Below, in pieces: positions 1 through 64,000 of a stretch of DNA of 64,000 nt. Origin of the DNA: Amycolatopsis sp. Lineage in GTDB: Bacteria; Actinomycetota; Actinomycetes; Mycobacteriales; Pseudonocardiaceae. A program made the position numbers and the translations under genes. Within the stretch, counting starts at the first letter, position 1; the number at the start of each line of letters is the position of its first letter. The stretch is taken from positions 1 to 64,000 of the forward strand of contig NZ_JAODNM010000097.1 of the NCBI RefSeq assembly GCF_025464955.1, given 5' to 3'. The notes under the pieces are model-generated. The model was not told the origin of the DNA. It made no database searches and worked only from the letters and a program-made list of their open reading frames with translations.

Positions 1-2
1 TG

Positions 3-146
3 GAACTGCGCTTCATCACCGCCCAGCTCACCCTCGCCCACACCAACCCCGCCATGGCAGAACTGATCCCGCTGGCCGAGCAGAGTCTCGCCGAGGCCGA
101 ACGCGCCATCGACGAACTGTGGACCCCGGCACCCGCACTGGTTTGA
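3..146 (+). CDS. C-terminal end of an unidentified protein (partial)
   Basis: An open frame runs from the window edge to a TGA at 146 and encodes 47 residues. It ends in an Ala/Glu/Leu-rich helical stretch (LAEQSLAEAERAIDELW) followed by a Pro-rich tail. Helical C-termini of this kind are common in MerR- and TetR-type regulators, which would suit a position upstream of a redox gene pair, but no DNA-binding motif is visible in the part we have. The family is not recognised. It lies 275 bp before the SDR gene on the same strand. Confidence 0.5.
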   Translation, partial: ELRFITAQLTLAHTNPAMAELIPLAEQSLAEAERAIDELWTPAPALV

Positions 147-421
147 GGCACGGGGGTCCCGAGGCGATGACGCACGGCCGAGCCGAGGGGCCCGTCGGGA
201 TTCAGGTCGGTGATCGTCCGCCAGCCGATACACCGGCCAGCAGTGTCCGATCGGTCTGCCTGAGACGACTGGCCCTGACGGACCGGAAGGCGCGTGCCGG
301 GCGAATCCGCCCGAGTCCGGGGTCAGGCCGCGAGATCCCACAGGAATACGACTTCGACGACCAATCCGGCCGGCCGCTGACCGCACCGGTCCGGCTCACC
401 TCAGGAAAGAGAACATGTGTC

Positions 422-1285
422 ATGAGTGATCAAGCAACGCAGGACATGCGGGGCAGGACTGTGGTGGTGACGGGGGCGAGTGCCGGGATCGGAGCCGCCG
501 CCGCCCGCCAGCTCGCCGACCTGGGCGCCTCGGTGGCCGTGGTGGGCCGGTCCGCGCAGAAAACGGCCGCCGTCGCGGAGGCGATCGGAGCCGAGGCACA
601 CCTGGTGGACTACAGCCACCTGGACGACGTCCGCCGTCTTGCCGACGAGCTACTGGCCAGCTACCCCCGCATCGACGTCCTGGCCAACAACGCCGGCGGC
701 GTCTTCTCCGACCGGACCACGAGCGCGGACGGTCATGAGATGACCTTCCAGGTCAATCACCTCGCACCGTTCCTGCTGACGAACCTGCTGCTGGACAGGC
801 TCACCACGGCTCCCGAAGGCGCACGGGTGATCAACACGGCCAGCATGGCCTACCGCCGGGGGCGCCTCGACCTCGACGACCTCGACCGCACTCGCGGCCG
901 CTATAGCGGCGCGGGCGCCTACGGCACATCCAAGCTCGCCAACGTCCTGTCCACCCGGGAACTCGCCCGGCGGACGCAGGGCACCGGCGTAACCACAGCC
1001 GCCTTCCACCCAGGCAGGATCGCCACCGATATCGGCCGGGGAGGCGGTCTGTATCACCTGCTCTTCGGATCGCGACTGGCCAAGGCGCTGAACTCAACCC
1101 CCGCACAGGGCGCAGAGCCACTCGTCTACCTGGCCACGACCGTGGACACCGACACGGTCAACGGCCAGTACTTCCACCGCTTCACGCCCGAAGAGCCCAA
1201 ATACAAGCAAGCCACCGACCCGCACCTGGCCCGGCAGCTGTGGGAGCGCTCCGCGCAGCTGACCGGCGCGCGCACCTCCTCCTGA
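422..1285 (+). CDS. Short-chain dehydrogenase/reductase, retinol-dehydrogenase-like
   Basis: This is an NAD(P)-dependent oxidoreductase of the classical SDR fold, 287 aa when started at ATG 422. The start was chosen because AGGAAAGAG lies about 10 nt upstream and because the SDR fold begins a few residues in. The longer track ORF from 119 adds only non-homologous sequence. Visible motifs are the cofactor-binding TGASAGIG (near residue 17), NNAG (near 89), a serine in NTASM (near 141) and the catalytic YGTSK (Tyr167/Lys171). The arrangement resembles actinobacterial retinol-dehydrogenase/WW-oxidoreductase-type SDRs. It is followed after 34 bp by an FAD monooxygenase, so the two probably form an operon. 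The substrate cannot be inferred. Confidence 0.9.
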   Translation: MSDQATQDMRGRTVVVTGASAGIGAAAARQLADLGASVAVVGRSAQKTAAVAEAIGAEAHLVDYSHLDDVRRLADELLASYPRIDVLANNAGGVFSDRTTSADGHEMTFQVNHLAPFLLTNLLLDRLTTAPEGARVINTASMAYRRGRLDLDDLDRTRGRYSGAGAYGTSKLANVLSTRELARRTQGTGVTTAAFHPGRIATDIGRGGGLYHLLFGSRLAKALNSTPAQGAEPLVYLATTVDTDTVNGQYFHRFTPEEPKYKQATDPHLARQLWERSAQLTGARTSS

Positions 1286-1319
1286 AGCAAGTGCATACAC
1301 GCAGACCAAGGAGTCGATT

Positions 1320-2855
1320 GTGAATGAGATTCAGGCCAGGACCGACGTGCTGATCTGCGGCGCGGGACCTGCCGGGCTGAGCCTGTCCATCGAACTGGCC
1401 CGTCGCAAGGTGGCGTTCCTGCTGATCGACAAAGCCGCCGGGCCTTTTCAAGGTTCGCGGGGCAAAGGCATCCAGCCGCGTACCCACGAGATCTTCGAGG
1501 ATCTCGGCGTGCTGGACCGGATCATGGCTGCGGGTGGCCTCCCGCCGACTCTCCGCACCTACCGCGAGGACGACAGCTTCGACGAGGCCACGCGGGAGCC
1601 GATCGCCGCCAATCCCGCCGAGCCCTACCCTTTCCCCCTTGTGGTCGCACAGTTCCGCACCGAAGCCGTACTGCGCGAGCGGTTGGCCGAACTCGGCCAC
1701 CATCCGCGCTACGAGCACGAACTGGTGGACTTCGGCCAGAGCTCGTCGGCTATCACGGCGACCATCAACGGTCCCGACGGGATCATCAATGTCAGCGCGG
1801 CGTACCTGGTCGGTGCCGACGGCGGATCGAGCGCGGTGCGGCACGCCCTGGACATCGGCTTTCCCGGCGAGGCGCTGGGCGTGCGCGCCGTGGTGGCCGA
1901 TGTCCGGCTCGACGGCCTCGGCCGCGATGCCTGGCATCGCTGGCCCAACGGCATCGGAGTATGTCCGCTGCCGGGCACCGATCTGTTCCAGATCCAGGGC
2001 ATGCTCAAGCCCGACACCGAGGTCGATCCCTCCCCGGCCGGACTGACCGCGTTGCTCACGGCAGCCTCCGGCCGGACCGGGATCACGGTCACGTCGGTGT
2101 CCTGGGCGTCGGTCTACTCCATGAGTGCCCGGGTGGCCGACCGTTACCGGGTCGGCCGCGTGCTGCTGGCCGGAGACGCCGCCCACGTCCATCCACCCAC
2201 CGGCGGGCAGGGACTGAACACCAGCATCCAGGATGCCTACAACCTGGGCTGGAAACTCACAGCCGTGCTCGCCGGGGCGCCCGACCGTCTGCTGGACACC
2301 TATGAGCAGGAGCGGCGCCCCATCGCGGCCGAGATGATCACGATGGCCATCAGGCTGCTACTGGCACCGGCCGCAGGCGTGCCGCAACGCGGACGGGAGG
2401 TGCACCAACTGGACCTCGCCTACCGGGATTCAACCCTGTCCCTGAACCCGCCGGAATCGCTGAACGCCGCAGGCAGCGTCACCGGCGGCCGCCGGCCCGG
2501 CGACCGCGCCCCCGACGCCCCACTGCTGGGCGCGGCCGGTCAACCGACCCGGCTGTTCACCCTCCTGCGCGGGCCGCACTGGACGTTGCTCGGCTACCAG
2601 GTCCACCCGGACATCACCGCACGCACCGGCCTGCACATCCACACCGTCGGTCCGGACGGCGACCTGATCGACAACAACAACCATCTACAACAGACCTACG
2701 GGCTGACCCCCGGGGACCAGGTGTTGATCCGTCCCGACGGCTACCTCGCCGCCCTCCTCCCAGCCGCCCATGCCGACCTACTCCCGGCCTACCTCAACGA
2801 GGTCGGGCTGACACCGGACCGCGAGGCCGCCCGCCAACCACAACCTGCCCCGTAG
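1320..2855 (+). CDS. FAD-dependent aromatic-ring monooxygenase (class A flavoprotein)
   Basis: This is a 511-aa single-component flavoprotein hydroxylase of the PheA/TetX/polyketide-hydroxylase type, which uses NAD(P)H and O2 to hydroxylate an aromatic or polyketide substrate. Evidence is the N-terminal dinucleotide-binding motif GAGPAGLS (near residue 14), the second FAD motif GDAAHVHPPTGGQGLN (near residue 285), and a thioredoxin-like C-terminal domain (after about residue 390) typical of this group. The start is GTG 1320 with AAGGAG about 8 nt upstream. It probably forms a two-gene unit with the preceding SDR. Hydroxylase plus SDR is common in tailoring or catabolic operons; no pathway partners are visible at the window edge. 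Confidence 0.92.
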   Translation: MNEIQARTDVLICGAGPAGLSLSIELARRKVAFLLIDKAAGPFQGSRGKGIQPRTHEIFEDLGVLDRIMAAGGLPPTLRTYREDDSFDEATREPIAANPAEPYPFPLVVAQFRTEAVLRERLAELGHHPRYEHELVDFGQSSSAITATINGPDGIINVSAAYLVGADGGSSAVRHALDIGFPGEALGVRAVVADVRLDGLGRDAWHRWPNGIGVCPLPGTDLFQIQGMLKPDTEVDPSPAGLTALLTAASGRTGITVTSVSWASVYSMSARVADRYRVGRVLLAGDAAHVHPPTGGQGLNTSIQDAYNLGWKLTAVLAGAPDRLLDTYEQERRPIAAEMITMAIRLLLAPAAGVPQRGREVHQLDLAYRDSTLSLNPPESLNAAGSVTGGRRPGDRAPDAPLLGAAGQPTRLFTLLRGPHWTLLGYQVHPDITARTGLHIHTVGPDGDLIDNNNHLQQTYGLTPGDQVLIRPDGYLAALLPAAHADLLPAYLNEVGLTPDREAARQPQPAP

Positions 2856-3283
2856 GCCGAGAAAAGCGCCTGCACCATAGCCAAGCTGGAAATCATCATC
2901 GCGAACACGGCAGGTGGGCACCGGGCCCGGCGCCTTTTCAATGTCTACAAAGGACTGTCCAGGTGCCGTGACATCAGCCTGGAGTTGTCATGCTTGCCGT
3001 CGGACCCGAATCGTCAGAGCTGGCCTTTGCCGCGCTCAGGTCTATTGCCGGCAAGCTGAAGGAGACTTTGAAATAGCAGCGGACTTCACCGGCATCGCAG
3101 GCGCGTGCTCCCGACCACTACGCACACTTACGCCGAATGGCAACAGCGCGAGCCGGCGTCCTCGCACGGTCACGATTCAGGGTGTGGCGACGACGGCAAT
3201 CGCCAGCGCAATCAGCAGCGACCGGTGTCGGCCCGGAGCCCTGACGGCGTCGGGCAACACTGTCCGGCACGGACAAGCTAGAC
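2856..3283. other. Intergenic stretch without a convincing gene
   Basis: About 430 bp lie between the monooxygenase and the TetR gene. The only long frame (2914-3294) gives a composition unlike a protein and has no recognisable motif or ribosome site. No terminator-like hairpin was identified. The right edge carries one copy of the operator-like repeat described separately. Confidence 0.5.
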
Positions 3284-3319
3284 GATTACGCTAGCACCCT
3301 TGCAACACCTAGTTTCTCG
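3284..3319. promoter_or_regulatory. Operator-like repeat, copy 1 (at the TetR 3' end)
   Basis: The pattern gattacgc, then 8 nt, then TTGCAACACCTAGTTTCTCG, recurs at 4699-4733 with the same order and nearly the same spacing (7 nt). Both copies fit TTGCANNANCNAGTTNCTCG. This copy overlaps the last codons of the TetR gene, an odd place for a functional site. It may mark the promoter of a plus-strand gene that has been lost. Confidence 0.55.
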
Positions 3320-3950
3320 CATCTTGTTCGGCGATCACGGCGACAAAACCCCGGACGAAGTCGATGATGCGATCCACTGCCTCGTCGGCGGTGCTGGGCA
3401 CGTCGCCGGTCTGCACTACCTGGCTGCGGTACCGGTTGGCGGCCAGGATCAAGGATGCGGCGAGCAGGTACGGGCGGCTGTCGCTGACGGGGTCAACGGC
3501 CATGCGTTCGGCGATGGCCAGCGCCACATCGTCGATCAGCGCCTCGCGAACGGCGAATCCGTGCGCCCGGACACTGGGAGACGACTCGACGAGCTCGACG
3601 CGGTGGCGCTCGTTGTCGATGTCGACTATCAGCATCGCGGCAAGGTCCTTGATCCCCACCCGCATCGCCTCAAGCAGCGGCAGCCCGGTCGGCTGGGCGC
3701 GGACGGCGTCGCCCAACCGGCCGGCCCAGTCGCCGAGGTCCGAGAAGATCACCGCCTCCTTCGAGCCGAAGTGGCGGAAGAAGGTCGAGGGGTCGACATC
3801 GGCGCGATCCGCGATGTCGTTCACGGTGACAGCGTCAAAACCCCGTTCAGCAAAGAGCTCGAGCGCGACTGCCGCCAAGGCATTTCGCGTCTCAAGGCGC
3901 TTTCGCTCACGCCGACCCGGCACCGGGCGGATGTCGGTATTCTCGGACAC
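3309..3950 (-). CDS. TetR/AcrR family transcriptional regulator
   Basis: This is a 213-aa regulator. The N-terminal helix-turn-helix reads ALELFAERGFDAVTVNDIAD followed by the recognition segment DPSTFFRHFGSKEAV, typical of TetR. The C-terminal helical domain is the ligand-sensing and dimerisation part. GTG 3950 was preferred to the upstream TTG 3980 because CAGGAG lies 6 nt before it. It follows the VOC gene on the same strand after 64 bp, so the two are probably co-transcribed. That suggests it controls the VOC/CMD divergent promoter, where operator-like repeats are seen. The ligand is unknown but probably aromatic or hydrophobic, given the neighbours. Confidence 0.9.
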   Translation of the reverse strand: MSENTDIRPVPGRRERKRLETRNALAAVALELFAERGFDAVTVNDIADRADVDPSTFFRHFGSKEAVIFSDLGDWAGRLGDAVRAQPTGLPLLEAMRVGIKDLAAMLIVDIDNERHRVELVESSPSVRAHGFAVREALIDDVALAIAERMAVDPVSDSRPYLLAASLILAANRYRSQVVQTGDVPSTADEAVDRIIDFVRGFVAVIAEQDARN

Positions 3951-4014
3951 TGCGGACTCCTGACTCTCTGGGACGAGCAAATGTTAGTCCCTTGCAGACT
4001 CCAGTCACTGTCGA

Positions 4015-4632
4015 CTAGATCGCGGGAGCGCGCTCGCGGCCGATGTTCATCAGCTCGGCGAGCGGTACGTCAGCCTCGTAGCCGGCCACCAGCTTGTCTG
4101 GGTCGAAGGGCCAGCCAATGGGATTGGCGGCGAACTCCGGAGTGTGGAGACATTCGTCGGCCAGCTCCATCGGCATCGTGTCGATCATCATCTCGTTCTT
4201 GTGGCCGTCAGGATCCGCGTAGTAGATGCTGACCGTGGGGCCGTGGTTGATGCAGTACACCGGCTTGAAGCCCGCAGCCTTGGCCCGCACGTACATGCCA
4301 AGGAGCGCACCCAGCGACTCGAAGGTGAACGCGAGGTGCTCGAGACCTGGGGCCGAAGAAAATTCCAGCCCGACGGTACCTGCGTCGTCGGCGAGGTGGA
4401 TGTTCTCGCCCGTGCCGTGGTCGGCCGGGGCGGCAGGCACGGCGACGAGCGCGATGCGGTGATGCTCCTCGTCATAGGTGAGCCCGGCCCCGTTGGGACG
4501 CTGATCGAAGACCACGCGAGCGTTGAGCAGCACCTGGTAGTGGCGGATTGTCTCGTCCAGGTGAGCGGTGCGCAGCACCGCGTGGGACAGCTTGTAGGGC
4601 GAAACCGGCGTGGTCGGCAAGGTCCTAGCCAT
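4015..4632 (-). CDS. VOC family protein, extradiol-dioxygenase-like
   Basis: This 205-aa protein has vicinal-oxygen-chelate (glyoxalase/type I extradiol dioxygenase) repeats. The expected metal ligands are visible: His in KLSHAVL near the start, His in GLEHLAF near residue 119, and Glu in GHKNEM near residue 166. It is shorter than two-domain ring-cleavage dioxygenases (about 290 aa) and resembles single-module members annotated as catechol 2,3-dioxygenase-like. The start ATG 4632 has AGGAG 7 nt upstream. It is divergent from the CMD gene with 114 bp between the starts, and the shared region holds operator-like repeats. A ring-cleavage or related metal-dependent role is inferred. Confidence 0.85.
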   Translation of the reverse strand: MARTLPTTPVSPYKLSHAVLRTAHLDETIRHYQVLLNARVVFDQRPNGAGLTYDEEHHRIALVAVPAAPADHGTGENIHLADDAGTVGLEFSSAPGLEHLAFTFESLGALLGMYVRAKAAGFKPVYCINHGPTVSIYYADPDGHKNEMMIDTMPMELADECLHTPEFAANPIGWPFDPDKLVAGYEADVPLAELMNIGRERAPAI

Positions 4633-4685
4633 GAGGACTCCTCAGGTGGATGGCCTTTCATGCATCGGGCAACTATACCCAATAC

Positions 4686-4733
4686 ATGCAAGTTACCGGA
4701 TTACGCGAGTTGCTTGCAACATCTAGTTGCTCG
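4686..4733. promoter_or_regulatory. Divergent promoter with operator-like repeats (copy 2)
   Basis: The VOC/CMD intergenic region holds ATGCAAGTTAC (4686-4696) and a second copy of the TTGCAACATCTAGTTGCTCG element (4714-4733). Related sites stand before the SRPBCC, SnoaL-like and TPP-enzyme genes. This is the best candidate operator for the TetR regulator of the cluster. Confidence 0.6.
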
Positions 4734-4746
4734 TACCCTCTCAGTC

Positions 4747-5283
4747 ATGTCCGAACCGCGCATCCCACCCTTGCCTGCCGACCAGCTCGAGACGGAGCAC
4801 TCCGACCTCCTCGACACGATCAGCCGTGATACGACCGGGGCCAGCAACGTCATCACCACGTTCCTGCGCCACCCTCAGCTGCTCCGTCAGTGGATGCCAC
4901 TGTCCGGCGGGCTCCTCTACGGTTCACTCCTCCCCCATCGTGATCGCGAACTGCTCATCCTGCGCACCGCGTCAACTTGCCATGCGGACTACGAATGGGC
5001 CCACCACGTCGTGATCGGCAAACAGGCAGGCCTCACCGACGAGGAGATCAAGCGCGTCCGCAACGGCCCCGCCGACGACAGCTGGAGCAACGACGACGCC
5101 GTCCTCCTGACCGCGGCCGACGAGCTCCACCACAACAGCCACATCAGCGACACGACATGGGCCGCGCTCGCCGCTCGCTACAACGAAAAGCAGCTGATCG
5201 AAGTCCCGATCCTCGTCGGCCAGTACCACATGGTCGCCTTCGCCCTTAACTCCTTCGGCGTCGAGCTCGAACCAGGCTTCTGA
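4747..5283 (+). CDS. Carboxymuconolactone decarboxylase (CMD/AhpD-like) family protein
   Basis: This 178-aa protein starts at ATG 4747; the upstream part of the track ORF is antisense to the VOC gene. The CMD core reads HRDRELLILRTASTCHADYEWAHH (quoted in part: LILRTASTCHADYEWAHH), with a single conserved Cys and downstream His. This is the COG2128-type arrangement rather than the CxxC of AhpD peroxidases. Family members act as gamma-carboxymuconolactone decarboxylases or peroxidase-like proteins, and many have no assigned reaction. Its placement beside an extradiol-type VOC protein fits aromatic catabolism. Confidence 0.88.
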   Translation: MSEPRIPPLPADQLETEHSDLLDTISRDTTGASNVITTFLRHPQLLRQWMPLSGGLLYGSLLPHRDRELLILRTASTCHADYEWAHHVVIGKQAGLTDEEIKRVRNGPADDSWSNDDAVLLTAADELHHNSHISDTTWAALAARYNEKQLIEVPILVGQYHMVAFALNSFGVELEPGF

Positions 5284-5319
5284 CCAGACCGCGGTCTTTC
5301 TGCTTCCCCACAGCACACA

Positions 5320-5329
5320 TAACTTGCAT
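5320..5329. promoter_or_regulatory. ATGCAAGTTA half-site upstream of the SRPBCC gene
   Basis: TAACTTGCAT at 5320-5329 is the exact reverse complement of the first ten bases of the site at 4686. It lies 17 nt before the SRPBCC start codon, so the SRPBCC gene probably has its own regulated promoter or read-through control. Confidence 0.5.
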
Positions 5330-5345
5330 CATCTGGAGGCGGGAA

Positions 5346-5801
5346 ATGCACCAGACAAGCGAGATGCGCTTCAGGGTCACCGCGCCCGTCGAGGCGGCCT
5401 ACGAGTACTTCGCCGACCTACGCCACGTGCCCGACTACGACCCATCGGTGCGCAGCATCCAGCCAACCCCGCCCCAAGGATGGGACGGCTCATCGTTCTC
5501 CATGGTGTTCGCGCCGTTGGGACCATGGCCGAAGATCCCGTTGACGCTCGCTGTCGAGGGGTGCGACCCGGGCCGCACCCTCACCTACCGGATCGACGGC
5601 CCTCGCATGTCCGCACGCGATCACATCACCTTCCAGTTCCTTGGCGCCGACACCGAAGTGACGATCACAACGACTTTCGAACTGCGAGACCCTCTCGCAC
5701 CGGCCATGTTCGTATACCGAGCCCTGCTACCCGTCATGCGACGCGTCCGCTCCCGGTCGACCGCCCGCGCTGTCACCGAGGCGTACTGCCGAAGGTGGTG
5801 A
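5346..5801 (+). CDS. SRPBCC (polyketide cyclase/START-like) family protein
   Basis: This 151-aa protein has a START/Bet v1-type ligand-binding fold. It opens with the typical VTAPVEAAYEYFADLRHVPDYDP segment (quoted in part: APVEAAYEYFADLRHVPDYD) and alternates strands to a C-terminal helix, YRALLPVMRRVRSR. Members bind small hydrophobic molecules and some cyclise polyketides. The start ATG 5346 has GGAGGCGG close upstream. Its last 29 bp overlap the end of a convergent small ORF. Sharing operator-like motifs with the VOC/CMD unit suggests it belongs to the same regulon. Confidence 0.85.
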   Translation: MHQTSEMRFRVTAPVEAAYEYFADLRHVPDYDPSVRSIQPTPPQGWDGSSFSMVFAPLGPWPKIPLTLAVEGCDPGRTLTYRIDGPRMSARDHITFQFLGADTEVTITTTFELRDPLAPAMFVYRALLPVMRRVRSRSTARAVTEAYCRRW

Positions 5802-6009
5802 CGAGGTACCGCACGACTGTGTGGCGGTCGTCGGTACAGACGTCGAGGACGGCGGGCAGGATCGCGGTGATCCGGGCGGTGTTCGGGTCCACCGCGCTGG
5901 AGGCGTCGTCGGACATGGCCCACTCGACGACGTCGGCCGTCCCGTCAAGGACGACCAGCTCGTCGCCCTCGCGGCGGGCCGCCCCCAAAGTTGTCCGGAA
6001 GAGCTGCAC
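5773..6009 (-). CDS. Small hypothetical protein downstream of the SnoaL-like gene
   Basis: This is a 78-aa frame starting at GTG 6009, only 4 bp after the stop of the SnoaL-like gene, so translation is probably coupled. It has a plausible protein composition (GDELVVLDGTADVVEWAMSD, then a helical stretch) and ends TTFGSTPR. No family is recognised. It converges with the SRPBCC gene, overlapping it by 29 bp. It could also be a truncated second domain. Confidence 0.5.
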   Translation of the reverse strand: MQLFRTTLGAARREGDELVVLDGTADVVEWAMSDDASSAVDPNTARITAILPAVLDVCTDDRHTVVRYLVTTFGSTPR

Positions 6010-6013
6010 GGCG

Positions 6014-6421
6014 CTAGGCCTGCGGCGCGTCGAGGACGGGTATGACCGCGCGGGACGCGAGGCGCCAGCCATCCGGCGTCCGTGCCCAGCGGTCGGCGAA
6101 GTCGCCGATCGAGTGCGTGGTGACGTCCGCGCCCCCGTCGCGGCGATGGATGCACACCACGTACGCGACGTCGGCGGCATCGCCATCGACGTCGAGGACC
6201 CGCAGGTTGCTCCATTGATGCCGCGTCTCATACCGCGCCGCGGCGCGAACGGTCATCGCCTGCGCGAACTGCGCCAGGTCGAGGTCCCTCCCCGGCGCGT
6301 GCAGCACGAACCCTTCCGCGCACAGCTTCGGCACCTGATCGGCCTCACCATGATCAACGGACGCGCAGGTCTCGCTGAGGAGCTGCTCGATTTCCTTGCG
6401 ATCGAACGGTTCGACTGTCAT
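6014..6421 (-). CDS. SnoaL/NTF2-like family protein
   Basis: This is a 135-aa protein starting at ATG 6421 (MTVEPFDRKEIEQLLSETC). The length and pattern, with a helical N-terminus then strands containing CIHRRDGGADVTTHSIGDFADRW and GWRLASRAV, fit the NTF2/SnoaL-4 alpha+beta cone fold. Members act as small-molecule isomerases, cyclases or dehydratases, or have no known activity. The track ORF extends to 6715, but the extra sequence has no motif and a different composition. The ATGCAAGTGAA operator-like half-site overlaps the start codon. Confidence 0.8.
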   Translation of the reverse strand: MTVEPFDRKEIEQLLSETCASVDHGEADQVPKLCAEGFVLHAPGRDLDLAQFAQAMTVRAAARYETRHQWSNLRVLDVDGDAADVAYVVCIHRRDGGADVTTHSIGDFADRWARTPDGWRLASRAVIPVLDAPQA

Positions 6422-6468
6422 GCAAGTGAACATATTTTCGCGATCTACTTGCAGTAACGAGTTACTCG
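6420..6468. promoter_or_regulatory. Operator-like repeat, copy 3 (SnoaL-like promoter)
   Basis: ATGCAAGTGAA (6420-6430) sits across the SnoaL-like start. TTGCAGTAACGAGTTACTCG (6449-6468) fits TTGCANNANCNAGTTNCTCG and contains the inverted repeat GTAAC-GA-GTTAC. This supports a TetR-type dimer site shared with copies 1 and 2. Confidence 0.55.
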
Positions 6469-6755
6469 CATTATTCGGCAAGCGAGACGCAGGCCCCAAA
6501 GTGACCTCCGACAGGCATACCCGCAATCCCATCAACCGACCGAGAAAACTCCCCACGGGAAGCCAGAAGCCGTCAACGATGAAACGACCAGCCAGCACGA
6601 ACCGGAGGGCGAGCACGGGATGCTTGCGCCCGGGCATCCGGTTCATCCGGCGGCAATCAATGTCGAGCAGCTGGATCCGGGCTCGCTCGTGATCGTCCAC
6701 AACTGTCTCCTTCAACGCGAAACTGAAGTCGACGCTCTATGCCATGAACTTATTT
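6469..6755. other. Intergenic region without a recognised gene
   Basis: The minus-strand ORF that crosses this stretch (to 6715) shows no motif and is probably 5' non-coding sequence of the SnoaL-like gene. Nothing else is recognised here. Confidence 0.45.
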
Positions 6756-6766
6756 ATGCAAGTAAC
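6756..6766. promoter_or_regulatory. ATGCAAGTAAC half-site upstream of the TPP-enzyme remnant
   Basis: ATGCAAGTAAC differs by one base from the site at 4686 and lies 81 bp upstream of the TPP-enzyme pseudogene. It suggests that the lost enzyme once belonged to the same regulon. Confidence 0.45.
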
Positions 6767-6846
6767 TAGCACGCAACAGTAGCATGCACTACGGTCGATG
6801 GATGCCAACCGCCTGGAACCTCACCGCACCTTGGGATGTCTGACCC

Positions 6847-7608
6847 ATGAACGGTGGCCATGCCCTGATCCGCACACTCGTCAACTATGGCGTCGACACG
6901 TGCTTCATGAACCCGGGCACATCAGGGATGCACCGCGTCGCCGCCTTCGATGCCGCGCCCGAGATGCGCAGCGTGCTCGCGCTCTTCGAGGGCGGCCACG
7001 CCACCCACCACAAGCAGTACGACGCCCAGCTCGAGTCCGATATCGAGACCGTGGCCCGTAACGTGTCGACCTTCATCCACTGGTCGGCCAGTCCCGACAA
7101 GGTCGGCGCCGACGTGGCCGACGCCGTCTCCGCCGCCACCAGCCCACCAGGCCAAGTGGCCACGCTCGTACTGCCCGCCGACGTGTCGTGGTCGGAGGGC
7201 GGCGTGACCGGCCGGCTCCCCGCTCCGGCACGACCCGCGGCACCCTCCGACGCGGCCATCGCCGAGATCGCCACCGCGTTGCCATCGGGCGAGCCCGCCG
7301 GCTTCTCGGTCGGCGGACGGGCAGGCCGGGCCGCGTTGCTGGCGCAAGCGTCGGGTATCGCCGCCGGCACCGGCGCCAAGCTGTTGTACGAGACGTTCCC
7401 CACGAGGCTCGAGCGCGGCGCTGGGCGGGCACCGGTCAACCGCCTCGCTTACCTCACCGAGTTCGATCACCTTCAGCCTCCAGCCGTCCCGTCGCCGCGC
7501 CCGCCTCGACAAGCGCAGGACGGCCGGACCACGACGTCGGCGGGAGCGGGCAGCGCACCGACCGCGCCCGTTCCCGCCGACCACCATGCCGAGCGAGCCG
7601 CACGATGA
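6847..7608 (+). pseudogene. Thiamine-diphosphate enzyme (acetolactate-synthase/benzoylformate-decarboxylase-like), internally deleted and truncated
   Basis: The N-terminus (LIRTLVNYGVDTCFMNPGTS, then LALFEG with the catalytic Glu) is typical of the Pyr domain of IlvB-like enzymes. Immediately after LFEG the sequence jumps to HATHHKQYDAQLESDIE, which normally lies roughly 50 residues later. The GDGYGR/GPG loop region is therefore missing although the frame is kept. The middle domain continues (VATLVLPADVSWSEGG), but after about residue 205 it becomes unrelated Pro/Arg-rich sequence, and the C-terminal ThDP-binding domain (GDG...NN) is absent. Intact members are about 520-560 aa; this one is 253 aa and cannot be active. 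Confidence 0.8.
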
Positions 7609-7850
7609 CCGTTCGACTGATCATCGCGCGCCCGCTCCCCGGAACAGTCGGCGAAACCCGTCGCGTCGCGCACCTCTTCCCGGTCCGGCCGGACCACGCG
7701 CCACCGGACCGGATGACCGTGTACTGCGGCGAGATGTTCGGTCCAGGCGTACTCGAATTGCCGGACCGCCCCACCGGTATGCCGTGCGTGAGCTGCCTCC
7801 GCCATTCGCCCGGCCCGGACGACGCCCAACTACCAGCGGGCGAACGATGA
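7605..7850 (+). CDS. Small hypothetical protein with Cys pair
   Basis: This is an 81-aa frame starting at ATG 7605. It has a coherent composition, with VYCGEMFGPGVLELPD and MPCVSCLRHSP, where a CxxC could bind metal. It overlaps the next frame by ATGA, which suggests translational coupling. Family unknown. Small genes of this kind often accompany integrative elements in actinobacteria; that is only an inference here. Confidence 0.45.
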   Translation: MTVRLIIARPLPGTVGETRRVAHLFPVRPDHAPPDRMTVYCGEMFGPGVLELPDRPTGMPCVSCLRHSPGPDDAQLPAGER

Positions 7851-8275
7851 CGCCGGACCGGCACTCTGTCGGCCCTACCTTCCAGCGGGAGCTTGATCCG
7901 CTGCTGCTACTGCAGGTCCGCTTGTTCGTGGCGTGCCTGTTGGCAGAAACACGATGGTGCGAAGATGTCGCCGTCCAAGCCGCCCTGCGCCTCGACCAGC
8001 GACGGTTCGCCCCGCACGTCGAGCTGCCGAACGCAGCGGGTGGAGATCCGAGCCAAAGGACGCCGGAGGGCACTCCGCCTCACCGTGCTCGGGCTGGACC
8101 GGCTGACCGAGCACCTATCCGCACTCCAGAGGGTCGCCAACGCGGCGGCCGAACTCGTCACCGCGCAGCGTGTCGCCCGCAGTCGCGTGGCAATCGACGC
8201 CGAGCGCCGGCCGGCCGATTCTCTGTGGCGGCTGCCCGCCAACGTCTCGAATCTGCCCTTACAATGGCCATCTGA
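7847..8275 (+). pseudogene. Winged-helix (MarR-like) regulator with a frameshift
   Basis: From ATG 7847 the frame gives LDPLLLLQVRLFVACLLAE then DVAVQAALRLDQRRFAPHV, resembling the start of a winged-helix domain. Near 8040 the continuing homology-like sequence (VEIRAKGRRRALRLTVLGLD, wing and last helix, then RLTEHLSALQRVANAAAELV) is in another frame. The two halves join into one sensible winged-helix protein only if a base is gained or lost, so the gene appears broken. Its 3' end runs into the GTGACGG repeat cluster, which could have been its operator. Confidence 0.55.
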
Positions 8276-8283
8276 GGTTCCTT

Positions 8284-8463
8284 GTGACGGGTTCCGACGC
8301 ACCGTCACAGCCGTCACAAGCACTCTTCGCCTAGGTCAAGACGCATTTCTAGCCGTCACAAGCGATGTGACGGCTAGATGGGCTCACGGACGATTTGTGA
8401 CGGCTAATTTCGTGACAGATTTCGTGACCACGCTCACCGCGAGGCCGTCACGAAACGAGTCAC
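8284..8463. repeat. GTGACGG iteron-like cluster with an 11-bp perfect inverted repeat
   Basis: About ten copies of GTGAC(GG) or its complement occur in 180 bp. They lie at 8284, 8302, 8311, 8353, 8367, 8397, 8412, 8424, 8445 and 8459. At the centre CTAGCCGTCAC (8349-8359) and GTGACGGCTAG (8367-8377) form a perfect inverted repeat around 7 bp. ATTTCGTGAC is directly repeated at 8407 and 8419. The density and mixed orientation resemble replication-initiator or partition iterons, or a multi-site operator. No rep gene is visible. Confidence 0.75.
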
Positions 8464-8650
8464 CGAACCCGGCCATGACGAGCTACTGGCCTTGCTCGAC
8501 CGCGCCGGCCTGGCCGTAGCCGCCGCGCGTCGCGCCGCAATGTCCGGCGACGATCCCCGCGCCGCACTCGCGGAGCTGGCGGCCGCCGCCGAGCTGGCCA
8601 ACGCCGGTCATGCGACCGACATTGCACCCAGGCCACCTGGTGCGGTCTAA
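8408..8650 (+). CDS. Possible small Ala-rich protein, start not found
   Basis: A plus-strand frame ending at TAA 8650 encodes DELLALLDRAGLAVAAARRA and AALAELAAAAELANAGHATD, a helical coding-like pattern. There is no good ATG or GTG after the in-frame stop at 8405, only a TTG near 8500. The 5' part overlaps the iteron cluster. It is either a remnant that lost its start or a short protein from a rare start codon. Confidence 0.3.
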   Translation, partial: FRDRFRDHAHREAVTKRVTEPGHDELLALLDRAGLAVAAARRAAMSGDDPRAALAELAAAAELANAGHATDIAPRPPGAV

Positions 8651-8828
8651 CCCCCACCCGCTCACGCACCGAAGCCGAGTCCCAATGCCACGGAGCTTAA
8701 GTTGATCATGCTGCGCGTGGGGTGATGGTATGGAAGTTGAGGGTGGGTTGCCCGGGGTGGCGGGTACTGCTGGCCCCTCTGTCCCAGGTTCCGGTGGCCC
8801 CGCAAACGATCAAAAATCGGTCTTGACT

Positions 8829-8889
8829 GAGCCTGGATCCACTGCTGAAGTTGCCGTGATCGGCGGGGTCATGAGCGCGAGATGCCCTG
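8829..8889. repeat. Diverged repeat, left copy (flanks the ArsR/AHSA1 pair)
   Basis: The block beginning CTGGATCCACTG and ending GTCATGAGCGCGAGATGCCC is a diverged copy of 10677-10733 (CTGGATCCACCGG ... GTCGTGAGCGCGGGATGCCC). It lies just before the IS1380-type transposase debris, so it is probably terminal or subterminal IS sequence. Confidence 0.5.
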
Positions 8890-8953
8890 CAGCGCAAGGA
8901 GAATGGGACTTGCTGAAGGTTCCTGGTCGCCTACGCGTAAGGACATCTCGCGG

Positions 8954-9301
8954 GTGCGAATCTCTCCCGAGTTCACGGCGGTCTTCGATGACCCGAACTT
9001 GGTGTCGTGCGCGGGGTTGGTCCCGGTGCTCACGCTGGCCGAGCGGGCCGGGGACCGCGAACGCACCCGCGAAGGTCACCGCGCTGATCGGCGGCATGGA
9101 CGTGCTGCGGCACGGCGAGATGGACCGGTTGTTCGGCGGGGTCCGGGCTCCTTCAACGTTCGGGACGTTCCTGCGCACGTTCACCTTCGGCCACATCCAG
9201 CAGTTAGACGCGGTCACCACTCGGGTGCCCGGCTTGGCTCGCCACGCGCATCCCGGTGCTGGCCGGTGCCGAGGCGGTCGCGTATGTCGATGTGGACGAC
9301 C
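8954..9301 (+). pseudogene. IS1380-family transposase remnant
   Basis: Three frames together give the N-terminal third of an IS1380-type transposase. The pieces are FDDPNLVSCAGLVPVLTLAE (8954 onward), then RAPSTFGTFLRTFTFGHIQQ (frame 9060-9239), then AEAVAYVDVDD (9245-9301), which would hold the first catalytic Asp. Short internal deletions remove the GxVAGADSIDD-type segment between the first two. All the rest, including the remaining DDE residues, is missing. It is inactive. Confidence 0.75.
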
Positions 9302-9390
9302 CGAACGACGTCGCGTGGTTCCAGGTGCTCGCGACGAGGGATGGCGGCGTCCCATTGCCCAATGCGTAAGTCTGTACTAACGTATTTCGA

Positions 9391-9714
9391 GTGGCCGACG
9401 CCCTCTCCGCAGCAGCCGAGCCGACCCGGCGACGCCTGCTGCAGCTGCTGGCGACAGGTCCGCGGACGGTCAGCGATCTGGCCGAGCAGTTCACGGTGAC
9501 CCGGCCGGCGATCTCCCAGCACCTTGCGGTGCTGGCCGACGCCGGTCTCGTGACCGCCCGCAAGGACGGTCGGCAACGCTTCTACAGCGTCGTACCCGCC
9601 GGCATCACCCAGCTGCGCGCCGAGATCGACCGCTTCTGGAGCACCGAGCTCGACCTCTTGGTGGACGACGCCACCAAGAGGGCCACCACGCAACCCGAGG
9701 AGCCCCGCTCATGA
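9391..9714 (+). CDS. ArsR family winged-helix regulator
   Basis: This 107-aa protein starts at GTG 9391. It has the compact ArsR/HTH_20 domain (EPTRRRLLQLLATGPRTVSD, AEQFTVTRPAISQHLAVLAD, DGRQRFYSV). It carries no Cys/His metal motif, so it belongs to the non-metal-sensing group that is usually paired with an AHSA1/SRPBCC gene. Its stop overlaps the next ATG (ATGA), a strongly conserved pairing in actinobacteria. A role in controlling its own operon is inferred. Confidence 0.9.
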   Translation: MADALSAAAEPTRRRLLQLLATGPRTVSDLAEQFTVTRPAISQHLAVLADAGLVTARKDGRQRFYSVVPAGITQLRAEIDRFWSTELDLLVDDATKRATTQPEEPRS

Positions 9715-10676
9715 CCATCGAGAAGTCCGCACTGCTGCCCGTCTCTGCCGACGAGGCCTTCGCGCTCATCACCCAGCCCGACCGCCTGCGACGCTGGCTC
9801 GCCGTCTCCGCCCGAGTCGACCTGCGTGCGGGCGGGGAGTTCCGCTGGACCCTCACCCCCATGGCCGTCCTAGCCGGCACCGTCATCGAGGTCGACCCCG
9901 GCCGCCGAATCGTGCTCGGCGTCGGCTGGGAGCAGTCGGCCGAGCCCCGCACGGACACCGTGACGATCACGATCGAGCCCGCCGAAGGCGGCACCCTCGT
10001 GCGCCTGGTCCACGAGGGCCTTCCCGAGGACCACGTCCAGGACACCCTCGAGGGCTGGACCCACTTCTTCGAGCGGCTCGAGCGCGCCGCCATCACCGGC
10101 GATGCGGGTCCCGACGAGTGGGCCGCCGCCCCGGCGGACCTCAACCCGCTCACGTCTGCCAGCGCCACGCTCGCCGTGCTCCAGCACGTGCTGCGCGGCA
10201 TCGGCGAGGACGACCTCGCCACGTCGACGCCGTGCACCGAGTTCACGGTCGGTCAGCTCGAAGCGCACCTGCTGGGTTCGCTGAGCTCGCTGAGCAGCCT
10301 TGCCGGCCGCACGCTCGTGCCCGCGTCCGCCGGTGACCTCGAGTCGCGGATCGCCGACGCCGCGCAGCAGGCGGTCGAGACCTGGACGGAGCGAGGCCTC
10401 GAGGGCACGGTGCAGGCCGGACCGCAGAAGCTGCCGGCGACCATCGCCGCGAGCATCCTGTCCGTGGAGTTCCTCGTGCACGCGTGGGACTTCGCGTCAG
10501 CCACCGAGCAGAAGGTGGCCGTGTCCGACGAGGTCGCCACCTACGTTCTCGGCCTCGCCGAGCAGATCGTCACACCCGAGCTGCGCGAACGCGCGGGCTT
10601 CGACCCCGCGATCCCGATCAGCGGGGATGCCCCTGCGCTGGACCGCCTTGTCGCGTTCTCAGGCCGCGCCGCCTGA
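9711..10676 (+). CDS. AHSA1/SRPBCC domain fused to a TIGR03086-type DinB domain
   Basis: This 321-aa protein has two domains. Residues 1-130 are AHSA1-like (SADEAFALITQPDRLRRWLA, EGGTLVRLVHEGLPEDHVQD, GWTHFFERLE). Residues about 145-321 match the mycothiol-dependent-enzyme/DinB-like TIGR03086 group (TPCTEFTVGQLEAHLLGSL and EFLVHAWDFA, with His residues expected to bind a metal). Each half is usually encoded separately, so this is a fusion. It is translationally coupled to the ArsR gene by a 4-bp overlap. Its substrate is unknown; a mycothiol-linked or ligand-binding role is inferred. Confidence 0.87.
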   Translation: MTIEKSALLPVSADEAFALITQPDRLRRWLAVSARVDLRAGGEFRWTLTPMAVLAGTVIEVDPGRRIVLGVGWEQSAEPRTDTVTITIEPAEGGTLVRLVHEGLPEDHVQDTLEGWTHFFERLERAAITGDAGPDEWAAAPADLNPLTSASATLAVLQHVLRGIGEDDLATSTPCTEFTVGQLEAHLLGSLSSLSSLAGRTLVPASAGDLESRIADAAQQAVETWTERGLEGTVQAGPQKLPATIAASILSVEFLVHAWDFASATEQKVAVSDEVATYVLGLAEQIVTPELRERAGFDPAIPISGDAPALDRLVAFSGRAA

Positions 10677-10733
10677 GTCTGGATCCACCGGCGAATTGGC
10701 TGGGAGCGGCGGGTCGTGAGCGCGGGATGCCCG
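10677..10733. repeat. Diverged repeat, right copy (flanks the ArsR/AHSA1 pair)
   Basis: It begins right at the stop of the AHSA1/DinB gene and matches the block at 8829-8889 in the same orientation with scattered differences. The pair of copies brackets the ArsR operon together with the IS1380 debris, which suggests that the operon once travelled or was captured between related IS sequences. Confidence 0.45.
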
Positions 10734-11065
10734 GGCTGAAGCCGAACCGGTCTTCCCGGAACGCCATCTCACCTGCCGGCTCACTAAAGCCGTCTGCCAT
10801 CCCTCAAATTGGTCACTCAGCGTGTCTGGCGAACAAGGCTTCCAGGCCAAGGCGACGACGGTCCATGACCGACCGGGCCAGGTAGCCGTTGCAGCCCTGC
10901 GACGATATCTGGCCGCGCCCAGCGGAAACCGGCATACGGGACAAGAGGGCTGTAGTTGCCCAGTCATCGTAGGCAACGGTACGGGTGTACGTGACAAAGT
11001 GTGATTCGCTGAAAATTCAGTCAACCGTGATTCGCGTTAAATCCCCTGGTCAGGGGCACTTTTTT
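10734..11065. other. Non-coding or unrecognised stretch left of the attachment-like site
   Basis: No convincing gene is present. The minus-strand ORF 10659-11024 has no motif. Close to the right end, CCCCTGGTCAGGGG followed by a T-run (11043-11065) resembles the sequence next to the intact tRNA-Thr on the far side of the island. Confidence 0.4.
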
Positions 11066-11109
11066 GGAGCCGGCAAGGGGGATCGAACCCCTGCCCTCCT
11101 GTTTGCAAG
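11066..11109 (-). repeat. Left attachment-like site (partial tRNA-Thr copy)
   Basis: Read on the minus strand this is the anticodon-loop 3' side, variable region, T-arm and acceptor 3' strand of tRNA-Thr. It matches the intact gene until GCAAG, which lies in the anticodon loop, and then diverges. It differs from the intact gene at two positions. There is no 5' half, so it is not a functional tRNA. Confidence 0.8.
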
Positions 11110-11300
11110 TTCCACGTGTCTCGTCGGTCGATTCCGTTGAGGGCCTCCGGCTGCAACCAGCGGGGGCAACTCGACGACAAACCGCCCTGCCGACCGGACG
11201 TCGACTGTCGGCGTCATACCTCCGGCGACGGCTCGGCGCCGGGCCAGCAGCCCGAAGGCCCGGCAGCCTGCTCGCGGCGATGAAGATCTCCTTGCCCTTG

Positions 11301-12185
11301 TTACAGGTGCGTCCGCAGGAAACTGTCGATCTTCGCGACGGCGGGCCCGACATACTCCGGCTTGTCGTAGAAGTCGAAGTGGGTGCCTCCGTCGATGAGG
11401 TGCAGCTCTTTGGGCTCATCGGCCTTCTCGTAGGCCGCCTGGCTCTGCCCGAGGGTTTCGGCTTGGGAACCTGCGATCAGGAGCAGCGGGGTGGGCGCCA
11501 GCAACTGGATGATGTCCAGCGCGGAGAACTGCAGCATCTTGTCGAAAGACCACACCAAGGTCTCGTTCTTCCAGTTCGGGTCCGGGTTGCGGTCGGTCAG
11601 GTAGTACTGCTTGCCGTTCTCCACCCAGTCACTCTGCTCACCCGGGGGCATGAACGGCACGTACTGCGCGTCGCCTCCCGCGGCGTACGCTTCGCGAGCG
11701 CCCTGCGCGTAAGTCATGAGGTCGTGCCAGTCACCGGCGAACCCGTCGGTGAGGGTACTGCGCAGGTCGGGGAGTCCGCTGACGGTGGCCACCGCCTTGA
11801 TCCGCCGGTCCGCGACGGCCGTGTAGGGCGCGAAGCCGCCGCCACCGCATACGCCCAGTGCCGCGATCCGGTTTCGGTCGACCTCCTCGCGGCTGGTGAG
11901 GAAGGTGACCGCGTTCTTGATGTCCTCGGATTTGGCGAACGGGTTCTCGTCGCTTCGGGGCGTTCCCTCGCTCTCGCCATAGGTGGAGTGGTCGAAGGCA
12001 AACGCGACGTAACCCAGCTTCACTAGGCGCTGCGAGTACTCAGCCGGGGTCTGCTCCTTCGTTCCGGAAGAGGCGCCGACCACCACCACGGCCGGTCGCC
12101 GCTGGTCGGCGGCGCGGTCGTCGGGTAGGTACAGGTGACCCGCGAGTTTGCGTCCGTCACTGAGGAAGGTGATGTCCTGGCGCAT
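11301..12185 (-). CDS. Alpha/beta hydrolase, dienelactone-hydrolase-like (Cys nucleophile)
   Basis: This 294-aa protein starts at ATG 12185 (MRQDITFLSDGRKLAGHLYL), chosen because the typical N-terminal strand begins there and GAGAGA precedes it. The nucleophile elbow is GVCGGGG, with Cys instead of Ser as in dienelactone hydrolases. The catalytic His lies in GGTHFDFY near the end, and an acidic residue precedes it. Members annotated as X-Pro dipeptidyl-peptidase-like or DLH act on esters or lactones. It is divergent from an XRE/MmyB-type regulator, which commonly controls an adjacent hydrolase or SDR gene. Confidence 0.85.
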   Translation of the reverse strand: MRQDITFLSDGRKLAGHLYLPDDRAADQRRPAVVVVGASSGTKEQTPAEYSQRLVKLGYVAFAFDHSTYGESEGTPRSDENPFAKSEDIKNAVTFLTSREEVDRNRIAALGVCGGGGFAPYTAVADRRIKAVATVSGLPDLRSTLTDGFAGDWHDLMTYAQGAREAYAAGGDAQYVPFMPPGEQSDWVENGKQYYLTDRNPDPNWKNETLVWSFDKMLQFSALDIIQLLAPTPLLLIAGSQAETLGQSQAAYEKADEPKELHLIDGGTHFDFYDKPEYVGPAVAKIDSFLRTHL

Positions 12186-12328
12186 GGAACTGTCTCTCAT
12201 TCTGCTGGTAGGCGGGAGATTCGGGCTGCCCCCAGCCTCGGCCCGGAAAGGAACCCCGGACAGGGCCGACTGTTTCCTGGGATAGTTTTGTCCCTGGCAA
12301 GCCACTGGCGACATGCGACGATGTGACT

Positions 12329-13195
12329 ATGAGCGCTACCGGCGAGGACAGTGGCGAACTCGGCGCGTTCCTGCGGTCTCGGCGGGCGGAGCTGACCCCC
12401 GAACAGGTGGGACTGCCGCTGGTCGGCGGGCGGCGGCGGGTGCCCGGTCTGCGGCGCGAGGAGGTCGCGCAGCTCGCCATGATCAGCACCGACTACTACA
12501 CCCGGCTGGAGCAAGGGCGGCTGACCGGGGCGTCGGCAGCTGTGCTGGATGCACTGGTCGACGCCTTGCGCCTCGACGACGACGAGCGAAACTACCTGTA
12601 CAAGCTCACAAACAAGCAGGTGACGCGGCGCCCCGCGCCGGTCGAGCATGTATGGCCCCAGACGCAGGTGCTGCTCGACAACCTGGTCAACACTCCGGCG
12701 ATGGTGCTCGGCCGGTGCTTCGACGTGCTTGCCTGGAATCCGCTGGCGGCCGCGTTGTTCCTCGACTTCGACCAGGTGCCGCAGCACCACCGTAACTACC
12801 TGCGGCTGCTGTTTCTCCACCCCGAGGTCCGCGGCCGCTACGACGACTGGCGCGGCATCGCACGAACCTGCGTGGCCTTCCTCCGCATGACGGTCGCGGC
12901 ACGACCGGACGACCCGCGGCTGGCCGAGGTGGTCGGCGACCTGTCCGTCCACGACCCGGACTTCCGCGCCTGGTGGGCCGAACGCAACGTCGATCACCAG
13001 ACCTTCGGTACCAAGTCGCTGCGCCATCCACTCGCCGGTGCGTTCACCCTGGACTGGCAGCTACTGCGCTCAGCGCACGACGACGGGCAGACCATCTTCG
13101 TCATGACGGCGCCGGCGGATACCCGGTCTCAGGAAGCGGTGGGGTTCCTCGCCGCCTGGGGCGATCCGTCTCCCACCAAGTCTGATCACCGATAA
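12329..13195 (+). CDS. XRE family regulator with MmyB-like ligand-binding domain
   Basis: This is a 288-aa regulator. Residues 10-75 form the HTH (FLRSRRAELTPEQVGLP, RRRVPGLRREEVAQLAMIST, YYTRLEQGR). The C-terminal MmyB/PAS-like domain carries the family signature (WNPLAAALF, HHRNYLRLLFLHPEVR, HPLAGAFTLDWQ). ATG 12329 and GTG 12323 are both possible, and neither has a clear Shine-Dalgarno. It is divergent from the DLH-like hydrolase, with 143 bp between starts, so it probably regulates that gene. Known members bind fatty acids; the ligand here is unknown. Confidence 0.9.
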   Translation: MSATGEDSGELGAFLRSRRAELTPEQVGLPLVGGRRRVPGLRREEVAQLAMISTDYYTRLEQGRLTGASAAVLDALVDALRLDDDERNYLYKLTNKQVTRRPAPVEHVWPQTQVLLDNLVNTPAMVLGRCFDVLAWNPLAAALFLDFDQVPQHHRNYLRLLFLHPEVRGRYDDWRGIARTCVAFLRMTVAARPDDPRLAEVVGDLSVHDPDFRAWWAERNVDHQTFGTKSLRHPLAGAFTLDWQLLRSAHDDGQTIFVMTAPADTRSQEAVGFLAAWGDPSPTKSDHR

Positions 13196-13217
13196 AGCGC
13201 GTTGAGACCCACGGTTC

Positions 13218-13412
13218 TTGCCGTTCGAACCAGTTCACCACTGCGTTTGTCAGAGTTTTCATTGTCTGCACCCGGACTCGCCTGCTGCCGAACGTGTGAT
13301 TCGCGTCAGGCGGGTAGGCCAGCGCGACGATCGCGTGGACGTCAAGCTCGCGTGCCGTGCGGACAGCGACCTGTGAACCAGCGCTACGGCCGCCGGCGGC
13401 CACCAGGAGACC
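13218..13412 (-). pseudogene. Alpha/beta hydrolase remnant, internally deleted copy of the 25673 gene
   Basis: The minus strand reads GLLVAAGGRSAGSQVAVRTA followed by RELDVHAIVALAYP and then directly DANHTFGSRR...TLTNAVVNWFERQ. These blocks match the product of 25673-26287 almost residue for residue, except that about 44 residues between AYP and DANHTF are missing with the frame preserved. The N-terminal half is also absent. It retains the GGRSAGS elbow but cannot fold as a full hydrolase. It lies between the XRE gene and repeat copy A. Confidence 0.8.
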
Positions 13413-13448
13413 GCCTTGACCGCCTTGACTGCCGTGATTCGCGCTGTC

Positions 13449-13517
13449 ATGCAGGAAACTTATCGGGTCGAGAATTCCTGCCTGTTGGACACCGGACTGC
13501 CCAGTGGGCATGCTTGA
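13449..13517 (+). repeat. Dispersed element copy A / 22-codon ORF
   Basis: ATG 13449 opens a 22-codon frame (MQETYRVENSCLLDTG...) ending at TGA 13517. The first six codons are identical in nucleotide sequence to copies C and D, and CTGTTGGAC is shared by all four copies. The FSH-type hydrolase starts 41 bp downstream. No Shine-Dalgarno sequence precedes the ATG. The only Cys replaces a Tyr found in the other copies. Confidence 0.75.
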
Positions 13518-13558
13518 GCAATCCGTTGAGGTAATTCCCGAGCAGGAGGCCGAATCCT

Positions 13559-14179
13559 GTGCGTAGACTCCGTATCCTCTGCCTGCACGGCTACCATGGC
13601 AGCGCGAATATCCTCCGTCAGCAAATGGAGCCGCTCTTCGGCGATCTGCGCTCTGCCGTGGATTTCGTCGAGGTGGACGCACCAGCCAAGGCGCATGGCG
13701 ATTTTGGCTGGTGGCACGGTAACTTCCCGTCCAGCCACGGTGCGTTCCGAAATTGGGACCTGACCCGCGACCGGATTGTGGAGCTGTTCGAAGAAAAGGG
13801 CCCCTTCGACGGTGTGTTCGGTTTCAGTCAAGGGGCTGCCCTCACGGGTTTGCTGGCGGGACTCCGCGCGCCGGACGGGAAAGTGTCCGCTCGGACCCCG
13901 ATCTCCTTCGAGTTCGCGATCATGGCGGGCGGCTTTCTCAGTGAGGCACCGGCACATCAGGAACTCTACGCGGCGAAAGCCGGATACCGGATCCCGTCGA
14001 TCCACCTCATCGGCACTTCAGATCTGGTTGTCCGTCCCGCCGATTCACTGTCACTGGCCGGGCAGTTCGAGTCACCCGAAATCCTCGAACACCCCGGCGG
14101 CCACGTGATCAGCGCCGCACCGGCGATCCGGGAGAGGGTCGCCACCTTCTTGGGGACCTGGCAGAGCGCGACAACGTGA
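13559..14179 (+). CDS. FSH-family serine hydrolase
   Basis: This 206-aa protein starts at GTG 13559 with AGGAGG 10 nt upstream. It begins with the family hallmark RILCLHGYHGSANILRQQ. The nucleophile elbow is GFSQGA (near residue 90), the Asp is in GTSDLVVRP and the His in HPGGHVI, all in the order expected for FSH1/OVCA2-type hydrolases. Family members cleave short- to medium-chain esters and act in fungal and bacterial metabolite pathways. It stands alone on the plus strand behind repeat copy A. The next gene region on the right is transcribed towards it. Confidence 0.88.
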   Translation: MRRLRILCLHGYHGSANILRQQMEPLFGDLRSAVDFVEVDAPAKAHGDFGWWHGNFPSSHGAFRNWDLTRDRIVELFEEKGPFDGVFGFSQGAALTGLLAGLRAPDGKVSARTPISFEFAIMAGGFLSEAPAHQELYAAKAGYRIPSIHLIGTSDLVVRPADSLSLAGQFESPEILEHPGGHVISAAPAIRERVATFLGTWQSATT

Positions 14180-14213
14180 CCCAGCTAGAAGATCGCCCGA
14201 CTCACCGTGTGGC

Positions 14214-14384
14214 TCAGAGGGCTCCGAGACGAGCCACGATATGTGGTGGGGTGACGGACGTCGCGTCGGCGACAGCGGCGACGTCGGCAGCGGTGATGGG
14301 GTCGGGCCGGGCCCGGGTGCAAACGGTCAACGGCCGCTGGATGGGCGGGTCCGGGCGCAGGATTCCGCCTTCGGACTGCGGCTG
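14214..14384 (-). pseudogene. LysR-family C-terminal fragment
   Basis: The last 56 codons on the minus strand (GILRPDPPIQRPLTVCTRAR, then TPPHIVARLGAL, stop) match the C-terminus of the LysR protein encoded at 26311-27225 closely. The fragment is fused in frame to the aldo/keto reductase remnant on its left-hand (5') side. No DNA-binding domain is present. Confidence 0.8.
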
Positions 14385-14605
14385 GACGACGCCGAGGCGG
14401 CCCAGCGACGCGGCGAGCGCCCGGTCCAGGTGCCGGCGGGAGAGCCCGGCGGCGTTGGGTTCGCCGCCAGTCGGGAACCGGCCCTTGGTCGCCAGGACGA
14501 TCCGTTCGGTGACCTCGGCGGGCCGGTGGTGTTACCGAAGGTCATGGTGCCCAGTGCGAACGTCGACACAGCGCAGCCGCTGGCACCAAGAATGCGATAT
14601 TCCAC
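14385..14605 (-). pseudogene. Aldo/keto reductase N-terminal remnant
   Basis: It starts at ATG 14605, 17 bp after the ferredoxin reductase stop on the same strand. MEYRILGASGCAVSTFALGT plus MTFGN is the AKR N-terminus. After a deletion of about 40 residues with a frame change it continues EVTERIVLATKGRFPTGGEP and LSRRHLDRALAASLGRLGVV, the following AKR segment. The catalytic Tyr region lies in the deleted part. It was probably the last gene of the SDR-P450-ferredoxin operon. Confidence 0.78.
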
Positions 14606-14621
14606 GATGGTCCCTTTCGGA

Positions 14622-15782
14622 TCAGTTTTCGAGCAGCAGGGCGCGGGCCGCTCGGAGTTCTCTCGGCATGTTCCAGCCCAGCACGCCGACCAGCCGATCC
14701 TGACGGCGGAACTGCGCGACGAATCTGCGCTCGACCGGTTTTCCTTGGCACACCGTCATTTCCGCGTCCTGCGGGAAGATCCCGTATGCCTGGATCTTGG
14801 CGTCGAACTGGTCGGTCCAGAAGTACGGGACCGGGTCGAACGGGGTGGCCGCGCCGAGCAGGTTGCGCGCGGCCGCTCCGGCCTGCTCGGCGGCGTTCAT
14901 GCGGTGCTCGACGCGCACATGAACGCCGTATCGCGGGTTGAGAACGCGGGCGACGTCACCGGCGGCGTAGACGCCCGGGGCGCTTTGGCAGGTCGAATCG
15001 CACAGCACTCCATCGTCCAGCGGAAGACCGCTGGACAGCAGCCAGCCGGTCGACGGGACCGAGCCGATAGCGATCAGGACGACGTCGGTCTCGATCGTCG
15101 AGCCGTCGGTCAATTCGACGCCGGTGACTTGCCTGTCGCCGAGCAGGCGCGAGACGCCGATACCGGTTCGCAGAGTGACACCGTGTTCGCGGTGCAGATC
15201 GCCGACCCAGCCCCCGAGCTCATCGCCGAACTGGCGTGACAGCGGGGTGGGCGCCGGGTCGAGCAACGTGACGTTCAGGCCGAGCGTACGAGCCGCCGCC
15301 GCGGCTTCGGTTCCGAGGAACCCCGCGCCAACGATGACGACGGACGACGCCGAGGTGAGATCGGCGCGCAAGGCGAGCGCGTCGTCGAGGGTGCGCAGGA
15401 CGTGGACGCCGCCGAGGTGGTGACCGGCGGCGAGCCGGCGCGGCCGTACCCCGGTGGCGATGAGCAGTCCGTCGTAGGCCAGCGATTCCCCAGTGGACAG
15501 GGCCACCGAGTGGGCGCCGAGGTCGAGGCTGGTGGCGGTGACGCCGAGCCGCAGGTCGATGTCGAGTTCTTTGTACGCCGTTTCGCTCCGGAACACGGTG
15601 CGTTCCGGCTCCCACGTGCCCAGCAGGACCTGTTTGGACAGTGGTGGCCGGTCGTACGGCAGGTGGGACTCGTCGCCGACCAGGGTGATTGTCCCGGCGA
15701 ACCCTTCGCGGCGCAGGGTGTCGGCGGCGGTCATCCCCGCGGCTGATGCGCCGGCCACGACGATCCGGTCGAGTCCGCTCAT
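14622..15782 (-). CDS. FAD-dependent NAD(P)H-ferredoxin reductase
   Basis: This 386-aa flavoprotein of the putidaredoxin/rubredoxin reductase type supplies electrons to the adjacent ferredoxin and P450. The FAD motif is VVAGASAAGMTAADTLR (slightly unusual GASAAG) at residues 7-25. The NAD(P) motif is VVIVGAGFLGTEAAAAA near residue 148, and the second FAD motif GVYAAGDVARV lies near 270. It overlaps the ferredoxin gene by 4 bp, so the two are translationally coupled. The C-terminal domain (FWTDQFDAKIQAYG) is normal for the family. Confidence 0.93.
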   Translation of the reverse strand: MSGLDRIVVAGASAAGMTAADTLRREGFAGTITLVGDESHLPYDRPPLSKQVLLGTWEPERTVFRSETAYKELDIDLRLGVTATSLDLGAHSVALSTGESLAYDGLLIATGVRPRRLAAGHHLGGVHVLRTLDDALALRADLTSASSVVIVGAGFLGTEAAAAARTLGLNVTLLDPAPTPLSRQFGDELGGWVGDLHREHGVTLRTGIGVSRLLGDRQVTGVELTDGSTIETDVVLIAIGSVPSTGWLLSSGLPLDDGVLCDSTCQSAPGVYAAGDVARVLNPRYGVHVRVEHRMNAAEQAGAAARNLLGAATPFDPVPYFWTDQFDAKIQAYGIFPQDAEMTVCQGKPVERRFVAQFRRQDRLVGVLGWNMPRELRAARALLLEN

Positions 15783-15976
15783 GACTCGGTCAGCCGGATG
15801 GCCAGCGCGGGGCAGCGCGTCGCGGCGTCACGAGTCGCGGTGTGGAGTTCGGTAGGCGGTTCATTGTCCAGCAGTAGGACAATTCCGTCGTCGTCGCGCT
15901 GGTCGAAGACCTCGGGTGCGGACAGGACGCATTGGCCCGCGCCCACGCAGGCCTGTTCGTCGATGCTCACGTGCAT
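15779..15976 (-). CDS. 3Fe-4S-type ferredoxin (P450 partner)
   Basis: This 65-aa ferredoxin has Cys residues in CVGAGQC and RCPALAI. It therefore has three cluster ligands (CxxxxxC...C), with Gly/Ala where a fourth Cys would be, as in Streptomyces SoyB/SuaB ferredoxins that bind 3Fe-4S. It lies between the P450 (33 bp gap) and the reductase (4-bp overlap), giving a complete three-component monooxygenase operon. Confidence 0.93.
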   Translation of the reverse strand: MHVSIDEQACVGAGQCVLSAPEVFDQRDDDGIVLLLDNEPPTELHTATRDAATRCPALAIRLTES

Positions 15977-16009
15977 GGTCGGTCTCTCCTGGGGATCGCG
16001 GTGTCGGTC

Positions 16010-17239
16010 TCAGGCCTGGGTGTCCCACGTGACGGGGAGTTCGCGCACCCCGTAGACAAGGGTGTCGTTCTTGAAGCGGAGTTCGCCCAGCGGCACCGCG
16101 AGCTTGAGGCTCGGGATCCGCCGGAACAGCGTGGACAGCACGAGTTCGAGTTCCAGCCTGGCCAGCTGCTGCCCGAGGCACTGGTGCGCGCCGTAGCCGA
16201 ACCCGAGGTGCGCCGACGCCGCGCGGGTCACGTCGACCTGGTCGGCGTCGGGAAACACCGCTACGTCGCGGTTTCCGGCGGACAGCGCCACGACCAGCCA
16301 GTCGCCCGCGTGCAGGGTTTCCTCGCTGAGCGGGATGTCCTCGGTGACATAGCGGAGCAAGCCGAACTGCAGGACCGAGAGGTAGCGCAGCATCTCCTCG
16401 ACGGCCGACGGCATCAGGCCGGGATCTTCGCGCAGCAGCTGGAGCTGCTCGGGGTTGCTGAGCAAGGTCGCGACGCTGAGCGCGATGGTATTGGCCGTGG
16501 TCTCGTGGCCCGCGATCAGCAGCGAGACCCCGACGGAAACCAATTCCGGCACGGTCATCGGACTGCCCGCGGCCGCGGCCCGCTGGATGAGCCTGGAAAG
16601 CAGGTCGTCGGCAGGGGTGGCCATCTTCGCCACGACGAGCTCGCGGAGGAACCCCTGGATTTCGCCGACGGACGCCATCAGCGTGTCGTAGGGCACGTCG
16701 GTCGCGGTGAGCACGTTGCTGTGCTGCTGGAAGCGGTCTCGCTGGGCGTAGGGGACGCCGAGGAGTTCGCAGATCACCAGCGACGGGATCGGCAAGGCCA
16801 GCGCCTCGACCAGGTCGACCGGTCCGGGTCCGGCGAGCATCTTGTCGAGGTGGTCGTCGATGAGTCCCTGGAGGTACGGGCGCAGCGCCTGCATGCGCTT
16901 GACGGTGAATTCACTGGTCAGCAGCCGGCGCAGCTGGGTGTGCTGGTCGCCGTCGGTCTGCAGGATCGACCGGATGTCGGGCACGTCGTCGAGGTCGGCG
17001 TTGGGGACGACGTGCATCGAGGGCGCGCGCCGCGAGCTCAGCCGCGGGTCTGCGAGCACGGTCCGCGCGTCGTCGTAGCGGGTCACCAGCCACGCGTCGA
17101 CCCCTGCGGGACAGGACACGCGGGCGATCGGGTCCGTCTCGCGGTATTCGGTGTAGCCGGTGGCGGGATCGAACGGGCATTCGGCGGACCGGGCCGTCGG
17201 GAAGTCCCCGGTGGCCGGTTTCGCGGGGGATGCGGGCAT
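16010..17239 (-). CDS. Cytochrome P450
   Basis: This 409-aa soluble bacterial P450 has the I-helix AGHETTANT (near residue 235), the ExxR in EEMLRYL, and the heme loop FGYGAHQCLGQQLARLEL with the axial Cys near 352. The N-terminus FDPATGYTEYRETDPIARVS resembles CYP105/CYP107-like enzymes. With the adjacent ferredoxin and reductase it forms a self-contained oxygenase. It is followed by these genes and preceded by an SDR in one minus-strand operon under a MarR-type double operator. The substrate is unknown. On the opposite strand a 443-aa frame is only a shadow. Confidence 0.95.
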   Translation of the reverse strand: MPASPAKPATGDFPTARSAECPFDPATGYTEYRETDPIARVSCPAGVDAWLVTRYDDARTVLADPRLSSRRAPSMHVVPNADLDDVPDIRSILQTDGDQHTQLRRLLTSEFTVKRMQALRPYLQGLIDDHLDKMLAGPGPVDLVEALALPIPSLVICELLGVPYAQRDRFQQHSNVLTATDVPYDTLMASVGEIQGFLRELVVAKMATPADDLLSRLIQRAAAAGSPMTVPELVSVGVSLLIAGHETTANTIALSVATLLSNPEQLQLLREDPGLMPSAVEEMLRYLSVLQFGLLRYVTEDIPLSEETLHAGDWLVVALSAGNRDVAVFPDADQVDVTRAASAHLGFGYGAHQCLGQQLARLELELVLSTLFRRIPSLKLAVPLGELRFKNDTLVYGVRELPVTWDTQA

Positions 17240-17269
17240 GACTGTGTCTCCTGGAAAGAGTGAGGCGGG

Positions 17270-18160
17270 CTAGCGAGCGGAGGACAGGATTCCCTCGAGG
17301 AGGGCGGCCGTGGTGTTCCACAGTTCGGCCTGGATTTCCTTGCCGCGTCCGGGTTCCGGGCAGACGAGGGGTTTGGCGTCCTTGACGGAGAGATAGCCGC
17401 CGGTGACGGTGGCGAGGGCGGGATCGGTGGCGAGCCGCACTATGATTTCGGCGCCTCGGCGGGGATCGCCGACCCGCAGGGTCTTGAGGATTCTTTCGAG
17501 TACTCCGGCCAGCGGCAGTTCCCGGCCGAGGCCGCTGGTGTTGAACCCGGGATCGCAGCAGTTCACCGTGACGCCGGTGCCTGCCAGGCGCCTGCCGAGT
17601 TCCTGGGTGAACATGATGTCCATCAGTTTCGATCGGCCGTAGAGGGCCGAGGATTCGCGCCGGTTGTAGTCGGCGGTGGCGGTGAGGTCGCGAGCGGGGT
17701 CGAGGGTTCCGGCGTGCTGGGCGGCTTCGGACGCGACGTTGACGACCCGCACCGGAGCCGATGGCGACGCCGAGGCGACGAGTTTGTCGCGCAGGGTCGT
17801 GGTGAGCACCCAGGGGGCGAGGTAGTTCACGGCGGTCATCTCGGCGAAACCGTCTTGGGTGACACGCTGGGAAAACGCGTGCAGTCCGGCGTTGTTGATC
17901 AGGAGGTCGATCCGGTCGTAGAGCGCCTCGATCTCCTTGCCCGCTCGCTGGACGCCGCGCAACGAAGTCAGGTCGGCGATGAACGCGTCGACGGGGGTCC
18001 CCGGGGCGACCGCTTCGATCTCCTGGCGCAAAGCGTCTGCTTTCGCCGCACTTCGGGCGACGATGCCCAGGTGCACGCGGCGCTGGGCGAGGTCGAGGGC
18101 GACGAGCCTGCCGAGGCCGTTGGTGGCGCCGGTGAGGATGACGACCGGTCGGGGGTTCAT
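17270..18160 (-). CDS. Short-chain dehydrogenase/reductase
   Basis: This 296-aa SDR starts at ATG 18160 with GGAGAAG upstream. Motifs are TGATNGLG (residues 9-16), NNAG (near 88) and the catalytic ALYGRSKL (Tyr/Lys near 172/176). It belongs to the retinol-dehydrogenase-like group. A Cys in NCCDPGFNTSG follows the active site. It is the first gene of the SDR-P450-Fd-FdR operon, 30 bp upstream of the P450. A C-terminal fragment of a close paralogue lies at 28703-28999. Control by the divergent MarR regulator is inferred from the operators. Confidence 0.92.
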   Translation of the reverse strand: MNPRPVVILTGATNGLGRLVALDLAQRRVHLGIVARSAAKADALRQEIEAVAPGTPVDAFIADLTSLRGVQRAGKEIEALYDRIDLLINNAGLHAFSQRVTQDGFAEMTAVNYLAPWVLTTTLRDKLVASASPSAPVRVVNVASEAAQHAGTLDPARDLTATADYNRRESSALYGRSKLMDIMFTQELGRRLAGTGVTVNCCDPGFNTSGLGRELPLAGVLERILKTLRVGDPRRGAEIIVRLATDPALATVTGGYLSVKDAKPLVCPEPGRGKEIQAELWNTTAALLEGILSSAR

Positions 18161-18186
18161 GGGGCTTCTCCACTCGGCATTATTGA

Positions 18187-18225
18187 TGAGGTACCTCAGT
18201 ACTCTAGCATCACTGAGGTACCTCA
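18187..18225. promoter_or_regulatory. Double palindromic operator TGAGGTACCTCA x2
   Basis: Two perfect 12-bp palindromes (18187-18198 and 18214-18225), 27 bp centre to centre, lie between the divergent SDR operon and MarR gene 1. The whole segment is itself an inverted repeat flanked by GATGAGG/CCTCATC. This is a typical MarR-family target, and the same core occurs before MarR gene 2. Confidence 0.85.
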
Positions 18226-18256
18226 TCACTCTGATCAACGCGAAAGGGTGACATCC

Positions 18257-18706
18257 ATGGGTGGTCACAGCGAAGCGGGCCGGATCGGGCTGAGGTACCT
18301 GACCTCGGCGTATCGCGTGCGCAAAGGCGTCGACGAGGGCATGGTCGCCAGCGGTCTCTCACTCGCGCGAGCGAAGGTGCTGGAGGTACTCGAGCGGAGG
18401 GGACCGCTCCGGCAGGGTGAGCTGGCCGACGAACTCGGTCTCGCGGCCAGATCGGTCACCCAAGCCGTGGAAGGGCTGGCGCGAGACGGTTTCCTCGATC
18501 GGCTGCCGGACTCCGCGGACGGCCGGGTGAAGGTCGTGCGCCTGACCACCCGAGGATCGGCGGCACTGACCGCGGCCTGGGCCGCGGGTCAGCACGCGTT
18601 CGAGGAGATCTTCGGCGCGCTCGGACCTCAGCGGCTGGCCGAACTGGACGAACTGCTCGGCGCCGTGGAGACCGCCGTGGCATCCCAGGTGCGCAGACGC
18701 TCGTGA
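18257..18706 (+). CDS. MarR family regulator (copy 1)
   Basis: This is a 149-aa winged-helix regulator starting at ATG 18257. The HTH spans LRQGELADELGLAARSVTQA and the wing is DRLPDSADGRVKVVRLT. It is divergent from the SDR-P450 operon, and two TGAGGTACCTCA operators lie between them. It probably represses both directions. It is about half identical to MarR copy 2 (18709-19143), which ends head-on 2 bp away. The GCTGAGGTACCTGAC inside its own coding start is a partial operator match. Confidence 0.92.
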   Translation: MGGHSEAGRIGLRYLTSAYRVRKGVDEGMVASGLSLARAKVLEVLERRGPLRQGELADELGLAARSVTQAVEGLARDGFLDRLPDSADGRVKVVRLTTRGSAALTAAWAAGQHAFEEIFGALGPQRLAELDELLGAVETAVASQVRRRS

Positions 18707-18708
18707 GG

Positions 18709-19143
18709 TCAGTTCTCCGTCGTCGCGGTGTCGACGAGGGTGAGCAGTGCGTCCAGACTCGCCAGCTGTTTCCGGTCGAGGGTGCCGAAAATGCGCTGGA
18801 GCACTTGGTTTCCCGTGTCGGTGCTCGCCGCGAGGGCGGCGGCTCCCTCCTCGGTGAGCCTGACGAGTTTGGCGCGGCCGTCGGCCGGGTCCGGCGTGCG
18901 CTCGACCAGTCCGTCCCGCTCCAGCCCCTCGACGGCCTGCGTGATCGAGCGCTGAGCCAAGCCCAGTTCCTGGGCCAGCGACGTCTGCCGGATCGCTGCC
19001 GTCCGCTCCAGCACCTGCAGGGCCTTCGCGCGCGCGAGCGACAAACCGCTGGCGGTCATGTGCTCGTCGAGCACCTTGCGCACGCGGAAGGCCACCGACA
19101 GGTAGCGCAGGCCCACCTGCTCGGGTCCGGCGTCCTTGGCCAC
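18709..19143 (-). CDS. MarR family regulator (copy 2)
   Basis: This 144-aa paralogue of the convergent copy 1 has RQTSLAQELGLAQRSITQAV and RTPDPADGRAKLVRLTEEG. Both copies share VGLRYLSVAFRVRK-type N-termini and SGLSLARAKALQVLE. An upstream palindrome (19197-19216) with core TGAGGTGCCTCA suggests that it binds the same DNA word. Having two similar repressors with one operator type implies cross-regulation or a recent duplication. Confidence 0.92.
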   Translation of the reverse strand: MAKDAGPEQVGLRYLSVAFRVRKVLDEHMTASGLSLARAKALQVLERTAAIRQTSLAQELGLAQRSITQAVEGLERDGLVERTPDPADGRAKLVRLTEEGAAALAASTDTGNQVLQRIFGTLDRKQLASLDALLTLVDTATTEN

Positions 19144-19196
19144 GATGACTTACTCCACTGGCTGCGCGGATGACGAGGGAACACCGCGATCCTACG

Positions 19197-19216
19197 CTGA
19201 TGAGGTGCCTCATCAG
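19197..19216. promoter_or_regulatory. Palindromic operator upstream of MarR copy 2
   Basis: CTGATGAGGTGCCTCATCAG is palindromic except for the central pair. It differs from the copy-1 operator core (TGAGGTACCTCA) by one base and sits about 55 bp upstream of the start of MarR copy 2. It probably serves auto-repression. Confidence 0.8.
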
Positions 19217-19576
19217 GGGTAGACCCCAGGAGCGGCGACACCCTGCCGGTCGACGCTGTCGCCTTCCCGAAGTGCGCTCTCGTGCCGGGGCCGACGGGCG
19301 TGATAGACGAAAGCGGGCGGCACGTTCGCGATCACGGTCCGTCCGGCGACGACCTCCTCGAAACGACGGCCGAGCAGCCGCCGGAAACGGCGAGCAGGCG
19401 AAGAACCGCGGACCCACGCATACCCGAAGGTGGTGAACACACCGCCGGGAGCCAACACGGTACCGATGGAATCGAGTAAGGCTTCCTGCACCTGAACCGG
19501 AAACGCGACCCACGGCAGACCGCTCACGATCAGATCCGCTGAACACCCCGGTACCGGGCCCGAGTTCGACCACCAC
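19213..19576 (-). pseudogene. SAM-dependent methyltransferase remnant (phospholipid N-methyltransferase-like)
   Basis: The minus strand starts with motif I (VVELGPGTGVF at 19576). In another frame it then jumps to SADLIVSGLPWVAFP, VLAPGGVFTTFGYAWVRGSS and GRTVIANVPPAFVYHARRP, the C-terminal part of PmtA/rRNA-dimethylase-like enzymes. The region between motif I and the SGLPW motif is deleted with a frame change. It is a degraded gene. Confidence 0.7.
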
Positions 19577-19585
19577 CGGGTCTTC

Positions 19586-19822
19586 ATGGAATCGCTGCCC
19601 ACTCCGCCTGTGCGCCGGGAACGTCTACTGGAACTCGTCGACCGATACGGGGCCGATACGACCAAGGCCGCTATGCACAAGCAGATGAACGACGCCGAGC
19701 GCAAACTGCGAGCGAAGCTGGAGCAGATTCCGGACGGTACGTGGTCCGCGGCAAGCCACCAGGAGCAGAGCGGCACCGGCGACCGCAACGGCAGGCTCGA
19801 CATCGCGCGGGTCGGTGCCTAG
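19586..19822 (+). pseudogene. Hydantoinase B/oxoprolinase fragment
   Basis: RERLLELVDRYGADTTKAAM and ERKLRAKLEQIPDGTW match a conserved internal segment of N-methylhydantoinase B-type proteins (normally over 500 aa). Only about 45 residues are recognisable, and after that the frame loses similarity. It is therefore an internal gene scrap, again showing the rearranged nature of the island. Confidence 0.55.
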
Positions 19823-19962
19823 GAACCGGACATGGCCGGGCTGCGGCAGCGGCGACTGGGTACCGTGCCGTACATCGCCGTCGACCCGTTCGGCCACCGC
19901 CTGGCCGACGCCGAAGCCGTGACGCTCGAGGACCTCGCCGGGGAGATATCGGGGAACGACGG

Positions 19963-20397
19963 TCAACCGGTGCGCCGAGCGGATGAGGCTCGACGTGAGG
20001 CAGGGTCGGAGAAAATGACTTTGGTCGGCGCGATTCGGATGACGACCCGGACGGCATTGGGACCGTCGAAAGTGTACGGTTCGCCGCTATAGCGCTGGCT
20101 GAGTTCCTGTATCAACTCGGCGCCGCCCTCTGTCGTAACGGTCGCGGTGCCCTGGATCGAGACATAGACGTGTGGCTGCTCCTTGGGGAAAACCAGCAGA
20201 CCGACCCACGGGTCTCGGATGACGTCCCGATACTTGCGCCGGTCCGTGGTCGTGGAAATCAGCACGTCATTGCCGTCGGTCTTGACCCAGACAACCGAGA
20301 GCAGCGGTTGACCGTTCTTATCCGACGTCGCCAACGTGGCGTACTCGGGCGCGTCGATCACCGCTCGTGCCCGTTCCGGAAGTACCGCCATAGTCAT
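19963..20397 (-). CDS. PPOX-class (F420-dependent-type) oxidoreductase
   Basis: This is a 144-aa pyridoxamine-5'-phosphate-oxidase-fold protein. ATLATSDKNGQPLLSVVWVK, then STTTDRRKYRDVIRDPWVGL and YVSIQGTATVTTEGG, are typical of the actinobacterial FDOR-B/PPOX F420-type family, which uses F420, FMN or heme-related cofactors. The start ATG 20397 is preceded by AGAGAGAGAAA. The C-terminal tail after IFSDP is Arg/Ser-rich and may have been altered by the junction beyond it. The substrate is unknown. Confidence 0.87.
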   Translation of the reverse strand: MTMAVLPERARAVIDAPEYATLATSDKNGQPLLSVVWVKTDGNDVLISTTTDRRKYRDVIRDPWVGLLVFPKEQPHVYVSIQGTATVTTEGGAELIQELSQRYSGEPYTFDGPNAVRVVIRIAPTKVIFSDPASRRASSARRTG

Positions 20398-20437
20398 TTT
20401 CTCTCTCTTGAGTACAGGCCAGTGCCGAAGAACCCAG

Positions 20438-21241
20438 TTACAAGTACCAGGAATCGACGTGATCCTTGTTGTGCCGCATCCATTCGGCGGCGGCGTCTAC
20501 CGGGGAACGGCCCAGTCGTGAGATCGCGTGGTCCAGCTCGGTCACCACGGTGTTGCCAAGCCGCATCCGGGTGAGCGCCGTGCGGGTGACGGAGTCCAGG
20601 TGCCCGGCGGCGTCCTTTCGGATCAACAACGTGGCGGCGTCCTTGCCACGCAGGAGGCTGTGCGGCTCGGCGAGTGCGCGAATCCGATAGACGTGGTGCA
20701 GGTGCTGGGGTTCCCAGAGCGGGACGACCACCCAGCGCCGGTCGGCGACCCCTGATTCGAACGCCGATTCGCACTCGGCCTGAGAGCCGTTACGGAATTC
20801 GTATCCCCACTCGTCGAGCCGGTACTTCTTGACGATCTCGCGAGAGAAACGGCTGATGCCCGCACCAGGGCCGATACCCTGGATGAGTTTGACCATCTCG
20901 TGGGCGATTTCGGGACGGGCCAAGTCCGCGACCGAGCTCACTAACTCGGCGGGAACATAGTCCGGCACACCCCACAACGCGAACGGCTCGTACAACGCGC
21001 CGAGCTTGATCACCTCGTCCTTGAACGGTTCAAGATATTCCCCGTGACTACCCGGCAGCCACGCCGACACCAGCAGGTCCAGCTCTCCCGAACCGAGCGA
21101 CGCGAACAGGTCCACGTGCGGCGCGGTGATCTGTTCTGTGCGATAGCCGGCCAGCCGGAGTACTTCTTGGACGACCCCGGAGGCGGCATGATGAAAGCTC
21201 AGATCAATGGTGCCGACCCGCAGGACCGGTTCGGCGTTCAT
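20438..21241 (-). CDS. Glycine-betaine/choline-type (OpuAC) substrate-binding protein without a signal peptide
   Basis: This 267-aa protein has an OpuAC-like fold: VLRVGTIDLSFHHAASGVVQ, DLFASLGSGELDLLVSAWLP and WVVVPLWEPQHLHHVYRI, with aromatic residues that would cage a quaternary amine. It starts at ATG 21241, overlapping the isomerase gene by 4 bp. No signal peptide or lipobox is visible and no permease or ATPase gene is nearby. It may therefore be a cytoplasmic ligand sensor or an enzyme-like derivative rather than a transport component. The upstream extension of the track ORF lies inside the isomerase gene. Confidence 0.8.
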   Translation of the reverse strand: MNAEPVLRVGTIDLSFHHAASGVVQEVLRLAGYRTEQITAPHVDLFASLGSGELDLLVSAWLPGSHGEYLEPFKDEVIKLGALYEPFALWGVPDYVPAELVSSVADLARPEIAHEMVKLIQGIGPGAGISRFSREIVKKYRLDEWGYEFRNGSQAECESAFESGVADRRWVVVPLWEPQHLHHVYRIRALAEPHSLLRGKDAATLLIRKDAAGHLDSVTRTALTRMRLGNTVVTELDHAISRLGRSPVDAAAEWMRHNKDHVDSWYL

Positions 21242-22128
21242 GCCTTGTCCAGGTGTCGCCGCAGGTTCTCGGCGCTGTTCTTGACGAACAAGTCGTAGGT
21301 TTCGTCGGGCAGCACGCCTGAGCCGTGGTCGACGATCCACTTCCGCATTCCCGCGCTGAGCCCTTCGTCGCTACCCGCCTCTGCCATCTGCAGCAGCCCC
21401 GCGGGACTGCGGTCCATAGCGGGCATGAACTCCACAGACAGCCAGCCGTCGTAACCGATACCGGCGAGCTCACGGAGCAACCGCTCCCAGTCGACACTGC
21501 CCTGCCCTGGCGGCATGCGGTTGTTCTCGGCGACATGGAAGTTCGCCAGCAGGCTGCCGGTCTCGCGGATCGCGGCCGCCCAGTCGGTCTCCTCGATACA
21601 CATGTGGAAGATGTCGAGGCAAACCCCAGTGTCCCCGCCGACAGTGGCGGCCAGCGCGAGCGCCTGGTCCGCGCGGTTGATCAGATGGGTCTCGAATCGG
21701 TTGAGGGGTTCGATCGCGAGCCGCACGCCGGCAGTGGCCGCGTGGTCTCGGGCGACGGACAGCGCGTCGACCAGCCAGCTCCACTCGACCTCGGGCGCGG
21801 CCGAAGGGGTCACTTTCCCGACGGTGCCGGGAATCGTGACGAACGAACCGCCGAGCTCCGCGGTAAGTGTGATCGTCTCCAGCAGGTAGGTCAGGCCCGC
21901 CTCGCGGATGTAGGAGTCCTCGTGGAGCAAGTCGCGCCCACCGAGGAACAACGCGAGCGTCCCCGCGCACTCGATGCCGTGTTCAGCGAGCTGCCGGCGT
22001 GTCGTCTCCACATCGGTGGTGCGGGGTTCCGAAGCGAGCTCGACCCCGTCGTAACCCCACCGGGCGAGCCTCGCCAAGGTTTCGGTCAGGGGCTCGGGAC
22101 GCATCCAGTTATGCATGGACAAACGCAT
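21238..22128 (-). CDS. Sugar phosphate isomerase/epimerase-like TIM-barrel protein
   Basis: This 296-aa xylose-isomerase-like TIM barrel (AP endonuclease 2 family) starts at ATG 22128 with AAGGAG 8 nt upstream. Likely metal ligands are the Glu in LAIEPLNRFE, the Asp in VCLDIFHM, the His in ANFHVAEN and the late Glu in WLSVEFMPA, the order found in D-tagatose/psicose 3-epimerases and inosose dehydratases. It is coupled (ATGA) to the OpuAC-like gene and preceded by repeat copy B, whose stop is 66 bp upstream. The substrate is unknown. Confidence 0.87.
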   Translation of the reverse strand: MRLSMHNWMRPEPLTETLARLARWGYDGVELASEPRTTDVETTRRQLAEHGIECAGTLALFLGGRDLLHEDSYIREAGLTYLLETITLTAELGGSFVTIPGTVGKVTPSAAPEVEWSWLVDALSVARDHAATAGVRLAIEPLNRFETHLINRADQALALAATVGGDTGVCLDIFHMCIEETDWAAAIRETGSLLANFHVAENNRMPPGQGSVDWERLLRELAGIGYDGWLSVEFMPAMDRSPAGLLQMAEAGSDEGLSAGMRKWIVDHGSGVLPDETYDLFVKNSAENLRRHLDKA

Positions 22129-22194
22129 TTACACTCCTTGTTTTGCGTGAATTCACTGGGTCCCGGCCACTTTTTCGGTAACGACGGCAGCGGA

Positions 22195-22269
22195 TTACGG
22201 CCAATCCTGCCGATCAGGCCACCCGGTGTCCAACAGGTAATCATTCTCGTTCCGATAAGTATCCTGCAT
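22195..22269 (-). repeat. Dispersed element copy B / 24-codon ORF
   Basis: On the minus strand ATG 22269 opens MQDTYRNENDYLLDTG..., ending at TAA 22195. It is divergent from copy C with 60 bp between the ATGs, and it heads the isomerase-OpuAC operon. After the stop the homology to copy D continues (TAATCC-CTGC-GTCGTT), so the conserved unit is longer than the ORF. Confidence 0.75.
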
Positions 22270-22329
22270 GGCTGGGTAAGCGCGCTCCACCAGGGACGAC
22301 AGGCCTCCGGTCGCCCACTCGACGTCGCC

Positions 22330-22398
22330 ATGCAGGAAACTTATCGGAGTAAGAATTCTTACCTGTTGGACAGGACGCGACCCGGGCGGCATGATTGA
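22330..22398 (+). repeat. Dispersed element copy C / 22-codon ORF
   Basis: ATG 22330 opens MQETYRSKNSYLLDRT..., ending at TGA 22398. It contains the perfect palindrome GTAAGAATTCTTAC, which is only partly kept in copy D and lost in A and B. It heads the FAD oxidase-esterase-PEBP-hydrolase run. A further short frame (ATG 22432) fills part of the space before the oxidase. Confidence 0.75.
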
Positions 22399-22549
22399 TC
22401 GTTATCCGCCGGCGTCACCTCCGAACAGTCATGGCAATTCCGCAACTGGGAAAAACCCTAGATTTCACGTCACCCGACCTGAATGGCTCATCGGTGGTGG
22501 ACATCTATGTCGGTACCACTTGTTCCGCAGACCAGCGAAGGGAGACGAC

Positions 22550-24004
22550 GTGCTCAGTGAAGCCACCTTGGTCGATGCTCGCGTGGCACCGCGAGTGAGC
22601 GCCGATACCGCGTGGGCAGCGCTGGCCAGGCGGATCCAGGGACGAGTGCTCCAGCCGTCGGATTCCGCGTTCGCGTCCTTCGCCGCGCCCGCCAACACCC
22701 GTTATGACCGGATTGTGCCCCAGGGTATCGTGCTGCCCACGACCGAGGCCGACATCGCCGCCACCCTCGCTTGGGCGCACGACCACCAGCTGCCCGTCAC
22801 GACCCGCAGCGGCGGCCACAACTACGCGGGATACTCCAGCACTGAAGGATTGCTCATCCACCTGGGCATGCTCACGGCACGCACAGTCGACACGAACGCG
22901 GCGACGGCCACTGTCCAAGCGGGCACGCGCAACAACGACCTGCTCGACGCACTGGCGCCCACGGGGCTGACGTGGGCGTTCGGACGCTGCCCCACCATCG
23001 GCATCTCCATCTCCGGGTACCTCCTCGGCGGCGGGCTGGGCCTGCACACCCGGCGCCTCGGCATGGCGTCGGACACGCTGCTGTCCACTCGCATCGTGAC
23101 CGCCACCGGCGAAATCCTCTTCTGCGACGAGAACACGAACGCGGATCTGTTCTGGGCCTGTCGCGGGGGCGCGGGCGGTAATTTCGGCATCAACACCTCC
23201 TTTACTTTCCAGCTTCATCCAGCACCCGAAGTCACCGTCTACCGGCTCGCCTTCGACGGGCGAAAGGCCGACGACGTGCTGCTCGCAATGCAGGACCTGA
23301 TCACGGACCCCGCCCTGCTGCGCTCGTTCGCCGCACAGTTCGGCGCCAAGACGTCGGGGACCCGTGCCGCGCGGGCCGCCGGCAATATCAGCCTGTACGC
23401 CGAAGGGTGGTACTACGGGCCACAATCGGAGTTGGAGACCATCCTGACCCGGGTCACCAGCGTCGCCCGGCCCACCTCGACCTACATCGCGCAGCTCGAC
23501 GGGCTCCGCGCGCAACGCTACTTCAGCGATGAGACCGCCTCGAATCCCTTCACCACCACGTCGATCGTCGCCCGCACTCCGATGTCCACACAGGACGCCG
23601 CCTGCATCATCGAGCACCTGCGCACCTGGCCGGGCAGTTCCAGCGGCTCCGGTGCTTCGGTGGCCTTCTTCGCGATGGGCGGAGCGGACAGCGACCCCGC
23701 ACCCGACGCAACCGCCTTCGTGCACCGCGACGCCGCATTCATCCTCGCCGCCACCTCCCGCTGGACGGCGGCGGACGGTCCGGCCGCCCCACAACGAGCC
23801 GCCGCCTGGGTCGGCGGGGTCCGCCGCGACCTGAGCCCCGTCTTGGGGCCGGGCTCGTTCGTCAACTTCCCGGACCCCACCCTGCCACGCTGGTGGGACG
23901 CCTATTACGGAGCCAACTACGAACGCTTGGTCAAGATAAAGAACACCAGCGATCCGGCCGGACTGTTCCGGTATCCACAAGGCATCAGAGCCCTGCGGCC
24001 GTGA
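22550..24004 (+). CDS. Bicovalent-type FAD-linked oxidase (berberine-bridge-enzyme-like)
   Basis: This 484-aa protein starts at GTG 22550 with AGGGAG 7 nt upstream. The FAD_binding_4 domain contains TRSGGHNYAGYS, whose His usually carries FAD, and GRCPTIGISISGYLLGGGLG, whose Cys forms the second covalent link. The C-terminal BBE motif is YYGANYERLVKIKNTSDPAG. Relatives oxidise sugars, alkaloids or polyketide intermediates with O2. No signal peptide is visible. It leads a plus-strand series with an esterase and a PEBP-like lipoprotein. Confidence 0.92.
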   Translation: MLSEATLVDARVAPRVSADTAWAALARRIQGRVLQPSDSAFASFAAPANTRYDRIVPQGIVLPTTEADIAATLAWAHDHQLPVTTRSGGHNYAGYSSTEGLLIHLGMLTARTVDTNAATATVQAGTRNNDLLDALAPTGLTWAFGRCPTIGISISGYLLGGGLGLHTRRLGMASDTLLSTRIVTATGEILFCDENTNADLFWACRGGAGGNFGINTSFTFQLHPAPEVTVYRLAFDGRKADDVLLAMQDLITDPALLRSFAAQFGAKTSGTRAARAAGNISLYAEGWYYGPQSELETILTRVTSVARPTSTYIAQLDGLRAQRYFSDETASNPFTTTSIVARTPMSTQDAACIIEHLRTWPGSSSGSGASVAFFAMGGADSDPAPDATAFVHRDAAFILAATSRWTAADGPAAPQRAAAWVGGVRRDLSPVLGPGSFVNFPDPTLPRWWDAYYGANYERLVKIKNTSDPAGLFRYPQGIRALRP

Positions 24005-24051
24005 CGTGTCCATCCGCGGAGACGCGAATCAGCAAACCGGAGGTATCCCAG

Positions 24052-24864
24052 ATGTCCCCTCTCACCGTGCCGCTGTGGCCCGGCGGCGAACACCCAGCCA
24101 TGAAGGTCGTCTTCCCTCGGCAACAAAGCCAGAAACCGAGCCCGGCCGTCCTGGTATTCCAAGGTGGCGCCTATGCGACGCATGCGGGGAGCGGCGGGGG
24201 ATCCGCGGAATGGCTGGCGAAACAAGGGATCGTCGGCGTGGGAGTGGAGTACCGAACACAAGGCACCTCGGACGCGTATCCGGAGAACTACGCCGACGCC
24301 GCGCGCGCGATCCGCATTGTTCGAGACCGAGCGGCCGAATGGAACATCGATCCCGGCCGAATCGGGATCTTGGGGTATTCGGCCGGTGGACACCTCGCTT
24401 CGCTGCTCAGCACCCAGCCCGACCTGTACGCGGCTCCGGACGACGACCTCGCCGGCCGGGTCTCGGCACGACCCGATCTCGTCATCCTGGGCTATCCGTT
24501 GATCACCTTCGTCGACGGGTACTTCCCCGGTGCGTTCGCCAATTCGGCGGCGAACTTCTTCGGCCGACGCGATACGCCCGAAAGCCTCCGGCGTGACTTC
24601 TCGAACGAGTTGCATGTCGACCGGTCTCACCCGCCGGTGTTCATCTGGACGACCAAAGATGACGCCCTTGTTCCTTACACGCATTCGGAGCTGTTCGTCG
24701 ACGCCTGCCGGAAGGCCGACGTGCCCGTGCGGTATGAGGTCTTTCCCCACGGCCCCCACGGCATGGGCTTGGCCCTTCAGCAGACGAGCGAAGTACGCAA
24801 CTGGACCAGCCAGCTCGTCGAGTGGCTCGAGGAAAGGTGGGGAGAACGCTTCGCACAACACTGA
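24052..24864 (+). CDS. Alpha/beta hydrolase, BD-FAE/acetyl-xylan-esterase-like
   Basis: This 270-aa protein starts at ATG 24052 after GGAGG. It has the oxyanion segment VLVFQGGAYATHAGSGGG, the nucleophile elbow GILGYSAGGHLAS, the Asp in WTTKDDALVPYTHS and the His in FPHGPHGMGLA. This fits the Aes/BD-FAE group, which cleaves acetyl or feruloyl esters. No secretion signal is visible. It lies 47 bp after the FAD oxidase and 62 bp before the PEBP lipoprotein, so all three are probably co-transcribed. Confidence 0.9.
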   Translation: MSPLTVPLWPGGEHPAMKVVFPRQQSQKPSPAVLVFQGGAYATHAGSGGGSAEWLAKQGIVGVGVEYRTQGTSDAYPENYADAARAIRIVRDRAAEWNIDPGRIGILGYSAGGHLASLLSTQPDLYAAPDDDLAGRVSARPDLVILGYPLITFVDGYFPGAFANSAANFFGRRDTPESLRRDFSNELHVDRSHPPVFIWTTKDDALVPYTHSELFVDACRKADVPVRYEVFPHGPHGMGLALQQTSEVRNWTSQLVEWLEERWGERFAQH

Positions 24865-24926
24865 ACTCCGCCGCGAGAAAGCTCGATCCGCCCTTAACCC
24901 ACTCAGATTCACAGGAGAAAACAAGC

Positions 24927-25601
24927 ATGATTTACCGCAAATCCCTGCTGGTCGCGACCGCCCTCACGCTGGCGGGTCTCAGCGCCGGCTGCAGTAGTGA
25001 CACACCCGCGGCAGCACCGGCCGCGCCGGCCACAACAGCCGCCCAAGGAGCTGCCGACTCAACGCCAGAGGGCCGGCCCAACCCGTATGCGTACCTGCCA
25101 AAGGTGCCGACGTTCACGCTGACCAGCGAGACGGTGAAGGACGGGCAACCGCTGCCGACGGCCCAGCTGTCCGGGGTGTTCAAGGTTCCCGGCGGGCAGG
25201 ACATCTCGCCGCAGCTCTCCTGGTCCGGATTCCCCGCGTCGACAAAGAGCTTCGTGGTATCCATGTACGACCCCGAGGCACCGACCGGCAACGGTTTCTT
25301 GCACTGGGTCGTCGCGGATATCCCGGGGTCGGCGACCTCCCTGCCCGCCAACGCCGGTTTACCCGCCAGCACCACGCTGCCCGCCGGAGCATTCCAGCTC
25401 AACGGCGACGCGGGCGCGGCTCGCTACATCGGCGGCGCGCCCCCGGCCAAGTCCGGCACACACGACTACTACCTCACGGTGACCGCTCTTGACGAGGCGA
25501 AGACCGGGGGCACCGCGTCCACCAGCGGCGCCCTGCTCGCCTTCACCATCGGCAGTCACGTCGTCGCCCGGGCAACGATCGTCTGCCCCACCGTTGGCTG
25601 A
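24927..25601 (+). CDS. PEBP (YbhB/YbcL) family lipoprotein
   Basis: This 224-aa protein starts at ATG 24927 (AGGAG upstream). The N-terminus is a lipoprotein signal ending LAGLSAGC, so lipidation and display outside the membrane are expected. After an Ala/Thr/Pro linker the PEBP fold follows: ISPQLSWSGFPASTKSFVVS, MYDPEAPTGNGFLHWVVADI and KSGTHDYYLTVTALD. Bacterial PEBPs are linked to kinase or protease inhibition or lipid binding, mostly untested. It is a close paralogue of the protein at 27850-28527. Confidence 0.92.
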   Translation: MIYRKSLLVATALTLAGLSAGCSSDTPAAAPAAPATTAAQGAADSTPEGRPNPYAYLPKVPTFTLTSETVKDGQPLPTAQLSGVFKVPGGQDISPQLSWSGFPASTKSFVVSMYDPEAPTGNGFLHWVVADIPGSATSLPANAGLPASTTLPAGAFQLNGDAGAARYIGGAPPAKSGTHDYYLTVTALDEAKTGGTASTSGALLAFTIGSHVVARATIVCPTVG

Positions 25602-25621
25602 TTCACCACCGGATGATCCAT

Positions 25622-25656
25622 CGCCGTGGCGTGCGGTATCCCCGCACGCCACGGCG
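25622..25656. terminator. Perfect 15-bp hairpin after the PEBP lipoprotein gene
   Basis: CGCCGTGGCGTGCGG (25622-25636) pairs exactly with 25642-25656 around a 5-nt loop. It starts 20 bp after the PEBP stop. There is no T-run, which is common in actinobacteria. Confidence 0.75.
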
Positions 25657-25672
25657 AACGTACGGAGGTACC

Positions 25673-26287
25673 GTGTCCAGCACCCAAGTCGTCGCCACCT
25701 CGGTGGGCGACGCACGCATCACTTGGCACCCCAGCGCACAACCCCATGCGGTTCTCGCCCTCGGCCACGGATCTGCCACCGGCATCGACTCCCCCGACCT
25801 CCAGGCGCTCGCCGCCACCCTGCCGGCACACGGCATCACTGTGGCGCTCGTTGAACAACCGTGGCTGGTCTCGGGTTCCTACACCACGGCCACTTCGTCC
25901 GATCTCGACACCGCATGGCGCGAATTATGGCCTCACCTCGAGGAGACCGGCCTCCTGGTGATCGTCGGGGGCCGCAGTGCCGGTTCACAGGTCGCTGTCC
26001 GCACAGCGCGTGAACTCGACGCTCAAGCAATCGTCGCGCTGGCCTATCCCCTCTACAGTCCCGGCAGCCGGGAAGAACTGCTCAACACCGACTTACCCAC
26101 CCTCATCGTCCAAGGCGGTGACGACCCCTTCGGGCGACCGGCCGACTTCCCCAGGTTGCCGCCCAAGATGGAAATGGTCGAAATACTCGACGCGAATCAC
26201 ACGTTCACCAGCAGGCGGGGAAATCGGAAGACCTTGAAAACAATCACCGCCGCCGTTATCTACTGGCTTGAACGGCAACAACTCTGA
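25673..26287 (+). CDS. Alpha/beta hydrolase (KANL3/Tex30-like)
   Basis: This 204-aa protein starts at GTG 25673 with GGAGG 7 nt upstream, just behind the terminator hairpin. Motifs are ALGHGSATGIDSPDL, the elbow VGGRSAGSQVA, the Asp in IVQGGDDPFGRP and the His in ILDANHTF. Family proteins are small hydrolases of unknown substrate. A deleted copy lies at 13218-13412. The GTG downstream of a strong hairpin suggests that it has its own promoter or is poorly expressed from upstream. Confidence 0.88.
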   Translation: MSSTQVVATSVGDARITWHPSAQPHAVLALGHGSATGIDSPDLQALAATLPAHGITVALVEQPWLVSGSYTTATSSDLDTAWRELWPHLEETGLLVIVGGRSAGSQVAVRTARELDAQAIVALAYPLYSPGSREELLNTDLPTLIVQGGDDPFGRPADFPRLPPKMEMVEILDANHTFTSRRGNRKTLKTITAAVIYWLERQQL

Positions 26288-26310
26288 ATCCGCCGGCGGG
26301 AGCGCCGAGC

Positions 26311-27225
26311 TCAGCTGGGGCCCAGGCGCGCCGCGATGTAAGGCGGAGTGACGGCTGTCGCGTCGGCGATGGCCGCGACGAAGGCGGCCGTGATCGGGTC
26401 CGGCCGGACCCGGGTGTAGACGGTCAACGACCGCTGGATGACTGGGTCCGGGCGCAGGATGACGCCCTCGAAATTCGGCTGGATGATATTGCACGGCACG
26501 AGTGCGAGGCCGAGACCGGCCCGGACCATGGACAGGGCCGCTGAGCCTTGCTCGGTGCGCACAGAGACGCGTGGTTGGAATCCCGCCGCGAGGCACGCCT
26601 GATCGAGAAAATTCGACAGGCCACTTTGAGCGGTGAAATGCACCCATTCGCGTTCGGCTAGTTCGGCGAGACGAATACGAGCGGGTTCAGCCGGGAGATT
26701 TGACCCGGGTGGCGCCACGATCACGAACTCTTCGGCGCCGATCTCGGCGGTGGGTCCGTCCCAGTCGGCCGGTGCCGGCCCGACGGCGAGGTCGGCCTGC
26801 CCGGCCTCCATCGCGGCCGCTAGGTCATCGGTGTGGCGGAACTCGACCAGGTGAGCCTGGACCTCCGGATAGGACTTCCGCCAGACCTGCAACGCGGTGG
26901 GGATGACCCCGACGCTGATCGAGTACAGCGTGCCGATGTGCAGTTCACCTGTGGCGAGCCCAGCGATTCGCTTCGCGGCCATACTCACACGCTCCGCGTG
27001 GGCAAGGCTGGCGCGAGCGTGGGGAAGCACGGTTCGTCCGGCCGGGGTCAGCCGGACCTTGCGGGACAGCCGCTCGAGCAGTGGACCACCCAGGTCACGT
27101 TCCAGCGCCAGGATCTGATGTGACAACCCCGGCTGACTGACATGCAACAACTCCGCGGCAGCGGTGAACGACCCCTCGTCTACTACCGCCACGAAGTACT
27201 CGAGCTGCCGCAGCGAGATCGTCAT
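26311..27225 (-). CDS. LysR-type transcriptional regulator
   Basis: This is a 304-aa regulator. The N-terminal HTH is LRQLEYFVAVVDEGSFTAAA / ELLHVSQPGLSHQILALERD, followed by a periplasmic-binding-like effector domain (GELHIGTLYSISVGVIPTAL, GLGLALVPCNII). The C-terminus has a close partial copy at 14214-14384. It faces the DLH-like gene tail to tail (24 bp), and its start is divergent from the PEBP2 region. A target gene cannot be assigned. Confidence 0.93.
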   Translation of the reverse strand: MTISLRQLEYFVAVVDEGSFTAAAELLHVSQPGLSHQILALERDLGGPLLERLSRKVRLTPAGRTVLPHARASLAHAERVSMAAKRIAGLATGELHIGTLYSISVGVIPTALQVWRKSYPEVQAHLVEFRHTDDLAAAMEAGQADLAVGPAPADWDGPTAEIGAEEFVIVAPPGSNLPAEPARIRLAELAEREWVHFTAQSGLSNFLDQACLAAGFQPRVSVRTEQGSAALSMVRAGLGLALVPCNIIQPNFEGVILRPDPVIQRSLTVYTRVRPDPITAAFVAAIADATAVTPPYIAARLGPS

Positions 27226-27542
27226 GGACGGAACCTAGCAGATTGACACTTTCGATGCCGCTTGCCTACTCCCAGGCTGACCTGTCTTTCCCTGACCGAA
27301 AGAGATACCGGCCGATACCGAAGGGAGTACCGAATGCCCATGATCATCCCGCTACTCCCGGTGTCGATCGGCCGCCGTTCGGTGACAAATCGGGCATCGG
27401 CCGATCGCCGGGGTGAACCGTGGAGATGGACACCATCCAGCTGGAGCAGTGCTCGACTGGATGAACAGGTGTGGCCCCGCAGTGAGCGGGAAGGACCACG
27501 AACGGCCTCATATCGCCTGGTAGGGGCTGTGCCGAGACTGTC
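27226..27542. other. Upstream region of LysR and repeat copy D
   Basis: No supported gene. Long minus-strand frames cross it but have no motif. It should carry the LysR promoter (left edge) and the promoter driving copy D and PEBP2; no clear -10/-35 pair was picked out. Confidence 0.4.
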
Positions 27543-27617
27543 ATGCAGGAAACTTATCGGAGTGAGACTTCTTACCTGTTGGACACCGGCCCGGCCGGTC
27601 GGCATGATTGTGCGTAA
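27543..27617 (+). repeat. Dispersed element copy D / 24-codon ORF
   Basis: ATG 27543 opens MQETYRSETSYLLDTG..., ending at TAA 27617. It shares its first 18 nt with copies A and C, and shares the sequence after the stop with copy B. The PEBP2 gene starts 232 bp downstream on the same strand; the space between has no supported gene. Confidence 0.75.
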
Positions 27618-27849
27618 TCCACTGCTGTCGTTTTCCACCCTCCGGCCGGAATTGGCGTGAACGAACTTCACGTGTTCCATCCGCACGGTGAAGGCAGGCG
27701 TGGAAATACCGTTCGTAAATTATTGTAACCGCTCATCGGTAACCCGCAATCCACTATGGACTGTGTTGAACCACGTTCTTGCGGGTATGGCCGAGCGAGA
27801 CATCGTCACAAGACCAGGTAACGTCGTCATCCATTTAGGAGAACAGCAG

Positions 27850-28527
27850 ATGAACCGCAAGCTTCTGAAGATCACCACGGCGCTCACCGCGCTGGGTCTG
27901 GGTGCCGCGGCGGTGGTGGTCGGTACCGCGGGCACCGCGGCCGCCACGCCGTCGGCGCCGGACATCTCGGTGCACGGTATTGTCGCGTCGCTGGGAATCG
28001 GCCGTCCGAACCCGTACCGGTACTTGCCGAAGGTTCCGTCGTTCCAGCTGACGAGTCAGACCGTGAAGGACGGGCGTCCACTGCCGAAGCCCCAGTTCTC
28101 CGGGGTGTTCGGTGCGGGTGGTCAGGACATCTCCCCGCAGCTGTCCTGGTCGGACTTCCCCAAGAACACCAAGAGCTTCACCGTGTCCATGTATGACCCC
28201 GAGGCCCCGACGGGCAGCGGTTTCCTGCACTGGCTGGTCTCCGACATTCCCGGGACCACGACGTCGCTGCCGGTCAACGCCGGTGCGCTCAGCAGCACAA
28301 CCCTGCCGGCCGGCGCCTTCCAGCTGAACGCCGACTCGGGAATGCCGCGGTACATCGGCGCGGCTCCGCCGGCGAAGTCCGGTGAGCACGACTACTTCAT
28401 CACCGTGACGGCGCTCGATGTGCCTAAGACAGGCCTGACCGCCACTACCAGTGGCGCGTTGTTCGCGTTCAGCACCGACAGTCACGTCGTCGGTCGCGCG
28501 ACGCTGGTCTGCCCGACGTGGGGATGA
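27850..28527 (+). CDS. Secreted PEBP (YbhB/YbcL) family protein
   Basis: This 225-aa protein starts at ATG 27850 with AGGAG upstream. The N-terminus is a Sec-type signal peptide (KLLKITTALTALGLGAAAVV, cleavage likely after TAAA) with no lipobox Cys, unlike its paralogue at 24927. The PEBP core is YLPKVPSFQLTSQTVKDG, DISPQLSWSDFPKNTKSF, DPEAPTGSGFLHWLVSDIPG and GEHDYFITVTALD. The two paralogues are highly similar after the linker, so one probably arose by duplication within the island. The biochemical role is unproven. Confidence 0.92.
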   Translation: MNRKLLKITTALTALGLGAAAVVVGTAGTAAATPSAPDISVHGIVASLGIGRPNPYRYLPKVPSFQLTSQTVKDGRPLPKPQFSGVFGAGGQDISPQLSWSDFPKNTKSFTVSMYDPEAPTGSGFLHWLVSDIPGTTTSLPVNAGALSSTTLPAGAFQLNADSGMPRYIGAAPPAKSGEHDYFITVTALDVPKTGLTATTSGALFAFSTDSHVVGRATLVCPTWG

Positions 28528-28536
28528 TCCGCTGAC

Positions 28537-28576
28537 TGCTGTGGCGTGCGACGGCCTACCCCCGCGCGCCACAGCA
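28537..28576. terminator. Hairpin after the PEBP2 gene
   Basis: TGCTGTGGCG (28537-28546) pairs with CGCCACAGCA (28567-28576) around 20 nt. It is positioned like the hairpin after PEBP1 and shares its GTGGCG core, so the gene and terminator seem to have been duplicated together. Confidence 0.65.
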
Positions 28577-28702
28577 CCGGGCCGGTGGCCAGCGGGTCCG
28601 GCGGCGTGGGCTGGTTGTCCGTCCCCGGCGTCGGCGAATTGCCCGGCTGCTCGGCCGTAGGTGGCCCGTGTTTTGACGTCCATGGTGTCCTACTGGAATT
28701 GC

Positions 28703-28999
28703 TTACTGTGCGAACGTGCTGTGGGGCTGCGGGCTGTTGCGGAACAAGGCTGCCGTGGCCTCCCACAGGGCGCGCTGAACCGTCTCGTCGCGGCCGAGTT
28801 CCGGGCACGGCAGGGGCTTGGTGTCCTTGACCGCGAAGTAGCCTCCGGTGCTGTCGGCGAATGCGGGGTCGGTCGCGAGTCGCACGATGATTCCGGCGCC
28901 GAGGTGGGGGTTGCCCATGTCCAGCCGGGTCAGGATCATCCTCACCACGGCGGAGAGAGGGTGATCGTCGCCGAGTCCGGTGGCGTTGAACCCGGGGCA
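28703..28999 (-). pseudogene. SDR C-terminal fragment, paralogue of the 17270 gene
   Basis: The minus strand reads PGFNATGLGDD, GAGIIVRLATDPAFADSTGG and YFAVKDTKPLPCPELGR. It aligns closely with the last about 95 residues of the SDR at 17270-18160. The catalytic N-terminal two thirds are missing. At the right edge it is joined directly to recombinase sequence, so a deletion here removed both the SDR 5' part and the integrase 5' part. Confidence 0.82.
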
Positions 29000-29282
29000 G
29001 CACTACGGCGAGTGGAAGGACGTGCTCGTCTCGGCAGGCGTCCGCGAGGCGCGGTTGCACGACGCACGGCACACCGCAGCGACGTTCCTGCTTGTGCTCG
29101 GCGTGGCTCAGCGGGCCGTGATGGACGTGATGGGCTGGTCCAAGATCAGCATGGCCCAGCGCTACCAGCACGTGCCTGACGATCTCCGCCGCAACATCGC
29201 GTCGCAGGTCGGGGGACTGCTCTGGAAGACGCCGAACGACGACGAAGACGGTTCGCCGAAGGACACCCAAAAGGCCGGCTAG
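28999..29282 (+). pseudogene. Tyrosine recombinase (phage-type integrase), C-terminal fragment
   Basis: About 93 codons remain: RLHDARHTAATFLLVLGV (catalytic Arg with the HxxR motif), MGWSKISMAQRYQHV (catalytic Tyr), then an acidic tail. The N-terminal DNA-binding domain and the first catalytic Arg region are gone. It ends 77 bp from the tRNA-Thr gene, the usual position of an integrase relative to its att site. It cannot catalyse excision alone. Confidence 0.85.
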
Positions 29283-29316
29283 AACGACAAGTGAGACTGA
29301 AACTGAGACGATCCGC

Positions 29317-29353
29317 GACCAGGGAGCTTCCCATCTTTGGAAACTCCCTGGTC
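29317..29353. terminator. Hairpin downstream of tRNA-Thr
   Basis: GACCAGGGAG (29317-29326) pairs exactly with CTCCCTGGTC (29344-29353). It lies 8 bp beyond the tRNA 3' end in the direction of tRNA transcription. A trace (CCCCTGGTCAGGGG) also lies beside the left att-like copy. Confidence 0.7.
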
Positions 29354-29360
29354 AGAGGGG

Positions 29361-29433
29361 AGCCGGCAAGGGGGATCGAACCCCTGACCTCCTGTTTACA
29401 AGACAGGTGCTCTACCAGCTGAGCTATACCGGC
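29361..29433 (-). tRNA. tRNA-Thr (anticodon TGT)
   Basis: This 73-nt gene has a full cloverleaf. The acceptor GCCGGTA pairs with TGCCGGC (one T-G pair), and the D-arm contains AGCTCAGCTGGTAGAGC. The anticodon stem CCTGT/ACAGG surrounds loop CTTGTAA, and the T-arm is AGGGGTTCGATCCCCCT. The discriminator is T, with no encoded CCA. AGTATA at 29469-29474 (TATACT on the coding strand) is a possible -10 element 36 bp upstream. Its 3' half is duplicated at 11066-11109, which marks it as an integration target. Confidence 0.95.
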
Positions 29434-29530
29434 CGATCGATCGCGCCGACCGCGGGCGGCGCACGGTGAGTATATCGAGTCCCCAACGACTGCTCCTGCG
29501 TAGGCCGCCATCAGGCCATACTTGGTCAGC

Positions 29531-32272
29531 ATGGGCGCTCGGACGAAAGATCACCAGCCGGTGCCGCGGCTGGTCGGCCGTGATCGCGAGCTGGCCGCGT
29601 TGCGGGAAGCCGTCGATGTCGTGGCGGGCGGGCGGGGGCGGTTCGTGCTGCTGTCCGGGGAGGCCGGCATCGGCAAGTCCCGGCTGGCGAAAGAGGCGCT
29701 CACGGTCGCCGGCGAGCGCGGCTTCACGACGTTGGAGGGCCGTGCGCACCCGCTGCACGCTGGGCTTGCGTACGCGCCCATCGTCGAGGCACTACGCCCG
29801 CACCTCGACGGCCACACCGGGTTGGCCGACCTCGGACGCCTCTTCGCCGACCCGCGGTTCCCAGCCGCCGCGCCGCTGGGCGACCCGGAGCTCGAGAAGA
29901 CGCGCATGTTCGAGGCCGTCGCCCGGCTGGTCGAGCTACTCGCCGAGGAACGCCCAGTGTTCCTCTTCATCGACGATCTTCACTGGGCCGACCGCGGGAC
30001 CATCGAGCTCCTGCACTACCTGGGCACCTCGCCGGTCACCGGGCGGACGCTGGTCGTGGCCACCTACCGGACGGCCGACGCGGATGGGCCGCTGCGCGAG
30101 CTCGCGATCTCGATCCGCCGCGAACACACCGAGCTGGTACTGGCGGCACTGCCGGACACCGCGGTCGCCGAGCTCGTCCGCCACCGTTTCGACGGCGAGC
30201 CACCGGCCGGGCTCGTGCAGGAGGTGACCAATCGCGCGAAGGGGGTCCCGCTGTTCGTGACCGCGCTGGTCGACGGCAACACCCCGGCCGGGCTGCCGGT
30301 CATCGTGCGGGACGTCGTGCTCGGCCGCCTGAACCGCCTCGGCGAACCCGAACGCCGCCTGATCGAGATCATCGCCGTCGCCGGCGAAAGTGCGTCGACG
30401 GAGATCGTCGGCGCGGTCTGGGACGGCCCGGACCCGCTGCCGCTCCTGCGCCGCCTCGGCATCGAGGGCCTGCTCACCGAGCACGCCGTCGGCCGCACGA
30501 TCGCGTACCGGCTCACTCACCCGCTGTACGCCGAGGTCGCCTACGCCGAGCTCGGCATGGGCGAGCGGCGGTCGCTGCACGCCACCCTCGCCGAGGCGAT
30601 CGGCACGCTCACCCCGGACGACGCGTTCGCCCTCGCCCCGCACTACCGCGCCGCGGGCAACCTGGCCGAAGCCAAAGGCGCGACCAAGGTGCTGTCCCTC
30701 GCCGGGTGGCGGGCGCTGAGCATCGGTGAATCCGGCGAGGCGGTGGAGTACCTCAAAGCGGCAGCCGACAGCACCAAGGGAAAGCCCGCCATCGTGCTGC
30801 TCGTCGGGCTCGGAAAAGCCCATATCGGCTGTCACGACATCGACTCCGCGGTCGCCGTGTGGAACTCCGCGGTGACGCTGGCCGACCAGAACGGCGAACT
30901 CGACCTGTCCAACGAGCTGAACAACTGGCTGGCGCTGATCGAGTCGGAACGCGGCAACCACGCACTTTCCGAGCAGTACCGGCGCGCGGCCGTCGCGGCC
31001 GCGCCGCACGGCACGACGGCGGCAGGCGCGGAAAGCACCTTTCTCGCCTTGATGCTGACCATGCGCCACGGCGACCTCGACGAGACGCACCTGATCGCCG
31101 GAAGACTGGCCGCTTTTGTCGAGCCCGACGCCGACGACGTGGCGCTGGCCTCGGGCCACCTGGGCCGGACGGTCGTGGCCAGGCTGGACGGCGACTTGGC
31201 CATCGCGCGCGAACAGATCGAACTCGCGCTCGTCTACGCCGGTCGCCAGCACAACGTCGCGCCGCTGCTGGGCGTCTGGGTGAACCGGGAACTCGCCACG
31301 CTCAAAATCGGCGGCGGCGACGTGACCGGGGCATTGAACCTGGTCCGAGAGGGTCAGCACCAGTTCACCAAGTACCTGATGCCGGCGGGCCGCGGCTCCT
31401 GGTCGTGGGCGACGGCGTTCGTGCGGTATCTAGGTGGTGAGCTCGACGCCGCGCTGGCCGACGTCGAAGCGGGTGTCGCCCTCACCCGGCGGTCTTCGGT
31501 ACCGCGAGCCTTGTACCGCAACCTGTCCTGTAAGGCATTCCTGCTGGCAGAACGCGGAAATCTCAGTGAGGCCGCGGCCGCGCTCGACGAAGCGACCCAA
31601 CTTCACAACGGACACGAACCCGAGCTGACCATGCTGTTCGAACTGGCGCAGACGGCACTCGCCTTGCATTCGGGCCGTCCGGCCCCGCCGCCGACCACGC
31701 TGGTCTGGTTCAGCGATCCGATGATGATGTGGATCAGGCTGCTCTTCGCCGCCTACACCGGAAACGTCTGCGTCGACCACGTGATCAAGCTGCGAAAAGA
31801 CGGCCAGGGCGAGCCTTTTGTCCTCGCGATCGCAGACGCCCTCGACGGTCTGGCTGACTCCGCACCGGGTCCGCTGCGGACGGCGTCGGATACCTTCGAA
31901 GCGGCGGGTGCACCCCTGCTCGCAGCGCAGACACGGTTGCGCTGCGCCGAATTCACCCATGACAAGGCGGCCGTCCGGGCATGTCTGGCGGTGTTCGAAC
32001 AGGCCGGAGCGGAGCCGTGGGCCGACCGCGCACGCCAGCTCGCCCGCTCTCTCGGCCTGCGACTGCCAACGCCGCGCAAGTCTGGGCCGCTGAGCAAACG
32101 CGAGTCCCAGGTCGCGGCGCTCGTCGGTGAAGGACTGTCCAATGCGGACATCGCGACGCGGCTGTTCCTCAGCGAGCGCACGGTGGAAACCCACCTGCGT
32201 AACACTTATGCCAAACTCGAACTCACGTCACGCCTGACACTCGCCCGCTGGGCCGCCGAGAACCCGGCGTGA
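29531..32272 (+). CDS. LAL-type LuxR family regulator with AAA ATPase domain (copy 1)
   Basis: This is a 913-aa STAND-type regulator. Walker A is [15 protein letters not shown] (near residue 43) and Walker B is [15 protein letters not shown] (near 143). A long helical TPR-like middle follows, and the C-terminal LuxR HTH is [20 protein letters not shown] / [18 protein letters not shown] (about residues 850-905). ATG 29531 was preferred to TTG 29522. Copy 2 follows after 19 bp, and copy 3 lies at 36030. Such proteins sense a ligand and activate catabolic or antibiotic operons; the inducer is unknown. Confidence 0.92.
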
Positions 32273-32291
32273 CCCCAGAAATGACCCCAGA

Positions 32292-35003
32292 ATGACGAAC
32301 GTGGACCACAGACTGATCGGCCGAGAGCCCGAACTGGCTGAGCTGGTCGCAGCGCTTGACGCCGCGAAGCTCGGCCACGGCCGGATGCTCGTCCTCACCG
32401 GCGAGGCGGGTATCGGCAAGTCCAGGCTGGCCGCGGAAACCGTCACCACCGCTAGGGAACGCGGCTTCACTGTGGCCGAAGGCCGGGCGCATTCACTGCA
32501 CGCCGGGCTGGCGTACGCACCGATCGTCGAAGCGCTGCGCCCATATCTGTCCGCCCACACCGAATTGGCCGACCTCGGCCGGTTGTTCGCGGACCCTCGG
32601 TTCCCCGCCGCGGTCCCGCTCGGCGATCCGGAGCTCGAGAGGACGCGCATGTTCGAGGCCGTCGCCCGGCTGCTCGAACGACTCGCGCGGGAACACCCCG
32701 TGCTCCTGTTCGTCGACGACCTGCACTGGGCCGACCGCGGCACGATCGAGCTCCTCCACTACCTCGGCCGCGCTCTCACCGACAGCCGCACGGTGCTGCT
32801 CGCGACGTCACGGACGAACGACGCCGGCGTCGCGCTGAGCGATCTCCTGACCGCGATCCGCCGCGACCTGCCCACCAGCGAACTGAGGCTGTCACCGCTC
32901 ACCGATTCCTCGGTCGCCGAACTCGTCCGCGACGTGCTCGGTGCCGCGCCCCCGGCGGAGTTCCTGCACGGCGTGACCGATCGCGCCAAAGGCATCCCCC
33001 TGTTCGTCACCGCGCTCGCCCACGGCACGAAGCTGCTCGCCGACGAGCTCCCGGCGATCATCCGAGACCTCGTCCTGAGCAGGCTGCGAAGGCTGGAGCC
33101 CCCGGAGCGGCAGCTGCTGGAGTTCATCGCGGTCGCCGGGGAAAGCGCGTCCGCGGAGGTCCTGCGCACCACCGGTCAAACCACGAACTCCGCGTTGCGC
33201 GCGCTGCTTTCGGGCGGTCTGATCACCGAAGTCCTCGCCGGCCGGTCGTTGCATTACCGCGTCGCGCATCCTATGTACGCCGAAGTCGCCTACGGCGAAC
33301 TCTCCGCGGGCGAACGACGTCAGCTGCACGCGGTCCTGGCCGAAGCCATCGACGCGGGCACCCCCGACGACGTGCTCTCCCTCGCGCCGCACTACCGCGA
33401 AGCGGGCGACCTCGTCGATCCGAAACGCGCCGCAGAGGTGATGGAAGAGGCGGGTTTCCGTGCCTTGCGCATCCACGCCTACGAGGAGGCCATCCAGTAC
33501 CTCGGCTCGGCCATCGACGAAGCGGCTGAGGGTTCGGAGCGGTTGAACCAGCTCAGGAACGCGAGCGGTCAGGCGTTGATCGGGCTCGGCCGGATGGACG
33601 ACGCGATCACGGCGTGGACGGACAATGCCGCGTCGGCCGCCGAAGCCGGGCGGCTGGAGGAGTTCAGCTCGACGCAGTTCCGGATCGCGCTGCTGGAATC
33701 GGAACGTGGCAACCTCGCGGCGGCCCAACGGCACGCCGCGAAAGGCGCGATCCGCCTGCCCGAGCCGGCGGACCTCGGCACGGATCTCATCGCCGTGCGC
33801 ACGATCTTCACCGTGCGGCACGGCGACCGCGCGGCGCTGCGGGCCACGGTCGACCAGCTCGCGGCGCTTGAGGAGCCCAGCACGGTCCCGGCGGTCCGAG
33901 CCGCGGCCGGCCTCCGGAACTCGTTGATCGCGGTGCTGGACAGTGACTTCGCGGCCGCACGCGACCATGCGTTGGAGGCGGCCGAGCACGGCAGAGGCGC
34001 TGAAGGCCGGGCTGTTGTCGTTGAGAACTGGGCATTGCACGACGTCGTCGGGTACACCGTGTTGGCGGGCGAGCTGGAAACCGCCGTCGGGTACGCCGAA
34101 CGGGGTCTCGACATCCAGACGCGGTCGGGGGTCGCGCCGGCAAGATGCACCGGACAGACCGACTTGACGCTGACGCGGTATCTGACCGGAGATCTGCCGT
34201 CGGCGTTGCTACAGATGACGGCCAGCGTCGAGTACGCCAGGCGCGCGCGGTTGCCTCGGTCGCTGGCGCGCGCGTTGTCGTGTCAGGCCTTCCTGCTCGC
34301 CGAGTCGGGACAGCTCGGCGAGGCGGCGAAGACCCTGGCTGAAGCCGACGCGATCCCGACCGCCCACGAGCCCGGCCTGGTCGCGTTGGCCGAGGTGGCG
34401 CGCGGCGCGATCGCGACGCACACCGGGCGTCCCGGTGACGTGCCGCCGTTGACGTACTGGGCGGTCCACCACGAGCCGACGACCATGGCGTTGAGACTCG
34501 CCTTCGCTGGTCCCGAAGCGGCTGCGCTGGTTGACGTGTCCTCGCCGTTCCTCGACGTCCTCGTCGACCGGGCTACGGGGATCCACACTCGCGACGCCGA
34601 CCTGCTCGGGAAGACCGCGAAACGCCTCGCCGACTTCGGTTCGCCGCTGCTGGCCGCGCAGACACGGCTCGCGCAGGCCGAACTCACGTCGGACGTCAAC
34701 GCGGTGCTCGACACGCTCGCGGTCTTCGAGCGGGCAGGCGCGGTGCCATGGGCCGAGCGAGCACGACACCTCGCCCGTTCCCTCGGCCTGCGGCTACCCG
34801 TTCCGCGCAGGTCCGGGCCGCTCAGCAAACGCGAGTTCCAGGTCGCCGGGCTCGTCGGCGAAGGACTGTCCAACGCCGACATCGCGACGCGGCTGTTCCT
34901 CAGCGAACGCACGGTGGAAACCCACCTCCGCAACACCTACGCCAAACTCGGCCTCAGCTCCCGGTTGGCCCTCGCCCGCTGGATCACCGACCACGAAACC
35001 TGA
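32292..35003 (+). CDS. LAL-type LuxR family regulator with AAA ATPase domain (copy 2)
   Basis: This 903-aa paralogue of copy 1 has Walker [16 protein letters not shown], Walker [16 protein letters not shown] and [23 protein letters not shown]. Shared blocks such as [20 protein letters not shown] and the nearly identical HTH show that the copies arose by duplication, while the central sensor regions differ much more. It is 19 bp downstream of copy 1 and probably co-transcribed with it. Right after the stop is an 18-bp sequence repeated before the response regulator at 38.8 kb. Confidence 0.92.
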   Translation: MTNVDHRLIGREPELAELVAALDAAKLGHGRMLVLTGEAGIGKSRLAAETVTTARERGFTVAEGRAHSLHAGLAYAPIVEALRPYLSAHTELADLGRLFADPRFPAAVPLGDPELERTRMFEAVARLLERLAREHPVLLFVDDLHWADRGTIELLHYLGRALTDSRTVLLATSRTNDAGVALSDLLTAIRRDLPTSELRLSPLTDSSVAELVRDVLGAAPPAEFLHGVTDRAKGIPLFVTALAHGTKLLADELPAIIRDLVLSRLRRLEPPERQLLEFIAVAGESASAEVLRTTGQTTNSALRALLSGGLITEVLAGRSLHYRVAHPMYAEVAYGELSAGERRQLHAVLAEAIDAGTPDDVLSLAPHYREAGDLVDPKRAAEVMEEAGFRALRIHAYEEAIQYLGSAIDEAAEGSERLNQLRNASGQALIGLGRMDDAITAWTDNAASAAEAGRLEEFSSTQFRIALLESERGNLAAAQRHAAKGAIRLPEPADLGTDLIAVRTIFTVRHGDRAALRATVDQLAALEEPSTVPAVRAAAGLRNSLIAVLDSDFAAARDHALEAAEHGRGAEGRAVVVENWALHDVVGYTVLAGELETAVGYAERGLDIQTRSGVAPARCTGQTDLTLTRYLTGDLPSALLQMTASVEYARRARLPRSLARALSCQAFLLAESGQLGEAAKTLAEADAIPTAHEPGLVALAEVARGAIATHTGRPGDVPPLTYWAVHHEPTTMALRLAFAGPEAAALVDVSSPFLDVLVDRATGIHTRDADLLGKTAKRLADFGSPLLAAQTRLAQAELTSDVNAVLDTLAVFERAGAVPWAERARHLARSLGLRLPVPRRSGPLSKREFQVAGLVGEGLSNADIATRLFLSERTVETHLRNTYAKLGLSSRLALARWITDHET

Positions 35004-35010
35004 AAACTCA

Positions 35011-35028
35011 GTACTGCCACGGATACCG
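35011..35028. promoter_or_regulatory. 18-bp conserved upstream element, copy 1
   Basis: GTACTGCCACGGATACCG is identical to 38845-38862. Both lie between an LAL regulator and the next gene, with the next start codon 57 bp (here) or 32 bp (there) downstream. It is a shared promoter or operator candidate. Confidence 0.65.
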
Positions 35029-35084
35029 CCGGAACGCCCGGGACACGACGATGCGGGCATGGGAAACCTCCATGCGGCGAAGTC

Positions 35085-36008
35085 GTGAACGCGCCGTTCA
35101 AGAAGCTGAGCGAGGCGGCGTCGACGGTCGCGGCCTATTCCACCGCGGTCCAGCTCGGCTTGCTCGACCGGATCGACCGCGAACCGGCCGCGCCCGCGGA
35201 GTTGGCCCGCAGTTGTGGCGCGCACGAACGCGGCGTCCGGGTGGTGCTGGCCGCACTGGAGCCTGGGGGCTTCGTGGAGCGCATGGCCGACGGCCGCTAC
35301 CGCCCCACCGTGCCCGGGCTCGCGTCGCTGCACCCGATCCTGCCGCTGTGGGACCACCTGCCCGAGTCGACGCGCACCGGCCGCCCGGTCTTCGCGGGCG
35401 ACGACCCGGCGACAGCGGCCGAGGTGTACCCGGCGCACGTGGCGTTCTTGGCCGGGTTGTGGCAGGACCAGCCAGCCGAAGTAGCGCAACGGCTTCGGCC
35501 GCCGAAGCGGCTGCTGGACGTCGGCGCTGGAGCGGCGCCGTGGAGCATCGCGCTGGCCACGGCGAGCCCAAGCTGCCGTGTGACCGCGCTCGACCTGCCG
35601 CCGGTCTTGCGCGCGACCCGGCACGCGGTTTCGCGCGCGGGCCTCGACGACCGCTTCGACTACCTGCCGGGCGACATGTTCAACGCCGTCATCGCCCCCG
35701 AGTCCTACGACCTGATCCTGATCGGCCAGGTCTGCCATCTGTTCGACGAGCCCTCGTGCGCGGAACTGATCCGGGATCTCGTCCCCGCGTTGGAGCCGGG
35801 CGGCACTTTCGCCGTCGTCGACGCGATGGCAGGCGGGCCGACGGCGGCGGCGTGCGACCTGTCGCTCTACCTGCGTACCCGGCGCGGCGCGGTGCACCCG
35901 CCGAAGGCGTATCGCGGCTGGCTGGAAGGTGCCGGGCTGGTCGACGTCGACGCGGCCGAGATAGGCGGCGACGGGGATACGGTGTTGATCACCGGCACCC
36001 GGCGTTGA
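35085..36008 (+). CDS. SAM-dependent O-methyltransferase-type protein
   Basis: This 307-aa protein has a plant/actinomycete O-methyltransferase layout. The N-terminal dimerisation/winged-helix region (STAVQLGLLDRIDREPAAPA, RSCGAHERGVRVVLAALE) is followed by a Rossmann domain with motif I LLDVGAGAAPWSIALA, DLPPVLRAT, and YDLILIGQVCHLFDE, LEPGGTFAVVDAMAGG. The start is GTG 35085, and no strong ribosome site is visible. It is placed between two LAL regulators, suggesting that it is a target of this regulatory cluster. The acceptor is unknown. Confidence 0.87.
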   Translation: MNAPFKKLSEAASTVAAYSTAVQLGLLDRIDREPAAPAELARSCGAHERGVRVVLAALEPGGFVERMADGRYRPTVPGLASLHPILPLWDHLPESTRTGRPVFAGDDPATAAEVYPAHVAFLAGLWQDQPAEVAQRLRPPKRLLDVGAGAAPWSIALATASPSCRVTALDLPPVLRATRHAVSRAGLDDRFDYLPGDMFNAVIAPESYDLILIGQVCHLFDEPSCAELIRDLVPALEPGGTFAVVDAMAGGPTAAACDLSLYLRTRRGAVHPPKAYRGWLEGAGLVDVDAAEIGGDGDTVLITGTRR

Positions 36009-36029
36009 GTCTGCGCTACCTTGACACTC

Positions 36030-38783
36030 ATGGATTTTCGGCTGCGCGGGAGAGACGTCGAGCTGGCGTCGCTCGCGCGCACGCTCGACGACGTCCGCGC
36101 GGGATCCGGCCGGACCGTGCTGATCTCGGGCGAGGCGGGCATCGGGAAGTCGCGCCTCGCCGCCGAAGTCGTCGCCCTCGCGGGTGGACGCGGGTTCGTC
36201 ACGCTGTCGGCGCAGGCCCATCCGCTCCACGCCGGTCTCGCCTACGCGCCGATCGTCGAGGCCGTCCGGCGGCACCTGTCCACGCTGACCGCCGTCGAAT
36301 CAGCACGGCTGCTCGACGGTCTCGCCGACCTCGGCCGACTGCTCGCCGATCCGCGGCTGCCCGCGGTGGAACCGCTCGGCGAGCCCGATCTCGAGCGCAC
36401 GCGCATGTTCGAGGCGGTCACCCAGCTGGTCCGCCGGATCGCCGAGCGGGCGCCGGTGCTGCTGTTCGTCGACGACCTGCACTGGGCCGACCACGGCACC
36501 GTCGAACTGCTGCACTACATCGGCAGCGGGGTGGCTGACCAGCCGGTTCTCGTCCTCGCCGGGTATCGCCCGAGCGAGACGACGGACGCGCTGAGCGAGC
36601 TCGCCATGGCCGCGCGCCGGGCCCGGCCGGACGCCGAGCTCGAGGTGTCGCCGCTCCCGGATCCCGAGGCGGCGAGCCTGATCGGCGATCTACTCGGCCA
36701 CGAACCGGCGCCGGACCTCCTGCGGGGCGTGCTCGATCGCGCCAGGGGCGTCCCGCTGTTCATCACGGCGCTGGTCCGCGGCCCGGTGCTGCGGCCGGAG
36801 GCGCTGCCGATCATCGTGCGCGACGCCGTACTCAGCCGGTTGCAACGACTCGACGACCCCGAGCGGCGCCTGATGGAACTCGTCGCCGTCGCCGGGAACA
36901 CCGGTTCCACCGAGGTGCTGCGTGCCGCGTGGACGTCGGATGAGGCGGAATTCCTCCGTACCGTACGGAAACTGCGGACCGACGGCCTGATCACCGAGCA
37001 CGAAGACGGCCGCCAGGTCACCTATCGCGTGGCTCACCCGCTCTACGCCGAGGTGGCCTACGGCGAGCTCACCCTCGGCGAACGACGTCGTGTGCACGCC
37101 CAGCTCGCCGAGATCATCGACAGCCTGACCCCGGGCGACGTCCTCGCGCTCGCGCCTCACTACCGCGACGCCGGCGACCTTGTCGACGCGACCCGGGCGA
37201 TCGAAGTGCTGGCCGAGGCCGGTTGGCGTGCGCTCGACGTGTTCGCCGCGGACGAGGCCGAGCAGTATCTCGGCGCGGCGTTGGCCGGGGCGCGGGACGC
37301 CGGCCGGACGGACCTCCTGCTGCGACTGTTGAACGGGCTCGGCCAGGCACGGCAGAGCGTCGGCAACCTCGACGCCGCCGCGGAGGGCTGGCGGGAGGCC
37401 GCCGAGCTGGCCGACCGCTTCGGCGAGGGCGAGCTGCGAAGCATGGTGCACCACCGGCTTTCGCTGCTGGAGTCGGAACGCGGCAACGCGGCCCAGGCGG
37501 AGGCGTACGCGGGAAAGGAAACCGCGAAGTCGCCCGACTCGCTGACCCTGCACCTGGTCTACGCCATGCGCACCGGCAACCTCGCCGAGGCGAAGTCCAC
37601 AGTGGACAAACTGGCCGCGGTCGCGGCGGAGGACGACTCGCCGGCCGTGCAGGCCGCCGCCCACACCGGGCATTCGCTGGTGGCCATGTACAACCGGGAC
37701 TTCGGCACCTCACTTGTCGAGGCCGAACGCGCGCTGGCCTACGCGGAACTGTGCGAGGCGTCTTCGCCGCTGCCCGCTCAGGCGAGCAGGCGGGCACTGG
37801 TCGGCCTCTCGATGCTGGCCGGGGACATGCCGGGCGCCATCGGGTACGCGAAGGCGAGCACCGGCAACCGCGTCAGTTTCATCCTGGCGTCCGGCTATTC
37901 CTCCGGGCAGTACGCGCTGGCTGCGTCGCACTACGCGGCCGGCGACCTGGACAGCGCGATGCGGGCGATCAACCGCATCACCAACTTCACCGGGTTGAAC
38001 AGGTCGCTGCACCGGACTCTGCTGTGCCGCGCGTTCCTGCACACCGAGCGGGGCGAACTCGCCGAGGCAGCCGCGTGTGTCGCCGAGGCGAGGCGGAGTT
38101 TCCCCGGCGACGCGAGCACGGTCACGCTGACGCACCTGGTCGACACGGCGATGGCGTTGCACAGCGGACATCCGGGAACCGCGCCTCCCGTACCCGACTG
38201 GACCGTGCACGACGAACAGCTCGTGCTCGTCGTCGGGTTCCTGTACCCCGGCCTCGCCGCGCTGGCCGCCGGAGATTCCGCAGGCGTGGCCGCGGCGACG
38301 GCCGTGCTCCGGCGCGTCGGCCAGACAGCGCCGTTCCTCGACGCGCAGGCGGACCAGCTCGACGGGCTGTCCCGCCGCGAACCGGCGCTGCTGGACACGG
38401 CGGCGAACCGGCTCGACGCGATGGGCGCGCGGCTGCTGGCCGCCCAGACCCGGCTGGAGTGGGCGGAACTCACGTCGGACGTCGACGCCACGAAGAGCTG
38501 CCTCGACGTCTTCGAGCAGACCGGGGCCGCGCCGTGGGCCGACCGCGCCCGGCGGCTGGCCCGATCGCTCGGCGTCCGGGTGCGGTCCGGTCGCAGCGCC
38601 GGCCCGCTGAGCAAGCGGGAGACGCAGGTCACCGGACTCGTCGGCGAGGGACTGTCCAATGCGGACATTGCCGCGCGGCTCTTCCTGAGCGAGCGCACGG
38701 TGGAAACCCACCTGCGCAACGCGTACGCCAAACTCGGCCTGACTTCACGGCTGGCGCTGGCCCAATGGGCCCTCGGCAAGTGA
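36030..38783 (+). CDS. LAL-type LuxR family regulator with AAA ATPase domain (copy 3)
   Basis: This is a 917-aa protein with the same architecture: Walker [16 protein letters not shown], Walker B VLLFVDDLHWADHGT and C-terminal [26 protein letters not shown] 36030 was chosen over TTG 36021. It starts 21 bp after the methyltransferase stop. The middle of the protein has diverged most from copies 1 and 2, while the ATPase and HTH remain close. The three genes in 9 kb probably recognise the same or overlapping DNA sites with different inducers. Confidence 0.92.
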   Translation: MDFRLRGRDVELASLARTLDDVRAGSGRTVLISGEAGIGKSRLAAEVVALAGGRGFVTLSAQAHPLHAGLAYAPIVEAVRRHLSTLTAVESARLLDGLADLGRLLADPRLPAVEPLGEPDLERTRMFEAVTQLVRRIAERAPVLLFVDDLHWADHGTVELLHYIGSGVADQPVLVLAGYRPSETTDALSELAMAARRARPDAELEVSPLPDPEAASLIGDLLGHEPAPDLLRGVLDRARGVPLFITALVRGPVLRPEALPIIVRDAVLSRLQRLDDPERRLMELVAVAGNTGSTEVLRAAWTSDEAEFLRTVRKLRTDGLITEHEDGRQVTYRVAHPLYAEVAYGELTLGERRRVHAQLAEIIDSLTPGDVLALAPHYRDAGDLVDATRAIEVLAEAGWRALDVFAADEAEQYLGAALAGARDAGRTDLLLRLLNGLGQARQSVGNLDAAAEGWREAAELADRFGEGELRSMVHHRLSLLESERGNAAQAEAYAGKETAKSPDSLTLHLVYAMRTGNLAEAKSTVDKLAAVAAEDDSPAVQAAAHTGHSLVAMYNRDFGTSLVEAERALAYAELCEASSPLPAQASRRALVGLSMLAGDMPGAIGYAKASTGNRVSFILASGYSSGQYALAASHYAAGDLDSAMRAINRITNFTGLNRSLHRTLLCRAFLHTERGELAEAAACVAEARRSFPGDASTVTLTHLVDTAMALHSGHPGTAPPVPDWTVHDEQLVLVVGFLYPGLAALAAGDSAGVAAATAVLRRVGQTAPFLDAQADQLDGLSRREPALLDTAANRLDAMGARLLAAQTRLEWAELTSDVDATKSCLDVFEQTGAAPWADRARRLARSLGVRVRSGRSAGPLSKRETQVTGLVGEGLSNADIAARLFLSERTVETHLRNAYAKLGLTSRLALAQWALGK

Positions 38784-38844
38784 CACTCTGAGCGGTGAAC
38801 GTCCCATTCGGCGCACTACGCAGCCGGGGAAGTGCACGTTTTAC

Positions 38845-38862
38845 GTACTGCCACGGATACCG
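38845..38862. promoter_or_regulatory. 18-bp conserved upstream element, copy 2
   Basis: This is an exact copy of GTACTGCCACGGATACCG from 35011-35028, placed upstream of the response regulator. The downstream ACGATG context also resembles copy 1. Confidence 0.65.
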
Positions 38863-38893
38863 GTCAAAGAGCGCACTGAGCACGATGATGAGC

Positions 38894-39517
38894 ATGCGAA
38901 CGCCGGTAGGGGACGTCAGGGTCGTACTCGGTGTACCGCTGTCCGCCACGCCGGGAATCAGCGTGGTGGCGCGGGTCAAGACCGGTTGGGAGGCCGTTCA
39001 CGAGACAGGCAGGCTCCGGCCCGAGGTGCTGCTGATCGACGTCCGGATGCCCGAGCTCGACGGGATCTCCGTGACCAGGGAGGTGCTCAAGGCGGCCCCG
39101 CGGACGGCGGTGCTTGTGCTGACCGACGTCCGCGAGAGCGAGTCGGTGTTCGCCGCGATGCGTGCGGGCGCACGGGGTTACCTGCCGGGCGACGCGGGCG
39201 AGGCGGACATCGTCCGCGCGGTCCGCGGCGTCGCGGCGGGCTCGGCGGTCTTCGGCGAACACGTCGCGCGGCAGGTACTGGACATGCTGTTCGCGGTGAC
39301 CCCGGCCCGCCCGTTCCCGACCCTCACGACGCGCGAGGAGGAAGTGCTGGACCTCCTCGCCGCCGGTCAGGCCAACCACGTCATCGCGCAGCGGCTCGGG
39401 CTCGCGCCCAAGACCGTCCGCAACCACGTGTCCGCGGTGATGACGAAGCTGGACACCCCCAGCCGCGCCGAAGCCGCCGAACGCGCCCGCCTCGTCGGCC
39501 TCGGCCGCCCGGCTTAG
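38894..39517 (+). CDS. NarL/FixJ-type response regulator with a degenerate receiver
   Basis: This is a 207-aa protein (ATG 38894; ATG 38885 and 38888 are also possible). The phospho-acceptor region VLLIDVRMPELDGISVTREV and Thr switch VLVLTDV are present. The N-terminal acidic pair and the first helix are missing, because the sequence goes from VRVVLG directly to a shortened PLSATPGISVVARVKTG. The usual Lys in GYLLKDA is Gly (GYLPGDA). The C-terminal LuxR HTH (TTREEEVLDLLAAGQANHVI, APKTVRNHVSAVMTKL) is intact. No histidine kinase is adjacent. It probably works without phosphorylation. Confidence 0.88.
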   Translation: MRTPVGDVRVVLGVPLSATPGISVVARVKTGWEAVHETGRLRPEVLLIDVRMPELDGISVTREVLKAAPRTAVLVLTDVRESESVFAAMRAGARGYLPGDAGEADIVRAVRGVAAGSAVFGEHVARQVLDMLFAVTPARPFPTLTTREEEVLDLLAAGQANHVIAQRLGLAPKTVRNHVSAVMTKLDTPSRAEAAERARLVGLGRPA

Positions 39518-39633
39518 GCCCGTCCACCACGCCCCAGAGGGAACGTGGTGGACGACACTTCCCGCTACGTGCAACGGTCAGGTCGTCGATGCCGATGATC
39601 CCCGGGAACGACGGGTGAGGAGGTGGAGTGATC

Positions 39634-41142
39634 ATGAAGATCAACCAGCGCGGCAAGGGGCATGCGAGCAGACACGCGTGGCAGGTGCTGGAGGCCGCGC
39701 AAGACGCGCCACCCAGCCGTCGTCACACCGGCAACGTCTTGCGCAGGCGTGCTTGGCACATCCTCGAAGCGCACACGGGCGAGCAGCCAGCGGCCGACAC
39801 CGAAGAGGCCATCGGCCCGCAGCTGCCGAGCGACTCCACCGTCAACTTCGTGCTGGACCTGAGTCTGCGCATCGGCGAGGTCCAGATGTCCAGCGGCGCC
39901 GGCGCCTCGGACGTCACGGCGACGATCATCGCGCTGACCTCGGCGCTGGGCCTGCCGCACTGCGAAGTCGACGTCATCTTCACGTCCATCACCGTCACCT
40001 GCCACCGCGGCACCGACATGGCCCCGGTGACGGCGTTGCGAGTGGTCCGCTCGCGCAGTCTCGACTACAGCCGCCTGTCCGCCGCCGAGATGCTGGTCCA
40101 GCAGATCACCCGCGGCAACATCAGCGCCGAGGAAGCCCAGTCCGAGCTGCAGCGGATCACGTCCGCGCCACACCCGTACCCGCGCTGGACGGCGACGCTG
40201 GCCTGGGGCGGGCTGGCGGGCTTCATCGCGCTGATCATCGGCGGCGGCTTCGATGTCGCCGCCGTCGCGATGGTGATCAGCATGGTGGTCGACCGGCTCG
40301 GCCGGCTCCTCAACCGTTACGCGCTGCCGTTCTTCTTCCAGCAGGTCGTCGGCGGGCTGGTGGCGACGCTGTCGGCGATGGTCATCGTCTCGAGCAACCT
40401 GTTGACCACGGACAAACCCACGCTGGTGGTCGCCGCGGCGGTCACCGTGCTGCTGTCGGGACTCTCGACGGTGTCGGCGGTGCAGGACGCGATCACCGGG
40501 TTCAACGTCACCGCCGCCGGCCGCACGATGGAAACCGCGCTGATGAGCGCCGGGCTGATCGCCGGAGTCGTGCTGGCGCTGAAGATCGCCCTGCTGCTCG
40601 GGCTGCCGCGGACGCCGCTGCCCGAGGTCGTCAGCTCGACGCCGCAGGGCCTGCCGCTGGTGATCATCGGTGGCGCCGGCGCGGCAGCGTGCTTCGCGCT
40701 GGCCTCGTATTCGACGATGCGCGCGACGCTGGTCGCGGCGGCCGCCGGCACGATCGGTGCCGCGGTTTACGGCGCCTTGATGCTCACCCAGTTCGACCAG
40801 GTCAGCTCGTCGGCGATCGCCGCGACGCTGGTCGGGTTCTGCGGCGGGGTGCTGGCCAGGCGGCTCAAGGTGACCCCGCTGGTGGTCGCCGTGTCCGGAA
40901 TCACTCCCCTGCTGCCGGGGCTGTCGACCTATCGTGGGCTGTACCAGCTCGGGGTCGAGCCCGGCGGCAACATCTCGACGCTGATGACGGCCGTCGCGAT
41001 CGGGCTTGCCCTGGCAGCGGGCGTGGTACTCGGTGAATATCTGGCGCAGCCGGTGCGAACGGGCCTCGGTCTGCTGGAGCGGAAACTGTCCGGTCCGCGG
41101 ATGGCGGGCCCGCTCCGACCCGCCAAACGGCGGCTGGAGTAG
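39634..41142 (+). CDS. Threonine/serine exporter family (ThrE) membrane protein
   Basis: This 502-aa protein starts at ATG 39634, 10 nt after AGGAGG; GTG 39628 would be only 4 nt away. The ThrE-type layout is present. The N-terminal cytosolic domain (NFVLDLSLRIGEVQMSSGAG, VDVIFTSITVTCHRG) is followed by about ten membrane segments (from TLAWGGLAGFIALIIGGGFD onward) and the second-half motif TPLVVAVSGITPLLPGLSTY. It would export small amino acids using the proton gradient. It stands alone between the regulator cluster and otsA. Confidence 0.92.
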   Translation: MKINQRGKGHASRHAWQVLEAAQDAPPSRRHTGNVLRRRAWHILEAHTGEQPAADTEEAIGPQLPSDSTVNFVLDLSLRIGEVQMSSGAGASDVTATIIALTSALGLPHCEVDVIFTSITVTCHRGTDMAPVTALRVVRSRSLDYSRLSAAEMLVQQITRGNISAEEAQSELQRITSAPHPYPRWTATLAWGGLAGFIALIIGGGFDVAAVAMVISMVVDRLGRLLNRYALPFFFQQVVGGLVATLSAMVIVSSNLLTTDKPTLVVAAAVTVLLSGLSTVSAVQDAITGFNVTAAGRTMETALMSAGLIAGVVLALKIALLLGLPRTPLPEVVSSTPQGLPLVIIGGAGAAACFALASYSTMRATLVAAAAGTIGAAVYGALMLTQFDQVSSSAIAATLVGFCGGVLARRLKVTPLVVAVSGITPLLPGLSTYRGLYQLGVEPGGNISTLMTAVAIGLALAAGVVLGEYLAQPVRTGLGLLERKLSGPRMAGPLRPAKRRLE

Positions 41143-41177
41143 GCCGTCCGCGCACTGACCGGACGGTCATCTCGCGA

Positions 41178-41183
41178 TAAGGT
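41178..41183 (+). promoter_or_regulatory. Possible -10 element of otsA
   Basis: TAAGGT lies 40 bp upstream of the otsA GTG, with CTGACC about 16 bp before it as a weak -35. It fits an actinobacterial housekeeping promoter but is a weak call. Confidence 0.35.
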
Positions 41184-41222
41184 TTCACAGGGCGGCGACC
41201 CCAGAGCGAGGGAGCAGCTGAC

Positions 41223-42674
41223 GTGAGTGAGAGCAGTTCCGAGCCGTTTAGCCCGAATTCCGCCGACTTCGTAGTCGTGGCGAACAGGCTCCCGGTCGAC
41301 CTTGACCGTTCCGCCGACGGCACCCAGCGGTGGACGGCGAGCCCCGGCGGGCTCGTGTCCGCGCTGGAGCCGTTCCTCCGCTCGCGCAAGGGCGCGTGGG
41401 TCGGCTGGCCCGGTGTGCCCGACGTCGACGTCGAGGAGTTCGACGACGACGGCCTGGTGCTGCATCCGGTCACGCTGTCCTCCGACGAGGTCCGCGACTA
41501 CTACGAGGGTTTCTCCAACGCCTCGCTGTGGCCGCTCTACCACGACGTCGTCGCGCGGCCGCAGTTCGAGCGGACCTGGTGGGAGAGCTACCGCCGGGTC
41601 AACCGCCGGTTCGCCGAGGCCAGCGCCGCCGTGGCGGCCCAGGGCGCGACGGTCTGGATCCAGGACTACCAGCTCCAACTGGTGCCCAGCATGCTCCGCG
41701 AGCTACGTCCCGACCTGCGGATCGGCTTCTTCCTGCACATCCCGTTCCCCCCGGTCGAGCTGTTCATGCAGCTCCCGTGGCGGACCGAGATCGTGCGCGG
41801 GCTGATCGGCGCCGACCTGGTCGGGTTCCACCGCCCCGGCGGCGCGCAGAACTTCCTGTGGCTGGCCCGTCAGCTGATCGGCCTGGAGCCGAGCCGCGGC
41901 GCGGTCGGGGTCCGGTCGCGGCCCGGCATGGTGCAGGTCGGGGACCGGACGGTCCGCGTCGGCGCGTTCCCCATCTCGATCGACGCGGCCGGGCTCGACA
42001 CGCTCGCCCGCTCGAAGGGCGTCATCGAGCGCGCCGCGCAGGTCCGCCGCGACCTGGGTAACCCGAAGATCGTCATGCTCGGGGTCGACAGACTGGACTA
42101 CACCAAGGGCATCGACCTGCGGTTGCAGGCACTGCACGAGCTGCTGCACGAGGGCCGGGTCAAACCGGAGGACGTCACGTTCGTGCAGCTTGCGACCCCG
42201 AGCCGCGAGCGCGTCGAGCACTACCAGCGGATGCGCGGCGACATCGAGCAGATGGTCGGCCGGATCAACGGCGAGTTCGCCCGCGTGGGTCACCCGGTCG
42301 TGCACTACCTTCACCAGTCCGTGGACCGCACCGAGCTGGCGGCCTTCTTCTCCGCCGCCGACGTGATGGTCGTAACCCCGTTGAGGGACGGGATGAACCT
42401 GGTGTGCAAGGAGTACGTAGCGTGTCGGCACGACCTCGGAGGGGCACTCGTCCTGTCCGAATTCGCCGGCGCGGCCGCCGAATTGAGTAGTGCATTCCTG
42501 GTAAATCCTCACGACTTGGACGGGGTTAAGAACGCCCTACTGGCAGCCATTACGCTCGACCCCGCCGAGGGCAGACGCCGGATGCGTGCCCTACGTCGTC
42601 AGGTCCTCACCCATGACGTCGACAGGTGGGCGCGTTCGTTCCTCGAAGCACTCGGCACCGAACCGGTCGCCTGA
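41223..42674 (+). CDS. otsA: Trehalose-6-phosphate synthase (GT20)
   Basis: This 483-aa protein transfers glucose from a nucleotide sugar to glucose-6-phosphate. GT20 hallmarks are [11 protein letters not shown] (N-terminal sugar-phosphate site), [56 protein letters not shown] and [16 protein letters not shown]. The start is GTG 41223 after GAGGGAG. It is followed 47 bp later by otsB, completing the two-step trehalose pathway in one operon. Confidence 0.96.
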
Positions 42675-42721
42675 CCTCTTGACGGCGGCCACCTGCTGCA
42701 ATCGGCTCCTGAGGAGGAGTG

Positions 42722-45250
42722 TTGACCGCCGAGGCATTGCCCGCCGAGCTGCGGCGCGCGATCGTTCAGATCGCCAGGACGCCACGGCTGCTGGTCGCTT
42801 GCGACTACGACGGCACGCTGGCCCCGATCACGGCGAACCCGGACGAAGCCCGCCCGCTCCCCGAATCGGTAGGCGCACTGAGGTCCCTAGCGGGCCTGCA
42901 CGAGACCACGACGGCGGTGATCTCCGGGCGCGCGCTGCGCGACCTGGCCACCCTGTCCAGACTTCCGTCCGAAGTGAACCTGGTCGGGAGCCACGGCTCC
43001 GAATTCGACATCGGGTTCATCCACGCGCTCGACGAGGACGCGAGAAAGCTGCACCGCAAGCTCGAAGCCGAGCTGGAACAGCTCGTCCTCGACGTCCCCG
43101 GGGTGTCCCTCGAGGTCAAGCCGGCGAGCATCGCGGTGCACGTCCGGCGCGCCGAGCACGCGGCCGGCCGCAAGGTCCTCGCCGACGTCCATAATGGACC
43201 GTCTACTTGGGAAGGCGTGTCGACCACCGACGGCAAGGAGGTGGTCGAGCTCGCCGTGGTCCAGACGGACAAGGGGAACGCGCTCGACACCCTGCGCCAC
43301 CAGGCCGGCGCGACCGCGGCGATCTTCCTCGGCGACGACGTCACCGACGAGAAGGCGTTCGCCCGGCTGTCCGGACCGGACCTCGGCGTCAAGGTCGGCG
43401 AAGGGGAAACCCTTGCCGAGTACCGGGTTCCGGACACCATCGACGTCGCGCTGGTCCTCGCGTTCATCCTCGAAGAGCGGCGCGCCTGGCTCTACGGCGA
43501 GCAGGCTCCGCCCATCGAGCGGCTGTCCATGCTGGCCAACGAGCGGTCTGTCGCGCTGCTGACCCCGGACGCCCGGCTGACCTGGATGTGCCATCCCGGC
43601 GCGGACGCGCCGGCGGTGTTCGCCGACCTGCTCGGCGGCATCGGCGCGGGCCACTTCTCCATCAAACCGCACCGCAACGGCCTGCCGCTGGGCCAGCGGT
43701 ACCTGCCGAACACGATGACGGTCGAGACCCGCTGGTCGAGGCTGCTCGTCACCGACTACATCGAGCCGGAAAGCCCGCCGCACCGCACCGATCTGGTGCG
43801 CGTGATCTCCGGCGAGGCCGCCGCGGACGTGGTGTTCGCGCCGCGGCCGGAGTTCGGCGGCGTGCCGGTGCGGCTGGAGCCGGACGGCGACGGCCTGCGC
43901 GTGCTCGGCACGTCGGAGCCGTTCGTGCTGCGCGCGCCCGGTGTCGACTGGGAGATCAAGAACGACGGTCTGAACGACACCGCGCACGCGCTCGTCCAGC
44001 CGACGCCCGATAAGCCAGTCGTGCTGGAACTACGTTGCGGGACAACGGATCTCAACGAGCACGAGCTGTCCGAAGTGGATCGGCGAGCGCGCGCTGGGGT
44101 GTACTGGAGCAACTGGGCGACGACGTTGAAGCTGCCGTCGGTGGCAACGGAGCTCGTCGCGCGCTCGGCGCTGACCCTGCGCGGACTCGTCAACACCGAC
44201 ACCGGCGGCGTGCTCGCGGCGGCGACGTCGTCGCTGCCCGAGGACATCGGCGGCGTCCGCAACTGGGACTACCGCTACTGCTGGATCCGCGACGCGGCGA
44301 TGACCGTGCGCGAGCTGGCGCACCTCGGGTCGATCAGCGAGGCAGAGGGTTATCTGCGCTGGCTGCACGGGGTGCTCGCCACACTCGCCGGCCCGGAGCG
44401 GCTTCACCCGCTGTATACGTTGTCCGGCAGTGTGATCGGCGCCGAAGCGGTGATCGAGTCGCTGCCCGGGTACGCGGGTTCGCGGCCGGTGCGCGTCGGC
44501 AACCTGGCGAACCACCAGGTGCAGCTGGACGTGTTCGGCCCGGTCGTCGAGCTGGTCAAGACCCTCGCCGAGGCGCGAGGGGAGCTGCACGACGCCGACT
44601 GGCAGATGGTGCGCGCGATGGCCGAGGCCGTTTCTCGTCGCTGGTTCGAGGCGGACCACGGCATCTGGGAAGAGCGGCACGTGCCGCGCCACCGGGTGTA
44701 CTCGCGCGTGATGTGCTGGGTGACGCTGGACCGGGCCGTCACGCTCGGCGAGGTCTACCACCGGGAGATCCCCGCCGGCTGGACCGAACTGCGCGACGAG
44801 ATCAAGGCCGACGTGCTCGAGCACGGCTGGAACGACGAGGTCCAGGCGTTCACCACGGCGTACGACGGCACCGATCTCGACGCGGCGTCGCTGTTCGTCG
44901 GGCTCACCGGCCTGATCGACCCGAGCGACGACAGGTTCCAGTCGACGGTCACGGCGATCGAAGCCGAGCTGCGCAGCGGCTCGACGGTGTATCGCTACCG
45001 GCGTGACGACGGCCTGCCCGGCGGCGAAGGCGGGTTCCACATCTGCGCGGCGTGGCTGATCGAGGCGTACCTGCTCACCGGGCGTCGCAACGAGGCGCAG
45101 GAGCTGTTCGACCAGCTCGTCAACGCCGCAGGCCCAACCGGCCTGCTGCCGGAGCAGTACGACCCGATCGCCGAGCGCTCGCTGGGCAACCACCCGCAGG
45201 CGTACTCGCACATCGGTCTGATCCGCTGCGCCAACCTGCTGGCGGGCTAA
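42722..45250 (+). CDS. otsB: Trehalose-6-phosphate phosphatase fused to a GH15-type glycosidase domain
   Basis: This 842-aa two-domain protein starts at TTG 42722 (5 nt after GGAGG; GTG 42719 is too close). Residues about 1-250 are OtsB of the HAD type: VACDYDGTLAPI with the nucleophile Asp, ISGRALRDL and FLGDDVTDEKAF. Residues about 260-842 are a GH15 glucoamylase/trehalase-like module (YCWIRDAAMTVRELAHLGSI, then GGEGGFHICAAWLIEAYLLT and LLPEQYDPIAERSLGNHPQA with the acidic residues expected for catalysis). Such fusions occur in actinobacteria. The GH15 part may hydrolyse trehalose or a related glucoside, giving synthesis and breakdown in one polypeptide. Confidence 0.93.
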   Translation: MTAEALPAELRRAIVQIARTPRLLVACDYDGTLAPITANPDEARPLPESVGALRSLAGLHETTTAVISGRALRDLATLSRLPSEVNLVGSHGSEFDIGFIHALDEDARKLHRKLEAELEQLVLDVPGVSLEVKPASIAVHVRRAEHAAGRKVLADVHNGPSTWEGVSTTDGKEVVELAVVQTDKGNALDTLRHQAGATAAIFLGDDVTDEKAFARLSGPDLGVKVGEGETLAEYRVPDTIDVALVLAFILEERRAWLYGEQAPPIERLSMLANERSVALLTPDARLTWMCHPGADAPAVFADLLGGIGAGHFSIKPHRNGLPLGQRYLPNTMTVETRWSRLLVTDYIEPESPPHRTDLVRVISGEAAADVVFAPRPEFGGVPVRLEPDGDGLRVLGTSEPFVLRAPGVDWEIKNDGLNDTAHALVQPTPDKPVVLELRCGTTDLNEHELSEVDRRARAGVYWSNWATTLKLPSVATELVARSALTLRGLVNTDTGGVLAAATSSLPEDIGGVRNWDYRYCWIRDAAMTVRELAHLGSISEAEGYLRWLHGVLATLAGPERLHPLYTLSGSVIGAEAVIESLPGYAGSRPVRVGNLANHQVQLDVFGPVVELVKTLAEARGELHDADWQMVRAMAEAVSRRWFEADHGIWEERHVPRHRVYSRVMCWVTLDRAVTLGEVYHREIPAGWTELRDEIKADVLEHGWNDEVQAFTTAYDGTDLDAASLFVGLTGLIDPSDDRFQSTVTAIEAELRSGSTVYRYRRDDGLPGGEGGFHICAAWLIEAYLLTGRRNEAQELFDQLVNAAGPTGLLPEQYDPIAERSLGNHPQAYSHIGLIRCANLLAG

Positions 45251-45552
45251 CAGCTTGTGGGCGTTGCGGCCGGTTGTAACCGGCCGCAACGCTCACCAGG
45301 CTGCTTCCGCCGCGCGAGTCCCACATTGAGCCCGGCGAGTCCCACGCCCAGCAGCGCGAGTCCCACACCCAGCGCACCCCAGCGGCCGAGGGTCCAGGCG
45401 ATGACGACGTAGGCCACGAACCCGACCGGCAAAGCCGCGAACGGAACGACGTGCCTCCATCGGCTGCGCCCAAACTGCTCGACGACGTACACGCCGAGGA
45501 TGTAGGCAGCCACCCAGCTGATGACGCCTACCGTGTCGACCCAGACTCGCAT
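45247..45552 (-). CDS. Small membrane protein with an in-frame 21-bp tandem repeat
   Basis: This 101-aa protein starts at ATG 45552 with GGGGGAAG 5 nt upstream. About three hydrophobic segments are seen: VGVISWVAAYILGVYVV, VPFAALPVGFVAYVVIAWTL and the repeat-derived GVGLALLGVGLAGLNVGLA. The third segment is encoded by three 21-bp units containing GTGGGACTCGC. The last about 20 residues run through the terminator hairpin and may not be native. Function unknown. Confidence 0.6.
   Translation of the reverse strand: MRVWVDTVGVISWVAAYILGVYVVEQFGRSRWRHVVPFAALPVGFVAYVVIAWTLGRWGALGVGLALLGVGLAGLNVGLARRKQPGERCGRLQPAATPTSC
45261..45292. terminator. Bidirectional hairpin after otsB-GH15
   Basis: GCGTTGCGGCCGGTT pairs exactly with AACCGGCCGCAACGC around 2 nt. 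It sits between the plus-strand otsB stop (45250) and the minus-strand genes, although the small membrane gene's frame technically runs through it. Confidence 0.75.
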
Positions 45553-45709
45553 GTCGCTTCCCCCAGAAAACCTCGGGCGACACGAGCGCGAGTGACGCGG
45601 CTAAGTCGGTCGCGAGCTGCGAACAGAGGGAGAAGTCCCACTCCCACTTCGGGTCGACACCGACGCCGACCGCGCGCGTCGGACGGTCCAGCCGGACCAG
45701 AAACGTCAC
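45293..45709 (-). CDS. Possible small ORF coupled to the DUF6188-like gene
   Basis: GTG 45709 overlaps the preceding stop (GTGA), and the first about 50 codons (VTFLVRLDRPTRAVGVGVDP, WEWDFSLCSQLATDLAASLA) look coding. Beyond about 45555 the frame runs inside the membrane-protein gene with an Arg-rich shadow composition. So either only a short 5' part is real or a frameshift has removed its stop. Confidence 0.35.
   Translation of the reverse strand: MTFLVRLDRPTRAVGVGVDPKWEWDFSLCSQLATDLAASLALVSPEVFWGKRHASLGRHGRRHQLGGCLHPRRVRRRAVWAQPMEARRSVRGFAGRVRGLRRHRLDPRPLGCAGCGTRAAGRGTRRAQCGTRAAEAAW
45314..45366. repeat. 21-bp-period GCGAGTCCCAC repeats (three units)
   Basis: GCGAGTCCCAC occurs exactly at 45314, 45335 and 45356. 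The same word, with the same 21-bp period, occurs twice at 50871 and 50892 near radA on the opposite strand. It looks like a short dispersed tandem repeat typical of this genome. Confidence 0.7.
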
Positions 45710-46104
45710 CAGACGGCCAACTCTCCGCCGGGAACGGACATGAAACGCCGACCGCCTTCGCCGACGATGCCCCAAGCCTCGTACTTCCGCGACGGAGCCA
45801 CCGTGACCAGGTCGCCGGTGACGAACTCCAGCTCGAGACGTCCGTCCTTGAAGGCGTCCAACCGCTTGACGTCGAGCCGAAGCAGCCGCAGCAACGGCGC
45901 AAGGAGCGCTGGATCCCCCTCCGGATCGACCTCATGCCTGTCACCGGCCGGATCGGTGAGAACCAGGGACTCCTCGACACGGAGTTCCAGCCTGTCCGCG
46001 TTGATTCCGACGACGAAAGTCACTGCGAAGTCGAACCTCAGGCTGTCCAGAACGAGCGGCTCGTCCAGCAATGACCAGTGCTCGGGGTGCTCCGAAACGG
46101 TCAC
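45706..46104 (-). CDS. DUF6188-like hypothetical protein
   Basis: This 132-aa protein starts at GTG 46104, which overlaps the DUF397 stop (GTGA). It has two similar acidic beta-rich halves (LRFDFAVTFVVGINADRLEL, LEFVTGDLVTVAPSRKYEAW) and ends with PGGELAVW, the tail typical of actinobacterial DUF6188 proteins. The role is unknown. Coupling to the XRE-DUF397 pair suggests a developmental or signalling context. Confidence 0.65.
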   Translation of the reverse strand: MTVSEHPEHWSLLDEPLVLDSLRFDFAVTFVVGINADRLELRVEESLVLTDPAGDRHEVDPEGDPALLAPLLRLLRLDVKRLDAFKDGRLELEFVTGDLVTVAPSRKYEAWGIVGEGGRRFMSVPGGELAVW

Positions 46105-46295
46105 CGGCAGGCGGCGAGTAGCCCGGACCACGAGGACGGCGACATCAGCAGCGCGCCCGCAGCAGGGCTTTTGGAGTCCCGCACCGCAACAGCCGGAGCT
46201 ACGAAGGCGACCTCGACACAAGCGCTGCCTTCGCCACTGCCGCTGTAGCTGCTCTTGATCCACCGCGCTCCGGAAAGGTCCACAGTGGACATCAA
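46101..46295 (-). CDS. DUF397 domain protein
   Basis: This 64-aa protein has the family core LSGARWIKSSYSGSGEGSAC, EVAFVAPAVAVRDSKSP and a terminal helix region ending WSGLLAACR. In actinobacteria DUF397 proteins are nearly always paired with an XRE/DUF5753 regulator, as here (stop 10 bp upstream), and behave like antitoxin- or anti-regulator-type partners (BldB/WhiJ-like systems). The start is at 46295. Confidence 0.93.
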   Translation of the reverse strand: MMSTVDLSGARWIKSSYSGSGEGSACVEVAFVAPAVAVRDSKSPAAGALLMSPSSWSGLLAACR

Positions 46296-46305
46296 ATTCC
46301 TCCAG

Positions 46306-47124
46306 TCAGAGCCGCTCGATCAACGCGATCGAGTCGGCCTGATCCAGTGCCCGATCAGCGAGATCCTTGAAGGCCATTCTAGCAGCGGAAACCTCTGCCT
46401 CCTTCTCGACGTGAACGGATCCGAAGACATGCTCGACGTAGGCAACATCCGGTTCTTCGTCATCGGGGAACGACGCAACGATCAAGTTTCCGAATTGCCC
46501 TGGGTAGGCACCGATCGACTCCGCTACCACCTGAATAGTCACGTTCTGCAGGCTCGACTGGTTCACGAGGTGCCGCAACTGCTCCTGGTGTGCCTCACCT
46601 GTGAGTACTGCTCTGCACAACGCACCTTCGTCGACGATCACGTGAAGCCGCAAGATCGGTTCTTCGACCAATCGACGTTGCCTTCGCAGTCGAACCGCGA
46701 CGGCGTTTTCCAACTTCTGCCCCGCCAACGGCCGACGGTCGGACGTGAAGACCTCGCGCATGTAGGCCTCGGTCTGCAAGAGCCCGGGTACGTATCCGAA
46801 CTGGAACTCCCGCACCAGGCTCGCCTCGGCCTCGATCGGCAGGAAGCCCCGGTTGTCGACGCCGTAGTGGAACCACCAGCCGCGTTGCTTGGCACGGTCG
46901 TACGCGGCGATGTACTCGTCCCAGTCCGACACGATGAGCCCGTAGCGGTCGAGCAGCGCGCGGAAGCCGTGGTAGTCGGGCAGGTACCCGCCTTCGATCC
47001 GCGACATCTTGCTCTTGCTGAAACGCAGACTGTTCCCAGCCTCGTCCTGGGTGAGCCCGACCTGCTCCCGCAGCCGCCGGAGCGCCCGCCCCAACTGCCG
47101 CGCGGGCAGGTTCGGCTCACCCAT
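46306..47124 (-). CDS. XRE family regulator with DUF5753 domain
   Basis: This is a 272-aa WhiJ-type regulator. The HTH is LGRALRRLREQVGLTQDEAG / NSLRFSKSKMSRIEGG. The DUF5753 domain follows (WWFHYGVDNRGFLPIEAEAS, FQFGYVPGLLQTEAYMRE, VTIQVVAESIGAYPG). ATG 47124 was preferred to GTG 47130. It forms a unit with the DUF397 gene. Members act in developmental control and are present in many copies per actinomycete genome. Confidence 0.93.
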   Translation of the reverse strand: MGEPNLPARQLGRALRRLREQVGLTQDEAGNSLRFSKSKMSRIEGGYLPDYHGFRALLDRYGLIVSDWDEYIAAYDRAKQRGWWFHYGVDNRGFLPIEAEASLVREFQFGYVPGLLQTEAYMREVFTSDRRPLAGQKLENAVAVRLRRQRRLVEEPILRLHVIVDEGALCRAVLTGEAHQEQLRHLVNQSSLQNVTIQVVAESIGAYPGQFGNLIVASFPDDEEPDVAYVEHVFGSVHVEKEAEVSAARMAFKDLADRALDQADSIALIERL

Positions 47125-47226
47125 CACCACTCACCCCTCGAGACCACATGCTTACCCATAGTAAGACGAGATTCCCAAGGTGGGAGTTTCACACCCCCCG
47201 CGTTGCCGGACGCTCTGGCTTATCGG

Positions 47227-49116
47227 CTAGACGCGGTAGTCCCAGGTCCGGCCGGTGGCCGGGTCGTGGTCGATGTTGCCGTGCTGGAACGTGCTCCGCC
47301 GGAGGTTGCCCGCCGGGGCCTCGTCCGCTGTCGGGTAGCCGAGGTAGGACTTCTCCCAGCCCAGCTCCTCCCAGCGCCCGCAGATCGCGCCGTAGACCAG
47401 GTGCGCGCCGGTCGTCGGGCTGTAGTAGATGGACGCACCGCTCTGGAAGTGGTTGAACGAGCCGATCCCGTCCGGCGCACCGGTCGAGTCCTGGGTCGGC
47501 AGCAGCCACCTGTACTCGCCGACGGACTTGTACTTGTCCAGGATCGGACCCCAGACCGAGTGCACGTCGGTGGCCGCGCTCCAGTAGACGCGCGCGTTGT
47601 CGAAGTCGCGGTACCGCACCGGCGAGCCGTTGACACCGTTGGCGTCATAGACCTCGTCGGCCTTCGGGTTGCCGACGAACGCGCGGAACGCGTCGTCGTT
47701 GTACCAGCGCGAGATGATCGCCGTCGAGACCTTCGGGTTCGGGTCGGCGACCGTCCACGTCGAGTCCTCTTTGTACAGTCGGTCGGCGTCGAACACGTTC
47801 TGCTCGGAGTTGTTCGCCGCGTAGACCTGAGCACCGTAGTGGCGCAGGAACCGGCCGGGCTGGGCCTTCGACTCGAGCGAGACCCCGCCGCCGTTGTTGC
47901 CGGCGTGCGCGCACCACGTGGCGTCGTTCTTGAACTGCGCGGTGCCATCGTTCGCGTCGAGCGCCACGTGGAGACCGCTCTGGCGTAGGTAGCTGCCCGC
48001 GAACTGGGCCGACTCGAGCGAGAAGCAGTTCGGGTCGGCGAGTCCGTCGTCGACCTTCCAGGTCGCGGAGGCGAGCGCGACGGTACCACTGGTGCCGGCG
48101 TCGCCGGGGGTGATCCACGCGGTGCCGCCCGCGCTGCTGACGTACCAGGCCTTGAGCCCCGGCGTCGTGGCCCGGATGGACTGCTCGGAGACGGCGTACT
48201 GACCGTCCTTCAGGAACGCCGCGACGTCGTCGTTGGAGCCGGCGAGTGCGGCCGCAGCGGCAGCGGCGAGACGCGGGCGCATGAGCCCGTGCTCGGCCTT
48301 CGCCTTGATCTCACCGGTGATCCGGCGGTCCTCGGCAGCCTTCTTGGCCTTCGCGATGTCGACGTCGCGCTTGTCGGCGGCGAAGATCCCGGTGGCGATG
48401 TAAGCCTTCCAGTCAGCCGGGTTGGTGCTGTTCAACGCGGTCTGCGCGGCCGTGGCGACCTCGCTGCCCGGGGTGGCCTTCTCCAGCAGCTTGCGGATGA
48501 AGAAGTCGTCCGGCAGGTCGAGCATGGCGTCCGTGGTCGTCAGCAGGACGACCGTGGCCGCGTTCGCCCGCGCGTTGCGGGCGGCGATACGCGCCTTCTC
48601 TTCCTCACTCTTGGCCTGGTCGGCCGCGATGGCGTCCTGCTGGTCCTGCCGCTTGGCGGCGAGCAGACCGTTGCTGAGGAAGATCTTCTGGTCCGGCTCC
48701 CCCGCGCCGAACGCGTCGAGCGCAGCGGCCTTCGCCTTCGGGTAGCCGGTGATGAAGCGGTAGAGGTCGTAGATGAAGTCGCGGTAGCCGAGGTCGAGCT
48801 GCTGGTCGGTGACCGGCATCGCCATCAGCGCCGACGCGGACTGCTTCAGCTTCCGAGCCTGGTCGCGTTCGAGCTTCGCCAGCGCGTAGTTGTCCTTGTC
48901 GCGTTTGTCGAGATCGAAGACGCTGGTGCGGACGAACAGTGTGGACGCCGCGGCGCCGTCACGGTAAGCCTGCAACGCGGCGGCCTTGACCAGCGGGCTC
49001 TTCACGTCGTCGACGGTGTCGAAGATCTTGAAGACGAAGTCGCGGTCCGGCAGGATCAGCCAGCTGTCGGTCCAGGTGATCCCGAGGGTGTCTGTTTCTT
49101 GACATGACGGATACAC
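47227..49116 (-). CDS. ALF-repeat protein with AbfB-like and LGFP-repeat domains, N-terminus probably truncated
   Basis: This is a 629-aa protein from GTG 49116; the longer TTG 49224 start overlaps the upstream gene. Residues about 10-270 are ALF-type helical repeats (LPDRDFVFKIFDTVDDVK, DLGYRDFIYDLYRFITGYPK, LDLPDDFFIRKLLEKATPG). A middle AbfB/CBM42-like trefoil follows (SLESAQFAGSYLRQSG, SLESKAQPGRFLRHYGAQV). The C-terminus has LGFP-type repeats (ISRWYNDDAFRAFVGNPKAD, GYPTADE). Such proteins are normally exported, but no signal peptide is seen, so the 5' end may be lost. ALF repeats often accompany polymorphic toxins, and a toxin remnant lies just upstream. Confidence 0.82.
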   Translation of the reverse strand: MYPSCQETDTLGITWTDSWLILPDRDFVFKIFDTVDDVKSPLVKAAALQAYRDGAAASTLFVRTSVFDLDKRDKDNYALAKLERDQARKLKQSASALMAMPVTDQQLDLGYRDFIYDLYRFITGYPKAKAAALDAFGAGEPDQKIFLSNGLLAAKRQDQQDAIAADQAKSEEEKARIAARNARANAATVVLLTTTDAMLDLPDDFFIRKLLEKATPGSEVATAAQTALNSTNPADWKAYIATGIFAADKRDVDIAKAKKAAEDRRITGEIKAKAEHGLMRPRLAAAAAAALAGSNDDVAAFLKDGQYAVSEQSIRATTPGLKAWYVSSAGGTAWITPGDAGTSGTVALASATWKVDDGLADPNCFSLESAQFAGSYLRQSGLHVALDANDGTAQFKNDATWCAHAGNNGGGVSLESKAQPGRFLRHYGAQVYAANNSEQNVFDADRLYKEDSTWTVADPNPKVSTAIISRWYNDDAFRAFVGNPKADEVYDANGVNGSPVRYRDFDNARVYWSAATDVHSVWGPILDKYKSVGEYRWLLPTQDSTGAPDGIGSFNHFQSGASIYYSPTTGAHLVYGAICGRWEELGWEKSYLGYPTADEAPAGNLRRSTFQHGNIDHDPATGRTWDYRV

Positions 49117-49183
49117 CTGTTCTTTCTCTTCCGTACAACCCCAGTAACGAAGACGGCCCCAGCGCCGCTTTCGGCTTTTCCGG

Positions 49184-49477
49184 TCAGTCCCCGAGAACCC
49201 AGAGATACCCGCGTTGACGTTCAATGGTCTCGAAGATCACCCGCAGCGCGGCAATGTCATCCGCCAGTTCCGGACACCTTTCTTGAACTGTCGTCAGTTC
49301 CTCGGATATCTTGGACAGCTGCGCGACGTTGAACATCGTGTCCGCGTGCGGGTGGACACCGGCCAGGAGCTCATCCTGCTGGGCTTGGGCAACCACCCGC
49401 TCGAACTGCAACGAGACCTCGGTTCCCGCGTACGTCTGCGCGTGGACCTGGTTCCTCAAGTAAACGGAGATACCCAC
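49184..49477 (-). CDS. Candidate immunity protein of the toxin remnant
   Basis: This 97-aa soluble, mostly helical protein starts at GTG 49477 with GAGGGG upstream. It begins MGISVYLRNQVHAQTYAG and contains QFERVVAQAQQDELLAGVHP and acidic helices. No family is recognised. It starts 51 bp after the stop of the toxin-like fragment on the same strand, exactly where immunity genes of polymorphic toxins sit. The immunity role is an inference from position and size. Confidence 0.55.
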   Translation of the reverse strand: MGISVYLRNQVHAQTYAGTEVSLQFERVVAQAQQDELLAGVHPHADTMFNVAQLSKISEELTTVQERCPELADDIAALRVIFETIERQRGYLWVLGD

Positions 49478-49527
49478 AACGCGCCCCTCTGCTGCAACTC
49501 GGTTCCCTGGATTCTAGCCTCTCGCGC

Positions 49528-50100
49528 CTATTTCGGCACCGCGATGGGCTTGGGAATCGGATACATCGTCATGATGCCGCCGTATTTATCCTGCACCAGC
49601 ATGTACCAGTTGGTTGGCAGACCGCCAATGCTCCTTGAAACATTCCCAACAGGCCTTCCCGCATCCACAAGACGTTCGAAGTTTCCGTTCTGGTTGGGGC
49701 CACGGCAGTCACATTTGTTGGCCTTGTCCACCAGCGCGTCCAAATCGCTCCCAGCGTCGAATACTCCCTTTGTCTCGTCGATGGATTTTCCGCCCGCTAC
49801 GTGCACATTGAGCACTTTGTCCTCGGACGCGTTGTCAAGCATGGCGTCGACGCAGTTGACGTTGTGCACGAGTACGGCCACACCGATGGCGACGTTCTTG
49901 ATCGGTGTCCACGACCCGTCTGCCATCAACACCGGTGTGTCCGGCGTGAAGCTGTTGGCACCGCAAGCACTCTTGAGCTTCTGGACGAGCTCACCGGCGG
50001 CGTCGATGATCTTCCGACCGGCCGCCGAGCCTTCGAGGAACTTAGTCAGACCACCGGCGATCTGACCGGCACCTAAGCCGAGTACCCCTTCGGCGGGATC
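49528..50100 (-). pseudogene. Polymorphic toxin C-terminal remnant with a gutted HINT domain
   Basis: The frame carries CGANSFTPDTPVLMADGSWT / PIKNVAIG, the start of a PT-HINT (intein-like) domain, then directly VAVLVHNVNC, its end. The roughly 100 residues normally between them are missing. A C-terminal domain of about 90 residues follows (GGKSIDETKGVFDAGSDLDA, NFERLVDAGRPVGNVSRSIG, NWYMLVQDKYGGIM), the presumed toxin tip. There is no start codon after the C39 gene stop, so this is a displaced cassette ('orphan' tip) or dead gene. The toxin activity is not recognised. Confidence 0.65.
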
Positions 50101-50741
50101 AGGGTCGCGAGCTGGTTGAAGGTGAGCCAGTAGATCTGGTTGCCGCCGAAGTTCGCCGGGTCCGCGATCTTGACGGTCATGTCGGAGCTGTCGTACCCGA
50201 TCACGGTGAAGTAGTGGTAAATCGTGTAGTTCGGGTAACCCGGCGGGTGGTTGTTGGCCGGGGCGACGATGTTCGCGACGATCGCGTAACCATTGTTGAC
50301 GTCGAGGGTGATGTCCCGCCACAACAAGTCGCGCTGGGCTTGCGTCGGCGGGTCGTTGGGCATGTTCTTCGTTTCGTACCAACCGGTTCCTAGGTCGCTG
50401 TTGAGTACGCCGGTGACCTGTCCGATGTAGTCGGTGCCGTTGGTCGTGGTGCCGAGCTGAGAGGCCAAAGTGGACTGACTCGGCAGGTTGGACGTCCGCG
50501 CGGACATCGCGATCCGCGTCGCCGCGGGGCCACACCAGTAGCTCGTCACCTGAACCTGGTACGAGATGCCGAGCACAGCGTTGGGTTTGAGGTTTCCGTC
50601 GACCTTGGCCGGCGCGGCGAGCGCGTTGACGAAGGCCGGCGCGGGCGCCACGACCTTGGGCGAGGCCTGCGCCAGGCCTGGTAAAGCGAGCAAGCCGGCC
50701 ATCAAGACGGCCGCGACCGTCAGGAGTTTTCTTCCACGCAT
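50073..50741 (-). CDS. Secreted C39-like (papain-fold) cysteine peptidase
   Basis: This 222-aa protein starts at ATG 50741 with GAAGGAT upstream. It has a Sec signal KLLTVAAVLMAGLLALPGLA-QA. The catalytic Cys is in VTSYWCGPAATRIAM, the His in YTIYHYFTVIGYD, and a following Asp/Asn in DPANFGGNQ. The C39-like family includes bacteriocin-leader and cell-surface peptidases. Its 3' end abuts the toxin fragment, so the original downstream gene may have been replaced by it. Confidence 0.88.
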   Translation of the reverse strand: MRGRKLLTVAAVLMAGLLALPGLAQASPKVVAPAPAFVNALAAPAKVDGNLKPNAVLGISYQVQVTSYWCGPAATRIAMSARTSNLPSQSTLASQLGTTTNGTDYIGQVTGVLNSDLGTGWYETKNMPNDPPTQAQRDLLWRDITLDVNNGYAIVANIVAPANNHPPGYPNYTIYHYFTVIGYDSSDMTVKIADPANFGGNQIYWLTFNQLATLIPPKGYSA

Positions 50742-50870
50742 GACAGATCCTTCCCCAGTGGTGGCCGGCGGGTAATCACCGCCAGACACCGGAATCGTCA
50801 CGAAATTCGATAACTATTGCACCAGCCATCCCTGAATGGCCTACGACGAAAGTGCGATTCCCCATGCTTG

Positions 50871-50904
50871 AACGTGGGACTCGGCGTCGCGAACGTGGGA
50901 CTCG
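50871..50904. repeat. 21-bp-period AACGTGGGACTCG repeats (two units)
   Basis: AACGTGGGACTCG at 50871 and 50892 lies just beyond the radA stop (radA ends at 50910). It has the same word and period as the repeat in the membrane-protein gene at 45314. Confidence 0.7.
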
Positions 50905-50909
50905 CGAAC

Positions 50910-52271
50910 TCAGCGGGCGTAGTTGGCGGCGGTGAGGGCGCTGGCGACGTCGCCGACTTCGAGGACGCGGATGCCGTCGGGGAGCTTGCCGGAATCCGGT
51001 GGGACGAGGGCGTGGGTGAAGCCGAGCCGTTGCGCCTCGGCCAGCCGCCTGCCGACGCCGGCGACGCGCCGGATCTCGCCGGCCAAGCCGACCTCGCCGA
51101 CGGACACCAAGCGCGGCGACAACGGGAGGTCCTCGACCGAAGACGCGATCGCAAGCACCACGGCCAGGTCGATCGCGGGCTCCGTGATCTTCATGCCGCC
51201 GACCGTGGCTGTGTAGACGTCCTTGTCGCCGAGCTTCAGTCCGCCGCGCTTCTCCAGCACCGCGAGCACCATGCCGACCCGCGCCGAGTCCAGTCCGCTG
51301 ACCGCGCGCCGCGGCTGGGGCATGTTCGACTGCGCGACGAGCGCCTGCACCTCGCCGAGCAATGGCCGCTTCCCCTCGACGGCGACGGTGATCGCCGTGC
51401 CGGACACCGGCTCGCTGGTCCGGCTCATGAACAGCCCGGACGGATCCGGCACCCCAACGATGCCGTCCTCCCGTAGCTCGAAACAGCCGATCTCGTCGGC
51501 GGCGCCGAAGCGGTTCTTCACCCCACGAAGCAGCCTCAACGTCGAGTGCTTGTCCCCCTCGAACTGCAGCACGACATCGACCAGGTGCTCCAGCACCCGC
51601 GGCCCGGCGACCGAGCCGTCCTTCGTCACGTGCCCGACCAGCACGACCGGCAGCCCGCGCTCCTTGGCCATCGCGATCAGGCCCGCGGCCACCGCACGTA
51701 CCTGCGTGACCCCGCCGGGCGCGCCCTCGACCAATGGTGAAGCCATGGTCTGCACGGAATCGACGATCAGCACCCCGGGCTGGACGGCGTCGACGTGGCC
51801 GAAAATGGACGCGAGGTCGCTCTCCGCGGCCAAGTACATGTCGTCATGGACGTTGCCGGTGCGCTCGGCGCGCAGCCGAACCTGCCCCGCGGACTCCTCG
51901 CCTGTCACATACAGCGACCGACTGGTCGTCAGGGCCCACTGATAGGCGACTTCGAGCAGCAACGTCGACTTGCCGACCCCCGGCTCGCCGGCCAGCAGGA
52001 TCACCGCGCCGGGGACCAGCCCGCCGCCGAGCACCCTGTCCAGCTCGGATACACCCGTCGCCTTCGCGCGGGCCGTCTCGATGTCGACCTCGCCGATCGG
52101 CCTGGCGGGCGACGAAGGCGCCCCGGCCGCCACCCTGGCTATCGCCGGGCGGGAGTCACCGCGTTCCTCGAGCGTTCCCCAGGCCTGGCACTCGGGACAG
52201 CGACCGACCCACTTGGCCGCCTCGTACCCGCACTCGCCGCAGCGGTACGAGGAAAGCACCTTTTTGACCAC
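50910..52271 (-). CDS. radA: DNA repair protein RadA
   Basis: This 453-aa RecA-like helicase acts in recombination intermediate processing. Evidence is the N-terminal zinc finger YRCGECGYEAAKWVGRCPEC, Walker A AGEPGVGKSTLLLEVAYQ (near residue 95), the RadA-specific KNRFGAADEIGCFE, and the C-terminal Lon-protease-like domain (VGGMKITEPAIDLAVVLAIA, SVGEVGLAGEIRRVAGVGRR). It begins at GTG 52271. It follows the lpqE-like gene on the same strand, the order known from mycobacteria. Confidence 0.97.
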   Translation of the reverse strand: MVKKVLSSYRCGECGYEAAKWVGRCPECQAWGTLEERGDSRPAIARVAAGAPSSPARPIGEVDIETARAKATGVSELDRVLGGGLVPGAVILLAGEPGVGKSTLLLEVAYQWALTTSRSLYVTGEESAGQVRLRAERTGNVHDDMYLAAESDLASIFGHVDAVQPGVLIVDSVQTMASPLVEGAPGGVTQVRAVAAGLIAMAKERGLPVVLVGHVTKDGSVAGPRVLEHLVDVVLQFEGDKHSTLRLLRGVKNRFGAADEIGCFELREDGIVGVPDPSGLFMSRTSEPVSGTAITVAVEGKRPLLGEVQALVAQSNMPQPRRAVSGLDSARVGMVLAVLEKRGGLKLGDKDVYTATVGGMKITEPAIDLAVVLAIASSVEDLPLSPRLVSVGEVGLAGEIRRVAGVGRRLAEAQRLGFTHALVPPDSGKLPDGIRVLEVGDVASALTAANYAR

Positions 52272-52307
52272 CAGCAGAGGCTAGCCGCGAGGTCCGACAA
52301 TTCCCGC

Positions 52308-52994
52308 TTACGAAGCCGCGGCGGTCGGCGCGGCGATCGGCATGGCCACGGTGACCGGGCCGGCGTCGCGGAAGGTGAAGACGACGTTGATCGTCTGACC
52401 GGACCACACCGCCTGCTTGAGCCCCTGCAGCACGACCGTGGCCTTGCCGACGGTGATCGGCGCGGCGCTGATCGACGACGCCGGAGAAGAAGAAGGAGAA
52501 GTCGCGGACGAGCTGTCCGAGGACGAGGACGACGTGCCGGTGCCCGGGGTGGTCGGCGTGGTCGACGGCGCAGCCAGAGTGGTCGACGGTGCCACCGGCG
52601 CGTTCGAGTCACCGGTCGCCTCGGGCTGGTCCACCGGGCCGATGACGAGCGTGTGCCCGGCGACGATCACGTTGGAGCCGGTCACGGTGGCGCTATCGGC
52701 GGCCGGGGAGGACACCGAGAGCAGCTCGTCGTCCTGGGCGCCCTGGTTGATGATCCGCAGTGTCAGCGACGCCGGGGAACCGGCCGTGTAAGCCTGCCCG
52801 GTCGGCGGGAACTCCAGCGCGGCATCTCGCAGCACCAGGGTCTTGACCTGCGCATACGCGCCGTTCACCGCGGGCTGCTGGGTGGCCGTCTGAGTGATCT
52901 GGCCTGCCCCGCAACCGGCGAGCAGCAGTGCTGCTCCAGCGGTCAGCGCGACCATCCCGGTAGAGCCGAGCACGCGACGATTCTGCAGCCTCAC
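52308..52994 (-). CDS. LpqE-like lipoprotein
   Basis: This 228-aa protein starts at GTG 52994 after GGAAGGAC. The signal ends with the lipobox LLLAGC. A beta-rich PCu(A)C-like core follows (LVLRDAALEFPPTGQAYTAG, LTLRIINQGAQDDELLSVSS, ITVGKATVVLQGLKQAVWSG) with a long Ser/Thr/Pro low-complexity insert. The position between carD and radA matches M. tuberculosis lpqE (Rv3584). The function is unknown; copper-chaperone similarity is only structural. Confidence 0.82.
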   Translation of the reverse strand: MRLQNRRVLGSTGMVALTAGAALLLAGCGAGQITQTATQQPAVNGAYAQVKTLVLRDAALEFPPTGQAYTAGSPASLTLRIINQGAQDDELLSVSSPAADSATVTGSNVIVAGHTLVIGPVDQPEATGDSNAPVAPSTTLAAPSTTPTTPGTGTSSSSSDSSSATSPSSSPASSISAAPITVGKATVVLQGLKQAVWSGQTINVVFTFRDAGPVTVAMPIAAPTAAAS

Positions 52995-53281
52995 GTCCGA
53001 GTCCTTCCCAGCTTGTCGCCTCAACACCGCGAAGACTAGCCGGGCGCCTCGCCCACGGGAGAACCTGGTGTGGGTTGGGCGCGCCGCCCCAGGCCGGGCC
53101 CGGCGAAGATCAACGCGAGATCCACCGTCCATAGTGGATTTGCGATTATTCGCGAACCAGTTTGCCGTCACCTGCATGAGCATGGGAAACGCACGTTTGT
53201 CAACCCCCGTCCGCCGTGACAAAGGGCCGCTGACCTGCGACGACGGATCCGGGCCGGTAGGTGCCCCCGCGCGCGTCGTGC

Positions 53282-53287
53282 TAAGAT
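53282..53287 (+). promoter_or_regulatory. Probable -10 element of carD
   Basis: TAAGAT matches the actinobacterial TANNNT -10 consensus and stands 28 bp upstream of the carD start. The ribosome site follows in AAAGGGGCAGAGG. Confidence 0.6.
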
Positions 53288-53314
53288 GGCGTTAGCGAAA
53301 GGGGCAGAGGACAC

Positions 53315-53806
53315 ATGGTTTTCAAGGTCGGAGAGACCGTCGTCTACCCGCACCACGGTGCCGCACTCATCGAGGCCATCGAAACCCGCGTGATCAAGGG
53401 CGAGGAAAAGAAGTACCTCGTCCTCAAAGTCGCGCAAGGGGATCTCACGGTTCGAGTGCCCGCTGACAACGCTGAGATCGTAGGCGTTCGTGACGTGGTC
53501 GGGCAAGAAGGACTGGACAAGGTTTTCGACGTACTGCGTGCTCCCCACACCGAAGAGCCCACGAACTGGTCTCGTCGGTACAAGGCCAACCTCGAGAAAC
53601 TCGCCTCCGGCGATGTGAACAAGGTGGCTGAAGTGGTGCGCGACCTTTGGCGGCGAGAGAAGGACCGCGGCCTGTCCGCGGGCGAGAAGCGCATGCTGGC
53701 CAAGGCTCGGCAGATCCTGGTCAGCGAACTCGCACTCGCCGAAGGAACAGACGAGGACAAGGCTGGAGTCCTCCTCGACGAGGTTCTGGAAACCGCGGCG
53801 GTCTGA
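53315..53806 (+). CDS. carD: CarD family RNA polymerase-binding transcription factor
   Basis: This 163-aa protein stabilises RNA polymerase open complexes. The N-terminal Tudor-like RNAP-interaction domain is [20 protein letters not shown]. The C-terminal helical DNA-binding domain contains [20 protein letters not shown] and [20 protein letters not shown], with the conserved Trp. The start is ATG 53315. It is the first gene of carD-ispD-ispF, divergent from lpqE-radA, as in mycobacteria. Confidence 0.97.
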
Positions 53807-53833
53807 CCCCGGGAAAGGGATTCGTCCACGACG

Positions 53834-54496
53834 ATGAACGTCGTCGCGTTCGTTACCGCTGCCGATCGTGCCCCTGGTGAGCTCGACGTACTTTCACCGG
53901 TACATGGTCAAACGCTCCTGACGCACGCCGTGCGGGGGCTGCTCGACGCCGGATACGTGGATCTGGTGGTCGTGGTGGCTCCCCCGCGGCGCGCTGTCAT
54001 GTTCACCGCCGCGCTGCGGGAGCTCGGCGCACGCGGCGACGCCTGCCGGGTGGTGGAAGCAGCATCCCTCTGGCTTGCGATCGAAGCCACCGAAATTCCC
54101 GAAATCACCGTTGCCGCCTTTGATGTCGCTCTGGTCCACGACGGCGACCGGGCGTTCACGCCGCCGTCGGTGGTCCGGACCGTCGTCGACGCCGTCCGCG
54201 CCGGGGCGCCCGCGGTCGTCCCCGTCCTGCCGATGGCAGACACCGTGAAGCTCGTCGACGAAACCGGCGTGATTGTCGCCACTCAAGACCGCGAGCTCCT
54301 GCGAACCGCTCAGACCCCGCTCGGCTTCACACCTGCCGCGCTGCGGGCCGCCGTCGAAACCGGCGAAGTGGACCTCACCACCCTCGAAATGCGGGTCGTC
54401 GAAGGCCATCCCAACGCGATGCGCGTCACCACCCCGTTCGGCCTAGTGCTGGCCGACGCCGTCCTGGCGGCGAAGGAAGACGAGAAAAGCCTGTGA
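53834..54496 (+). CDS. ispD: IspD-like (MEP cytidylyltransferase family) protein with a degenerate active-site loop
   Basis: This 220-aa protein lies in the normal ispD position (after carD, overlapping ispF by GTGA). The fold is recognisable: [40 protein letters not shown] and [15 protein letters not shown]. The N-terminal nucleotide loop, which in IspD is AAGxGxRxG...PK, is here [15 protein letters not shown], lacking the glycines and the catalytic Lys. VHDAARP has become VHDGDRA. It is named by synteny. Whether it still makes CDP-methylerythritol is doubtful, and another ispD could exist elsewhere. Confidence 0.8.
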
Positions 54497-54984
54497 GAGT
54501 CGGTAACGGCGTCGATGTTCACCCGATCGAGCCAGGTCGGGTGTGCTGGATGGCGGGCCTCGAGTGGCCCGGCGTCGACGGCTGCGCCGGGCACTCCGAC
54601 GGCGACGTCGCGGCACACGCGCTGTGTGACGCGCTGCTCTCCGCCGCCGGGCTCGGCGACCTCGGCTCGGTCTTCGGCACCGGCGACCCGCGCATGGTGG
54701 GCGCCCACGGCGCCGAGATGCTCGCCGAGGTCCGGGGCCTGCTCGAAGCCGCCGGTTGGCGGGTCGGCAACGCGACCGTGCAGATCGTCGGCAACGCGCC
54801 CCGCATCGGCACCCGCCGCGAAGAGGCCCAACGTGTGCTCAGCGAGGCCGTCGGCGGCCCGGTCAGCGTCTCCGGCACGACGTCGGACGGACTCGGCCTG
54901 ACCGGCCGAGGCGAGGGCGTCGCGGCGATCGCGACGGCACTGCTCCTGACTCGTGAGCGTTCCAACCGGCTAGAACCGGCCTGA
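54493..54984 (+). CDS. ispF: 2-C-methyl-D-erythritol 2,4-cyclodiphosphate synthase
   Basis: This 163-aa protein catalyses the fifth MEP-pathway step. Motifs are [10 protein letters not shown] (metal-binding Asp/His), [19 protein letters not shown] (metal His and active-site loop) and [14 protein letters not shown] (cytidine site). The start GTG 54493 overlaps the ispD stop, so translation is coupled. All active-site residues look intact, in contrast to its neighbour ispD. Confidence 0.96.
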
Positions 54985-54996
54985 ACACTCACGAGT
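54949..54996. terminator. Hairpin at the end of the carD-ispD-ispF operon
   Basis: ACTCGTGAGCGTT (54949-54961) pairs with AACACTCACGAGT (54984-54996) with one mismatch. The left arm lies inside the last codons of ispF and the right arm begins at its stop. Confidence 0.65.
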
Positions 54997-55042
54997 AGAT
55001 GGTTTAAACCACTTAGCTCCCCAGTGACCGGTAACTCCACGC

Positions 55043-55048
55043 TAGAAT
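55043..55048 (+). promoter_or_regulatory. -10 element for a leaderless HAD-phosphatase transcript
   Basis: TAGAAT ends 7 nt before the GTG at 55056, and no Shine-Dalgarno is present. That spacing puts the transcription start at or next to the start codon, so a leaderless mRNA is expected. Confidence 0.65.
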
Positions 55049-55055
55049 TGGGCAA

Positions 55056-55742
55056 GTGACGATACGGGCTGTGCTGTTCGACTTCTCCGGTACCTTGTTC
55101 CGCCTCGAGCAGGATGAATCCTGGCTGGCCGACCTCACCGACCACGGCGGGGACAGGCTCGACTTCGAGGCCCAGACCGAACTGATGCGACGGATGACCG
55201 CCCCCGTCGGCCAAGTGGTCGACCTCGACGACGAACACCGGCACGCCTGGGAGAACCGCGACCTCGACCCCGGCCTGCACAAGAAGGTCTACCTCGAGGT
55301 CCTCAAACAGTCGGGGGTGCCCCGTGCCGAGCAGGCGCGCGCGCTCTACGACCGGCTGATCACGCCGACGCAGTGGACGCCGTACCCGGACACCGAGGCC
55401 GCGCTCAAGGGGCCGTCCGGCCGGGGGCTGCGCGTCGGGGTGCTGAGCAACATCGCGTTCGACATCCGGCCGGCGTTCGCGTCGCGCGGCTGGGACGCCT
55501 ACGTCGACGCGTTCGTCCTCTCGTTCGAGGAGGGCGTGATCAAACCCGACCCGGCGATCTTCCAGATCGCCGTCGACCGGCTCGGCGTGCCCGCCGAAGA
55601 TACGCTGATGGTGGGTGACAGCGAGGAGGCCGACGGCGGCGCCAGGGCCCTGGGCTGCGCGTTCGCCCTGGTCGACCCACTGCCGACCACCGGCCGCCCC
55701 GATGCCCTCCTGGCGGCGCTGCGAGCACACGGCGTCGGCTAG
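55056..55742 (+). CDS. HAD family hydrolase
   Basis: This 228-aa protein starts at GTG 55056. HAD motif I is VLFDFSGTLFRL (nucleophile Asp; Ser replaces the usual second Asp, an accepted variant). Motif II is VGVLSNIAFD, motif III is VIKPDPAIFQ, and motif IV is TLMVGDSEEADGGAR. A helical cap lies between motifs I and II. It resembles subfamily IA phosphatases acting on small phosphorylated metabolites; the substrate is unknown. It stands alone between ispF and cysS. Confidence 0.9.
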   Translation: MTIRAVLFDFSGTLFRLEQDESWLADLTDHGGDRLDFEAQTELMRRMTAPVGQVVDLDDEHRHAWENRDLDPGLHKKVYLEVLKQSGVPRAEQARALYDRLITPTQWTPYPDTEAALKGPSGRGLRVGVLSNIAFDIRPAFASRGWDAYVDAFVLSFEEGVIKPDPAIFQIAVDRLGVPAEDTLMVGDSEEADGGARALGCAFALVDPLPTTGRPDALLAALRAHGVG

Positions 55743-55781
55743 CATGCGGGCTCCGGTGAGCCATCGCTCACGCGGTACCCG

Positions 55782-55787
55782 TACCCT
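55782..55787 (+). promoter_or_regulatory. -10 element for a probably leaderless cysS transcript
   Basis: TACCCT lies 6 nt before the cysS GTG. The region also contains GTACCCGTACCC and lacks a ribosome site, so leaderless initiation is likely. Confidence 0.5.
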
Positions 55788-55793
55788 TTCCGG

Positions 55794-57185
55794 GTGGTCT
55801 TACACCTCTTCGACACGGCGACGCGCAGCTCGCGGGAGTTCCATCCCGCGCAGAGTGGAACGGCGTCCATCTACGTGTGTGGGGCCACCGTGCAGGGCAT
55901 CCCCCATATCGGGCACGTCCGGGGTGCGCTGAACTACGACGTTCTCCGGCGCTGGCTTGTCCACAATGGACTCGACGTGCGGCTCGTCCGCAACGTCACG
56001 GACATCGACGACAAGATCCTCGCCAAAGCCGCCGACGCCGATCGGCCGTGGTGGGAGTGGGCCGCGACACACGAGCGCGCCTTCGAGGACGCCTACGAGG
56101 CGCTCGGCTGCCTGGCGCCGTCGATCGCGCCGCGCGCGACCGGGCATGTCACCCAGATGGTCGACTTGATGCAGCGGCTGATCGACAGCGGCCACGCGTA
56201 CGCCGCCGACGGTGACGTCTACTTCTCCGTCGAGTCGTTCCGCGCGTACGGCGAACTGTCCGGCCACCGGCTCGACGAGGTCCAGCAGGGCGAGACCCCG
56301 ACCAGGGGCAAGCGCGACCCGCGCGACTTCACGCTGTGGAAGAGCACGAAGCCCGGCGAGCCGTCCTGGCCGACGCCGTGGGGCGACGGCAGGCCCGGCT
56401 GGCACCTCGAGTGCTCCGCGATGGCGACGGCGTACCTCGGCAGCGAGTTCGACATCCACGGCGGCGGCGTCGACCTGGTTTTCCCGCACCATGAGAACGA
56501 GCGCGCGCAGTCCAACGCCGTCGGCGACCCGTTCGCCCGGTTCTGGCTGCACAACGCCTGGGTGACGCTGTCCGGCGAGAAAATGTCGAAGTCGCTCGGC
56601 AATACTGTGTCGATCCCGGAGATGCTGCGGAAGTACCGCGCGCCGGAGCTGCGGTACTACCTCATCCAACCGCACTACCGGTCGACGATCGAGTACTCCG
56701 ACGGCGCGGTCACCGAGGCCGCGCAGGCCTACCAGCGGATCGAGCAGTTCCTCCGCCGCGTGGCCGCCATCGTCGGCGACGTCCACGTCGGCACCATCCG
56801 GAGAGAGTTCGCGGCCGCGCTGGACGAAGACCTCGCCACCCCTCAGGCCTTCGCAGTGCTGCACAACACGGTCCGCGAAGGTAACGCCGCGCTCGACGCG
56901 GCCGACACTAAAGGGGCACTCGAAATCGCCGCGTCGGTGCGCGCGATGACGGCCGTGCTCGGGCTGGACCCGCTTTCGGAGCGCTGGGCGGAGACGTCCA
57001 CTGGGCAGACACCCACCCGGCAGGCGCTGACCGACCTGGTCGAAGGCCTGCTCAAGGAGCGCCAACTGGCACGAGCCGAGCGGGATTTCGCCCGCTCGGA
57101 CGCCGTGCGTGACCGCCTCGCCGAGGCGGGCATCGCGGTGGAGGACACCCCCCAAGGTCCGATGTGGACGGTGCGGGACGCCTAG
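55794..57185 (+). CDS. cysS: Cysteinyl-tRNA synthetase
   Basis: This is a 463-aa class I aminoacyl-tRNA synthetase. The zinc and active-site Cys is in [19 protein letters not shown] (HIGH motif), the specificity and zinc region in [14 protein letters not shown] and [19 protein letters not shown], and the KMSKS motif in [13 protein letters not shown]. It starts at GTG 55794. It is followed by rlmB as in mycobacteria. The length and domains match true CysS rather than the mycothiol ligase MshC (about 410 aa). Confidence 0.96.
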
Positions 57186-57257
57186 CGGGGCGCGGGCAGA
57201 CAGGCGTGGCAGCAGCCGCGCACGGCTTCACACCAACACAGTTAGAGACTGATAGAC

Positions 57258-58211
57258 ATGGCAGGCAATTCCCGGCGTCAAGGCGCGATCCGCAAGGTCG
57301 GCACGAAGAAGGGCCCGGTTGTCGGCTCCGGCGGCCAGCGGCGCGCGGCGCTCGAAGGCAGGGGTCCGACGCCCAAGGCGGAGGACCGGCCGAACCACAA
57401 GAACTACCGGAAGCCGGGCGCCGACAAGCGCGACCAGTCACGGACCAAGAAGGCCGAGCGGCCCGAGCTGATCGCCGGCCGCAACCCGGTCGTCGAGGCG
57501 CTACGCGCCGCGATTCCGGCGACCGCGCTGTACGTCGCGATCAACATCGAGGCCGACGACCGCGTGACCGACGCGGTCCGCATGGCCGCGGACCGGGGCA
57601 TCTCGATCCTGGAGATCCCGCGCGAGGAGCTCGATCGCAAGACGAACCGCGCGGTGCACCAGGGCCTCGGCCTGCAGGTGCCGCCGTTCGACTACGCCCA
57701 CCCCGACGAGCTGATGCAGGCCGCCCGTGACTCCGGCGAGCCCGCCCTGTTCGTCGCGCTCGACGGCGTCACCGACCCCCGCAACCTCGGCGCGGTCATC
57801 CGCTCCGCGGCCGCGTTCGGCGCACACGGCGTCCTCCTGCAGGAGCGGCGTAGTGCCGGCATGACGGCCGTGGCGTGGCGGACAAGCGCCGGAACGGCCG
57901 CGAAGCTGCCGGTCGCGCTGGCCACGAACCTGACGCGTCAGCTCAAGGCGTGGGCCGAGAAGGGCCTGATGATCGTCGGCCTCGACGCCGAGGGCTCGGT
58001 CGACATCGACCAGCTCGACGTCGCCACGGACCCGGTCGTCATCGTGCTCGGCGGCGAGGGCAAGGGCCTGACCCGCCTCGTCGGCGAGACCTGCGATGCG
58101 ACGGTGTCGATTCCGATGGCGCACGGCGTCGAGTCGCTCAACGCCTCCGTCGCCGCGGGCGTCCTGCTGGCCGAGGTGGCACGACGTCGCCGCCTGGCCG
58201 GCCGTATGTGA
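57258..58211 (+). CDS. rlmB: 23S rRNA 2'-O-ribose methyltransferase RlmB-like (SPOUT/TrmH)
   Basis: This is a 317-aa protein. Residues 1-70 are a Lys/Arg-rich extension typical of actinobacterial members. Residues 75-150 are the L30e-like RNA-binding domain ([12 protein letters not shown]), followed by the SPOUT knot domain ([55 protein letters not shown]). It probably methylates G2251-type 23S rRNA. It is 72 bp after cysS. Confidence 0.95.
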
Positions 58212-58221
58212 CCGCTTCAAA

Positions 58222-58278
58222 GACCCCTCGGGGCCACCCTCGTGGCGTTCAAGGCCACAGGGGTGGCCCCGAGGGGTC
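58222..58278. terminator. Strong bidirectional hairpin after rlmB
   Basis: An 18-bp perfect stem (GACCCCTCGGGGCCACCC and its complement at 58261-58278) encloses a 21-nt loop that can itself pair GTGGC/GCCAC. It separates the convergent rlmB and 58301-58810 genes. Confidence 0.9.
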
Positions 58279-58300
58279 CGCGCACCCAGCGTGACCGCCG

Positions 58301-58810
58301 CTACGCAGCGTGATACTCCCGCAGGCCGGTGAGCCGTCGGCGGACCTCGGCGTTGGTCGGCAGCGAAGTGCCCGAGACGTAGCGCATGATGCCGTCGCGG
58401 GCCGGGTCGTCCGAAGCCTCGACGAAAGTCACCGTCTCGTCGACCCCGGCGCCGAACAGCAGTTCCGAGTCCAGCCCGAACATCGTGTCGAAATTGGCGT
58501 TCTTCGCGTTCCACAGCGCGAAGACGTCGTCGAGTCGCGCCCGCTCGGCAACAAGCAGCGCGGCGAGGCACATGCTTTCCGTCAGTGACGCTCCGCGCTG
58601 GTGCATCAGCGTCTCCTGAGCGAGCAGGAACACCAGGAAGTCGGCGTCCGTGTCGCCGCAGGCGGCGAACAACTGCCCGAGCGTGCCTGCCCTGGCCTCG
58701 GCGTTGGCGTCGATGGAGGAGTCCTCGGGGGACGCGGCGAAGGCGAGCGCGGACCAGCGCTGCCGGTCGTCCCGCCACCAATCCAGTTCAGGCGTCGATG
58801 GACCGTTCAT
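58301..58810 (-). CDS. Hypothetical protein
   Basis: This 169-aa soluble helical protein starts at ATG 58810 (MNGPSTPELDWWRDDRQRWS). It contains QLFAACGDTDADFLVFLLAQ and LDDVFALWNAKNANFDTMFG, then VTFVEASDDPARDGIMRYV. No family is recognised. Coding quality is good, and a terminator hairpin lies right at its 3' end. It is divergent from the MBOAT gene. Confidence 0.75.
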   Translation of the reverse strand: MNGPSTPELDWWRDDRQRWSALAFAASPEDSSIDANAEARAGTLGQLFAACGDTDADFLVFLLAQETLMHQRGASLTESMCLAALLVAERARLDDVFALWNAKNANFDTMFGLDSELLFGAGVDETVTFVEASDDPARDGIMRYVSGTSLPTNAEVRRRLTGLREYHAA

Positions 58811-58921
58811 CGGCCTTCCCTTCTCTCACCTGTGGCGTTGCCTCCAAGACTCCAACCTTCGACCCGGCTCGGCAACCCCTCGGTTAGGGTCATGACCGCC
58901 GATCAAGGGGGCTACACACCG

Positions 58922-60355
58922 ATGTCGTTCATTTCGCCGTTGTTCGTGTGGTACTTCCTGCCGGCGGTTCTGCTCGCCGTGCTGGTATGCCCGCGCAGCT
59001 GGCGCAACGGGGTCATCGCGGCCGCGAGCCTGGTCTTCTACGCCACCGGCGCCGGCCCGTACGTGCTGCTCCTGCTGGGCTGCATGCTGGTCAACTTCCT
59101 CGCCGGGCCGTTGCTGGAGCCCAACGAGTGGGACATGCGGCAGACGAGACGTCGCCGGATCCTCATCGGCGTCGTCTCCTTCGACGTCGTGATGCTGGTG
59201 ATCTGGAAGTACGCCGGGTTCGCCACGCAACAGATCGCCGCCATCGCGCATCTGTTCGGCGGCGGTTTCCCGGTGGCGAACCTGGTGCTCCCGATCGGCA
59301 TCTCGTTCTTCACGTTCCACCATATTTCGTACACCGTCGACATCTACCGCGGCGAACGCCATGCCCTGCGCAACCCGGTCTCGTTCGCCGCGTACATCGC
59401 GATGTTCCCCCAGCTGGTGGCCGGCCCGATCGTGCGCTACCGCGAGATCGCCGACCAGCTCCCCCAGCAGCGTCTGCACCGCCTCGACGACATCGCCGCC
59501 GGTTTCCCGCGGTTCGCGCTCGGGCTGTGCAAGAAGACGATCATCGCGGACACGCTGAGCCCCATGGTCGAAGCCTGTTTCGCGACGCCTCCGTCCGAGA
59601 TGACCTTCGGCACCGCCTGGCTCGGCGCGGTCGGGTACACCCTCCAACTGTTCTTCGACTTCTCCGGTTACTCCGACATGGCGATCGGACTCGGCCGCAT
59701 GTTCGGCTTCCGGCTGCCGGAGAACTTCGCGCGGCCGTACGCCTCGGTGACCATCACCGAGTTCTGGCGCCGCTGGCACATGTCGCTGTCGCGGTGGTTC
59801 CGCGACTACGTCTACATCCCGCTCGGCGGCAACCGCGCGGGTACCGGGCACACCTACCGCAACCTCTGCATCGTGTTCGTCCTGACCGGCTTCTGGCACG
59901 GCGCGCAGTGGACGTTCCTGATCTGGGGGCTGTTCCACGGCGCGATGCTGATCATCGAGCGCGCGTTCGGGTTCGACACCACGCCGTCCGGCACCGCCGC
60001 CCGCATCGCGCGCCGGGCGCTGACCCTGGTGCTGGTGGTGTTCGGCTGGGTGTTCTTCCGGTCGCCCGACCTCGGGCACGCGCTCGGGATGCTCGGCCAC
60101 ATGCTGCTGCCGGACTTCAGCGGCCTCGGCGACGTCGTGGACACGGCGCTCACCAACCAGCGGCTCGTCGTACTTTTGGCGGCGCTGGCGATCTTCGTCC
60201 TCCCATCACACCCAGTGACTGGCCCACTGCTGGAATCCTCGCGGAGCAAGCCGGCAACAGCCCTGCGTATCGGGGTCATGACGGTGGGTCTCACCTACTC
60301 GGCGATCCTCGTCGCCACCGGCACCTTCAGCCCTTTCCTGTACTACCAGTTCTGA
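58922..60355 (+). CDS. MBOAT family O-acyltransferase (AlgI/PatA-like)
   Basis: This 477-aa polytopic membrane protein has about 10-11 segments. Hallmarks are FPQLVAGPIVRYREIADQL, FFDFSGYSDMAIGLGRMFGF, EFWRRWHMSLSRWFRDYVYI and the catalytic His in VLTGFWHGAQWTFLIWG. It probably moves an acyl group onto an exported polysaccharide or other surface molecule. ATG 58922 was chosen because AGGGGG precedes it and TAGGGT (58885-58890) fits a -10 just upstream; ATG 58892 would be too close to that. No partner acetyltransferase (AlgX/SGNH) is adjacent. Confidence 0.94.
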   Translation: MSFISPLFVWYFLPAVLLAVLVCPRSWRNGVIAAASLVFYATGAGPYVLLLLGCMLVNFLAGPLLEPNEWDMRQTRRRRILIGVVSFDVVMLVIWKYAGFATQQIAAIAHLFGGGFPVANLVLPIGISFFTFHHISYTVDIYRGERHALRNPVSFAAYIAMFPQLVAGPIVRYREIADQLPQQRLHRLDDIAAGFPRFALGLCKKTIIADTLSPMVEACFATPPSEMTFGTAWLGAVGYTLQLFFDFSGYSDMAIGLGRMFGFRLPENFARPYASVTITEFWRRWHMSLSRWFRDYVYIPLGGNRAGTGHTYRNLCIVFVLTGFWHGAQWTFLIWGLFHGAMLIIERAFGFDTTPSGTAARIARRALTLVLVVFGWVFFRSPDLGHALGMLGHMLLPDFSGLGDVVDTALTNQRLVVLLAALAIFVLPSHPVTGPLLESSRSKPATALRIGVMTVGLTYSAILVATGTFSPFLYYQF

Positions 60356-60382
60356 GTTTTTTCGCGCTTAATCGACGATAAT

Positions 60383-60980
60383 TCAGGGCGCGAACCCCGT
60401 TTCCGAAAGGGAATTCCGCAGGATTTCCAGCACGTCGTCTAGGGCTCGCACCAAAGTGCCCGGGGTAATCCTCGCGAGGGTGTCATCGATTACCCGCAGC
60501 CCCGTCCGGTCCAGCAAAAGTCTTTTCGTTGGTCACCCATTCGCCGCGCACCGCCGCCACGGCGTGCGCGGTCTGGCATGCGGCCGTGGCGATCACTCCG
60601 ACGACGTCGGTCACATGGCCTCGCTCGGCGTGCGCGCCGCGAGCGTAGTCGAGCGTGACGCATGCGTCGCCCCACCACCGTGCCGGACCGGATTCCCTTA
60701 GCGCGTCGGGATAATCCGGCTGCGGCAGGGCGCCGCGCAGGATGCGGTTGACGGCCGGTTCCGCGACCACGAGTAGGTCGGAATGCCCGCCAGGCCAACC
60801 AAGTTCGCGCAGGTTCTCCGGGTTGAAAGCACCCCGGTAGTAGACGGCGAAATCCCAGTCGCTGTCCGGCCGATGGGTGCGGGTGGCGCGGGAACCGCCG
60901 AGGGTCACGGCCTGAACGTGGTGCGGCCCGGCCAGCCCGGCGGCGACCTGGTCACCAAAGATTTCGTCTTCGGAACGCAT
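60383..60980 (-). pseudogene. MNT-type nucleotidyltransferase with a frameshift near the 3' end
   Basis: From ATG 60980 the frame gives the nucleotidyltransferase core VTLGGSRATRTHRPDSDWDF (GGS...DxD) and VIATAACQTAHAVAAVRGEW. Near 60525 the annotated frame ends in nonsense (TFAGPDGAAGNR). A +1 shift continues as KRLLLDRTGLRVIDDTLARI and ALDDVLEILRNS to a natural TGA at 60383. The intact family protein ends in just this way, so one base has been lost or gained (mutation or sequencing error). The substrate is unknown. Confidence 0.78.
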
Positions 60981-61177
60981 ACCCCGCAGCCTAAGCCGGT
61001 GCCAAGATGGTCAACATCCGATTAAAGATCGTCGTCGCCTTCTGTCACCTTCAGGGCCATCCAGGGTCCCCCAAATTTCTTATTTCCCCGTTCACCCAAG
61101 GCGCGTAGAGTAGCTCTCCGCACTCAAACCGATACGTAGCGCACTCGGCTGATCGGGTGACACCAGGAGGTGAGGCT

Positions 61178-62182
61178 TTGTCCGCGGATGCCAAGCGGCT
61201 CCGCAGTAACCCACTGCAAGAGATCTTCTGGACCAGGACCAGCCTGTTACTGCTGATCCTGATCGTGGTCGCGGGTGTCAGCCTGCTGATCTCCAGCGCG
61301 ATGAGCCCGGGCACCGGGAAAACGCTCGTCAGCGCGCTGGGCACCGGAACCTTGATCTCTGCGGTCGTGGGCTTCGGTCAAACCCTGATCACCGCCACTG
61401 CTTCCCAAAAAGCACTCGTCGCACCGGTGATCGAGGAAAGCCGGCGCGCACTGCAGGAGCTCAGCGCCGAATACCGGTCGTTGAACCGGGAATTCTTTCC
61501 GACGCATGTCTTCGAGGCCACCACCGATCCGGACCCCGCGTTCAACCGGTTGATGATGGCCGACCTCAACGCGACCAGGCAATGTTTCTTCAGGGGTTTT
61601 TCCGCTCGTCACGCGGCCGCGAGACTGCTGCTTTCCCATACCGAGCGCGAACTCCGCGCGGTGATCGCCGATCCGCGCGACGCCAGCGCGATCAGCGGGC
61701 GCGCGCGTTATCTGCTCCGCCGGGAGGAGTCAGGCGTCGACTACGAGACCATCCAAAACCGCCTGCACAACGAAATCTGGATCGGCCTGGTCGGGCTGTA
61801 CCTGGCCAGAAGCCATTGCGCGCAGGTGGACATCACCGTGGTGTCCGACCCGCCGCTGGACCGACTGGAAATGTTCGACGACAGCGTGTGGCTCACGTTG
61901 TACAGTGATATCGGCGGCGCAACGACCCTCTATCCGCGAACCCTACGTTTCACCGAAGGCTCGTTCATGTACAACATGGAGCGCGCTGAGTTCCTGCGCG
62001 TCTGCAATTCGCGTTCCGGACGGCACTTCCAGATCATGCCCGACTCGACCAGACAGGATTTCCTCGCGCTGTTCGAGAAGATCACCGGTTCCCGATTGTC
62101 GGAGGAGCAATTCGGCGAACTCGAAGGTAAATTCCACGCCTTCCGCAGAGAGTTCTCCGCGGTCGCCGAGTTGGGGGGCTGA
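61178..62182 (+). CDS. Unknown protein with an N-terminal transmembrane hairpin
   Basis: This 334-aa protein starts at TTG 61178, chosen because AGGAGG ends 7 nt before it; GTG 61157 precedes that site. Two membrane segments (SLLLLILIVVAGVSLLISSA and an Ala/Gly-rich segment near GTGTLISAVVGFGQTLI) are followed by a cytosolic domain with CFFRGFSARHAAARLLLSHT and SDIGGATTLYPRTLRFTEGS. No family is recognised. The next gene starts 5 bp after its stop, so they form an operon. It could be a membrane-anchored signalling or effector protein. Confidence 0.8.
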   Translation: MSADAKRLRSNPLQEIFWTRTSLLLLILIVVAGVSLLISSAMSPGTGKTLVSALGTGTLISAVVGFGQTLITATASQKALVAPVIEESRRALQELSAEYRSLNREFFPTHVFEATTDPDPAFNRLMMADLNATRQCFFRGFSARHAAARLLLSHTERELRAVIADPRDASAISGRARYLLRREESGVDYETIQNRLHNEIWIGLVGLYLARSHCAQVDITVVSDPPLDRLEMFDDSVWLTLYSDIGGATTLYPRTLRFTEGSFMYNMERAEFLRVCNSRSGRHFQIMPDSTRQDFLALFEKITGSRLSEEQFGELEGKFHAFRREFSAVAELGG

Positions 62183-62187
62183 TCGGA

Positions 62188-62841
62188 ATGCCCACCAGGG
62201 TATCCGCACTGAAGACATCCGCGCTGAACGCGCTGGCCGAGCGGTTGCGCACGGCCGACTTTCCGCTCGCCGCGGACTGGGAAACCGTCAACGACTGGTT
62301 CGGCCGCTGGGCCGCGCTGCCGGAGTTGCGCGCCGAACTCAAGAACCACCTGCACACTTTGGCACCAGCCGAGGCGGCGGCACTGATCAAGGCGTCACGC
62401 GAGACGACCACGCATTTTGCCTGGTGCCTGCTCGATTCACCGGACGACGAGTTCTCTTTCTGGCTGCACGAATACAAACCGCAGCGGGACTGGCGGCAGG
62501 GATACGCCGATTCCGTGCACAACCACCGCTACCATTTCTGCACCACGCTCCTGCGCGGGCATTACCTGCACGAGCGTTACCACGCGCACCTCGATCCGGA
62601 TACCGGCCTGATCAGTTCGGTACGGCTGCGTTCGCAGACGCAGTGCGCGACGGGGTCGTCCGGCAGGCTGCTCGCCGACGAGTTCCACCGCATTCCGTCG
62701 GCCGGAACCGGGACCATGACTTTCCTGGTCAAGTCACGGGCGGTGACCGAATCCAGTGTTTCCTTCGATCCGGCCACCGGAATCGGGCATCGTCACGTTC
62801 CGGTCGAGGTCCGATTGGGGGAACTGGCCGACCGCATTTAG
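62188..62841 (+). CDS. Hypothetical cupin-like protein
   Basis: This 217-aa protein starts at ATG 62188. The central DSVHNHRYHFCTTLLRGHYL followed by HERYHAHL has the HxH...H spacing of a metal-binding cupin, and later segments (GTMTFLVKSRAVTESSVSFD) look beta-rich. A thiol- or amine-dioxygenase-like fold is possible but unproven. It follows the membrane protein gene by 5 bp, suggesting linked function, and precedes an HD-domain gene. Confidence 0.7.
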   Translation: MPTRVSALKTSALNALAERLRTADFPLAADWETVNDWFGRWAALPELRAELKNHLHTLAPAEAAALIKASRETTTHFAWCLLDSPDDEFSFWLHEYKPQRDWRQGYADSVHNHRYHFCTTLLRGHYLHERYHAHLDPDTGLISSVRLRSQTQCATGSSGRLLADEFHRIPSAGTGTMTFLVKSRAVTESSVSFDPATGIGHRHVPVEVRLGELADRI

Positions 62842-62908
62842 CTACACAGCGGCGTCTGAGCCGCATACCATTACTCCACCCGTCTCACCGCCGGGATCGG
62901 AGAGGTGT

Positions 62909-63583
62909 ATGCGCGTCCAGCAGAATTCGGTCGGACAATCGGTCATCGAAGACGTCGAGCAGCGGGTCCGGCAGCTGTGCTGGCGCAATGCCCGCACTCT
63001 GCCGTTCCACGGCTGGCACCACGTGAGTTTCGTGCGCACGAAAGCCGTCGGATTCGCCGGCCACAACGGTGCCGACGCCGCGGTCGTGGAGGTGGCGGCG
63101 CTGGTTCACGACGTCAACTACCTCGTCCTGCGCAATTCCCCCGCCGCCGCCGGGAAGGACCTGCGGCTCGGCATGCTGGCCGACGCGGGGGTCGACGAGA
63201 CTGTCGCCCGATGGATCGACGACATCATCGAAGAGGCCGAGATGGCCAGCCGCGGACGGCACATCTCGCTCGAGGCCCAGGCGCTCAGCGACGCGGACAC
63301 GTTGTTCAAGGCGCTGCCGGTGACGCCGGTCGTGCTCGCCCACAAGTACCTCACGGAGAACGGGCTAAGCCTGCGCGAGCTGGCGGACAAGATCGTCGGC
63401 GAGCAGGTCGACGTCCACGACGACGGCTACTACTTCTACAACCCCGAGGCCGCCGCCACCTACTCGCGCTGGGCGACGGCGAACCTCGAACTCTGGCAGT
63501 GCATCAAGCAAGCGGTCGACGACCCGAGCGTCGCGGAACTCCTCGACGCCGTCCATGCCGTCGACATCGCCGCCGCCTCCTAA
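62909..63583 (+). CDS. HD-domain metal-dependent phosphohydrolase
   Basis: This 224-aa protein starts at ATG 62909 with GGAGAGG upstream. The HD signature is spread over FHGWHHVSFVR (first His), EVAALVHDVNY (HD pair) and ALSDADTLFKALP (last Asp), the order of the HD superfamily. Members hydrolyse nucleotides or cyclic dinucleotides. It is 67 bp after the cupin-like gene and may be co-transcribed with it. Two hairpins follow its stop. Confidence 0.85.
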   Translation: MRVQQNSVGQSVIEDVEQRVRQLCWRNARTLPFHGWHHVSFVRTKAVGFAGHNGADAAVVEVAALVHDVNYLVLRNSPAAAGKDLRLGMLADAGVDETVARWIDDIIEEAEMASRGRHISLEAQALSDADTLFKALPVTPVVLAHKYLTENGLSLRELADKIVGEQVDVHDDGYYFYNPEAAATYSRWATANLELWQCIKQAVDDPSVAELLDAVHAVDIAAAS

Positions 63584-63589
63584 CCCCTT

Positions 63590-63615
63590 ACCGCAACTCG
63601 CCGTCGAGTTGCGGT
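63590..63615. terminator. Hairpin 1 after the HD gene
   Basis: ACCGCAACTCG pairs exactly with CGAGTTGCGGT around CCGT, 7 bp after the HD-gene stop. The CGCAACTCG-CCGT-CGAGTTGCG core is repeated in hairpin 2. Confidence 0.8.
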
Positions 63616-63619
63616 AGTT

Positions 63620-63671
63620 GACGTCCGCAACCATCGCAACTCGCCGTCGAGTTGCGATGGTTGCGGACGTC
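63620..63671. terminator. Hairpin 2 (24-bp perfect stem) between convergent genes
   Basis: The left arm 63620-63643 and right arm 63648-63671 are perfect complements around CCGT. It sits between the convergent HD and coiled-coil genes and reuses the hairpin-1 core, so the pair looks like a duplicated palindromic unit. Confidence 0.85.
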
Positions 63672-63682
63672 TCAAAAGTGGC

Positions 63683-64000
63683 TTACTTGGACTGGGCGGA
63701 GTCCGGGGTGGCGGGTACGGCGGGCGCGGCGTCGGGGGTGAGGTGCTTCAGCGCTTCCTGCAGGGCGACGTTCGTGGCCGTCATCCGCTCGGTGACCTTA
63801 CGACGGAACTCCAGCGCCTGCTTCGCCTGCGCTTCGGCGTCGGACCGGCGCTTCTCGGCGTCGGAGACGATCTTGCCCAGACGGTCCTTCGCCTCGAACT
63901 CGGCGCCGGACGCGGCCTTCTCGGCCTCGGCCTTCTTCGCCGCGATGGTGTCCTCGGCCTTCTTGTCCGCGGCCTCGCGACGCTCCTTGGCCTCGGCATC
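63683..64000 (-). CDS. C-terminal part of a coiled-coil (DivIVA-like) protein (partial)
   Basis: 105 residues are visible up to the stop at 63683. They form a charged Ala/Glu/Lys/Arg coiled coil (DAEAKERREAADKKAEDTIA, KAEAEKAASGAEFEAKDRLG, DAEKRRSDAEAQAKQALEFR) and a short Ala/Pro tail. The composition fits polar-growth or septum proteins of the DivIVA/Wag31/SepIVA class, but the N-terminal domain that would decide this lies outside the window. Confidence 0.65.
   Translation of the reverse strand, partial: DAEAKERREAADKKAEDTIAAKKAEAEKAASGAEFEAKDRLGKIVSDAEKRRSDAEAQAKQALEFRRKVTERMTATNVALQEALKHLTPDAAPAVPATPDSAQSK

Follow-up and report, generated by a model that had tools for sequence, protein, structure and literature searches.

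Organization of the degraded element locus

The window, which is the whole 64-kb stretch of DNA analyzed here, corresponds to contig C122 of a 9.2-Mb Amycolatopsis draft genome. The locus comprises remnants of the element genes termed '161aa', '81aa', winged-helix (WH) and zinc-ribbon genes, all on the forward strand, which are intact and in the same order in relatives. The '161aa' gene is reduced to a C-terminal remnant (7497–7608) fused to a truncated ThDP-enzyme gene (PF02776, 6847–7500) that runs in frame with the end of the remnant. A '161aa' profile from relatives matched ORF 6847–7608 with an E-value of 2.8e-34 (hmmsearch), the homologous part being the last ~36 residues as judged by eye; the fusion marks a deletion junction near position 7497. 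Next come the '81aa' remnant (MTVRLIIARPLPGTVGETRR..., 7605–7850), which has intact homologues in L032, L037, L039, L040 and other loci, and a frameshifted WH pseudogene (HTH_34-like, 7847–8200), the frame of which changes at ~8000–8046. The pseudogene matches the WH profile with an E-value of 9e-30, and the intact WH homologue (L032, 10870–11280) gives a weak Pfam HTH_34 match. Over positions 7704–8170, the DNA of the window shares 71–75% identity with its closest relatives.

The WH pseudogene adjoins a cluster of GTGACGG repeats, in agreement with the earlier note, which had placed the cluster next to a disrupted winged-helix gene. GTGACGG as such is not uncommon in the window (22 copies versus 23.1 expected), and two copies are the most found in any 180 bp outside the cluster. 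Markov simulations (60 sequences of 64 kb) gave a maximum of three copies per 180 bp, and the Poisson bound for the observed cluster is about 2e-9. The earlier note had counted about ten copies in 180 bp; the cluster stands, with seven exact copies in 8284–8451 (168 bp; four reverse and three forward) and ten GTGAC cores within 8284–8463. The inverted and direct repeats that it had described are both present, namely a 13-bp perfect inverted repeat (8348–8360 / 8366–8378) and two copies of ATTTCGTGAC (8407–8416 and 8419–8428). By contrast, the cluster is not the single unit at 8284–8463 that had been proposed, but two adjacent modules at 8222–8408 and 8408–8463.

The first module was delimited using R1, a sequence-only covariance model built from 11 of 13 aligned clusters. 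In a whole-genome search, positions 4–190 of the 193 positions of R1 matched 8222–8408 on the forward strand (89 bits, E 1.6e-24; alignments A1 and A4), and the homologous site therefore reaches further left than first noted, with degenerate repeats at that end. This degraded site contains GTGACGG repeats, a remnant of a central inverted repeat and a spacer. The central repeat (8281–8320; CTTGTGACGG / CCGTCACAAG plus flanks) has partly lost its left arm: the outer left arm reads GGGTTCC in place of GTGACGG, and the inner arm is intact. The second inverted repeat at 8348–8378 reads TCTAGCCGTCACA / TGTGACGGCTAGA in the window, and relatives keep a GCCGTCAC / GTGACGGC pair.

Downstream, the zinc-ribbon gene remnant (8459–8650, forward) has lost its zinc ribbon, its C-terminus and a normal start codon; it shares 52–64% identity over ~60 residues with the proteins of L010–L015, and full-length relatives have 218–260 residues. 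Beside it lies insertion-sequence debris (8730–9380, forward) of frameshifted ORFs, which we take to be from an IS1380-type transposase; a Pfam search of this debris gave no match. With a frameshifted WH gene, a gutted zinc-ribbon gene and no linked TraB gene, the element of the window is dead, and its copy of the site has almost certainly lost any function within an element. R1 found one such site in the assembly; clustering of GTGACGG at many unrelated loci, which by the earlier note would have refuted its reading, is thus not the case. The same genome encodes one full-length TraB of the same family on another contig (L242, G000 C37, 1908–4094), and no R1 site was found beside it. The L242 element may be incomplete or may use a diverged site.

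A distinct module: the putative operator of the zinc-ribbon gene

In each of the nine loci examined, TTTCGTGAC pairs lie 5' and GTCACGAAA pairs lie 3' of a TACGCT-like putative -10 box in front of the zinc-ribbon gene. This arrangement is also kept where the gene is at least 0.6 kb from the site (L045, L141 and L151): in L045 the gene lies across the site, and in L141 and L151 it is kilobases away. In the window, the corresponding stretch 8408–8463 (forward strand) comprises two copies of TTTCGTGAC, a -10-like CACGCT, GTCACGAAA and GTCAC. As judged from these sequence patterns, 8408–8463 is a separate putative promoter/operator of the zinc-ribbon gene and not part of the TraB-linked site; the ATTTCGTGAC repeats (8407–8428) and the GTCACGAAA at 8447–8455 belong to this operator. 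The module is similar to the sps/spdA2 region of pIJ101 in having conserved short palindromes tied to one element gene, but the latter is a 12-bp palindrome within the gene, belongs to another protein family and serves stability rather than transfer (PMC4170104).

Architecture of the site in relatives

Alignment of 13 clusters from relatives established a site of about 190 bp with a common anatomy. Each site typically has 6–10 GTGACGG-type words (TGTGACGG, 7–8 bp) of mixed orientation at fixed spacing; in one reading direction the GTGAC cores are separated by about 48, 9, 21–30, 9, 42, 12, 8–9 and 22–30 bp. The center is formed by the inverted repeat GTGACGGCTGTGACGGGT...ACCCGTCACAGCCGTCAC; beyond it come a conserved spacer (about TGTTTCCGCAGGTCGA), a second, short inverted repeat (GCCGTCAC/GTGACGGC) and then a further forward word or two. 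The words vary among loci: GGGACGG is the majority word in L092, L095, L122, L166 and L195, L189 is mixed, L225 has GAGACGG, and the Saccharopolyspora sites (L219 and L237) have GGACAGG words; the overall layout is kept in these variants.

In variant sites, the two arms of the central repeat change jointly. For example, the arms of L110 read GGGACGGGTGAGACGGG...CCCGTCTCACCCGTCCC and the remaining words of this site are still GTGACGG. Double-change cells of the central arms numbered 45 versus 25 in shuffles, a statistic that is inflated by relatedness. The site contains an 18-bp stem and folds strongly as a single strand (z about -7; the values of L110 and L092, whose sub-ranges missed an arm, are left out), and the consensus structure that RNAalifold derived from 55 sites was weak (-2.7 kcal/mol, 9 pairs). 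Selection for a hairpin, recognition of the dyad or template-switch correction of the palindrome would each explain the covariation, and we do not claim a hairpin. A structured RNA family was rejected, as no curated Rfam model exceeded its gathering threshold, the best being C4 antisense with 32.7 bits against a threshold of 45.

L037 carries two copies about 5.4 kb apart, a half site (8940–9004) by the zinc-ribbon gene and a near-full site (14383–14566) by the WH gene. The WH-side copy is in inverted orientation, and the pair suggests a rearrangement at the site.

Distribution of the site

Of 80 Amycolatopsis genomes, 48 were positive with R1, carrying the site one to a few times each; in the family Pseudonocardiaceae the count was 104 of 299 genomes, spread over 29 of 47 genera. 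Across 297 genomes of the phylum, it recovered the window's own site and three marginal matches (E about 1e-4; 3/296 other genomes). This near-absence establishes that the site is specific to the family, rather than a generic GC-rich repeat. Plasmids searched at the DNA level, using both the window and an intact site as queries, yielded no homologous site. Outside the phylum, a Candidatus Dormiibacter MAG (L216) has both this TraB and the site, which may reflect transfer or mis-binning.

Linkage of the site to the 3' end of the TraB gene

To avoid circularity, TraB loci were gathered by protein alone (A5; 80 named loci) and the site was sought afterwards. It lies at the 3' end of the TraB gene in 46 of these 80 loci; its start there ranges from -3 to +22 bp relative to the TraB stop codon, and its orientation to TraB never varies. 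At the TraB 3' end of the other 34 loci there are an integrase or other genes, and several Amycolatopsis elements among them retain the site 7–17 kb from TraB. In other genera, the TraB 3' end adjoins the site in 18 of 20 loci. Of the Amycolatopsis genomes, 41 have both, two have TraB only, seven have the site only (congeners without a strong TraB) and 30 have neither (Fisher P 7e-13). Linkage to TraB is hence established. In relatives the site is closely tied to element genes, and the lack of such a tie, which the earlier note had named as refuting its reading, is not observed.

Within Amycolatopsis, most sites are located at the 3' end of a 161aa-81aa-WH operon, and the other flank is variable, being occupied by TraB, the zinc-ribbon gene or cargo in either orientation. 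In elements with a serine integrase, the integrase and cargo lie between TraB and the site (in circular order), and the geometry of the site is unchanged, which points to a cis-acting DNA site and not to a feature of the TraB transcript. Two other genes were tried as the constant partner and rejected: most copies of the site have no zinc-ribbon gene, and in L045 this gene is on the opposite side; the WH gene is absent or replaced beside many sites outside the genus.

The frequent position of the site in a convergent intergenic gap (L140, L045, L034 and L036), together with its 18-bp stem, would suit a bidirectional terminator or a structured 3' UTR shared by traB and the convergent operon. However, a terminator has no need of 6–10 copies of a word at fixed spacing or of a conserved unpaired spacer (TTTCCGCAGGTC), the geometry is the same 7–17 kb from TraB and where the next gene is co-directional (L032, L039 and L046), and the Rfam search found no family above threshold; we therefore regard this explanation as very unlikely.

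The earlier note had also offered a multi-operator, here one that would serve for control or silencing through the element's own regulators (WH, tandem-HTH or XRE). Regulator genes lie directly upstream in most Amycolatopsis copies and the adjoining zinc-ribbon module is clearly operator-like. The proposal fits only the right end of the cluster. It does not fit 8222–8408, where the site occupies the 3' ends of genes, which in many cases converge on it, and where the left neighbor varies (81aa, WH, XRE275, tandem-HTH, zinc-ribbon or integrase gene) while TraB is constant across genera. An autoregulatory operator of the WH gene is likewise unfit, because the site is downstream of that gene and often lies between convergent 3' ends. 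For the TraB-linked module, regulation by these proteins has little probability, about that of a terminator.

In Amycolatopsis elements, the cargo slot next to the site is a hotspot rich in anti-phage defense genes, which include Septu-like PtuA and its partner, DISARM DrmA/DrmB, a CBASS cyclase, MkoA, and DRT-helicase and PDC candidates. Defense-rich slots are found at L033 14111–16484, L034 2205–7087, L035 4898–8311, L036 3652–7194, L039 10624–11538, L104 6586–8028, L113 6451–9123 and L115 10818–12695.

The host element

Several copies of the site are bounded by 43–57-bp att repeats at tRNA genes, in elements with an integrase and TraB, which bears out the earlier note in assigning the cluster, as a cis site, to an actinobacterial integrative element. 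L140 represents a complete element of 10.1 kb with a 57-bp att repeat at 2092 and 12236. Its genes encode a tyrosine integrase, a NUDIX protein, XRE-type regulators, an HTH_17 protein, WhiB, the small proteins '109aa' and 'DUF2637'-like, TraB, 81aa, 161aa and a regulator; '109aa' and 'DUF2637'-like, which have no Pfam match, are presumptive labels of our own. The site (9973–10151) takes up the ~200-bp intergenic interval where the convergent TraB and 81aa genes end. An attachment site (attP) was rejected, as the att repeats are located elsewhere in the element.

Replication of the excised element would offer another role, in which the words are iterons for an unrecognized initiator and the hairpin is part of a double- or single-strand origin. 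Actinomycete integrative and conjugative elements (AICEs) are said to require autonomous replication (PMC3218068), theta plasmids such as pWTY27 possess a comparably sized iteron region whose repeats occupy both strands (PMC3583192), and the covariation and strong folding of the central arms would fit an origin. On the other side, a Pfam search of the ten main proteins of L140 detected no Rep-type domain (DUF3631, Prim-Pol or other), and the site tracks the TraB 3' end within about 25 bp and not a rep gene. The origin proposed by the earlier note is thus not supported, and we consider it unlikely. Small, att-bounded and complete TraB elements similar to L140 are found that have no recognizable replication gene. 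A combined, hairpin-forming transfer and replication locus appears less likely again; there, TraB would recognize the extruded palindrome with oriented words on its flanks, and a single nucleoprotein site would both load the translocase of double-stranded DNA and start replication of the element; if true, such a dual site would explain the elements with no recognizable Rep gene.

Some partition proteins are winged-helix proteins, and short repeats clustered in both orientations would also be compatible with a centromere or partition site. Nevertheless, no ParA/ParB-type domain was detected by Pfam in the ten main proteins of L140, a complete element, and the partition site suggested by the earlier note finds no support here; it is the least credible of these roles and highly improbable.

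A predicted winged helix at the C-terminus of TraB

Part of the motor core of TraB can be aligned with FtsK structures, and the match of the protein to the curated plasmid-TraB model is weak (28 bits, with a cut-off of 800). In the AlphaFold model, the last ~85 residues fold into a helix-strand-helix-helix-wing-helix arrangement with a pLDDT of about 95, and the C-terminus of TraB is thus predicted to be a winged helix. Structural similarity search of this domain using Foldseek gave weak MarR, TFIIE and archaeal winged-helix matches, none below an E-value of 0.001; the TM-scores are low owing to a disordered linker in the model, and the matches indicate the fold class only. The repeat word and the TraB winged helix showed no sign of coevolution in a partial Mantel test that controlled for overall TraB similarity (0.03, P 0.36).

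A proposed clt-like transfer locus

Taken together, we propose that 8222–8408 is probably a decayed clt-like cis-acting transfer locus of a Pseudonocardiaceae AICE family, which TraB would bind through its C-terminal winged helix. Intact elements have about eight TGTGACGG words, arranged around the long inverted repeat at the 3' end of the FtsK/SpoIIIE-like TraB gene. We infer that the winged helix would read these words, that a TraB hexamer might then assemble or load at the site, and that the excised double-stranded element would be pumped by TraB into the recipient. According to this proposal, the window holds a fossil transfer site followed by a gene-specific operator.

The site is comparable with the clt loci of Streptomyces plasmids. 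The clt of pWTY27 spans 175 bp, of which 16 bp lie within traA and 159 bp beside it, has four TGACACC copies and is bound by TraA, an FtsK-like translocase (PMC3583192). Both sites are ~175–190 bp long, lie at or overlap the end of the translocase gene, and contain 7-bp words with TGAC as well as inverted repeats. They differ in that pWTY27 has direct TGACACC repeats plus CCCGCCC, whereas the present site has TGTGACGG in both orientations at fixed spacing around a long palindrome; moreover, pWTY27 belongs to another plasmid family and another host family. The clt of pJV1 has nine 9-bp repeats (PMC3583192, PMC4170104, PMC12857230), and a C-terminal wHTH of pSVH1 TraB reads 8-bp clt repeats, as cited in PMC3583192 and PMC12857230. 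These clts resemble the present site in having multiple 8–9-bp repeats beside an FtsK-like Tra protein with a C-terminal winged helix; however, the words are different, the repeats are described as direct, and the elements are unrelated at the plasmid level. Published descriptions of clts mention mainly direct repeats, whereas the present words run in both orientations around a long palindrome; this difference counts against our proposal. So do the negative coevolution result, the 34 of 80 TraB loci with other genes at the TraB 3' end, the seven congeners that have a site and no strong TraB, and the weak match of TraB to the curated model. Similar to pMEA300/pSAM2-type AICEs, the present elements are tRNA-linked and have an integrase, an FtsK-like Tra protein and small regulators, but the L140 element differs in having no recognizable RepAM/Prim-Pol or other Rep gene (PMC3218068). 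Overall, the site matches known clts in size, position, repeat length and partner, and would represent a new variant provided that it functions as one; the papers searched describe no transfer site for this TraB family.

The interest of the finding lies in the family-wide site rather than in the copy in the window. R1 can be used to find and bound these elements, including dead ones, in about one third of Pseudonocardiaceae genomes. The site also marks defense islands, as the adjoining slot in Amycolatopsis often carries Septu-like, CBASS cyclase, DISARM and MkoA genes. Furthermore, the choice of DNA by an FtsK-like translocase becomes testable outside Streptomyces, with the GTGACGG, GAGACGG and GGGACGG sites serving as natural mutants.
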